Positions 1-33,368 of a stretch of DNA of 33,368 nt are shown in pieces. The stretch is from Melioribacteraceae bacterium (lineage in GTDB: Bacteria > Bacteroidota > Ignavibacteria > Ignavibacteriales > Melioribacteraceae), in contig JAKIUC010000050.1 of assembly GCA_021647785.1 (NCBI GenBank), forward strand, positions 1 to 33,368, in the 5' to 3' direction. The notes beneath the pieces are model-generated. The model saw only the letters and a program-made list of their open reading frames with translations, had not been told where the DNA came from and did no database searches. Made by a program: the position numbers and the translations under genes. Positions within the stretch are counted from its first letter, which is position 1; each line of letters begins with the position of its first letter.

Positions 1-2
1 CT

Positions 3-1451
3 GTCGGTGATTATTTTGGCACATCTGTATCCACCGCCGGGGATCTGAACGGTGACGGATTTGATGATGTGGTTGTCGGCGCTTTTGGAAATAATGCCGG
101 CGGCACAGATGCCGGAAGGAGTTATGTTTATTTCTCATCTTCGCCACCTATAAAACCACGGTTGGCAAGTACAAAAGATGTCCCCAATGACCAGGGCGAG
201 TATATAAACTTAAACTGGGTTCGCAGCGGGTATGACGCTGCCGGGTTCAGCAGACTTGCAAATTATAAAGTTCAGCGGAGCAACCCGCCAAATAATAGCG
301 GTTATTCCTGGGAAACGGTTGCTACCATTTCGCCTACTTACAATAAATTTTATACTTACACGGCAAACACTTGGTTCGACAGCAGTTCAAATTCAAGCGG
401 GACGATTTACTACCGCATTCTTGCTCAAGGAACCGACAGCGATGAACTTTGGATATCCAACATAAAATCGGGGCATAGTGTAGATAATTTATCACCGGGC
501 GGTGTATCAAATCTTGCCAACTCAACCAGCGGCGGTAATGTGGTTTTAAACTGGACGGCTAACACGGAAGCTGATTTATACAATTACCAAATTTATAGAA
601 CCACTGAAGCCACTATAGACCCGAATACTGCAACAGTATATGCAGCAACAACCGATGCAACTTATACAGATACTAACTCGCTAACTGGAACCATAAACTA
701 TTTTGTCCGTGCAGTTGATATTAATGGTAACGCTGGAACCCTCTCTTCAACCGAGGCAAATGTAATTTTAACAACAAATTTAAAAATACTCTTAGAAGGT
801 GCAAACGCCGGAAGCGGAACAATGACAACATTTTTGAATGGCGGAGGGTACATTCCACTTTCGCAGCCATATTCCGGTTCACCTTGGAATTACAGCGGAA
901 CCGAAAGCGTAGTCTCTATTCCTTCCGGAGTGGTTGATTGGGTGCTGATTGAACTCCGCACAAACACAACCACAATTGCCGAAACACGAGCAGCATTCCT
1001 AAAAAGTGACGGAACACTTGTTGATACCGATGGTACTTCTGCTGTTAACTTTCCAAATTCAACTGCGGGTAATTATTATGTAGTTGTTAAACATAGAAAT
1101 CATATTCCGATAATGACTGCAAGTGCAGTTCCTCTAAGCAATAACCCACCACTCCATAATATGACACAAACACAGAGTAATACCTATGGCTCAAATCCCT
1201 TAAAGAGTATAGGTGGTGGGTATTATGGAATGTTTGCCGGTGATGGAAACTTATCAGAAATTGTAACGAATTCAGATAAAACGGATATAATAAATAACTT
1301 AAATAGCAGCGGTTATTATAACAGCGATACAAATATGAGTGGAATAGTAACTAACTCGGATAAAACAGTAATTATAGAGAATATAAATGAAGCAAATCAA
1401 GTACCGACTGGAACACAAAAAACACTACTTAAAATATCTAAAAAGAATTGA
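3..1451 (+). CDS. Secreted FG-GAP / fibronectin-like protein with dockerin-like tail (5' truncated)
   Basis: The frame is open from the left edge, so the true start lies outside the window; the GTG at 69 is only an internal codon. The first residues (DLNGDGFDDVVVGA) are an FG-GAP, integrin-alpha-like calcium-binding repeat. Two fibronectin-III-like stretches follow (about 160-470 and 500-770, with LNW and YKVQRS / YQIYRT strands), then a beta-rich part. The tail (about 1240-1400) holds two similar units, GDGNLSEIVTNSDKT and SDTNMSGIVTNSDKT, shaped like the DxNxDG...D calcium loops of dockerin repeats. There is no C-terminal NPFNPTT sorting domain. The next gene starts 12 bases after the stop and has a cohesin-like domain, so the two are probably co-transcribed and may bind each other (inference). 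Function is probably extracellular adhesion or scaffolding; the substrate is unknown. Confidence 0.8.
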   Translation, partial: VGDYFGTSVSTAGDLNGDGFDDVVVGAFGNNAGGTDAGRSYVYFSSSPPIKPRLASTKDVPNDQGEYINLNWVRSGYDAAGFSRLANYKVQRSNPPNNSGYSWETVATISPTYNKFYTYTANTWFDSSSNSSGTIYYRILAQGTDSDELWISNIKSGHSVDNLSPGGVSNLANSTSGGNVVLNWTANTEADLYNYQIYRTTEATIDPNTATVYAATTDATYTDTNSLTGTINYFVRAVDINGNAGTLSSTEANVILTTNLKILLEGANAGSGTMTTFLNGGGYIPLSQPYSGSPWNYSGTESVVSIPSGVVDWVLIELRTNTTTIAETRAAFLKSDGTLVDTDGTSAVNFPNSTAGNYYVVVKHRNHIPIMTASAVPLSNNPPLHNMTQTQSNTYGSNPLKSIGGGYYGMFAGDGNLSEIVTNSDKTDIINNLNSSGYYNSDTNMSGIVTNSDKTVIIENINEANQVPTGTQKTLLKISKKN

Positions 1452-1463
1452 GGAGAAAAAGGA

Positions 1464-2606
1464 ATGAAAAATAGAATAAAAAGAATACAATATTTGTTGC
1501 TGGTTTTCTTCACAATAAGTGGTTTTATATATGGACAAAACACAGCAGATTTATTTATAGAAAATGCCTCAGTTAGTGGTGCTATATACAGTTTTGAAGT
1601 ACACATAACACCTACAAGTGACTGGGGTGGAGGTCTTAATAATCCATTGGGCGATTGCAGTTGGTATTTTGATTTTAATGAAAGTGCAATGAATAATCCA
1701 CAACTAACGTATGTGTCAACTGTAGTAGATCCAACAGCAGGCTACACCAATAGTGTTCAAATAGTTGCAGGAACTAAGATAGCTATAACAACAGTCCAAG
1801 ATTTAGGTAGCGGGTTTGGTGTTGCCTTAACACAAGGAACAAAATATCATGTTTACACAGTAGAATTAGATATAACAAATAGTGGATTAACAAGTCAGTT
1901 AGTGTGGGATGAAACGAATACAGGAATATTTAATTTACTGGATGCAGAAATAGTAGAAAGCTATAATGGGTCAGATAATGTAGCATTACCAGTTGAATTA
2001 ACAGCTTTTACAGCAGAAACAACAGATAACAACAAGGTTCTGCTTAATTGGGAAACAGCCACAGAGGTTGATAATTACGGTTTTGAGATCGAACGGGCTT
2101 CGTCCCGAGAAGATGGAACTACGCCCGTCAGGACTGATTCCAGCCCCCGAACCCCGAGCGGAGCCGAGGGGTGGACAAAAATAGGCTTTGTTGAGGGACA
2201 CGGGAATAGTAACTCGCCTAAAGAATATTCTTTTACTGATACTAATCCCTCAAGGGGAGCAGTTCAGTATAGGTTAAAGCAAATAGATACAGACGGAGCA
2301 TTTGAATACTCGGATATTATTGAAGTTGAAATTGTACTTCCTACGGAATATAAGCTGACCCCAAATTATCCGAATCCGTTTAACCCAACAACAATAATAG
2401 CTTATTCAATTCCAGAAAATGGAAATGTTAAACTTAGGATATATGATACACTAGGAAGATTAGTCACAGAGTTAATAAACAAAGAGATGGAAGCAGGAGT
2501 TTATGAACAAACTTGGGATGCCTCGCAATACTCGAGTGGTGTTTACATTTATATGTTGTCTGTTAATGGAAATAGGTTTGTTAAGAAGATGAATTTAGTT
2601 AAATAG
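1464..2606 (+). CDS. Secreted cohesin-like protein with T9SS sorting domain
   Basis: This is a 380-residue protein. An N-terminal signal peptide (MKNRIKRIQY... ending at FIYGQ) is followed by a beta-rich domain of about 150 residues that resembles cohesin modules in general pattern (weak, by eye). Next is a fibronectin-like segment beginning LPVELTAF and containing LLNWETATEVDNYGFEIER. The C-terminal 80 residues are a type IX secretion (Por) sorting domain with NYPNPFNPTT, LRIYDTLGRLV and a final FVKKMNLVK, so the product should cross the outer membrane and be anchored or released at the surface. A GAGGAGAAAAAGGA stretch precedes the ATG. A 24-residue GC-rich segment (2100-2171) interrupts the fibronectin-like part between GFEIERA and WTKIGFVEG; the reading frame is kept. 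A terminator follows at 2671. Confidence 0.85.
   Translation: MKNRIKRIQYLLLVFFTISGFIYGQNTADLFIENASVSGAIYSFEVHITPTSDWGGGLNNPLGDCSWYFDFNESAMNNPQLTYVSTVVDPTAGYTNSVQIVAGTKIAITTVQDLGSGFGVALTQGTKYHVYTVELDITNSGLTSQLVWDETNTGIFNLLDAEIVESYNGSDNVALPVELTAFTAETTDNNKVLLNWETATEVDNYGFEIERASSREDGTTPVRTDSSPRTPSGAEGWTKIGFVEGHGNSNSPKEYSFTDTNPSRGAVQYRLKQIDTDGAFEYSDIIEVEIVLPTEYKLTPNYPNPFNPTTIIAYSIPENGNVKLRIYDTLGRLVTELINKEMEAGVYEQTWDASQYSSGVYIYMLSVNGNRFVKKMNLVK
2100..2171 (+). repeat. In-frame GC-rich palindromic insert in the cohesin-like gene
   Basis: These 72 bases (24 codons) separate two halves of an otherwise ordinary fibronectin-like domain. They are strikingly GC-rich against the AT-rich flanks. They overlap a hairpin CGGG-cttcgt-CCCG at 2094-2107 and include ACCCC...GGGGT at 2151-2172. 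GAGCGGAGCCGA at 2156-2167 matches GAGCGGAGTCGA inside the intergenic element at 12471-12616 with one difference. The encoded peptide (SSREDGTTPVRTDSSPRTPS...) is Ser/Pro/Thr-rich and low in hydrophobics. Interpretation as an inserted repeat is inference. Confidence 0.6.
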
Positions 2607-2670
2607 TATCTGACCTAAACTTTAAATAGAAAGAGAATAAAAAAGCTAAGATGTAAGGTAAAATGATTAC

Positions 2671-2702
2671 AGGCATTCCATTCGGAATGCCTTTTCTTTT
2701 TT
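2671..2702 (+). terminator. Rho-independent terminator after the cohesin-like gene
   Basis: AGGCATTCC and GGAATGCCT form a perfect 9-bp stem with a 4-base loop (ATTC), followed by TTTTCTTTTTT. It lies 65 bases past the stop codon of the cohesin-like gene and should end the two-gene transcript. Confidence 0.85.
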
Positions 2703-3396
2703 ACAAAACAATAAGAATTCAGGGTTTTCAAATTCCCTTACTATTTCTTTCGGATAAGTAACAGCATAAAAATAGCAACCAATAATAGTATCTTATCAAT
2801 AATATTTCCCGAAAAAACTTCCCGAAAAAAAGGCGGGACAGGCAGTGTTTTATTTGGCAGAAAATTATACCTAAACCTTCGAGGTTTTGTATTATGACAT
2901 AGTATCAATTATAACTGATACCTGATATTGCAAATGAACTTTATATACTGGAAAAACCTCGAAGGTTTTTGTTTCCCCCTTTTGGTTCTGGTTTATCCAA
3001 ATATCAATATCAAAATTCCAAAAAACGAGACACCTTAACACAAATTTCTTGTTTGGGATTTGTCTGTGGGACTCTGTGAGAATTTTATAAATTGAAATTT
3101 ATCCCGAAAAAATCGGGACAAGTTGTGTAATTTATCTTTTTGAGATTTGTCTTTTCCAGTTCATCTGGGTTAGGGTATAGTAAAATGAAAAACAAATAAA
3201 TCCCCCGCCCAAAGCTATAAATAATTTATCTTTGGTAGTTTCCATTATTGGAAAAGGACGGCACAATATTTCATTTTTAAAATTCATCAAAAGTTTGAAT
3301 TAAAATTCGTAATAAATAAGTTCCAATTATAATAAATTTAAACCAATTTCTAACTAAATTTGTCTAATAATTTTTTCTATAAAAAGAGTAAAAATA
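2703..3396. other. Non-coding stretch with short inverted repeats
   Basis: About 690 bases with no convincing reading frame on either strand. It contains AAACCTTCGAGGTTTT (2873-2888) and its exact reverse complement at 2953-2968, and a hairpin TCCCGA-AAAAA-TCGGGA at 3102-3118. Related CCCGAAAAAA strings occur at about 2809-2840. The last 100 bases are very AT-rich, as expected of a promoter region for the gene at 3397. No other feature seen. Confidence 0.6.
3355..3362 (+). promoter_or_regulatory. Possible -7 promoter element (TAAATTTG)
   Basis: TAAATTTG matches the Bacteroidota -7 consensus TAnnTTTG, 34 bases before the ATG at 3397. No TTTG lies at the usual 19-21 base spacing upstream, so this is a half-match in AT-rich DNA. 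Confidence 0.3.
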
Positions 3397-4203
3397 ATGA
3401 AAAATGCAAAATGGTTTTTAATAGTAGTAACTCTAATTTCAGTAATTGGATGTAGTTCATCGCAGCTAATGGTAAGTAGTGCTGTAGAAAGCAAAATTGT
3501 AGTTGATGGAAACCAAGAAGATTGGGTTGGTAAATTAAAATATTTTGCAGATAAACAAGCCACAATTGGTTTTCAGAATGATGAAAATAACCTCTACTTC
3601 TGTTTGGTTACCTCAAACAAACAAAGTGTAATGAAAATGATGACACTTGGTTTAACAATTTGGTTTGAACCTGAAAACGGAGAGCAAATTATTGGCTTGC
3701 AATATCCAAAGCGAATGGACGAAAACACTTCACCAAATAAAATGGGAAAAAATAGAAATAGTGATAACAATTCCGATTTTGAAATGACAATAAATACAAT
3801 GATGCAAAATCAGGGTGAGTTTGTTCTTGTTGATGAAGATGAAGAAATACTATATGCCTCGCCGGTAGGTAGTGACGGATATGAAATTAAAGTTAGTGCT
3901 GCAAATCTTCAATTTGTTTATGAAGCAAAGATTCCAATAGGAAACAATAACGAATCACAAATGCCAATTGATATTTTCCCAGAAGAAAAATTCACAATCA
4001 GATTTGAAACTGGTGGGATTGATTTAGAAGAGATTACGAAAAATGATGGTAGGCAATATTCTGGCAGAGAACATGGTAATGATGGAATGTATGGTAGCGG
4101 GTTAGAAGGACGTGGTACTATGCAAGGCGGTAGTCTTGGTGGTGTTAGCCGAATGGGAATGGAAAGATTTAGGCTTGATATTGAAGTGAAACTTGCAAAG
4201 TGA
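3397..4203 (+). CDS. Lipoprotein with CBM9-like (DOMON-type) domain
   Basis: This is a 268-residue protein. A short signal sequence ends in a lipobox (SVIGC), so it should be lipid-anchored. Residues about 30-115 (VDGNQEDW, then a run of beta strands with NNLYFCLVTSNK and LTIWFEP) resemble the CBM9-like / DOMON fold found in many Bacteroidota surface proteins. The middle is acidic and Asn/Met-rich. The C-terminus (GREHGNDGMYGSGLEGRGTM...) is Gly/Met-rich and looks disordered. No catalytic residues are recognised and the ligand is unknown. It lies 201 bases upstream of a TonB-dependent receptor, with an inverted repeat between them, so shared transcription is uncertain. Confidence 0.7.
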   Translation: MKNAKWFLIVVTLISVIGCSSSQLMVSSAVESKIVVDGNQEDWVGKLKYFADKQATIGFQNDENNLYFCLVTSNKQSVMKMMTLGLTIWFEPENGEQIIGLQYPKRMDENTSPNKMGKNRNSDNNSDFEMTINTMMQNQGEFVLVDEDEEILYASPVGSDGYEIKVSAANLQFVYEAKIPIGNNNESQMPIDIFPEEKFTIRFETGGIDLEEITKNDGRQYSGREHGNDGMYGSGLEGRGTMQGGSLGGVSRMGMERFRLDIEVKLAK

Positions 4204-4210
4204 AAAATAT

Positions 4211-4315
4211 GTTACGGGTTTCGAGTTGCGTGTTACGGGTTATTGGTTACGAGTTTAAAATATTCAATGGTATTTTCTAACAACTCGTAACCCCGAAACC
4301 CGTAACTCGCAACCC
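4211..4315. repeat. Long imperfect inverted repeat (GTTACGGGTT type)
   Basis: The left arm (about 4225-4255) and right arm (about 4282-4313) are imperfect reverse complements around a 26-base AT-rich loop. The arms are built from repeated units of GTTACGGGTT and GTTACGAGTT. No T-run follows the right arm directly, so a terminator is not obvious. It fills most of the gap between the lipoprotein and the TonB receptor genes. Confidence 0.7.
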
Positions 4316-4404
4316 AAAAAAGCTGTGATAAATATTGCACTGTTTTTTGAAACTTTTTCACACTATTTTCGTCAATTAAAAAAACCAACAAAAACAAGGA
4401 GTTT

Positions 4405-6723
4405 ATGCTTAATAAATTAGCTTTCCTATCACTATCATTTTTCTTTACAACTACACTACTTAACGCACAGAATACAACGCTCAGTGGATTTATAACTGAT
4501 TCAGAAACTGGCGAGGAATTAATTAGTTCAAATGTTTTTATTGTGGAGTTAGGTGCCGGAACCACCAGCAATGAGTATGGATTCTACTCAATCACTATCC
4601 CTAAGGGGAACTACACAATCTACTATAGCTTTATGGGATATAAAAAAGAAACATTAACAATTGATTTAAATTATTCTGTTAGTAAAAATGTTGAGCTTAC
4701 TCCGGATTCATACGAGATGGATGAAGTTATAGTTGAGGGAAAGAGAGGCGATCAAAATGTTAAATCAACAGAAATGGGTACAACAGAAATTGTTCCAAAA
4801 GAGATGCAGGCTGTTCCGGTAATACTTGGTGAAGCCGATATTTTAAAAACGTTGCAACTGCTGCCTGGCATTAGTCAAGCTGGTGATGGAAATAGCGGGT
4901 TCTTTGTACGAGGCGGCAATATTGATCAAAACCTAATTTTACTTGATGAAGCAACGGTCTATAATCCTTCGCATCTTTTTGGGTTCTTTTCGGTTTTCAA
5001 TTCTGATGCAATAAAAAATGCTAAAATTATTAAAGGTAGTATGCCTGCAGAGTATGGTGGCAGAATATCATCTGTACTTGATATTAAAATGAAAGAAGGG
5101 AACAATAAAGAATATAGATTTACTGGCGGAATTGGTTTAATCTCTTCGCGACTCTCTGTAGAGGGACCAATTGTAAAGGATAAATCATCATTTTTAATTT
5201 CAGGACGTAGAACCTATGCAGATATATTTATTCCACTTGCCGGTGATGAAGCACTTAGCAATACAGAATTATATTTTTACGATTTAAATTTGAAAGCCAA
5301 TTACAAATTTAGTAATTCCGATAAAATATTTCTTTCCGGATATTTTGGGCGCGATGTACTTGGCTATCAAGATAGATTTGGTTTTAATTGGGGCAATATC
5401 TCCGGTACTTTACGTTGGAATCATCTTTTTAGTGAAAAATTATTTTCAAATACTTCACTAATATTTAGCGATTACGACTATACTGTACAAATTCTTGCTG
5501 GCGATAACGATTTTGAAGTTACTTCCGGAATTAGAGATATAAACTTCAAAACGGATTTTCAATATTTTCATAATTCAGAAAACAGTTTTCGCTTTGGTTT
5601 TATTGGGTTTTATCACACATTTCTTCCTGGTGAAATTAATAGCATTGGTGAAAATATAAATTCATACAAAGTACCAAATAAATATGGTGTTGAAATGGCA
5701 GCATATATTTCGCACGAAACTGATTTAACCCATAGGCTAAAACTCAATTATGGGTTAAGATATTCTGGGTATCTAAATATGGGACCTGGAACTGAATATG
5801 TTTTTGATTCAAATAATCTCGCTATCGATTCAACAACTTATGAAAGTGGGGAAATTATAAATAGTTATGGTGGTTTTGAGCCTCGTATTTCGGCAACATA
5901 TTTACTGAGTGAAACAAGTTCGGTTAAAGGTTCCTATACAAGAAATTATCAATATATCCATTTGCTCTCAACCTCAACTACAGCAACGCCAATAGATGTG
6001 TGGCTTCCTACAACCACTATTGTAAAGCCAGAGATTGCAAACCAAGTGAGCTTGGGGTATTTCAAAAACTTTAATGAGAATCAGTACGAAACTTCTGTAG
6101 AGGTGTACTATAAAAACATGGAAAACCAAATTGATTATGAGAACGGAGCAAATATATATTTTAATGAACAGATTGAATCGCAATTAGTTTTTGGTACAGG
6201 TTACGCTTATGGTGTTGAATTATATATAAAGAAAAATTTTGGGGATTTAACAGGCTGGGTAAGTTATACTCTTTCTAAAACCGAGAGAGAATTTGATGAA
6301 ATTAATGATGGGAAACCATACTCTGCAAGGCAAGATAGAACTCACGATTTTTCAATTACAGGTATTTACAAATTTAATAAGTGGTGGACCTTCTCGGCTA
6401 ATTGGGTTTACTACACTGGCGATGCAGTTACATTCCCAAGTGGAAAATATGTTGTTGATGGAAATACATTAAATCTTTACACCGAACGGAATGGCTACAG
6501 AATGCCCGATTATCATCGCTTAGATGTTGGTGCTACAATGATTTTATCAAAAAGTAAAACATCAGAAATGAGTTTAACTTTTTCCTTATTTAATGCATAC
6601 AATAGAAAAAATGCTTACACTATTACTTTCCAGGAGAGTGAAGTAAACCCGCAAAATACTGAAGCCGTGCGGCTTGCTCTCTTTGGGGTTATCCCATCAA
6701 TTACATTTAATTTTAGTTTTTAA
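4405..6723 (+). CDS. TonB-dependent outer-membrane receptor with carboxypeptidase-regulatory-like domain
   Basis: This is a 772-residue outer-membrane transporter. After the signal peptide (MLNKLAFLSLSFFFTTTLLNAQ), residues about 24-105 form a CarboxypepD_reg-like beta-sandwich (SGFITDSETGEELISSNVFI ... YSITIPKGNYTI). The TonB plug follows (about 118-240: ILKTLQLLPGISQAGDGNSG, FFVRGGNIDQNLILLDEATVY, MPAEYGGRISSVLDIK). The rest is a 22-strand-type beta barrel ending in a C-terminal Phe (ITFNFSF), the usual outer-membrane assembly signal. AAGGAG sits just before the ATG. The DUF4249 lipoprotein gene starts 10 bases after the stop, the usual partner of this receptor class in Bacteroidota. The substrate cannot be read from the sequence. 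No anti-sigma/sigma pair is adjacent. Confidence 0.9.
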   Translation: MLNKLAFLSLSFFFTTTLLNAQNTTLSGFITDSETGEELISSNVFIVELGAGTTSNEYGFYSITIPKGNYTIYYSFMGYKKETLTIDLNYSVSKNVELTPDSYEMDEVIVEGKRGDQNVKSTEMGTTEIVPKEMQAVPVILGEADILKTLQLLPGISQAGDGNSGFFVRGGNIDQNLILLDEATVYNPSHLFGFFSVFNSDAIKNAKIIKGSMPAEYGGRISSVLDIKMKEGNNKEYRFTGGIGLISSRLSVEGPIVKDKSSFLISGRRTYADIFIPLAGDEALSNTELYFYDLNLKANYKFSNSDKIFLSGYFGRDVLGYQDRFGFNWGNISGTLRWNHLFSEKLFSNTSLIFSDYDYTVQILAGDNDFEVTSGIRDINFKTDFQYFHNSENSFRFGFIGFYHTFLPGEINSIGENINSYKVPNKYGVEMAAYISHETDLTHRLKLNYGLRYSGYLNMGPGTEYVFDSNNLAIDSTTYESGEIINSYGGFEPRISATYLLSETSSVKGSYTRNYQYIHLLSTSTTATPIDVWLPTTTIVKPEIANQVSLGYFKNFNENQYETSVEVYYKNMENQIDYENGANIYFNEQIESQLVFGTGYAYGVELYIKKNFGDLTGWVSYTLSKTEREFDEINDGKPYSARQDRTHDFSITGIYKFNKWWTFSANWVYYTGDAVTFPSGKYVVDGNTLNLYTERNGYRMPDYHRLDVGATMILSKSKTSEMSLTFSLFNAYNRKNAYTITFQESEVNPQNTEAVRLALFGVIPSITFNFSF

Positions 6724-6733
6724 GGAATATTTT

Positions 6734-7579
6734 ATGAAGAACATTATAAATAAGATTAGCAAGCCATTACTATTTGGTTTTTTAATTATAACCCTATTTG
6801 GATGTGAAGATATTATTGAAGTAGAATTAAATTCTGCAAATCCTATAATTGTGATTGAAGCAGCAATTGCCGGTAATAATTCAAAAAGTATAATTAAAAT
6901 AACTAAATCGACAGATTTTTATAAGCCTGGAGTTTATGAGAAAATATCTAATGCAGAAATTTCAATAAATGATGACGAAGGAAATAGTGTTGGCTTCACA
7001 GAAATATCAGAAGGGATTTATGAAAGCCTTGATATCATTGGAAAAACTAATGTTGAGTATTTAATAGAAGTAACTGCAGAAGGTGAATCTTACAATGCAG
7101 TTTCCACAATGCCAAATAAAATAATACTCGATTCTTTATCCTTAGAAGCAATGCATCCCCATCCCGGAGAAAAAGAATCGACCGGATTTATTCTAATTAT
7201 ATATTTCCAAGACCCACCTAATACAACTGATTACTGCAGGTTTAAACTCTACAAAAATGGTAATCTGTTAGGCGGTTTTTACATTTATGAAGATAGATTA
7301 ACCAATGGAAATTATATTAGTTATAGGTTACCACTTAATGTTGAGGGGGATAAAATAGAACTTGGAGATAAATTAACTGTAGAACTTCTTACAATTGATG
7401 CTCCTGTTTTTGAATATTACAAAACTGCAAATAGTATAAATGCTTCAGGCTCTGCCCGTGGTGGTGCAGGCTCTTCATCTTCAACACCGGCAAACCCCGT
7501 AACTAATTGGAGCAATAAAGCTCTCGGTGTTTTTTCTGCTTATACAGTATCAAGTGATTCAATTTCTATTGTGAGGTAA
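6734..7579 (+). CDS. DUF4249-family lipoprotein
   Basis: This is a 281-residue protein. I chose the ATG at 6734, which follows AAGGAAT; an upstream in-frame ATG at 6674 lies inside the receptor gene and would add 20 residues without signal-peptide character. The N-terminus (MKNIINKISKPLLFGFLIITLFGC) is a lipoprotein signal with a lipobox ending LFGC. The body follows the DUF4249 pattern: an N-terminal Ig-like half (IVIEAAIAGNNSKSIIKITKS, then YLIEVTAEGESYNA), then a half with YCRFKLYKNGN and a Gly/Ser-rich segment near the end (SARGGAGSSSSTPANPVTNWS), where many family members have NP-TNW. It is translated just after the TonB receptor and probably acts with it at the outer membrane; the family's molecular role is unknown. 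Confidence 0.85.
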   Translation: MKNIINKISKPLLFGFLIITLFGCEDIIEVELNSANPIIVIEAAIAGNNSKSIIKITKSTDFYKPGVYEKISNAEISINDDEGNSVGFTEISEGIYESLDIIGKTNVEYLIEVTAEGESYNAVSTMPNKIILDSLSLEAMHPHPGEKESTGFILIIYFQDPPNTTDYCRFKLYKNGNLLGGFYIYEDRLTNGNYISYRLPLNVEGDKIELGDKLTVELLTIDAPVFEYYKTANSINASGSARGGAGSSSSTPANPVTNWSNKALGVFSAYTVSSDSISIVR

Positions 7580-7652
7580 ACAATCTCTCTTTGAAAATTT
7601 CAAAATTCCCCACGAAAGTAGTTTAGGGGGTGGAATAAAAACTGCACCAAAA

Positions 7653-7687
7653 AAGAGCAAGTCCCATCGGGACGACACTATGGTAAC
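7653..7687. repeat. Dispersed palindromic repeat, copy A
   Basis: Contains AAGTCCCATCGGGACGACA then CTATGGTAAC. GTCCC-ATC-GGGAC is a small hairpin. Copy B 25 bases downstream has the same plan with AGCTCC-AT-AGGAGCG and TATGGTAA. Similar strings are common as interspersed repeats in Bacteroidota genomes (general knowledge). Confidence 0.55.
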
Positions 7688-7709
7688 ACAAAATGAGGAA
7701 CCAAAAAAA

Positions 7710-7756
7710 AGAGAAAGCTCCATAGGAGCGATCCGCCGTGGCGGATTATGGTAAAG
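7710..7756. repeat. Dispersed palindromic repeat, copy B, carrying a second palindrome
   Basis: AAAGCTCCATAGGAGCG and TATGGTAAAG match the plan of copy A, but a perfect 16-base palindrome, ATCCGCCGTGGCGGAT (7731-7746), lies between them. This looks like one small palindromic unit inserted into another. Confidence 0.55.
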
Positions 7757-7812
7757 CTTTTTAGATTTTGGACAAATGATGTGCTCTTGTTTGAGAGTTG
7801 TGTTTTACATCT

Positions 7813-7902
7813 GGATACGAACTCTTTTTACGATATAAAATGTTGGTCATTTTAAAATTCGAGAATGTGCACTCGCATCGTTTATACACTGAGTTCGTAT
7901 CC
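7813..7902. repeat. 12-bp inverted repeat pair
   Basis: GGATACGAACTC (7813-7824) and its exact reverse complement GAGTTCGTATCC (7891-7902) are 66 bases apart. The interior has no reading frame. It may be the ends of another short element, or an extended hairpin. Confidence 0.55.
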
Positions 7903-7935
7903 GTGTATCCTGCTATTACTCATTAATCCTTGTTC

Positions 7936-8301
7936 TCACTGATGGTCGGAGATTTCGGTTACAATGAATTGTTTCTTCTTGTTTACATATCCAAAAGCAC
8001 GATATTTTTTACTTATCCTGAAATAAAATTTGTTCTGATTTTTTGGTTGGCGTTTTCGTAAATCGACCAAGTTATACAAACCCATCTCAATATAGTTTTT
8101 TGCTTTGAGGTAAGATTTCGTGAGATTTCTGGATTTAGGGGGTGGAATAGAATAACTCGGCGATTTACAAGTTGTATAATCAACAATAACAACTGTACCG
8201 CACTACGGGCAATTTAAAAACAATGACTTATTACACGCGGTACAGGTTTATTCCACCCCCTTAATATACTTTATGACTTTTGGTTTCTCGAGAACTTTCA
8301 T
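7936..8301 (-). pseudogene. RelE/ParE-like toxin gene split by a short inverted-repeat element
   Basis: On the minus strand an ATG at 8301 overlaps the antitoxin stop (ATGA) and encodes MKVLEKPKVIKYI; the frame then runs into the element at 8263-8135, whose end supplies a stop (GGAATAA). Past the element the minus strand is open again and reads RNLTKSYLKAKNYIEMGLYN, then a basic part with YFRISKKYRAFGYV and IVTEISDHQ before a TGA at 7938-7936. The (Y)FRI-x-x-(K/Q)YRA-x-G...I-x-H pattern is that of small RelE/HigB-type ribonuclease toxins. Joining the two parts gives about 75-80 residues, a normal size for such toxins. No functional product is expected from the present sequence. Family assignment rests on pattern only. 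Confidence 0.6.
8135..8263. mobile_element. 129-bp MITE-like inverted-repeat element inside the toxin gene
   Basis: The left end is TTAGGGGGTGGAATA (8135-8149) and the right end is TATTCCACCCCCTTA (8249-8263), near-perfect reverse complements. A second inverted pair lies inside: CTGTACCGC (8193-8201) and GCGGTACAG (8237-8245). No reading frame of size is present. Read along the minus strand, TAA borders both sides of the GGGGG...CCCCC core, a possible 3-base target duplication. The same terminus occurs alone at 7623-7637, and with one mismatch at 15515-15527 overlapping the stop of the ABC-F gene. A non-autonomous element moved by a transposase elsewhere is an inference. Confidence 0.65.
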
Positions 8302-8507
8302 CCTTTGAAATCAATCAAATCATTTTCGCCTTCTTGTTCCGATTTTTCAATTGAAGCACGAATGGACTTAGGAATAGTATCATCTTCAACCAAAAAAATA
8401 GAAATAGGTGTTAATTTTTCTCTCAAATAAATAAAAAGCTCACGAGCTGTTTCAAACTCAGTCTTCATATTTTTTTCGAAATCTTTTTTTACGGTGAGTG
8501 TTGTCAT
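8298..8507 (-). CDS. Small antitoxin-like protein
   Basis: This is a 69-residue protein. I take the start at 8507 (MTTLTVKKDFEKN), which fits the MTTLT(V/I) opening of many small antitoxins; an in-frame ATG at 8531 would add eight residues. A helical middle (TARELFIYLREKLTPISIF) is followed by an acidic tail (IPKSIRASIEKSEQEGENDL). The stop overlaps the ATG of the broken toxin by four bases (ATGA), typical of translational coupling in type II toxin-antitoxin modules, where the antitoxin comes first. With the toxin split, this would be an orphan antitoxin. It is alone on the minus strand and diverges from the YihY gene. The antitoxin family is not identified. Confidence 0.6.
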   Translation of the reverse strand: MTTLTVKKDFEKNMKTEFETARELFIYLREKLTPISIFLVEDDTIPKSIRASIEKSEQEGENDLIDFKG

Positions 8508-8588
8508 AGTTTTTACTGTTTTATGAAACAAATTTCAGTTTGAATATAAGGAAGCTTGTATAAAAATCAAAGTTTTTTAGTTTCTTCA

Positions 8589-8638
8589 AGCGATTCGGGG
8601 GTCAAATTAATTTCAATTAATTTGACCCCCGAATCGCT
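8589..8638. repeat. Perfect 22-bp hairpin between divergent genes
   Basis: AGCGATTCGGGGGTCAAATTAA (8589-8610; arm of 22 bases) is repeated exactly in reverse complement at 8617-8638 with a 6-base loop (TTTCAA). It lies between the antitoxin start (minus strand) and the YihY start (plus strand). No T-run follows on either side. Confidence 0.85.
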
Positions 8639-8718
8639 GTTGAAAATTTCAAAATTGTAGAGCTAACTTAAAAAGCGTATATTTAGAGTTAGCCAGATAA
8701 TTTTTAGACAAATATTCA

Positions 8719-9684
8719 ATGACAGAAAAGTATAATAAGAAAAGATTGTTTCTTCAATTTAAAGTTTTCCGTACTATTGGAAAGTATATTAGCATAAATC
8801 GTTTTAGAAGAATTTTACAATTCCTAAATCATTATGTCGGTGGTATTTTCAGAAGATTGGATAAAAATCATCTTTTCCTTTCGGCTGCTGGTATTGCTTA
8901 TTCCATTATCCTTAGTGTTATCCCACTTGTGCTTCTCATATTTTCAGTATTAGGCAGCATTATTGATGTTGCAACAATTGAAGAACAAGTGAATACGGCA
9001 ATTGATGGATTGATTCCCTATCATGCTTCTGCAGATTATATGAAACACTTTATTCTTTCCAGAATTCCAGAGGTGCTTAAATATAAATCACTTGCAGGAG
9101 GGCTTGGTTTAATAGGGCTATTCTTTACGTCAACATGGTTGTTTAGCAGTATGCGTACAATTCTCAACAAAATATTTAAGGTTGAGAAAACCAAAGGTGC
9201 GTTAATAGGAATGCTGCGCGATTTTGGAATGGTGTTTTTGGTTCTCGTTTTTGTTTTACTTTCAACTTATTTGCTTCCTACAATAAATTTCTTTGTATCG
9301 TTAACTGATAAAATTGATATTCTTGCACCTTTTGCACTTGGTGCAGTTGTAAATTTCCTTGTTCCATATATCTCCCTTTTATTGATGTTTTTAATGTTCT
9401 ATCTTTTTTACACATTTATACCTTATGTTAAGTTAAATTATAAAGTTCCAATAGCATCAGCCTTGTGGGCAACAATACTATGGGAAACGGTACGTATGCT
9501 TTTTGAATATTATGTTACAAGTTTCTTAGCATTAAATAAACTTTACGGAACATTTTTGTTCTTTGCTGTAGTTATGTTTTGGATATTTTATGCGTCAATT
9601 GTATTTCTTGTGGGTGCAGAGATTGGGCAGCTTTACCGAGAACGGAGAGATGCACGGCGTGGAATTATTTGGGATGCTGATTAA
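8719..9684 (+). CDS. YihY/virulence factor BrkB family membrane protein
   Basis: This is a 321-residue inner-membrane protein with about six membrane segments. Family landmarks are visible: the DKNHLFLSAAGIAYSIILSVIPLVLLIFSVLG segment near residues 53-84 (an (A/S)AALAYYT-type motif), the glycine-rich LAGGLGLIGLFFTSTWLFSSM segment, and the VPIASALWATILWE segment near residue 240, followed by YGTFLFFAVVMFWIFYASIVFLVGAEI. The N-terminus is basic and cytosolic. The family is widespread but its biochemical role is unsettled; older RNase BN labels are considered wrong. The 3' end overlaps the convergent mobA gene by 20 bases. Confidence 0.88.
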   Translation: MTEKYNKKRLFLQFKVFRTIGKYISINRFRRILQFLNHYVGGIFRRLDKNHLFLSAAGIAYSIILSVIPLVLLIFSVLGSIIDVATIEEQVNTAIDGLIPYHASADYMKHFILSRIPEVLKYKSLAGGLGLIGLFFTSTWLFSSMRTILNKIFKVEKTKGALIGMLRDFGMVFLVLVFVLLSTYLLPTINFFVSLTDKIDILAPFALGAVVNFLVPYISLLLMFLMFYLFYTFIPYVKLNYKVPIASALWATILWETVRMLFEYYVTSFLALNKLYGTFLFFAVVMFWIFYASIVFLVGAEIGQLYRERRDARRGIIWDAD

Positions 9685-10297
9685 ATTTTGAAAGAATATT
9701 TGTGTAATCTTCTGGTCTATTCATATTTAGGAAAAGCCCTTCACTGTAAAACTCCAATTCTTCCGCTTCAATAATTTCACATCCTACCAAATTCAACAAT
9801 TCATGAACTTTACATTTCCGTTTTTTCTGGTTCGAATCTCTCGTTTCTTCATCTTCTATTTTTAAAAGATTTTCTATTTTGGGCAAAAGAGTTTTGGAAT
9901 ATTTTCCAGCCAATTGCTGAATAAATCCATCTGCTCTGCATACTGTTATTGGGTGTGTTGTATTGAAATCAACAATATATTTAATTACTTCTGTAGTCAT
10001 CAATGGTATATCGCACGAGATGATGAAGTTATCATCGGTTTGCGAATTGATTAATCCTGAATGAATGCCAGCCAATGGACCACGGTATCTATAGATATCT
10101 TCAAACATTGGGATATTTAAGAATTGATATTCAACCGGGCTGTTTGTAATCAAAATTACTTCCGTAAAAAGGGATTGTATTAGTTGTAGTGTATGTTCAA
10201 TTACTGTTTTATCCCCAAGTTTTAATAGAGATTTGTTCTCGCCCATTCTTGTACTTTTACCACCACTTAAAATTATTCCGGTTATATCTTTATACAT
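9665..10297 (-). CDS. mobA: Molybdenum cofactor guanylyltransferase (MobA-like)
   Basis: This is a 210-residue cytosolic nucleotidyltransferase that joins GTP to molybdopterin-Mo, giving the MGD form used by DMSO-reductase-family enzymes. The N-terminal GTP-binding signature GIILSGGKSTRMGENKSLL (residues 7-25) is intact. GPLAGIHSGL (about 73-82) and the metal-binding ISCDIPLM follow. It is the last gene of a leftward run and overlaps the 3' end of moeA by 16 bases, which indicates translational coupling. It also overlaps the converging YihY gene. Length is within the usual 190-210 range. Confidence 0.9.
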   Translation of the reverse strand: MYKDITGIILSGGKSTRMGENKSLLKLGDKTVIEHTLQLIQSLFTEVILITNSPVEYQFLNIPMFEDIYRYRGPLAGIHSGLINSQTDDNFIISCDIPLMTTEVIKYIVDFNTTHPITVCRADGFIQQLAGKYSKTLLPKIENLLKIEDEETRDSNQKKRKCKVHELLNLVGCEIIEAEELEFYSEGLFLNMNRPEDYTNILSKFNQHPK

Positions 10298-11508
10298 TTT
10301 ACTAACTCACCTTTTTCATATATCTGTTTTTCTTCATCCAAAATTATTAGGCAATTTGCATTACTTAAACCAGCCATATTTCCTGATGATTGGGAGTTTG
10401 AATTGCTAACTTCTAAAACTTGGTCTTCATTGCAAAGTTTAAAATTGCCCCTTACAAAGTGACGTTTAGAATCATGCTTTTTGAAAACAGACTTAACTCG
10501 TGCATAAAATTGATTGTTAAATTTTATTTTATAATACTCTTCCAATGCTGGAATTAAAAAAGCGTATATGTTAACAAACGAGGAGACTGGATTACCTGCT
10601 AATCCGAATATTAATTTATACTTTCCATCTTTTTCAAAAACGCCAAAATATATTGGTTTACCTGGCTTTATATATACTCGCCAAAATTTTCTCTCAATTC
10701 CTAACTCTGCAAATACTTCCTTAAGGAAATCGTATTTACCTACAGAAACTCCACCTGTTGTAAGAAGAATATCAACATCACTCTCTAAAGTTAATTTTAT
10801 TTTTTCTTTAATAGCCTCTTTATCATCGTTTGAAAATCCCAAATTAACACCATCCAAATTGAATTGTTTTAATAGAGATAGAATGGAATAAACATTGGTT
10901 GCACGAATTTTATCCTCTGTGGGTGTTTCATCTAAATCAACCAATTCATCACCAGTAGAGAGGACGGCAACTTTAAGTGGTTTATAGACCTTCACGGTAG
11001 AGCATCCGCAATCAGCAAGTGCAGAAATATTTGCCGTAGAGATTAAAGTATTTTGTGCAACTGCAACCTGATTTAATTTTAGATTCTCTCCTTTTTTCCG
11101 AATATTTTTTCCGCTAAATATTTTTACTCCAGCTTTTAGTTGAACTACATTATTTTCAACTATCACATCTTCAATAGGGATAACGGCTGTACATCCTTTT
11201 GGAATTTTTCCACCAGTCATAATGCTTACGGCAGTTGTTTCGGAAAGTGAGAACTCGGAAAAATTGCCAGCTCTGATTTCACCTATTAATTTCCACGAGT
11301 TTACTTTTTCACCAAAGATAATTGCATATCCATCAACTGCAGAATTATCAAACGCAGGCTGGTTTACATCAGACAAAATATCGTTAGAGAGTATGTGATT
11401 AACAGAGTTTAATAATTCAACTTCAATTTCTCTTTTTTCTAACAACAAAATATTTTTCTTAACTATTTTAAGAGCGTCATTATATGATAGCATTTTTTCT
11501 AATTCCAT
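10282..11508 (-). CDS. moeA: Molybdopterin molybdenumtransferase MoeA
   Basis: This is a 408-residue protein that inserts molybdate into adenylated molybdopterin. The MoeA N-terminal domain is present (NQPAFDNSAVDGYA, then SIMTGGKIPKGCTAVIPIEDV). The MoCF-binding domain carries VLSTGDELVD and DILLTTGGVSVGKYDFLKEV, followed by GLAGNPVSSFVN. The C-terminal beta domain completes the family length. The ATG at 11508 shares its first base with the stop of the upstream MOSC gene (TAATG), and the 3' end overlaps mobA, so the three are almost certainly one transcription unit. Confidence 0.95.
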   Translation of the reverse strand: MELEKMLSYNDALKIVKKNILLLEKREIEVELLNSVNHILSNDILSDVNQPAFDNSAVDGYAIIFGEKVNSWKLIGEIRAGNFSEFSLSETTAVSIMTGGKIPKGCTAVIPIEDVIVENNVVQLKAGVKIFSGKNIRKKGENLKLNQVAVAQNTLISTANISALADCGCSTVKVYKPLKVAVLSTGDELVDLDETPTEDKIRATNVYSILSLLKQFNLDGVNLGFSNDDKEAIKEKIKLTLESDVDILLTTGGVSVGKYDFLKEVFAELGIERKFWRVYIKPGKPIYFGVFEKDGKYKLIFGLAGNPVSSFVNIYAFLIPALEEYYKIKFNNQFYARVKSVFKKHDSKRHFVRGNFKLCNEDQVLEVSNSNSQSSGNMAGLSNANCLIILDEEKQIYEKGELVKCIKI

Positions 11509-11969
11509 TAGTTCACTACTTCTACTTTATCATCCACAAAAATATCTCCTTCTTTAATTACCTTGCCAAATATACCTTCTGTTGGCATAACGCAATTACC
11601 AACCTTAACATAAATTGCACATTTATCGTGGCACTCTTTACCTATCTGAGTTATTTCAAGCTCTGCATTTTTACCAACTTTAACTCGCGAACCAATTTTC
11701 AGATTTGGAATATCGATAAATTCAGTAGTGATATTTTCAGCAAACATTCCTGGTTGTAATTTTGGTAAAGTTTTCCGCATTTTATCAATGCTCTCTAATG
11801 CAAGAAAGCTAATTTGCCGATGCCAATTACCTGCATGTGCATCGCCATCAATTCCCCAATTTTCAATTAGCTTTGCAGAAGATACATTCGCTTTTGGAAT
11901 TCCTTTTTTTCTGCTTATTGAAATTGCTGCTATTTTCCCTGTTTTTATTTTTCCATTGTTTTTATTCAT
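11508..11969 (-). CDS. MOSC-domain protein
   Basis: This is a 153-residue stand-alone MOSC domain. MOSC domains form the C-terminal part of molybdenum-cofactor sulfurases and are thought to carry sulfur or bind the cofactor. Visible features include IENWGIDGDAHAGNWHRQISFL (the conserved GI-GD-H-G-RQ region, about residues 37-58), LQPGMFAENITTEFID, and ITQIGKECHDKC with a conserved Cys. The stop overlaps the moeA start by one base, so it is translationally coupled to moeA. It could modify or deliver the finished cofactor; the exact step is unknown. The 790 bases upstream are repeats, so it may start its own transcript. Confidence 0.88.
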   Translation of the reverse strand: MNKNNGKIKTGKIAAISISRKKGIPKANVSSAKLIENWGIDGDAHAGNWHRQISFLALESIDKMRKTLPKLQPGMFAENITTEFIDIPNLKIGSRVKVGKNAELEITQIGKECHDKCAIYVKVGNCVMPTEGIFGKVIKEGDIFVDDKVEVVN

Positions 11970-12036
11970 TTATTTAATAACCAATTGTTTTAAAAATACG
12001 GTTAAGTTCTCAATACTATCATCGTGTCTAGCATTA

Positions 12037-12106
12037 AAACCACATAGTGGTTTAATGTTTGTAGAATCAAATATTTATTCCGAACCACGGTAGTGGTTCT
12101 ATGTTT
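12037..12106. repeat. Pair of related small hairpin repeats
   Basis: AAACCAC-AT-A-GTGGTTT followed by AATGTTTGTAGAA, then GAACCAC-GGTA-GTGGTTC followed by TATGTTT. The two units share a 7-bp stem with compensating changes at the outer pair, and a similar 3' tail, which points to one dispersed family rather than chance hairpins. Confidence 0.55.
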
Positions 12107-12190
12107 TATTTAATAGTTATTCCAAAATTGTTAATTGTTGTTTTTTAAGATACATGTAATGTATTTGTGAATTTCCTCTTTGCACTTTAG

Positions 12191-12232
12191 TGGAATTAAT
12201 GACTCACGTTTTTACAGAAAACACAATTTGCA
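12191..12232. repeat. Dispersed 42-base repeat, copy 1
   Basis: TGGAATTAATGAC, then TTTTTACAGAAAACACA and TTTG. A second copy with a few changes and two extra bases is at 20041-20084, almost 8 kb away and next to pckA. Neither lies in a gene. Confidence 0.65.
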
Positions 12233-12470
12233 CATATAATTGATGAAATGTATTTGCCATTTTTTCTCCTCATAATATTTAATAGAACAACTATGTGGTT
12301 CGCCTTTTTTCTGTTTTCTTTCTACAAACATTTAACCACTAACGTGGTACTTTTCAATAATTCAATTTATAAAAACATTTTTTCTAAACATCTAAATAAA
12401 ATGTAGCTCACTACAGCAAATTAAATTTATTGCTATAATAATTAAGCCAATGGCTCCTTCCGTCCCAAAC

Positions 12471-12616
12471 AATGGTGTCAACTTAACGAAACACCCACGC
12501 ATCGATACTTCCCCCGACAAGTTCAGCACATCGCTCCGCTCAGCGTTCGCATAAGTTCATTGAGCGGAGTCGAAATGAACGAAAAATGATAGTTCATCTC
12601 TTAAGTTGACACCATT
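12471..12616. mobile_element. 146-bp MITE-like element with 16-bp terminal inverted repeats (type AATGGTGTCAAC)
   Basis: AATGGTGTCAACTTAA (12471-12486) and TTAAGTTGACACCATT (12601-12616) are perfect reverse complements. The interior carries a further hairpin, CTCCGCTCA (12534-12542) with TGAGCGGAG (12561-12569), and no reading frame. Short CCGTCCC strings flank both sides (about 12460 and 12619). A second element with the same 12-base ends is at 28549-28722; the left ends of the two stay similar for about 28 bases. Movement by an outside transposase is inference. Confidence 0.7.
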
Positions 12617-12663
12617 GCCGTCCCCAAAAGGGATATTTAATAAACATATTAGTTTAAAAGGAT

Positions 12664-12740
12664 ATTCCACGTAATGTCTCTACGTTTTTCTTGTATGTTA
12701 AAAACTGACATTCCACGAAATGTCTTTACACTTTTTCTTG
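12664..12740. repeat. Tandem repeat of two approximately 31-base units
   Basis: ATTCCACGTAATGTCTCTACG plus TTTTTCTTG at 12664-12693, and ATTCCACGAAATGTCTTTACA plus CTTTTTCTTG at 12710-12740. It lies just downstream of the moaC stop on the minus strand. Confidence 0.65.
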
Positions 12741-12756
12741 CTCTTAATCCTAATTC

Positions 12757-13254
12757 TTACTCTTCTTCTTTTTCTAAACCAGTATAACTATACTCTCCAC
12801 TTTTACCACCGGTTTTGCTTAGTAAATGAATGTCTTTAATTACTAAAGATTTATCAACCCCTTTGCACATATCGTAAATAGTTAGCGCTGCAATACTTGT
12901 TGCTGTAAGTGCTTCCATTTCAATTCCAGTCTGTGCAGTGGTTTTTGCAAAAGAGAATATTTCAACCGAAAAATCTTTTTCATTTAATTGTAATTCAACA
13001 TCAACTTTGGAGATGAAAATATTGTGGCAGAGTGGAATTAAATCGGAGCATTTTTTTGCTGCGGATATTCCAGCAATCTTCGCAGTTGTTAATACATCTC
13101 CTTTTTCAACATTATTATTTGCCACTAACCGAAAAACTCGTTCACCAAGAATAACTTTTCCATAAGCTTTTGCCGTTCTTGTTGTTGTCTGTTTTTCAGA
13201 AACATCAACCATCGTCGCTTTTCCACTTTGATTAATGTGTGTTAGTTCATCCAA
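12757..13254 (-). CDS. moaC: Cyclic pyranopterin monophosphate synthase MoaC
   Basis: This is a 165-residue enzyme for the second half of cofactor step one, turning the MoaA product 3',8-cyclo-GTP into cyclic pyranopterin monophosphate. Landmarks: MVDVSEKQTTTRTA at the N-terminus, AKKCSDLIPLCHN (about 87-99), AQTGIEMEALTATSIAALTIYDMCKGVDK (about 127-155) and LLSKTGGKSGEYS near the end. Length is typical. Its ATG follows the moaA stop by two bases, so moaA and moaC are one unit. Downstream lies the repeat nest. Confidence 0.95.
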   Translation of the reverse strand: MDELTHINQSGKATMVDVSEKQTTTRTAKAYGKVILGERVFRLVANNNVEKGDVLTTAKIAGISAAKKCSDLIPLCHNIFISKVDVELQLNEKDFSVEIFSFAKTTAQTGIEMEALTATSIAALTIYDMCKGVDKSLVIKDIHLLSKTGGKSGEYSYTGLEKEEE

Positions 13255-13256
13255 AA

Positions 13257-14258
13257 TTATCCTCCAATTTGCAGCATGTTGTTCGATTCCAGTTTTAGTA
13301 ATTCATCTATTTCCGGATGTTTTAATTTTTTATTTAATATTGAATCTGAAATAACATTTGCAATATCTGCATCATTATATTTGGCAGAGCGAAGCAGAGA
13401 CTTTAATGAAATTTCATTCTTCTTTGGTGAGAAAAGACAGAGTTTTAATTTTCCATCAGCAGTAATTCTTAATCTGTTACAGTCTCCGCAAAAATGGTTT
13501 GAAATAGAACTGATAAAACTTACAGTACCACCATTCCCTTTAATGGCATAGGATTTAGCAACTTCGGAAGGATGAGAGTGGATAGGAATAAGTCTATACT
13601 TTTTCTCAACTATTTTTTTAATTTCTTCATAATTTATGTAGTTATCATCATTCCAGCCATTCGATTGAAATGGCATAAACTCGATAAACCGAATATTTAA
13701 ATTCTTTTCAATTGCAAAAGTCACCATCTCTATAATTTCATCATCGTTAACACCCTTCATAATTACGGTATTAATTTTAATAGGGGAAAAGGAAAGTGTT
13801 ATAGCCTTATGAATACTGGAGAAAACTTCATCTATTTTATCTGCCCCAGTGATAGACTTGTATTTAAGTCTATCTAATGTATCAAGACTGATATTTAGTT
13901 TATCTAATCCAAGACCTTTTAAGCTCTCTAATTTATCTAAGAGGAATGTACCATTTGTTGTAATTCCAAGTTCAAAAGGATTTGTAGATTTTAGCTTACC
14001 GATAGATTCTAACAAATCTAAAATGTTATTGCGGGCAAGTGGTTCGCCACCTGTTAGTCTAATTTTTGTGAATTCAAAATCAACTACAAATATTTTAATC
14101 AGTCGTAATAGTTCTTCATTGGAAAGCAATGCTGAGTTTTGAATTCCATAAAAACTATTTCCGCTTGGATTACAATAAGTGCAATTTAAATTACACTTAT
14201 CAGTAAGAGAAATTCTCAAATAATTATGTGTTCTGTTATGAGTATCAATAAGTTTCAA
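13257..14258 (-). CDS. moaA: GTP 3',8-cyclase MoaA (radical SAM)
   Basis: This is a 333-residue radical SAM enzyme that converts GTP to 3',8-cyclo-GTP, the first step of molybdenum cofactor synthesis. The SAM-cluster motif is C22-x3-C26-x2-C29 (KCNLNCTYC). The second cluster ligands are C257, C260 and C274 (FCGDCNRLRITADGK...LCLF). LTGGEPL at about 68-74 binds SAM. The protein ends in LQIGG; the terminal GG is characteristic and needed for activity in studied homologues. It starts ten bases after the chromate transporter-like gene and runs into moaC, so it belongs to a four-gene leftward unit. Confidence 0.96.
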   Translation of the reverse strand: MKLIDTHNRTHNYLRISLTDKCNLNCTYCNPSGNSFYGIQNSALLSNEELLRLIKIFVVDFEFTKIRLTGGEPLARNNILDLLESIGKLKSTNPFELGITTNGTFLLDKLESLKGLGLDKLNISLDTLDRLKYKSITGADKIDEVFSSIHKAITLSFSPIKINTVIMKGVNDDEIIEMVTFAIEKNLNIRFIEFMPFQSNGWNDDNYINYEEIKKIVEKKYRLIPIHSHPSEVAKSYAIKGNGGTVSFISSISNHFCGDCNRLRITADGKLKLCLFSPKKNEISLKSLLRSAKYNDADIANVISDSILNKKLKHPEIDELLKLESNNMLQIGG

Positions 14259-14268
14259 AACAAAATTC

Positions 14269-14793
14269 CTACAATATTATTAAGGCTACTAATAAGCCAA
14301 CTATTACCACAAGTGCCGGATGTAATTTGAAAACAAGTATCAAAATTAATCCTAAAAAAAGAAAAGCAACGCTCTGCCATTGAAATGTGGTTTTTATCAA
14401 ATATGAAAACATGATACCAATTACCATCCCAATAACAACAAATTTAATTCCTTTAAATGCTTTTACTACATATTCATTTTTTTCGTATTGGGAATAGAAT
14501 AGAAATACAGCAGTCATTAGCAATCCTGGAATCATCAAATTTCCTAAGTTGGCAGCAATTGCTCCTGGAATGCCTGCTGTTTTATATCCTATATAAGTTG
14601 CAAATTTAATTGATATTGCTCCCGGGAAAACTTCGACCATTCCAAGCACTTTTAAAAATTCTGCATTTGTTAGCCATTTATTATTTACAACAGCTTCCCT
14701 TTCAATTAATGGAATTAGTGAATAAGCTCCGCCAAAAGAGAAAGCTCCTACCTTTAAGAAGGCAATAAATAAGTTAAGTAGTGAAGTAATCAT
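14269..14793 (-). CDS. Chromate transporter-family (CHR) membrane protein, single domain
   Basis: This is a 174-residue membrane protein with a single CHR domain. FLKVGAFSFGGAYSLIPLIEREAV (about 13-36), NKWLTNAEFLKVLGMVEVFPGAISIKFATYIGYK and GIPGAIAANLGNLMIPGLL are the conserved CHR features, though Pro-Gly-Pro is here FPGAIS. Short CHR proteins usually occur as two adjacent genes that together make the transporter; no second one is in this window. Its position between an AhpD-like gene (one base away) and moaA suggests oxyanion import or export related to molybdate, but that is only inference from context. Confidence 0.82.
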   Translation of the reverse strand: MITSLLNLFIAFLKVGAFSFGGAYSLIPLIEREAVVNNKWLTNAEFLKVLGMVEVFPGAISIKFATYIGYKTAGIPGAIAANLGNLMIPGLLMTAVFLFYSQYEKNEYVVKAFKGIKFVVIGMVIGIMFSYLIKTTFQWQSVAFLFLGLILILVFKLHPALVVIVGLLVALIIL

Positions 14794-14794
14794 T

Positions 14795-15106
14795 TTAGTT
14801 CACCAAAATATCATCAACCCAGCTAAGTGCTGCCATCATTGATGGTAACCCAATTGTTGGAAGTGAAAGCATAACTGCGTGGCGTATCTCATCAGGAGTG
14901 CATCCGGCTTTTACTGCTTTTCTGGTGTGGGAGTGAACAGCACCCTCGAACCTTGCACCAGTCGAAATTGAAAGTTTAATTAACGCCCTTGTTCTTCCAT
15001 CCAATGGTCCTGCTTGGTGAACTGCATCCCCCATTGTTTCGTATGCATTAGCTACTGCTGAATAATCTTCTTTAAACTGTCTGTAGCGTTTTGGAATTTC
15101 CGACAT
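14795..15106 (-). CDS. Carboxymuconolactone decarboxylase / AhpD-like protein
   Basis: This is a 103-residue all-helical protein of the carboxymuconolactone decarboxylase family (GPLDGRTRALIKLSIS, ARFEGAVHSHTRKAVKAGCTPDEIRHAVMLS). The redox Cys-x-x-Cys of AhpD is missing; its place reads EGAVHSH, so peroxidase-type activity is unlikely, while the conserved His remains. Single-domain members of this type are found with metal and oxidative stress genes, but their role is often unknown. It is the first gene of the leftward unit with the CHR protein, moaA and moaC. Confidence 0.8.
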   Translation of the reverse strand: MSEIPKRYRQFKEDYSAVANAYETMGDAVHQAGPLDGRTRALIKLSISTGARFEGAVHSHTRKAVKAGCTPDEIRHAVMLSLPTIGLPSMMAALSWVDDILVN

Positions 15107-15525
15107 AATTTCTCCAATTATATTTTATAGTTAGTTAAGTTTCAATGAAAGGAGTTCAGGATAGGCAGAGTTTGGAAAAAAAATCCTAACTCTGCAAAGA
15201 AATTTGTGTGGGCAGCTATGCTACTTTATTCTCCTTTGCAAAGGATTGCTTTCACAATCAGGCAGGCTAACTCATTTCTAAATTAACCCTATCGGTTACT
15301 TGCCTTATCATTTTTCTAACTTAGGTTAAGTAACTCGGAGTTCAATAATTTTAACAATTTAAAATAGTAAATTTTTCTCTTTAGTCGATAGAAAAAAGGA
15401 ATAATGGTAAGATTTTATTTTGTCCTAAGGATTCCTTTGAATTTATTAAAAACATAATGAACGAAAATTTTCGTTCACTACAGCATTAATGTTTAATATT
15501 AAATAAACGTATTTTATTCCACTCC
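15107..15525. other. Non-coding stretch upstream of the AhpD-like/moaA unit, possible structured leader
   Basis: No gene. On the minus strand, the 200 bases before the AhpD-like start can form several hairpins: GCAGAGTT paired with AACTCTGC (about 15157-15197), the 14-base palindrome TCCTTTGCAAAGGA (15232-15245), and GATTG-CAATC next to it. Because the unit makes molybdenum cofactor, a riboswitch was considered, but I could not match the known Moco motif. The left part (15330-15525) is AT-rich with the palindrome at 15458. Confidence 0.35.
15458..15477. repeat. 20-base perfect palindrome downstream of the ABC-F gene
   Basis: TGAACGAAAATTTTCGTTCA is self-complementary. It lies about 50 bases past the ABC-F stop on the minus strand and is followed there by a weak T-rich stretch, so it could help end that transcript. 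The adjoining CACTACAGCATTAATGTTTAAT resembles tails of the small hairpin repeats near 12050. Confidence 0.6.
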
Positions 15526-17412
15526 CTATACTAAAGATTTTATCTCTTCAAGTTCTTCCCATCTATCATAAAGTGTTTGAACCTTAGTTTTAGAAAGTTC
15601 TAATTTCTTATTTAACCCTTTTGTCTGCTCAGCATATTTTTCAAAAAAATCTGGTGATGAAAAAATAGCTTCAATTCTTTCTACTTCCGATTCAGCATCA
15701 AGTATATTGTTCTCAATTGTTTCTAACTCTTTCTTTTCATTCCACGTAAGTTTCCGAACAGATGATTTTACTCTTTTATTATTCTTTTTTTCTAAAGGTT
15801 CAGCACATTTATTAGTTGAGATTTTTCTACTTCGTTTTTTCTCGATATAGTAATTATAATCTCCTTCGCTAAAGTGGATTTTACCATTATCCTCAAAAGC
15901 TAATATTCCGTTGCAGACACGGTTTAGGAAATACCTATCGTGACTAACCACAACCACACAGCCATCAAACGAGATTAGTGCCTCCTCCAAAATTCTGAGA
16001 GTGGGTAAATCCAAATCGTTTGTCGGTTCATCAAGAATTAGAAAATTACCTCCATTCTTTAAAATGTTTGCAAGAGTTAACCTGCTTTTTTCACCTCCGG
16101 AAAGTCTTCCAACTTTATTATTAATTCTATCATCTGTAAATAGAAAACGACGTAAGTATGTATAAATGTTTATATCTCGCTTGCCAAATTTAATAGAGGT
16201 ATTCCCTTCCCCAATTGCTTCAATTACAGTATCTTCATCATTTAATATTAACCTCGATTGATCGATATAATTAAATTCGGTTTTATCTCCAATATCAATT
16301 TTGCCACTCTGTGGTTGAAGTTCGCCAAGAATTAATTTAAGAAGTGTAGTTTTACCAACACCATTTTTCCCAACTATTCCAAGTCTTCGTCCAGCTTCAA
16401 ACGGAAAAGTTAATCCTTCAATTAGTTGTTTGCCGCCTAGTTCAATTCCAATGTTTTTAATTTCAACAACTCTGTTTCCCAATCTTTCTGCTGGAGGAAT
16501 TACCAAATCGACAGTCAGTTCAATCTCTTTGTTTTCCTGCGAAGCAATTCCATAATATTTATCGAGACGACTTTTCGATTTTGTAGTGCGTGCTTTGGGT
16601 CCACGCCTTACCCAATCCAGTTCACGCTTTAAAAAGTTTTGTCTCTTTTTCTCTTCAACTTCTTCTATAGCTTGGCGTTCAGCTTTGTTAATTAAATAAG
16701 TTGTATAATTTCCTTTGTGCGAATAGAATTTTCCATTATTTAACTCAACAATTCTATTTGCAATTCGGTCAAGAAAATAGCGGTCGTGAGTAACAAATAT
16801 ACACGTTCCACTATACCCAGCAAGGAAATTCTCAATCCACACAATTGAATCTGTATCAAGGTGGTTTGTTGGCTCATCTAAAATCAGCAATTCTGGTTTG
16901 GAAATTAAAGCACGGCAAAGTGCAACTCGTCGCTTTTCTCCGCCCGAAAGTGTGGCTACACTACGCTCTCTCTCCGGAGAGCTAAGAGCTTTCATTAAAA
17001 CCGAGATTTGCTTATCAAGATTCCAAGCATCTTTTTCATTTATCTCTTTTTCGAGCAATTCTTTTCTCGGTGAATCGAATGGAGTATTTTCATATTCATT
17101 AATTAACTCTTGAATTGCTTCTGCTCCATCCATTATGCTTTCGTAAACAGTTTTGGAATTGTTGAGAGTAAAATCTTGAGTGAGAAATCCGATATTCAGA
17201 TTCTTCTTTTTTGCCACTTTCCCAGAATCAGAATTTATTTCATCAGAGATTATTTTTAAAAAAGTAGATTTGCCCGCACCATTCCGACCTACAAGCCCAA
17301 TTCTGTCACCTTCATGAATACTTAGCGAGGTATTATCAAGTATTATTTGTTCACCAAAACTAAGGGATAGTTCCATTGCTGTAAGTATTACAGGGGTTAT
17401 GTTATCTGCCAT
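15526..17412 (-). CDS. ABC-F family ATPase (Uup-like)
   Basis: This is a 628-residue soluble protein with two ABC ATPase domains and no membrane segments. Domain 1 has Walker A GRNGAGKST (about 42-50), signature LSGGEKRRVALCRAL and Walker B LLILDEPTNHLD. Domain 2 has GKNGVGKTT (about 346-354), LSGGEKSRLTLANIL and FLILDEPTNDLD. A linker of about 80 residues with basic RRGPKARTTKSKSR joins them, and a C-terminal charged coiled coil (about 555-628) follows, which is the arrangement of Uup. ABC-F proteins act on the ribosome; Uup-type members are linked to ribosome assembly and DNA processing. The stop codon overlaps a TATTCCACTCCCTA repeat terminus (15515-15527). Confidence 0.9.
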   Translation of the reverse strand: MADNITPVILTAMELSLSFGEQIILDNTSLSIHEGDRIGLVGRNGAGKSTFLKIISDEINSDSGKVAKKKNLNIGFLTQDFTLNNSKTVYESIMDGAEAIQELINEYENTPFDSPRKELLEKEINEKDAWNLDKQISVLMKALSSPERERSVATLSGGEKRRVALCRALISKPELLILDEPTNHLDTDSIVWIENFLAGYSGTCIFVTHDRYFLDRIANRIVELNNGKFYSHKGNYTTYLINKAERQAIEEVEEKKRQNFLKRELDWVRRGPKARTTKSKSRLDKYYGIASQENKEIELTVDLVIPPAERLGNRVVEIKNIGIELGGKQLIEGLTFPFEAGRRLGIVGKNGVGKTTLLKLILGELQPQSGKIDIGDKTEFNYIDQSRLILNDEDTVIEAIGEGNTSIKFGKRDINIYTYLRRFLFTDDRINNKVGRLSGGEKSRLTLANILKNGGNFLILDEPTNDLDLPTLRILEEALISFDGCVVVVSHDRYFLNRVCNGILAFEDNGKIHFSEGDYNYYIEKKRSRKISTNKCAEPLEKKNNKRVKSSVRKLTWNEKKELETIENNILDAESEVERIEAIFSSPDFFEKYAEQTKGLNKKLELSKTKVQTLYDRWEELEEIKSLV

Positions 17413-17416
17413 AAAT

Positions 17417-17665
17417 ATGAAATATTCAATAAAAGAAATAATTATTTTAATTGTGCAATATACAATTTTTAATTTGGTGAAAGAATTTGGAGTGAGTTAT
17501 GAGTTGGGTTCAGAATCGAAGTTGAAGCAAATAACAAAGGCTGTTAGAATCTCGAAGCATAGAGTATTTCATCATGCGGATATTTATTCATTATCAGAAA
17601 TTAATAATGAGTTTACCGTTTTACTGAGAGATGCTTTTAATACGGTAGTAAAGGGTCCCAAATGA
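17417..17665 (+). CDS. Small hypothetical protein
   Basis: This is an 82-residue reading frame. I start at the ATG at 17417; an ATG at 17399 would overlap the divergent ABC-F start. The N-terminus is hydrophobic (IIILIVQYTIFNLV), then comes a polar part with KLKQITKAVRISKHRVFHHADIYSL and EFTVLLRDAF. Composition is protein-like, but no family is recognised and no promoter or ribosome-binding site stands out. It could be a chance frame or the remnant of a larger gene. Confidence 0.3.
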   Translation: MKYSIKEIIILIVQYTIFNLVKEFGVSYELGSESKLKQITKAVRISKHRVFHHADIYSLSEINNEFTVLLRDAFNTVVKGPK

Positions 17666-17708
17666 ATTAGAGTAATATGGTTCTACCAATCTGAAGACAG
17701 TTTTAACT

Positions 17709-18746
17709 TTAGTCAAAATACTTTTTCCGAAATTTTAGAGCAACCCCCACCAACGCAATTAAAACGGGTACTTCCACTAAAGGACCAATTACAGCAGCAA
17801 AGGCAACTCCAGAATTTATTCCAAATATAGCAATTGCAACAGCAATGGCTAATTCAAAATTATTGCTTGCAGCGGTAAATGAAAGTGTTGTTGACTTTTG
17901 ATAATTTGCCCCAAATTTTTTACTTAAAAAGAATGAAACTAAAAACATAACTACGAAATAAATAATAAGAGGAATTGCAATTCTGAAAACATCAAAAGGA
18001 ATTTTAACTATATGTTCTCCTTTGAGAGAGAACATTACTAAAATTGTAAAGAGCAAAGCGTAGAGTGTAATGGGGCTAATTTTCGGAATAAAAACTTTGT
18101 TGTACCAATCCAATCCTTTCTTTTTTAATAGAACAAAACGGGTAAGCATTCCGCCGAAGAAGGGAATGCCTAAGTAGATTAAAACAGATTCAGCAACTTG
18201 CCAAATTGTAATGTCTATTTTTATTCCTTCAAGTCCAAGCCAATTTGGAAGAATGGTTAAGAAAACATAGGCATAAATAGAGAAAAATAGAACTTGAAAA
18301 ATTGAATTAAAAGCTACTAATCCGGCAGCATACTCTCTATCACCATGTGCTAAATCATTCCAAACTATTACCATTGCTATGCAGCGTGCAAGCCCAATTA
18401 ATATTAGACCAGCCATATATTCCGGATAATCGTGTAAAAAGATTATGGCAAGTAGAAACATTAGGATTGGTCCGATAATCCAATTTTGTACTAAAGAAAG
18501 CGTAAGAATTTTTGTATCCTTAAAAACATCACCAAGTTCTTCATATTTTACTTTTGCGAGTGGAGGGTACATCATCAGTATAAGCCCTACTGCAATGGGA
18601 ATGTTAGTTGTGCCACTATTAAAAGTATTCCAAAAATCAACAATGCCCGGGTTTAGATAACCCCACAAAACTCCAATTAACATTGCAAGGAAAATCCATA
18701 GTGTTAAATATCTATCTAAAAATTTTAGTTTACTTTTTGATTTCAT
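17709..18746 (-). CDS. acr3: Arsenite efflux transporter, ACR3 family
   Basis: This is a 345-residue inner-membrane protein with about ten membrane segments that exports arsenite by exchange with protons. ACR3 landmarks are [39 protein letters not shown] (about 118-156), including the Cys in the fourth helix essential in studied homologues, and [21 protein letters not shown] (near 288) followed by [21 protein letters not shown]. It starts three bases after arsC, so the two make an arsenate reduction and export operon. No ArsR repressor is nearby. Confidence 0.93.
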
Positions 18747-18749
18747 ATT

Positions 18750-19172
18750 CTATTTATTAATTGAACTATACCACTTCCAAAAATCTATTTTTATCTCGTC
18801 TCTAATTTTTCTAAACTCACTAAAAATTTCCTCTTCGGTTCCGGTTGCATCTGCTGGGTCTTCAAACCCAATGTGAAGTTGCTCTTTCACATTTCCAGTA
18901 AAAACTGGACAAGTCTCTTTTGCAGAACCACAAACTGTGATAACGTAATCGAAAGAGTGGTTCAAATACTTACTTACGTTTTCAGGCTTTCCATTGGTGA
19001 TATCAATTCCAATTTCGTTCATAACTTTTACTGCATTGGGATTTACAGCAGATGCAGGAATTGTTCCAGCAGAATAAACAGTGAGTTCGTTATCAAACGA
19101 TTTTAAAAACCCTTCAGCCATTTGGCTTCGGCATGAGTTGCCTGTACATAAAATAATAATGTTTTTTTGCAT
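18750..19172 (-). CDS. arsC: Arsenate reductase, thioredoxin-coupled low-molecular-weight phosphatase type
   Basis: This is a 140-residue cytosolic enzyme that reduces arsenate to arsenite. The phosphatase-like P-loop C9-TGNSC-R15 is intact, followed by SQMAEG. The two redox cysteines C81 and C88 (VITVCGSAKETCPV) correspond to the Cys82/Cys89 relay of the thioredoxin-coupled type, and FEDPADATG is the conserved acid loop. It is first in a two-gene unit with acr3. Length matches the family. Confidence 0.93.
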   Translation of the reverse strand: MQKNIIILCTGNSCRSQMAEGFLKSFDNELTVYSAGTIPASAVNPNAVKVMNEIGIDITNGKPENVSKYLNHSFDYVITVCGSAKETCPVFTGNVKEQLHIGFEDPADATGTEEEIFSEFRKIRDEIKIDFWKWYSSINK

Positions 19173-19256
19173 TAAATTATTTGTTGTGCTTAAAATAATA
19201 AGTATAAAGATAGTTTATTTGATAATTAAAATCTTGCAGGAAATATTAAGATAAGG

Positions 19257-19859
19257 TTAAGATTTGTACGAGCCGATGAGTATATGATTTCCATCAATCA
19301 GTTGAAGTGCAATACCAGAAGTTAGTGGGAGTCTATATCTGTTTCCATCTTCATTTAATGCAAAATGTGCTTTATTACTAAGTGCGAACTTTCCATTGTA
19401 CATAGTATTTAACTCACACTTTAATATTTGGTTTACTGGAATTTTTTTATTTAAAGCTGGGAAACTCTTTATATGTAATGTTTTCCCCTTAACTTTTAAT
19501 GAAAGCATTTTTCTTTTTGAAATAAGATAGATTGCTGATATAAATAGTAAAAAATAACATGTTACAAAAAAAGCAGTTGAGAAGCTATTAAAGCTAAGAA
19601 AGGTTATTGAGATAATTTTTGTTAGTAGAATAACTAAGGCAATAAGTGTGAATGAAACAATTAGAAAACTGAAAAGATAATTCTGAGATTCCTTTCCTCT
19701 AATGTAGGTTCCATTTTTATTAGGCTTAGGGTAAAAATCTATATCAGAATTATTAATAAAACTTTTACTAATAATTGGATTTTCGCCTAATAAGATTTCA
19801 TCAGCAAAATCAATTGTTTTATTACTTCTATACTTTTGTTGGGTGTTGATATTATTCAC
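19257..19859 (-). CDS. Hypothetical membrane protein with PH-like C-terminal domain
   Basis: This is a 200-residue protein. The N-terminal 60 residues are polar, two membrane helices lie at about 63-110 (FSFLIVSFTLIALVILLTKI and TAFFVTCYFLLFISAIYLI), and the C-terminal 80 residues are a beta-rich part (LSLKVKGKTLHIKSFPALNKKIPVNQILKCELN) resembling bacterial PH-like domains. No enzyme motif is visible. It lies upstream of arsC on the same strand with an 84-base gap, so a functional link to arsenic is not implied. Confidence 0.6.
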   Translation of the reverse strand: MNNINTQQKYRSNKTIDFADEILLGENPIISKSFINNSDIDFYPKPNKNGTYIRGKESQNYLFSFLIVSFTLIALVILLTKIISITFLSFNSFSTAFFVTCYFLLFISAIYLISKRKMLSLKVKGKTLHIKSFPALNKKIPVNQILKCELNTMYNGKFALSNKAHFALNEDGNRYRLPLTSGIALQLIDGNHILIGSYKS

Positions 19860-20040
19860 TCTATAAAAATTACTAACTATAATGATATGAAGAATTATTT
19901 TAATTTACAAATTAAAAAACACTTCTAAAGTGTTATATAACAATAGTTTAAAGTTTTATCATCTTTTCTGAACTCATCTACTTGAAATATAGAGAATAGA
20001 TTCACAAAAGGAAACAACCAAGTGTTCTTTTATGCGTTGT

Positions 20041-20084
20041 TGGAATTAATGACCAACACTTTTTTACAGAAAACACAGTTTGTA
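20041..20084. repeat. Dispersed 42-base repeat, copy 2
   Basis: TGGAATTAATGACCAACAC then TTTTTTACAGAAAACACAG and TTTGTAC; partner of 12191-12232. It ends 67 bases before the -33 element of the pckA promoter. The rest of 19860-20150 shows only a small AACACTT-AAGTGTT hairpin (19918-19934). Confidence 0.65.
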
Positions 20085-20150
20085 CTTCTCACGGATTCCT
20101 ACGAACAAAACAAAATGTAGCCTAAAAAACTTCTTAAAAAGTATTTCTTA

Positions 20151-20183
20151 TTTGGGTAAACTCAAATACTTTAACTATTTTTG
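20151..20183 (+). promoter_or_regulatory. Bacteroidota-type promoter of pckA
   Basis: TTTG (20151-20154), 21-base spacer, TATTTTTG (20176-20183). This matches the Bacteroidota primary sigma consensus TTTG-N19-21-TAnnTTTG. A start of transcription near 20190 would leave a leader of about 35 bases before the ATG at 20225. Confidence 0.55.
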
Positions 20184-20224
20184 ATATGAAAATAATTTTT
20201 ATAAAATTTTAAATGGAGTCAAAA

Positions 20225-21838
20225 ATGTCTCTTGATTTATCAAAATATGGAATTGAAGATGTTGTGGAGGTTTTCCACAATCCGTCTTACGAATTGCTAT
20301 ATGAACATGAAACAAACCCTAATTTAAACGGATTTGAAAGAGGGCAAACCTCAGAACTTGGCGCAGTAAATGTTATGACTGGTGTTTTTACTGGTCGCTC
20401 ACCAAAAGACAAATACATTGTTGAAGATGATGTAACACGTGATACAGTTTGGTGGACATCGGATAAAGCAAAAAATGATAATAAGCCAACTACTCCGGAA
20501 GTTTGGAAAGATTTGAAGAAATTGGTTGCAAAACAACTATCGGGTAAAAAACTATATGTGGTTGATACTTTTGCTGGCACGAGTGGTGATTTTCAATTAA
20601 AGGTTCGTTTTATTATGGAAGTTGCTTGGCAGGCACATTTTGTAAAGAATATGTTTATTCGTCCAACAGAGGAAGAATTAGCAAATTATGGCGAGCCGGA
20701 TTTTGTTTCTATGAATGGTTCTAAAACATCAAACCCCGATTGGGAAAAACATGGTTTACACTCGGAGAATTTTACAGTTTTCAATTTGTCGGAAAAAATG
20801 CAGGTAATAGGTGGTACTTGGTATGGCGGCGAAATGAAAAAAGGTATTTTTTCAATGATGAATTACTACCTTCCACTTAGAGGAATGGCATCGATGCACT
20901 GTTCAGCGAATGTTGGAAAAGATGGCAAAACAGCTATTTTCTTTGGTTTATCGGGAACTGGAAAAACAACTCTTTCTACAGACCCGCACCGTCTTTTAAT
21001 TGGTGACGATGAACATGGCTGGGATGACCATGGGATATTTAACTTTGAAGGTGGATGTTACGCCAAAACCATAAACCTTGATGAAGAATCTGAGCCAGAT
21101 ATTTACCATGCTATTAAACGTGATGCCTTGTTAGAAAATGTAACTCTTGATGCCGATGGAAAAATTGATTTCAGTGATGGTTCAACAACTCAAAACACTC
21201 GTGTTTCTTATCCAATTTATCACATCGATAACATTGTAAAACCCGTTTCAAAAGCCGGACATGCAAATAAAGTAATCTTTCTAACGGCGGATGCTTTTGG
21301 CGTTATGCCTCCGGTAGCTAAATTAGACCACGAGCAGACAAAATATCATTTTCTTTCAGGATTTACAGCAAAATTAGCTGGTACTGAAAGGGGTGTTACT
21401 ACTCCTCAACCAACATTTTCAGCTTGTTTTGGTGCTGCTTTCTTATCGCTTCATCCAACAAAATATGGTGAAGAATTAGTAAAAAAGATGGATGCAAATA
21501 ATGCACAAGCCTATTTAGTAAACACTGGTTGGAATGGTACTGGAAAGAGAATTTCAATTAAAGATACAAGAAGAATTATTGATGCAATACTTGATGGCTC
21601 TATTGAAAATGTAGAGACAAAAATCCTTCCAATATTCAATTTAGAAATTCCTGTTGAGTTGCATGATGTTAATCCAAGCATTCTTGACCCCCGCGATACT
21701 TATTCCGATTCATCAGAGTGGGATGAAAAAGCAAATAAATTAGCTGAATTGTTTATCAAAAACTTTGAACAATATACAGATAATGATGAAGGGAAAGGGC
21801 TTGTTGCTTATGGTCCGCAAATATTATCTTTTCATTAA
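20225..21838 (+). CDS. pckA: Phosphoenolpyruvate carboxykinase (ATP)
   Basis: This is a 537-residue enzyme that converts oxaloacetate and ATP to phosphoenolpyruvate, ADP and CO2 at the head of gluconeogenesis. I use the ATG at 20225, which has GGAGTC five bases upstream; the in-frame ATG at 20213 overlaps that ribosome-binding site. Visible motifs: [10 protein letters not shown] near residue 60, kinase-1a loop [11 protein letters not shown] (about 240), metal site [23 protein letters not shown] and [20 protein letters not shown]. The gene stands alone with its own promoter and terminator. Confidence 0.97.
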
Positions 21839-21843
21839 AAGTT

Positions 21844-21875
21844 AAAAAGCGAGCCTGAACAACTCGCTTTTTTTA
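21844..21875 (+). terminator. Rho-independent terminator of pckA
   Basis: AAAAAGCGAG and CTCGCTTTTT pair around a 9-base loop (CCTGAACAA), with a run of seven T. It begins five bases after the stop codon. Confidence 0.9.
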
Positions 21876-22013
21876 TGTCTTATAATACAACAAAAATCTC
21901 GAAATGAACCGAATTTATCTGAATAAGTCTTGAAGTATTGCCTAAATCGAACAATTTGGTTTGGAATGATTATTGTCTTTTATGTGTTGATAAATTTATA
22001 AATAGCAATAGCT

Positions 22014-22021
22014 TAGTTTTG
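22014..22021 (+). promoter_or_regulatory. Possible -7 element of the hybrid kinase gene (TAGTTTTG)
   Basis: TAGTTTTG fits TAnnTTTG; a TTG at 21987 is 24 bases upstream, slightly too far. If used, transcription would start near 22028, after the possible TTG start at 22026, which favours the GTG at 22047. Confidence 0.35.
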
Positions 22022-22046
22022 CATATTGCATAATCGGGAGATAAAA

Positions 22047-25000
22047 GTGCACCATAATTTATCCGAGGACCTAAAGGATAATATATTTTTAGACGCACCA
22101 GTTGGTATTTTAACTGTTGATGCTAATTTAGTAATTAATTTTGCAAATCATACATCGTTACAGTTCGAGTTAAGCAGTGTTAATAATATTAATGAATTAG
22201 TTGGTCTCTCTTTAGATTCATTAAATTATTTTAAAGATAATAAATGGCAAAATTATTTAAGTGAATTAAAAGCAGGAATTCCGTTTGAAGATGAAATAGC
22301 AAGTAAACAGACCTTAGATGGAAATGAAATAACTCTTATTGTTAAGGCTTCGCCAGTTTTTGAAGATGAAGTCTTTACAGGAGCAATTTTAATTTTTGAA
22401 GATTTTAAAATACCCCTCGCTTTAAGCCCAGAAAAAGTGATTGAAAACGACCTATTTAATACCTTTGTTAAGTCAATATCCGATTACTTCTTAATCACCG
22501 ATAAAAATGGAGATATTCAATATGCACCCAAAAGGGAAACTTTAAAGTCGTACAATAATATTTTTAATAAAAAATATCAAAAAATTACTGAAATATTTTC
22601 GGGTAAATATAGTTCTGAAATAGAGAGGTTATTTTCAGAATCATTAAACTTAAAAGAAACTATATTTTCACAAAACATTTATGATGATGCATATCCTTCA
22701 ATTAGTTTTCAGTTAACTTTTATTCCTATTGTTGAAAAAACCGGGAAAGTTAGCTTTGTATTTGTACTCTTTGAAGATGTAACAGAGACAATTAATAAAA
22801 TTAAAAACCTTGAAAATGAAGCGAGTGAGCTTAGAACATATCAATCAATTTCATCAACAGTACTTGATGCAATAATTGCTTTTGATATAAAGGGCAATAT
22901 AAATTTTTGGAATCAGGCAGCAACACGTCTGTTCGGGTTTTCACGAAGTGAAACATTCGGTAAGTTTATTGGCAATGTTGTTGAAGAATTTAGTAGAAGC
23001 TATTTTGATAAAATTGTTAAAAATCTTAAGGCAACAAAATCTTGGGAAACCAAAGTTCATTTTGAGCTGCATGGCATTCAAAGGGTAATTTCAATAAAAA
23101 TGGCTTTAACAGAGGATGATGAAAATCCTTCAATTGTTTCTTTATGCTCGGATATTACTGACCGCGAAAATTTAGAAAAGGCATTGCGTCACTCCGAAGA
23201 GACATTCAGAAGTATTGTTACTAATACAAGTGAGTACATTTGTACATTCTCTTTAGATGGAATTATTACATACAGTAATCCATACTTTATTGATGAATTT
23301 GGATATTCTGATTTTGAGTTGTTGGAAAAAGAATTAGCAAGTTTAATTGATATTGATGAATTGGATGATAAGTTTGACTTACATTCAATAATTAAAGAAG
23401 AGCAAGAGGCTATTGAACTAATTCTAATTAAGAGAAATGGCGATAAGGTATTTGTACTTGCTAACTTTACTGCTGTAACAGATCTTCAGGGAAAACCTAA
23501 ATATTATATTGGCGTTTTTACTGATGTCTCCGATAAGAGAACGAGTGAGCAGGAACTTCAATTAGTACGTACTGTTTTTGAAACTGCTCATGAAGGTATA
23601 ACACTTCAGAAAGATGGAAAATTTATACTTTTGAATATAGCTTTTGCTAATATGTTTGGATATGAAACGATAGATGAAGTAATGAACTTGGACCCGCTCG
23701 AGTTTTATAATGAGAATGATAAAGTAAAAGTTGTTGAAGATTATGAAAATTTTGTAAGTGAAAATGATAGACCCGTAAAGAACATCTACGAAGGAAGAAA
23801 GAAGAATGGGGAAATAATTCTTATTGAAAAAGGGACTAAAAAATTCTCGACCAAAAACGGGGATTATATCTCTGAATCTTTTATAGATATTACAGAACAG
23901 CAGGAAGCACAAAATGCACTTAAAGAATCGGAAGAAAAATATAGAAGTATTACCGAAAACATTGATGATGCAATTTGGACATTTGAAATTATTGAAAAGA
24001 AATTGAGTAATGTCTTTATTTCTCCATCCATTTTTGAGATTACAAAATATACTCCAGAAGCATTTATTGAAACTCCGAAATTATGGATTAAAATTATACA
24101 TCCGGATGATAAACAAAGTGTAATTTCTAAACTTAGAAGGGTGTATAAAGACCATGTAAGAAATCAGATTGAATTGGAATACAGAATTATTGATAAAATG
24201 GGTTCTCTTGTTTGGGTTAGAAATAAACTAAATTTTGTTAGAAATAATTTTGGAAAACTGGAAAAAATATTTGGTCTCCTTTCTGATATTACTTCAAGTA
24301 AAAAAAATGATGAAAAACTTCAGAAAACAACTGAAGAATTGAAAACATTAAATGATTCGAAAGATAAATTTATTACAATTATTTCTCACGATTTAAGAAC
24401 ACCGTTCAGTTCAATTCTTGGATTTACAGATTTACTTTTAATGGAACGGGATATGCCGGAAGATAAGCAAACTCAATATATCGAGTTTATTCAAGAATCA
24501 GCACGTAATATGTTAACGTTGGTAAACTCACTTCTTGATTGGACCCGCTTGCAAACTGGAAGAATAGATTATGTTGCCGAGAGACTTGATGCCAATACTG
24601 TTATTGAAAACTCTATTCAAATGCTTACTGGTAGTGCAATTCAGAAAAATATTAAATTATACTCCACTATTGATAATGAAACCTATATTCACGGCGATAG
24701 AAATTTGTTGCTTCAAGTCTTTAACAACCTTGTTTCAAATGCAATTAAATTCACAAATAATGGTGGTGAAATATTTATTGCTGCAGAACCAATTGTTGAT
24801 AAAAAGGTGATTCAGTTTAGCATAAATGATGATGGAGTTGGAATTAGTGATAGTGATAGTGAAAAACTTTTTTCAGTTGATTCTAAATTTACAACAAGTG
24901 GAACAAAGGGTGAAAAAGGTAGCGGGCTTGGACTATCGTTAGTAAAAGAGATAATTACCAAACATGGTGGTGATATTTACGTGGAAAGTGAATTGGGCGT

Positions 25001-25418
25001 AGGCACCTCGTTTATTTTTACTATCCCAATAGCATCAACAAAAATTTTACTAATTGATGAGTCGCCAACAGATGCAATTCTCTACAAAAAATTACTTAAC
25101 AATATAATTCCAAACTATGAGGTTAATATTGCAAATAATGGTGCTGAGGGTTTTAAACAAATTGAAAAAAGTTTACCTGCATTAGTAATTACTGACCATG
25201 ATATGCCGGAAATGAGTGGGTTTCAACTTGTAAAAACTGTAATGGAAAGTGAATTAAAATATAGACCACCAATTATAGTTTTAAGCAGCGATATAACTCG
25301 CGATATTATTAAAGAGTATGAAGAGCTTGGTGTTGAGTACATTTTCAAAAAACCAGTAGATTTAACAGTATTTAAAAATGCAATTGAGAAATCTTTACAG
25401 AAAGCGTTAATGATATAA
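22047..25418 (+). CDS. Multi-PAS hybrid sensor histidine kinase / response regulator
   Basis: This is a 1123-residue protein from a GTG preceded by CGGGAG at six bases; a TTG at 22026 would add seven residues. No membrane segment or signal peptide is seen, so it is probably a cytosolic sensor. About six PAS-type domains fill residues 15-740 (for example DAPVGILTVDANLVINFAN, LDAIIAFDIKGNINFWNQA, SEYICTFSLDGIITYSN, HEGITLQKDGKFILLN, DDAIWTFEI). The HisKA box ISHDLRTPFSS places the phosphorylated His near residue 781, followed by HATPase motifs NNLVSNAIKFT, DDGVGIS and KGSGLGLSLVKEI. A C-terminal receiver has the acceptor Asp near 1050 (VITDHDMPEMSG) and Lys in FKKPVD. No output domain or partner regulator is adjacent, so the signal and target are unknown. 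Confidence 0.93.
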   Translation: MHHNLSEDLKDNIFLDAPVGILTVDANLVINFANHTSLQFELSSVNNINELVGLSLDSLNYFKDNKWQNYLSELKAGIPFEDEIASKQTLDGNEITLIVKASPVFEDEVFTGAILIFEDFKIPLALSPEKVIENDLFNTFVKSISDYFLITDKNGDIQYAPKRETLKSYNNIFNKKYQKITEIFSGKYSSEIERLFSESLNLKETIFSQNIYDDAYPSISFQLTFIPIVEKTGKVSFVFVLFEDVTETINKIKNLENEASELRTYQSISSTVLDAIIAFDIKGNINFWNQAATRLFGFSRSETFGKFIGNVVEEFSRSYFDKIVKNLKATKSWETKVHFELHGIQRVISIKMALTEDDENPSIVSLCSDITDRENLEKALRHSEETFRSIVTNTSEYICTFSLDGIITYSNPYFIDEFGYSDFELLEKELASLIDIDELDDKFDLHSIIKEEQEAIELILIKRNGDKVFVLANFTAVTDLQGKPKYYIGVFTDVSDKRTSEQELQLVRTVFETAHEGITLQKDGKFILLNIAFANMFGYETIDEVMNLDPLEFYNENDKVKVVEDYENFVSENDRPVKNIYEGRKKNGEIILIEKGTKKFSTKNGDYISESFIDITEQQEAQNALKESEEKYRSITENIDDAIWTFEIIEKKLSNVFISPSIFEITKYTPEAFIETPKLWIKIIHPDDKQSVISKLRRVYKDHVRNQIELEYRIIDKMGSLVWVRNKLNFVRNNFGKLEKIFGLLSDITSSKKNDEKLQKTTEELKTLNDSKDKFITIISHDLRTPFSSILGFTDLLLMERDMPEDKQTQYIEFIQESARNMLTLVNSLLDWTRLQTGRIDYVAERLDANTVIENSIQMLTGSAIQKNIKLYSTIDNETYIHGDRNLLLQVFNNLVSNAIKFTNNGGEIFIAAEPIVDKKVIQFSINDDGVGISDSDSEKLFSVDSKFTTSGTKGEKGSGLGLSLVKEIITKHGGDIYVESELGVGTSFIFTIPIASTKILLIDESPTDAILYKKLLNNIIPNYEVNIANNGAEGFKQIEKSLPALVITDHDMPEMSGFQLVKTVMESELKYRPPIIVLSSDITRDIIKEYEELGVEYIFKKPVDLTVFKNAIEKSLQKALMI

Positions 25419-25532
25419 TACAATTGCTAAATTGTTTCATTGCTGGTGCAAAAGGAGAGATAACAGTTTAGGAATTTAACAATGAAACCATTCTAACAAA
25501 CGGCAAGACTTTTTAATAATTACAAATTGTTA

Positions 25533-26141
25533 TTAGGGTATCTTCACATCAAGAATCGAAAATCTTTTCCAACCATTAAAATCGAAATGCCACCACTCTG
25601 TGGTTATTGGATGAAAGCCATACTTAATCATTGTATCGTGCAAAAGCTTTCTGTTTGATATCACGTCTTTTGGTAAATCTGGATATGCGTAGTGAGCCTT
25701 CTCTGTAAAATTATCGTACTCCGTTCCCATATCAAGTTGGGTGCCAGTAGAATCAATTATTGTAATATCTACAGCAGCACCGCGGTTATGTCGCGAGCCT
25801 GTTGCCGGATTAGCAACGTATCTATCGTCAGGATAAATCTCCCACATCGTTCTCTGTACAGAGAGAGGACGGTAACCATCAAATATTTTAATTCTGTAAT
25901 TATATTTTGCAAGCAACTCTTGGTGAGCTTTAGATAAAGCTTCGGCAACAATTTTTCGTGCATAAACTTTATCGGTTGGGTAAAGAACTTTACCCGTAAA
26001 ATTATTAGTGGTAGCATAGCGTACATCTGTTACAATTGTTGAATCGATTTGCCACAATGGAACAATTGAAGTATCGGATTGAGCATTTAAGAATGAAAAT
26101 GTTACAAGAAATTGAATTGCAAAAATTTTAATAGTTTTCAT
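25533..26141 (-). CDS. Secreted D-alanyl-D-alanine dipeptidase (VanX/DdpX family, M15D)
   Basis: This is a 202-residue zinc peptidase that cleaves D-Ala-D-Ala. A signal peptide (MKTIKIFAIQFLVTFSFLNAQ) sends it to the periplasm. Zinc ligands are H118 and D125 in SRHNRGAAVDIT and H185; E182 in TEWWHF is the catalytic base, and R91 in DGYRPL stabilises the transition state. These positions are within one or two residues of VanX numbering. No vanH/vanA neighbours or two-component van regulators are present, so a role in peptidoglycan turnover or D-Ala-D-Ala recycling is more likely than glycopeptide resistance. It follows the pullulanase gene at 104 bases on the same strand. Confidence 0.9.
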   Translation of the reverse strand: MKTIKIFAIQFLVTFSFLNAQSDTSIVPLWQIDSTIVTDVRYATTNNFTGKVLYPTDKVYARKIVAEALSKAHQELLAKYNYRIKIFDGYRPLSVQRTMWEIYPDDRYVANPATGSRHNRGAAVDITIIDSTGTQLDMGTEYDNFTEKAHYAYPDLPKDVISNRKLLHDTMIKYGFHPITTEWWHFDFNGWKRFSILDVKIP

Positions 26142-26245
26142 TTTTTATCCAAAGTTTAAAATTTGTGATTCTATTATGAGTGAACTTAAGTTCCGGGCGA
26201 TTAAGTTTTATATTCCTATTTAACTTGTAAAATTTCTTTGAAAAA

Positions 26246-28339
26246 TTATTTTCTTTTCAAAACAAAACCACTAACTGCTGGAATATCAATATCTCCTAAA
26301 ACGGTTGATAGTACTACTGTTCCAGCTTTCTCACTATTAACAAGTACTTCCCAATCACCATCTGGAAGTGTGAATTTATCCGCTAAATTCTGGTCGGCAT
26401 TCATTAGTACAATAAATTCATCATCATACATTTTAATAGAAAACCCAATTGTGAATTCACTTTTAAAGTCATCAAAGAATTGGATTTGTTCAATACTGGC
26501 ACGGCGGAACTCTTTGTGCGTTTTTCGTAATTCTATTAAACCCTTGTAATAACTAAGCAAATCGGAATTTAACTCTGCGTGATTGTAATTAATATAGTTT
26601 GCAGAATTATCTTTATTGTAAGAATTATGGTCAAGTTGTCCCTTCTCTTTATCAGGAATATCGTTATCTGTCGGTATCACTTTTGAACGTGCGAACTCTT
26701 GTCCTGAGTGAATCATAGTAATACCTTGCGATGTAAACAAGAACAAAGCCCCGAGTTTATTGAGCCTTAACTGCTGTTCAGTTAATTTTGCATTTGCATC
26801 AACGTCTATAATCTTATCGTGAATGCCAACAGATTTAGTTCCAATTCTGATAAAATCACCAAGTGTATATCCATCATGCGATTCGAGATAATTCACAGAA
26901 TGCTCAGCTTTTTGGAATAATCCATATTCAAATTCTTTTGTAGTTCCATTGATGTAGCTTTTAAGTCGCTCAATAGAATTATTGCCGTACCAGTTTCCAA
27001 AAATCCAGCCCAAACTGTTACTTGGGTTTTCCCCTTTTATTCCGTTTCTGATTTGGTCGTTCCAGCTTCCCCACTCTCGTAGCGAAAATCCTTTAGGGTC
27101 ATATCCACCGCCCCAAGGCTCGGCAACAAAAACTACATTAGGATTTATTTTACGTGCTTCACGTATTATCTCTTCAAGTGTTTCCCAATCAATTAATTTC
27201 CCAAGGTCAAAACGGAAGCCATCAATATGGTATTCTTTCATCCAATAGATTATACTATCAATTATTAACCTACGCATCATTGGGGCTTCTGTCTTTAAGT
27301 CATTACCACATCCACTTATTGCAATGCAATTTCCATTTTCATCTAATCGAAAATAATAGTTTTTATCAATCTCTTTTAAGTTGCCAAGTTCATATTCTGA
27401 TAAATGATTATAAACAACATCCATCATTACAGCAATTCCCTCTTTGTGGAAGGCTTTAACCATATCTTTAAATTCATTTACTTGCCTTCCGTCACGTCCC
27501 ATCCATTCTTTTCTTTTCATCTCTTTCCAATTTTCGGAATAGAATGATGAAGGTGCAAAGAATGCCGCAGTCATATATCCCCAATGGTTTATCTCATAAG
27601 CATTCCAAGTATTGAATTTCCCTTTAAGTGAATCTTCAAATGGAATTTCAATATTCCCGAACTCTTGTGCTGGCAGTAGTTCAACAGTATTTACTCCTAG
27701 ACTTTTGATGTAATTTATTCCACCTTTGTTATTTTCAATCAAACCTTTGTATGTGCCTGGTTCGTTTGCTTCTGCAGATGGATGTGCAGTCATATCTTTA
27801 ATATGCATTTCATAAATTATTAAATCTCTCCAATTTCTCTGAATCCATTGGTCACCCTCCCAATCGTAGCTATCGTTGTAAACAATTGATTTACGAGGAT
27901 TGTTATAATCAGTAAAAGAAGTAACAGCTTTTGCATATGGGTCAACGCACAAAGGGAGTTTGCTAAAATCATCATTCTCGGAGTGAGCAACTTTAAAGCC
28001 ATAATATTTATTAGTTAAATTTTCATTAAAAGAAATTTCCCAAACTCCATCATCAGCAATTGTCATGGCTTGTTCAGAAATTGCATCATCTTCCGGTGCA
28101 TCAAAAATATATAGTTTTACACTTTTGGCATTTGGTGCAAATAATCTAAAAGTAGTCTTTCCATTATCAACAAAGGAGCCAAGCTGTTTTGTCGAATATA
28201 CTTCCGATTTGCTCTCTATTATTGCCCCTTCTGATTTCTGTAATGTTTCTTTGTAAATAAACAAGTTCTCTCCTTGAGTGAATGTCTGTAAGAGAAAAAG
28301 AGCAAATATTATTTGTATATAATTAGATTTCTTTTTCAT
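26246..28339 (-). CDS. Secreted pullulanase-type alpha-1,6-glucosidase (GH13)
   Basis: This is a 697-residue protein with a signal peptide (MKKKSNYIQIIFALFLLQTF...). A CBM48-like N-terminal domain (TTFRLFAPNAKSVKLYIFD, about 62-115) is followed by the GH13 barrel. Conserved regions are DVVYNHL (about 307-313), the nucleophile D378 in DGFRFDLG, the acid/base E407 in VFVAEPWG and the transition-state stabiliser D489 in ESHDGYT. YEMHIKDMT near 176 is typical of pullulanases and isoamylases, which cut alpha-1,6 branches of glycogen, starch or pullulan. The C-terminal beta domain ends ALSGF-like (AVSGFVLKRK). No T9SS domain is seen, so it is probably periplasmic. Substrate preference cannot be fixed from sequence alone. 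Confidence 0.9.
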   Translation of the reverse strand: MKKKSNYIQIIFALFLLQTFTQGENLFIYKETLQKSEGAIIESKSEVYSTKQLGSFVDNGKTTFRLFAPNAKSVKLYIFDAPEDDAISEQAMTIADDGVWEISFNENLTNKYYGFKVAHSENDDFSKLPLCVDPYAKAVTSFTDYNNPRKSIVYNDSYDWEGDQWIQRNWRDLIIYEMHIKDMTAHPSAEANEPGTYKGLIENNKGGINYIKSLGVNTVELLPAQEFGNIEIPFEDSLKGKFNTWNAYEINHWGYMTAAFFAPSSFYSENWKEMKRKEWMGRDGRQVNEFKDMVKAFHKEGIAVMMDVVYNHLSEYELGNLKEIDKNYYFRLDENGNCIAISGCGNDLKTEAPMMRRLIIDSIIYWMKEYHIDGFRFDLGKLIDWETLEEIIREARKINPNVVFVAEPWGGGYDPKGFSLREWGSWNDQIRNGIKGENPSNSLGWIFGNWYGNNSIERLKSYINGTTKEFEYGLFQKAEHSVNYLESHDGYTLGDFIRIGTKSVGIHDKIIDVDANAKLTEQQLRLNKLGALFLFTSQGITMIHSGQEFARSKVIPTDNDIPDKEKGQLDHNSYNKDNSANYINYNHAELNSDLLSYYKGLIELRKTHKEFRRASIEQIQFFDDFKSEFTIGFSIKMYDDEFIVLMNADQNLADKFTLPDGDWEVLVNSEKAGTVVLSTVLGDIDIPAVSGFVLKRK

Positions 28340-28364
28340 TTAATTCCTTAATTATTATTTCGAA

Positions 28365-28372
28365 CAAAGATA
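28365..28372 (-). promoter_or_regulatory. Possible -7 promoter element of the pullulanase gene
   Basis: On the minus strand TATCTTTG matches TAnnTTTG, 25 bases before the ATG at 28339. Only a weak -33 candidate is present. Confidence 0.4.
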
Positions 28373-28424
28373 AGAATTCTTTAGTGTTTTTTTTGAAAAT
28401 AATTTTGAGTAGAGTAGATAATTA

Positions 28425-28788
28425 AAAACAACCCACGATGGAAGAGGCTGTGTGAAAAATACTCTCACGGACTTGCCAAAGGCATTCTTAAAGAAAAAGT
28501 CCGTTCGGTGAAGTTCGTTTTTGGCTCATATTCCCCACAATAAAAAGCAATGGTGTCAACATAACAAGAACCCACCCCTTAATCCCCTCCCAAGAGGGGA
28601 AATACTCACCATCTCGCTTTGCGAGATGGTGCAAAAAATCCCCTCTTGAGAGGGGAAGATGCTTTAGCATCAGGGGTGTGTTAAAATATTGATGAAGCTA
28701 AACCGCTAAAGTTGATACCATTACCTTAAAAGGTGGGGTTATGAGAAACCTTCTTTTTTACACAGCCTCTTCCATCGTGGGTTGTTTT
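28425..28788. mobile_element. 364-bp long-hairpin element with 35-bp terminal inverted repeats
   Basis: The arms 28425-28459 and 28754-28788 are reverse complements with one mismatch; they contain CACGATGGAAGAGGCTGTGT and its complement. Pairing goes on further in (CTCATATTCCCCAC near 28526-28539 with GTGGGGTTATGAG near 28733-28745), so the element is a long fold-back. A small hairpin CGGACTT/AAGTCCG lies in the left arm (28468-28503). A second element (28549-28722) sits near its loop. No reading frame of note. It lies between the pullulanase start and the trpB stop. Confidence 0.75.
28549..28722. mobile_element. 174-bp AATGGTGTCAAC-type element nested inside the long-hairpin element
   Basis: Ends are AATGGTGTCAAC (28549-28560) and GTTGATACCATT (28711-28722), reverse complements with one mismatch and the same termini as 12471-12616. 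The interior differs from that copy: it holds a perfect 11-bp hairpin CACCATCTCGC-TTT-GCGAGATGGTG (28607-28631), CCCCTCCCAAGAGGGG (28584-28599), CCCCTCTTGAGAGGGG (28640-28655) and GATGCT-TT-AGCATC (28658-28671). Confidence 0.7.
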
Positions 28789-28803
28789 GGCTGGTAAACT
28801 TGA

Positions 28804-30165
28804 CTAATCAACAACAGGTAAATCAGCAAAGTAACGCATAATTACTTCATCTGGCAATTTGTAATCTTCAAGGTTGTTATCAATGTAGGAGGCATAAGCA
28901 CTAAGATCCAAAAATCCGTGTCCCGAAAGATTGAATAGAATTGTTTTCGCTTCATTTCTTTCAGTACATTTTTTGGCTTCTTCAATTGCACCTTTAATTG
29001 CGTGTGCACTCTCTGGTGCTGGCAAAATACCTTCGGTGGTTAGAAATAATTTTGCAGCATCAAAAACTTCAATCTGATGATAACTGGCAGCTTCTATTGT
29101 TTTGTTCTCGTATAAATTAGAAACAGTTGGTGCCATTCCGTGGTAACGCAAACCGCCTGCATGAATTGCCGGAGGAATGAATGTATGACCAAGTGTAAAC
29201 ATTTTTAATAATGGAGTAAAGCCAACTGTATCACCAAAATCGTAAGCCAGCTTCCCTTTTGTTAAGGTTGGGCAAGATGATGGTTCAACTGCAATTACTC
29301 TTAAATCCTTTTTATCTCCAGTAAGTTTGTCGCGTAAAAATGGAAAACTGAGACCTGCAAAGTTACTACCACCACCAGCTGATGCAATAATTATATCCGG
29401 ATATTCATCCACTTTTGCAAGCTGCAAGCGTGCCTCTTCACCAATAATAGTTTGATGCAGCATAACATGATTTAACACAGAACCAAGTGCATAATTTGTA
29501 TCACTGCTATTAGCAGCAATTTCAACAGCTTCACTAATTGCAACACCAAGCGAGCCAGGAGAGTTGGGGTCTTTCTCTAAAATTTGTCGTCCGGAATTTG
29601 TTCTATCCGAAGGAGATGGATAAACTTTTGCATCGTGCAATTGCATTAATGTACGTCTGTATGGCTTTTGATCGTAACTAACCTTAACCATATAAACTTC
29701 CAAATCAATTCCAAAATGTTGGGTTGCAATTGAAAGAGCACTACCCCACTGACCTGCACCTGTTTCGGTTACTATCTTTTTAACTCCGGCTCGCTTATTG
29801 TAAAAAGCTTGTGCAATTGCAGTGTTTGTTTTGTGGCTGCCTGCAGGATTAGTACCTTCATACTTAAAAAAGATTTTCGCTGGTGTTCCCAAAGCCTTTT
29901 CCAATCTGTATGCACGGTGCATTGTGGTTGGACGGCTTAGTGAATATAACTCCAATATTTCTTCGGGGATTTTAATAAATCTTTCTTGACTCATTTCCTG
30001 CATAATTAGTTCTTCAGGAAAAAGGGGGGCTAAGTCTTCGGGACCAACTGGTTGTTTTGTTGCAGGGTTTAATGGCATAGCCAATGGGGTTGGTAAGTCT
30101 GGCAGAATGTTGTAATACTCTCTTGGCATTTCACTTGGGTTTAGGTAAATCTGATTGTTTCTCAT
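28804..30165 (-). CDS. trpB: Tryptophan synthase beta chain-like protein TrpB2
   Basis: This is a 453-residue PLP enzyme of the TrpB2 type, which joins indole and serine to make tryptophan. I use the ATG at 30165 behind GGAGAG; the frame stays open to 30270, but that extension covers the attenuator hairpins. The PLP lysine is K112 in [26 protein letters not shown] and the phosphate loop [10 protein letters not shown] are present, and [20 protein letters not shown] and [12 protein letters not shown] are typical of TrpB2 rather than TrpB1. No trpA is adjacent; TrpB2 genes are often separate. The upstream leader with three Trp codons indicates that it is regulated by tryptophan. Confidence 0.95.
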
Positions 30166-30202
30166 TATCTCTCCATTATTAAGTTGTGGTTTAAAAAAAA
30201 TC

Positions 30203-30230
30203 AAAAAAAAACCGTTTACATTAAACGGCT
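30203..30230 (-). terminator. trp attenuator, downstream terminator hairpin
   Basis: On the minus strand CCGTTTA-ATG-TAAACGG (30228-30212) is followed by nine T. It lies 38 bases before the trpB ATG, so it can stop transcription before the gene. Confidence 0.8.
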
Positions 30231-30250
30231 TTAAAACAAAAAAGCCGTGG
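30218..30250 (-). promoter_or_regulatory. trp attenuator, candidate alternative (antiterminator) pairing
   Basis: On the minus strand CGGCTTT (3' arm and T-run of the upstream hairpin) can pair with AAAGCCG (5' side of the downstream hairpin), 7 bp around TTTGTTTT. This structure excludes both terminator hairpins. It is inferred by eye; energies were not computed. Confidence 0.5.
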
Positions 30251-30272
30251 ATGGTATTCCTACTATCCACGG
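30236..30272 (-). terminator. trp attenuator, upstream terminator hairpin
   Basis: On the minus strand CCGTGGAT (30272-30265) pairs with ATCCACGG (30252-30245); GTA and TAC extend the stem inside, and CTTTTTTG follows. It starts 37 bases after the stop codon of the leader peptide. Confidence 0.8.
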
Positions 30273-30309
30273 TATTATTAAAATTTATATAAGTTTAGGA
30301 TAGCAGAAC

Positions 30310-30357
30310 TTAAGAGTGCCACCACCAATTGTTAATATTTGTATTGTTTAATTTCAT
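30310..30357 (-). CDS. trp leader peptide with three consecutive Trp codons
   Basis: ATG at 30357 (minus strand) encodes MKLNNTNINNWWWHS and stops at TAA 30312-30310. Three consecutive TGG codons lie four codons before the stop ending. Tandem terminator hairpins and the trpB2 gene follow. This is the layout of tryptophan attenuators such as E. coli trpL (two Trp codons). When Trp-tRNA is scarce the ribosome would stall on the TGG codons and change the downstream folding. Three Trp codons in a row in a 15-codon frame placed exactly there are very unlikely by chance. Confidence 0.85.
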   Translation of the reverse strand: MKLNNTNINNWWWHS

Positions 30358-30509
30358 TGGTGTTAAAATTGTTATTTATTTTGAAAGATGCAAATAATAT
30401 TTGATGATATTTAAATTATGTGGATATTTATTTAGAGTAAATATAAGGGTAATAACAAGTCTCTTCAACAAAAACATTGACTTTTCGGATTGCAATATCT
30501 AATTTAAAT

Positions 30510-30530
30510 TTCATTCTATTCAAGAATGAA
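30510..30530. repeat. Small hairpin upstream of the Asp-box protein
   Basis: TTCATTCT-ATTCA-AGAATGAA, 45 bases before the ATG at 30575. It might lie in the promoter or leader; role unknown. Confidence 0.4.
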
Positions 30531-30574
30531 AAATAATTTGAAGATACTTCAAAATGGGGAATGGGAGTAGGGAA

Positions 30575-33368
30575 ATGAAAAAACTAATTACAATTTTACT
30601 ATTTGCAGCTACACAATTTTACGCACAAATTTCAGAGATTACACGGTTTCCACTGCAAGATTCTATGACATCTACTCGTAATGGAATTATGATTAATGCA
30701 AACAATAATGAGTCTTTATTTATTTGGGGTGAAGGAGGTGAAACTAATATTTCAAGAAGTAATGATGGTGGTGTAACTTGGCAAAGTAAAAGCCAATTGA
30801 GCAGCACTGCTGGAGTTAACTATAGAAGTGTTAAAACAAATAGTGGAAGAATAATACTTGCCTTTTTTATTAGGAATGTTGGAAACAAATATTGTTGGAG
30901 TGATGATAATGGAAATACTTGGAGTGAACTCATCTCTTTACCAGCTGATGCTTGGTTTACTCTATCAACAACATTAGATAATAGAGTTTGGGTTGTTTAT
31001 AGCCCATCTTCTTCCAAAAAATTAGTTTATAAAACGAGTGAAGATAGTGGGGAAACTTGGTCTGGAACCAAAGAACTTTGGAATGAGAGCGATATAAATC
31101 ATATCATGGGTGATTTAATTCAACTAAATGATTCAACACTTTTGGCGACATCTCATGTGAAATTTGATAGTTCCCAATACGCACATAATATAGCAACAAA
31201 GTATAGTTACGATAATGGAAATAGCTGGAGTGAATATTCTAATATTTTCAGAGATGAAAAAGGGTTTATTAATTCACAGACTGTTCAGTTAAGTAATAAT
31301 GAAATAAAAATTGTTTTTGGACCTGAAATAAGAATTGTTCCTGATTCTAATGGATTCTATAATTCTGGAGTTACATATATTGAAAGTAGTGATGGAGGAG
31401 AAACCTGGTCGGATAAACTACGTTTTACAAAATACTACGGCTACAATAAACTTGCATCAGTTAATGAAGTAAATGGAAAAGCCCTAACTCTATTTACATC
31501 CGATAGATTTGAGGGACCTCTCCAACTTTGGTATGGAATTATAGGAGAATCGGAAGATATTATTGCACCTCCAATAATTTGGAATGTAAAAAGTTCACCA
31601 GGTGTACTAATTGAAGGAGATACATTAATAATTACAGCTCTAATTTTAGATGATAGTGGAATTTCTAAAGCCTCTATTACTCCAATAATTAATGGTGATG
31701 TAAAAGAAGAAATTGAAATGTTTGATAATGGTTTGATTAATGATCTAACAGCTGATGATAAAGTGTTTACTGTAGCAATTGGTACATTTACCAAAAATGA
31801 TACTATTGAATACTCTATTACCGCAATTAATACAAATAATTATAAAGCTATAAGTAATAGTTTAACTGTTATTGTACAACATCCAAATAAAATGAGGAAA
31901 TTTTATCTTGATATTAATAGATTAAAATTACCTATAAATAACAGAGGTGTTTTAGCAGATGTAAAAGTTGGAAATGAAAGAACAAGTGGTAGATATGATA
32001 GTAAAGCTGTTCTTTATTCTGGCGGTTTTGGTCTTTCGGGATATGCAGAGGGTGAACTTTGGGCTAATGCCAATTTAACTGCTTCAAGGGTTGAAGATTA
32101 CATACCAGGTAAAGTAGGGAGTGAACCAGATGATACCTTAAATATGATTTATATTTTAAGGAGTGAAGATAAACCATTTGGCAATGCTTGGAAAACTTGG
32201 CGAACAGCAGTAGAGTTGGGTGCAAAATTTTACGATGGAGATAATGATGGATTATATAACCCGATTGACTTAAACGGAAATGAAGTTTGGGATGAAGATG
32301 AAGATAGACCAGATTTAATAGGGGATGTAACAACATGGACTCTATTTAATGATGGGAAACCATCCGACCAACGTGCATTTAGTGATATGTTCCCAAGAGA
32401 TATTGAAGTTAGACAAACTCTGTTTGCATATTCACCAGATGGATATAGTGAATTAGATGGAGTAATATTTATCAGATATATAATTGAAAATAAGAGCCTA
32501 TCTGATTATGATTCAGTCTATTTTGCAACTATGTCCGATGCTGATATTGGAACATATAATAATGATTTAACAGGTTGTGATACTACGATAAACTCAGGTT
32601 ATACTTACGATAATTTGATAGATGAAGATTACGGAAATTCTCCAACAATTATGTCAACAGTTTTACAAGGGGCTCCAGTTTATATTGCAGGTGAGACATT
32701 TATAGATAACAACAGCAATGGATTTTACGATGCGGGTATTGATACACCAATAGACACAGCAAAAAACAATAATGGAGAATTCCTTCCTGAACAAAAATTT
32801 GCTGGAGCTAAGAACCTAACTATGACCTCCTTTATTCATTATTTAAAAAGTAACCCAACTCAAGGTGATGCTGATAATGCTGAACAACTGAGAAATTATA
32901 TGTTAGGATTAAGAACAAATGGTGACTTAATTAATCCGTGTAATTGGAATTTTGGTTCTGTTTTTGACGAAGATTGTACAACAATAAATCCACGTTTTAT
33001 GTATTCAGGAAATCCTGTAGAGAAAAGTGGTTGGGTATGCACTATAAATTATGACCACAGAATGCTTGTAAATTCAGGACCTTTTGATTTAAAAATAAAT
33101 GAACCAGTTGAAATAATTGTTGCATATAGTGTTGGAAGGGGAAGCACATCTCTTGAATCAATAGACGTAACAAAAAAAATTGTTAATGATGTAATAGGTT
33201 TTTATAATACAAATTTCAGTTACGTTCCAGTTGGTGTAAAAGGAAATCCCAAATCAGAATTACCAACAGAATATAGTTTATCGCAGAACTATCCAAATCC
33301 TTTTAACCCGAATACAACAATAAAATATCAAATACCATCGCCGCAAACTCCCCTCTTGGGAGGGGTTG
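30575..33368 (+). CDS. Secreted Asp-box (sialidase-like) protein with T9SS sorting domain, 3' truncated
   Basis: The frame is open from the ATG at 30575 (behind GGAGTAGGGAA) to the right edge, 931 codons. A signal peptide (MKKLITILLFAATQFYAQ) leads into a beta-propeller-like region with five Asp boxes of type S-x-D-x-G-x-T/S-W: SNDGGVTW (near 62), SDDNGNTW (108), SEDSGETW (158), SYDNGNSW (212) and SSDGGETW (272), the mark of sialidase/BNR folds. Sialidase catalytic residues were not confirmed. An Ig-like part (about 330-430) and a long domain with calcium-loop-like DGDNDGLYN and DNNSNGFYDAG follow. From about residue 895 the T9SS sorting domain begins (NYPNPFNPNTTIKYQIP) and is cut off. The last codons read into a GC-rich palindromic repeat. 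Surface glycan binding or cleavage is possible. Confidence 0.85.
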   Translation, partial: MKKLITILLFAATQFYAQISEITRFPLQDSMTSTRNGIMINANNNESLFIWGEGGETNISRSNDGGVTWQSKSQLSSTAGVNYRSVKTNSGRIILAFFIRNVGNKYCWSDDNGNTWSELISLPADAWFTLSTTLDNRVWVVYSPSSSKKLVYKTSEDSGETWSGTKELWNESDINHIMGDLIQLNDSTLLATSHVKFDSSQYAHNIATKYSYDNGNSWSEYSNIFRDEKGFINSQTVQLSNNEIKIVFGPEIRIVPDSNGFYNSGVTYIESSDGGETWSDKLRFTKYYGYNKLASVNEVNGKALTLFTSDRFEGPLQLWYGIIGESEDIIAPPIIWNVKSSPGVLIEGDTLIITALILDDSGISKASITPIINGDVKEEIEMFDNGLINDLTADDKVFTVAIGTFTKNDTIEYSITAINTNNYKAISNSLTVIVQHPNKMRKFYLDINRLKLPINNRGVLADVKVGNERTSGRYDSKAVLYSGGFGLSGYAEGELWANANLTASRVEDYIPGKVGSEPDDTLNMIYILRSEDKPFGNAWKTWRTAVELGAKFYDGDNDGLYNPIDLNGNEVWDEDEDRPDLIGDVTTWTLFNDGKPSDQRAFSDMFPRDIEVRQTLFAYSPDGYSELDGVIFIRYIIENKSLSDYDSVYFATMSDADIGTYNNDLTGCDTTINSGYTYDNLIDEDYGNSPTIMSTVLQGAPVYIAGETFIDNNSNGFYDAGIDTPIDTAKNNNGEFLPEQKFAGAKNLTMTSFIHYLKSNPTQGDADNAEQLRNYMLGLRTNGDLINPCNWNFGSVFDEDCTTINPRFMYSGNPVEKSGWVCTINYDHRMLVNSGPFDLKINEPVEIIVAYSVGRGSTSLESIDVTKKIVNDVIGFYNTNFSYVPVGVKGNPKSELPTEYSLSQNYPNPFNPNTTIKYQIPSPQTPLLGGV
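33349..33365. repeat. GC-rich palindromic repeat inside the T9SS domain
   Basis: TCCCCTCTTGGGAGGGG is the exact reverse complement of 28584-28600 in the nested element. In the reading frame it gives TPLLGGV right after IKYQIPSPQ, where sorting domains normally go on with VKLxVYD-type strands. The window ends here, so the full insert cannot be seen. Confidence 0.6.

Follow-up and report, generated by a model that had tools for sequence, protein, structure and literature searches.

The trpB2 gene of a Melioribacteraceae bacterium from the order Ignavibacteriales is preceded by a candidate tryptophan attenuator. The window, that is, the whole analysed stretch of 33,368 nucleotides, contains on its minus strand a leader peptide ORF with a run of Trp codons, alternative hairpins of the classical kind, and a second candidate terminator linked to the first by complementarity. 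This arrangement is probably best explained as a ribosome-mediated Trp attenuator extended by a "domino" relay step. The elements are, from the promoter to the end of the gene:

30364..30394, minus strand: candidate Bacteroidota-type promoter with TTTG at 30394-30391 and a degenerate -7 box CAATTTTA at 30371-30364 (by position and relatives)
30357-30310, minus strand: leader ORF MKLNNTNINNWWWHS of 15 codons, ATG at 30357, three adjacent Trp codons at 30327-30319 (translation)
30315..30322, minus strand: region 1, overlapping the Trp codons, partner of region 2 (alignment helix 1:2)
30298..30310, minus strand: region 2, where 30310-30303 pairs with region 1 and 30308-30298 pairs with region 3 to form the antiterminator (helix 2:3)
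30273-30244, minus strand: T1, candidate intrinsic terminator of regions 3 and 4 (helix 3:4), U-run at 30243-30238
30225..30232, minus strand: region 5, AAAGCCGT, candidate partner of region 4 (30248-30241, ACGGCTTT) or of region 6 of T2 (duplex)
30203..30232, minus strand: T2, second candidate intrinsic terminator, regions 5:6 at 30232-30208, U-run at 30207-30203 (sequence)
30171..30174, minus strand: Shine-Dalgarno box GGAG of trpB2 (sequence)
28804..30165, minus strand: trpB2, TrpB-like PLP enzyme of 453 amino acids (NCBIfam family models)
28639..28656, minus strand: terminator-like hairpin 3' of trpB2 (three terminator-like sites in 2.6 kb, 1.9 expected from shuffles)

When tryptophan is scarce, the ribosome would stall at the Trp codons and mask region 1. 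Region 2 would then pair with region 3 and block T1, and region 4, thus freed, would pair with region 5, allowing expression of trpB2. The 4:5 pairing would prevent formation of T2 in the window, or hold region 5 off the Shine-Dalgarno box in relatives. When tryptophan is plentiful, the ribosome would proceed to the stop codon, which is next to or within region 2, and mask this region; helix 3:4 would form, and transcription would end at T1. In readthrough transcripts region 4 would be locked in T1, leaving region 5 free for T2 or, in relatives, for the Shine-Dalgarno box. The leader, the helices 1:2, 2:3 and 3:4, and the complementarity of region 5 to the Shine-Dalgarno region in relatives are supported by the sequence comparisons. 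The positions of the ribosome, the action of 4:5 as an antiterminator of T2, and regulation by tryptophan itself are inferred.

In 164 genomes from the order, a protein search yielded trpB2-like matches with at least 54% identity at 84 places. Two matches lacking the N-terminus (G026 and G117) were left out, upstream DNA was taken for 82 places, and the contig of L011 ends 46 nt upstream, leaving 81 assessable loci. The core, consisting of a Trp leader and T1, precedes trpB2 in 37 of these (36 aligned loci and L136). Among the 39 trpB2 places with at least 65% identity it was found in 37, the others being L011, cut by the contig end, and a close relative, L024, where the leader is lost. The T1-like hairpin before trpB2 is retained in L024. 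The original prediction had called for conserved Trp-codon leaders and covarying stems in relatives, and both were found, the leaders at the 37 loci and the covarying stems in the 36 aligned ones.

The covariance model R1, built from the 36 aligned loci, scores at least 60 bits at 38 sites in the 164 genomes, namely the 37 before trpB2 and L135, which was left out of the core loci as its contig ends after T1. A filtered search of the window's own genome gives one strong match, at trpB2 (90.3 bits; the next best has 33.5), which rules out that the core is common in this genome. In 294 genomes sampled from the class there is one further site, L144, again before trpB2 (68.2 bits), while two weak matches, L145 and L146 (44.7 and 41.8 bits), have no TGGTGG and stand before other ORFs. 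Six of the best 80 trpB2 loci from named genomes have the core (L003, L006, L008, L009, L023, L035); all six were already among the 37, and no independent rows were gained. The core is also present in a MAG labelled Melioribacter roseus (L158).

The 15-codon leader with its WWW run and the two following hairpins with U-runs before trpB2 had been predicted originally, and their coordinates and translation are confirmed. The leader ORF has the repeated Trp codons of a trp-type ribosome-mediated attenuator, and these are three or four in number in 36 of the 37 core loci and two in L007. The candidate -7 box CAATTTTA ends 6 nt 5' of the leader ATG. A TTTG followed by TAnnTTTG corresponds to the Bacteroidota-type promoter consensus. 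At 27 of the 37 loci a TAnnTTTG-like box with at most one mismatch is found 0-14 nt upstream of the leader ATG, compared to 21% in single-base shuffles, and in relatives it is usually accompanied by an upstream TTG. The box in the window itself has two mismatches, falls outside the 27, and was assigned by its position and by the relatives. The proximity of the box to the ATG suggests that the leader ORF is leaderless or nearly so. A scan for sigma-70 promoters produced 8 sites with 8.7 expected, that is, no excess. In L031 and L037, a tRNA-Lys gene replaces the promoter-like box and ends 5 nt (2986-2992) and 7 nt (264-272) before the leader ATG, respectively. Since it ends so close to the ATG, the 5' end of the leader in these two loci may be made by tRNA processing.

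In the window, TTCTGCTATCC (30308-30298) is complementary to GGATAGTAGGA in the 5' half of T1 (30268-30258) over 11 bp, with an energy of -16.0 kcal/mol. Helix 1:2 pairs 30310-30303 with 30322-30315, where 7 of the 8 alignment pairs form; the unconstrained fold of the window has a 6-pair hairpin in a different register, 30322-30317 with 30305-30300. Folding of the leader, also suggested originally, showed the 221-nt region to be more stable than its shuffles (z -2.1), with 5 of 200 shuffles being equally good.

In alignment A1 of 36 sequences, helix 1:2 has 85.4% of cells paired and two-sided changes in 3 of 8 pairs, helix 2:3 has 95.2% and 3 of 7, and helix 3:4 has 97.0% and 3 of 11. For the three core helices, the share of paired cells, the number of cells with two-sided changes, and the covariation score were higher than in all 500 shuffles, which ignore relatedness of the sequences, and slid registers of the helices fall to 22-60% paired. 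Weaker measures were reached more often. For 1:2 with 3:4, 20 of the 500 shuffles had at least as many two-sided pairs and 219 at least as many further pair types; for 2:3 these figures were 2 and 142. A point against is that helix 2:3 slid by +3 has 4 two-sided pairs versus the observed 3, but 9 cells versus 17. Column 98 co-changes both with its T1 partner, column 110, and with its antiterminator partner, column 43. The predicted mutually exclusive helices 1:2, 2:3 and 3:4 are thus backed by covariation, and the candidate intrinsic terminator 3:4 with its U-run lies 5' of the gene. As candidate regions 1, 2, 3 and 4 of a classical attenuator, this core is well supported. With the preserved Trp-codon leaders and the two-sided changes in the three helices, the sequences support the original assignment of a Trp attenuator before trpB2.

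In the window the leader stop codon is found at the upstream border of region 2, and in many relatives at the downstream border; a ribosome that has reached it would therefore cover this region. The gap of 47 bases between the Trp codons and the first hairpin had initially been considered long for simple ribosome masking. This doubt is not supported, as the gap contains regions 1 and 2, overlooked originally, and region 2, not T1 itself, would be the target of a ribosome that stalls or terminates. A switch working solely via mutual pairing of the two terminators is ruled out by the presence and covariation of regions 1 and 2. In the free starved transcript, the antiterminator loses to T1 at equilibrium in 35 of the 37 loci, the exceptions being L004 and L038, and thus the order of synthesis must matter. 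Attenuators are generally held to depend on the order of RNA synthesis.

The trpB2 protein matches the family models NF009057 (710.4 bits) and TIGR01415 (633.6 bits), both above the cut-off, and by these scores the predicted target belongs to the matching tryptophan pathway. The terminator-like hairpin 28656-28639 comes after the gene, which suggests that trpB2 is a monocistronic unit. The genes trpG, D, C, F, B and A, named from translations alone, lie on another contig of the genome, and trpE, above the NCBIfam cut-off, on a third one. Given this hairpin and the location of the other trp genes, the stand-alone setting of trpB2 noted originally looks real. A divergent plus-strand ORF starts at 30575 (MKKLITILLFAATQFYAQ..., first 42 codons read), approximately 220 bp from the leader.

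The relay would depend on region 5. As proposed originally, the two hairpins have complementary arms, the 3' one in T1 and the 5' one in T2: ACGGCTTT, which includes Us after T1, and AAAGCCGT match perfectly over 8 bp. In the window the 4:5 duplex has -11.3 kcal/mol, equalled in 2.3% of 300 single-base shuffles, while region 5 shows no marked complementarity to the Shine-Dalgarno region (-4.3 kcal/mol, p 0.44). The 37 core loci were assigned to types by eye. Region 5 is the 5' arm of T2 in 17 of them, including the window (T2 type), and is complementary to the flank of the trpB2 Shine-Dalgarno box in 15 (SD type); it is absent in four and degenerate in L030. The mean 4:5 energy is -13.8 kcal/mol in the T2 type (n=17), -17.9 in the SD type (n=15) and -3.5 in the loci without region 5 (n=4), and the share of 300 single-base shuffles that reach the energy of the locus is below 1% in 11 of 17, 15 of 15 and 0 of 4 loci, respectively. 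For pairing of region 5 with the Shine-Dalgarno region the means are -4.5, -14.1 and -4.1 kcal/mol, with fewer than 1% of shuffles as good in 0 of 17, 11 of 15 and 0 of 4 loci. A rule independent of the eye leads to the same division: 15 loci have both GTGAA[CT][CT] in region 5 and GGTTCA 5' of the start codon, whereas the other 22 have neither. The shorter TTCA is less specific than GGTTCA, as it also precedes the start codon in one T2-type locus (L006). Within the SD clade, changes in the pairing of region 5 with the Shine-Dalgarno region lead to G-U or unpaired positions only, which is a point against it. Taken with its joint absence, the candidate complementarity of region 5 to the Shine-Dalgarno region is supported.

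Folds with the antiterminator imposed represented the starved state, and folds with region 2 masked the replete one. For RNA ending just before the 3' arm of T2, scored in all 17 T2-type loci, the probability of 4:5 is 0.98-1.00 in 17 of 17 starved folds; in the replete folds it ranges from 0 to 0.44, with T1 above 0.5 in all 17. The replete state of the window is the least clear of the 17 (T1 0.59, 4:5 0.44), which counts against the relay. Full-length folds were scored in 15 of the 17 loci, with region 5 unplaced in L013 and L136, and 4:5 exceeds 0.5 in only 4 of these 15, including the window (0.79). In the SD type, the starved probability of 4:5 is at least 0.96 in 15 of 15 loci, and the replete probability of pairing between region 5 and the Shine-Dalgarno region is at least 0.5 in 11 of 15. 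The mean openness of the Shine-Dalgarno region changes from 0.28 (replete) to 0.48 (starved), with no rise in L023, L029, L036 and L037. In these four loci the full-length replete fold favours 4:5 over T1, a further point against.

One possibility, which we regard as unlikely although it has several observations on its side, is that this is a plain classical Trp attenuator where T2 is a fail-safe back-up for leaky termination and 4:5 is an accident of similar terminator stems. Indeed, two terminators with similar stems could yield 4:5 in the T2 type, and four relatives manage without region 5. In equilibrium folds with a complete T2, this terminator is favoured over 4:5 in 14 of the 17 T2-type loci, the window retaining 4:5 at 0.74. 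Thus the relay to T2 needs kinetic control, and 4:5 would be an antiterminator of T2 in the kinetic sense. Each strand of 22 genomes has 0 to 7 occurrences of a stem of the form AAGCCGT..ACGGCTTT, partly in these leaders themselves, and 0 to 5 of the reversed-pattern control. On the other hand, in the window's own genome this stem occurs at one place, outside the leader, and the leader's own T2 does not fit the pattern. Arm-to-arm pairings as strong as 4:5 make up 3.3% of 420 between 21 terminator-like hairpins in 72.6 kb of this genome, a rough yardstick, since the set includes T1, T2, dubious hairpins and loci with weak model matches. Generic likeness of terminator stems as the cause of 4:5 thus weakens the case for the relay in T2-type loci and does not remove it. 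The 4:5 complementarity of the window appears unusual, yet within reach of coincidence, and the SD type gives the stronger argument. L016, L017, L032 and L038 keep a region 5 that has no U-tract terminator and is complementary to both region 4 and the Shine-Dalgarno region. Finally, a constitutive strong T2 would also reduce expression when the gene is needed.

For the relay reading, the origin of the two outputs was considered on a maximum-likelihood tree of TrpB2 (42 rows). The 17 T2-type rows are on one side of a branch (100/95). The 15 SD-type rows, the four without region 5, L030 and L024 form one clade of 21 (100/95), and the outgroups attach among the T2 rows (74/89). The four loci without region 5 group with the leaderless L024 (94/93), nested among the SD rows, and in none of 200 bootstrap trees does a single branch set the SD type apart from all other rows. 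L030, where both region 5 and the Shine-Dalgarno complement have decayed, is placed elsewhere in the clade of 21, weakly (84/26). Given a root outside the clade of 21, the SD output therefore arose once, and region 5 and the Shine-Dalgarno complement have apparently been lost together twice. L144, which belongs to a different family of the class, groups with the clade of 21 on a long branch (90/89). It has an anti-Shine-Dalgarno of a different sequence beside region 5 (-12.5 kcal/mol; 4:5 has -12.2 kcal/mol); since the two pairings are offset, they may not be mutually exclusive.

We lean slightly towards a modular attenuator of six segments, with one Trp-reading core, a reusable 4:5 relay and interchangeable second outputs, the one in the window being a second intrinsic terminator. 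Region 5 of the SD clade would have been retooled as an anti-Shine-Dalgarno, and the relay later lost together with its target. In this clade region 4 would mimic the flank of the Shine-Dalgarno box and titrate region 5 away from it.

Other Trp leaders were also observed in these genomes. Twenty regions were picked from weak core-model matches, several for proximity to the other trpB. Ten of them have a trpE-like gene, named from its translation, with its own Trp-codon leader and one terminator (L121-L128, L130, L131), and 8 are chance matches of the model (L129, L132-L134, L137-L140). The trpE gene of the window's own genome (L236, identified by family model) has the Trp leader MKNLTTKNISNTKFNNWAWWQFIR. 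Use of the same element by trpE was considered, but the trpE leaders of these ten regions and of L236 appear to be separate Trp attenuators with one terminator. By eye, the partner of region 2 in them appears to be the 3' arm of the terminator, not the 5' arm. Among 43 trpB2 loci of the order that are more distant, 16 have a short upstream ORF with at least two Trp codons (L042, L043, L044, L049, L051, L053, L054, L056, L058, L059, L064, L065, L070, L077, L078, L079). Many of these ORFs end in WPWRR, WWPPRGL, WWLSC or similar; there is often a short hairpin at the Trp codons, and a terminator is not evident to the eye. In Neomarinimicrobiota, L217 has the WWW leader MNRISALKNRQNTLNWWWQISNGAVRC approximately 190 nt upstream of trpB2 and one terminator of a different sequence, and this leader looks like one of independent origin. 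Among the best 80 named trpB2 loci, it is the sole further WW leader beyond the six core loci.

The trp attenuator of E. coli and other proteobacteria (TrpL) has a Trp-rich leader ORF and mutually exclusive helices 1:2, 2:3 and 3:4, with 3:4 being the terminator. The window resembles it in the Trp-rich leader, regions 1-4 and terminator 3:4. It differs in that it controls a lone trpB2, adds regions 5 and 6, and has a leader ORF that seems to have little or no 5' UTR; the likeness lies in the arrangement. In the wider phylum, the Bacteroid-trp motif of Rfam is a Trp leader. It has no match in the window at E-values up to 5, and the term found no paper in the literature search. Among the 7 cmscan matches in 29900-30700 at E-values up to 5 there are no Rfam Trp-leader families besides RF04312.

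A metabolite-binding riboswitch similar to the Rfam trpB motif RF04312, as opposed to an attenuator read by the ribosome, is very improbable. RF04312 aligns to the window end to end, with a stem similar to 1:2 and T1, but its score of 20.6 bits (E 3.2) is far under the gathering threshold of 59, and the window is not assigned to this family. Moreover, the short ORFs throughout the family have retained their Trp-codon runs, for which a riboswitch has no need. According to the cited part of PMC11109978, the right shoulder of P1 in this motif is a candidate antiterminator followed by a terminator, the motif is occasionally found before trpB, and its authors leave a classic attenuator possible. 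Unlike the window, it is found there in Firmicutes and Fusobacteria. A chance co-occurrence of the ORF and hairpins, with no regulation at all, is hardly credible, since leaders and hairpins are conserved at 37 loci and the helices have two-sided changes.

The ribosome-mediated attenuator with a relay has several partial analogues. The closest working one found is the B. subtilis vmlR leader, where antibiotic-induced stalling is described with closely similar logic and a Shine-Dalgarno output; it resembles the SD-type relatives rather than the window (PMC9226507, in part). Unlike the window, vmlR stalls by antibiotic and not at Trp codons and comes from an unrelated lineage, and a second terminator is unmentioned in the cited part of that paper. 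Pairing of the vmlR kind, sequestering the Shine-Dalgarno box and coupled to the antiterminator, was not found in the window (-4.3 kcal/mol, p 0.44), the complementarity being present in 15 of 37 loci. In B. subtilis tlrB/yxjB, a single leader peptide similarly governs both termination and access to the Shine-Dalgarno box. According to the cited part of PMC6851288, the stalled ribosome blocks both structures and the authors did not find an overlapping antiterminator, in contrast to the proposed relay. The actinobacterial trp attenuators, in one species preceding the trpB2A operon, share with the window the UGG-rich leader, the antiterminator and the terminator, and in the cited part of PMC1262725 no relay towards a further output is mentioned. 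Salmonella mgtCBR has tandem attenuators in one leader, similar to the steps proposed for the window, but with two leader ORFs (PMC3641672, in part). The rimP-leader shares tandem terminators with the window, the upstream one with a possible antiterminator; in the cited part of PMC2965389 it is not described as a Trp-codon leader. The idea of chained helices is not new, since the comparative study of Lopatovskaya 2010, according to the cited part of PMC4833913, stressed helix chains and overlap with the ribosome-binding site in attenuation. A full-text literature search, covering few subscription papers, returned no title on a Trp attenuator in Ignavibacteria or on a 4:5 relay to a second terminator.

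The candidate attenuators would extend Trp attenuation to Ignavibacteriales, and to stand-alone trpB2 beyond the trp operon. If the relay is true, a classical attenuator can acquire a second checkpoint while keeping its single sensor, and a few bases can be enough to shift an RNA switch from termination to control of translation, the sensor being unchanged. The family presents natural stages before, during and after such a change of output. As the core is present in the Melioribacter roseus MAG, a test near a cultured species is conceivable.
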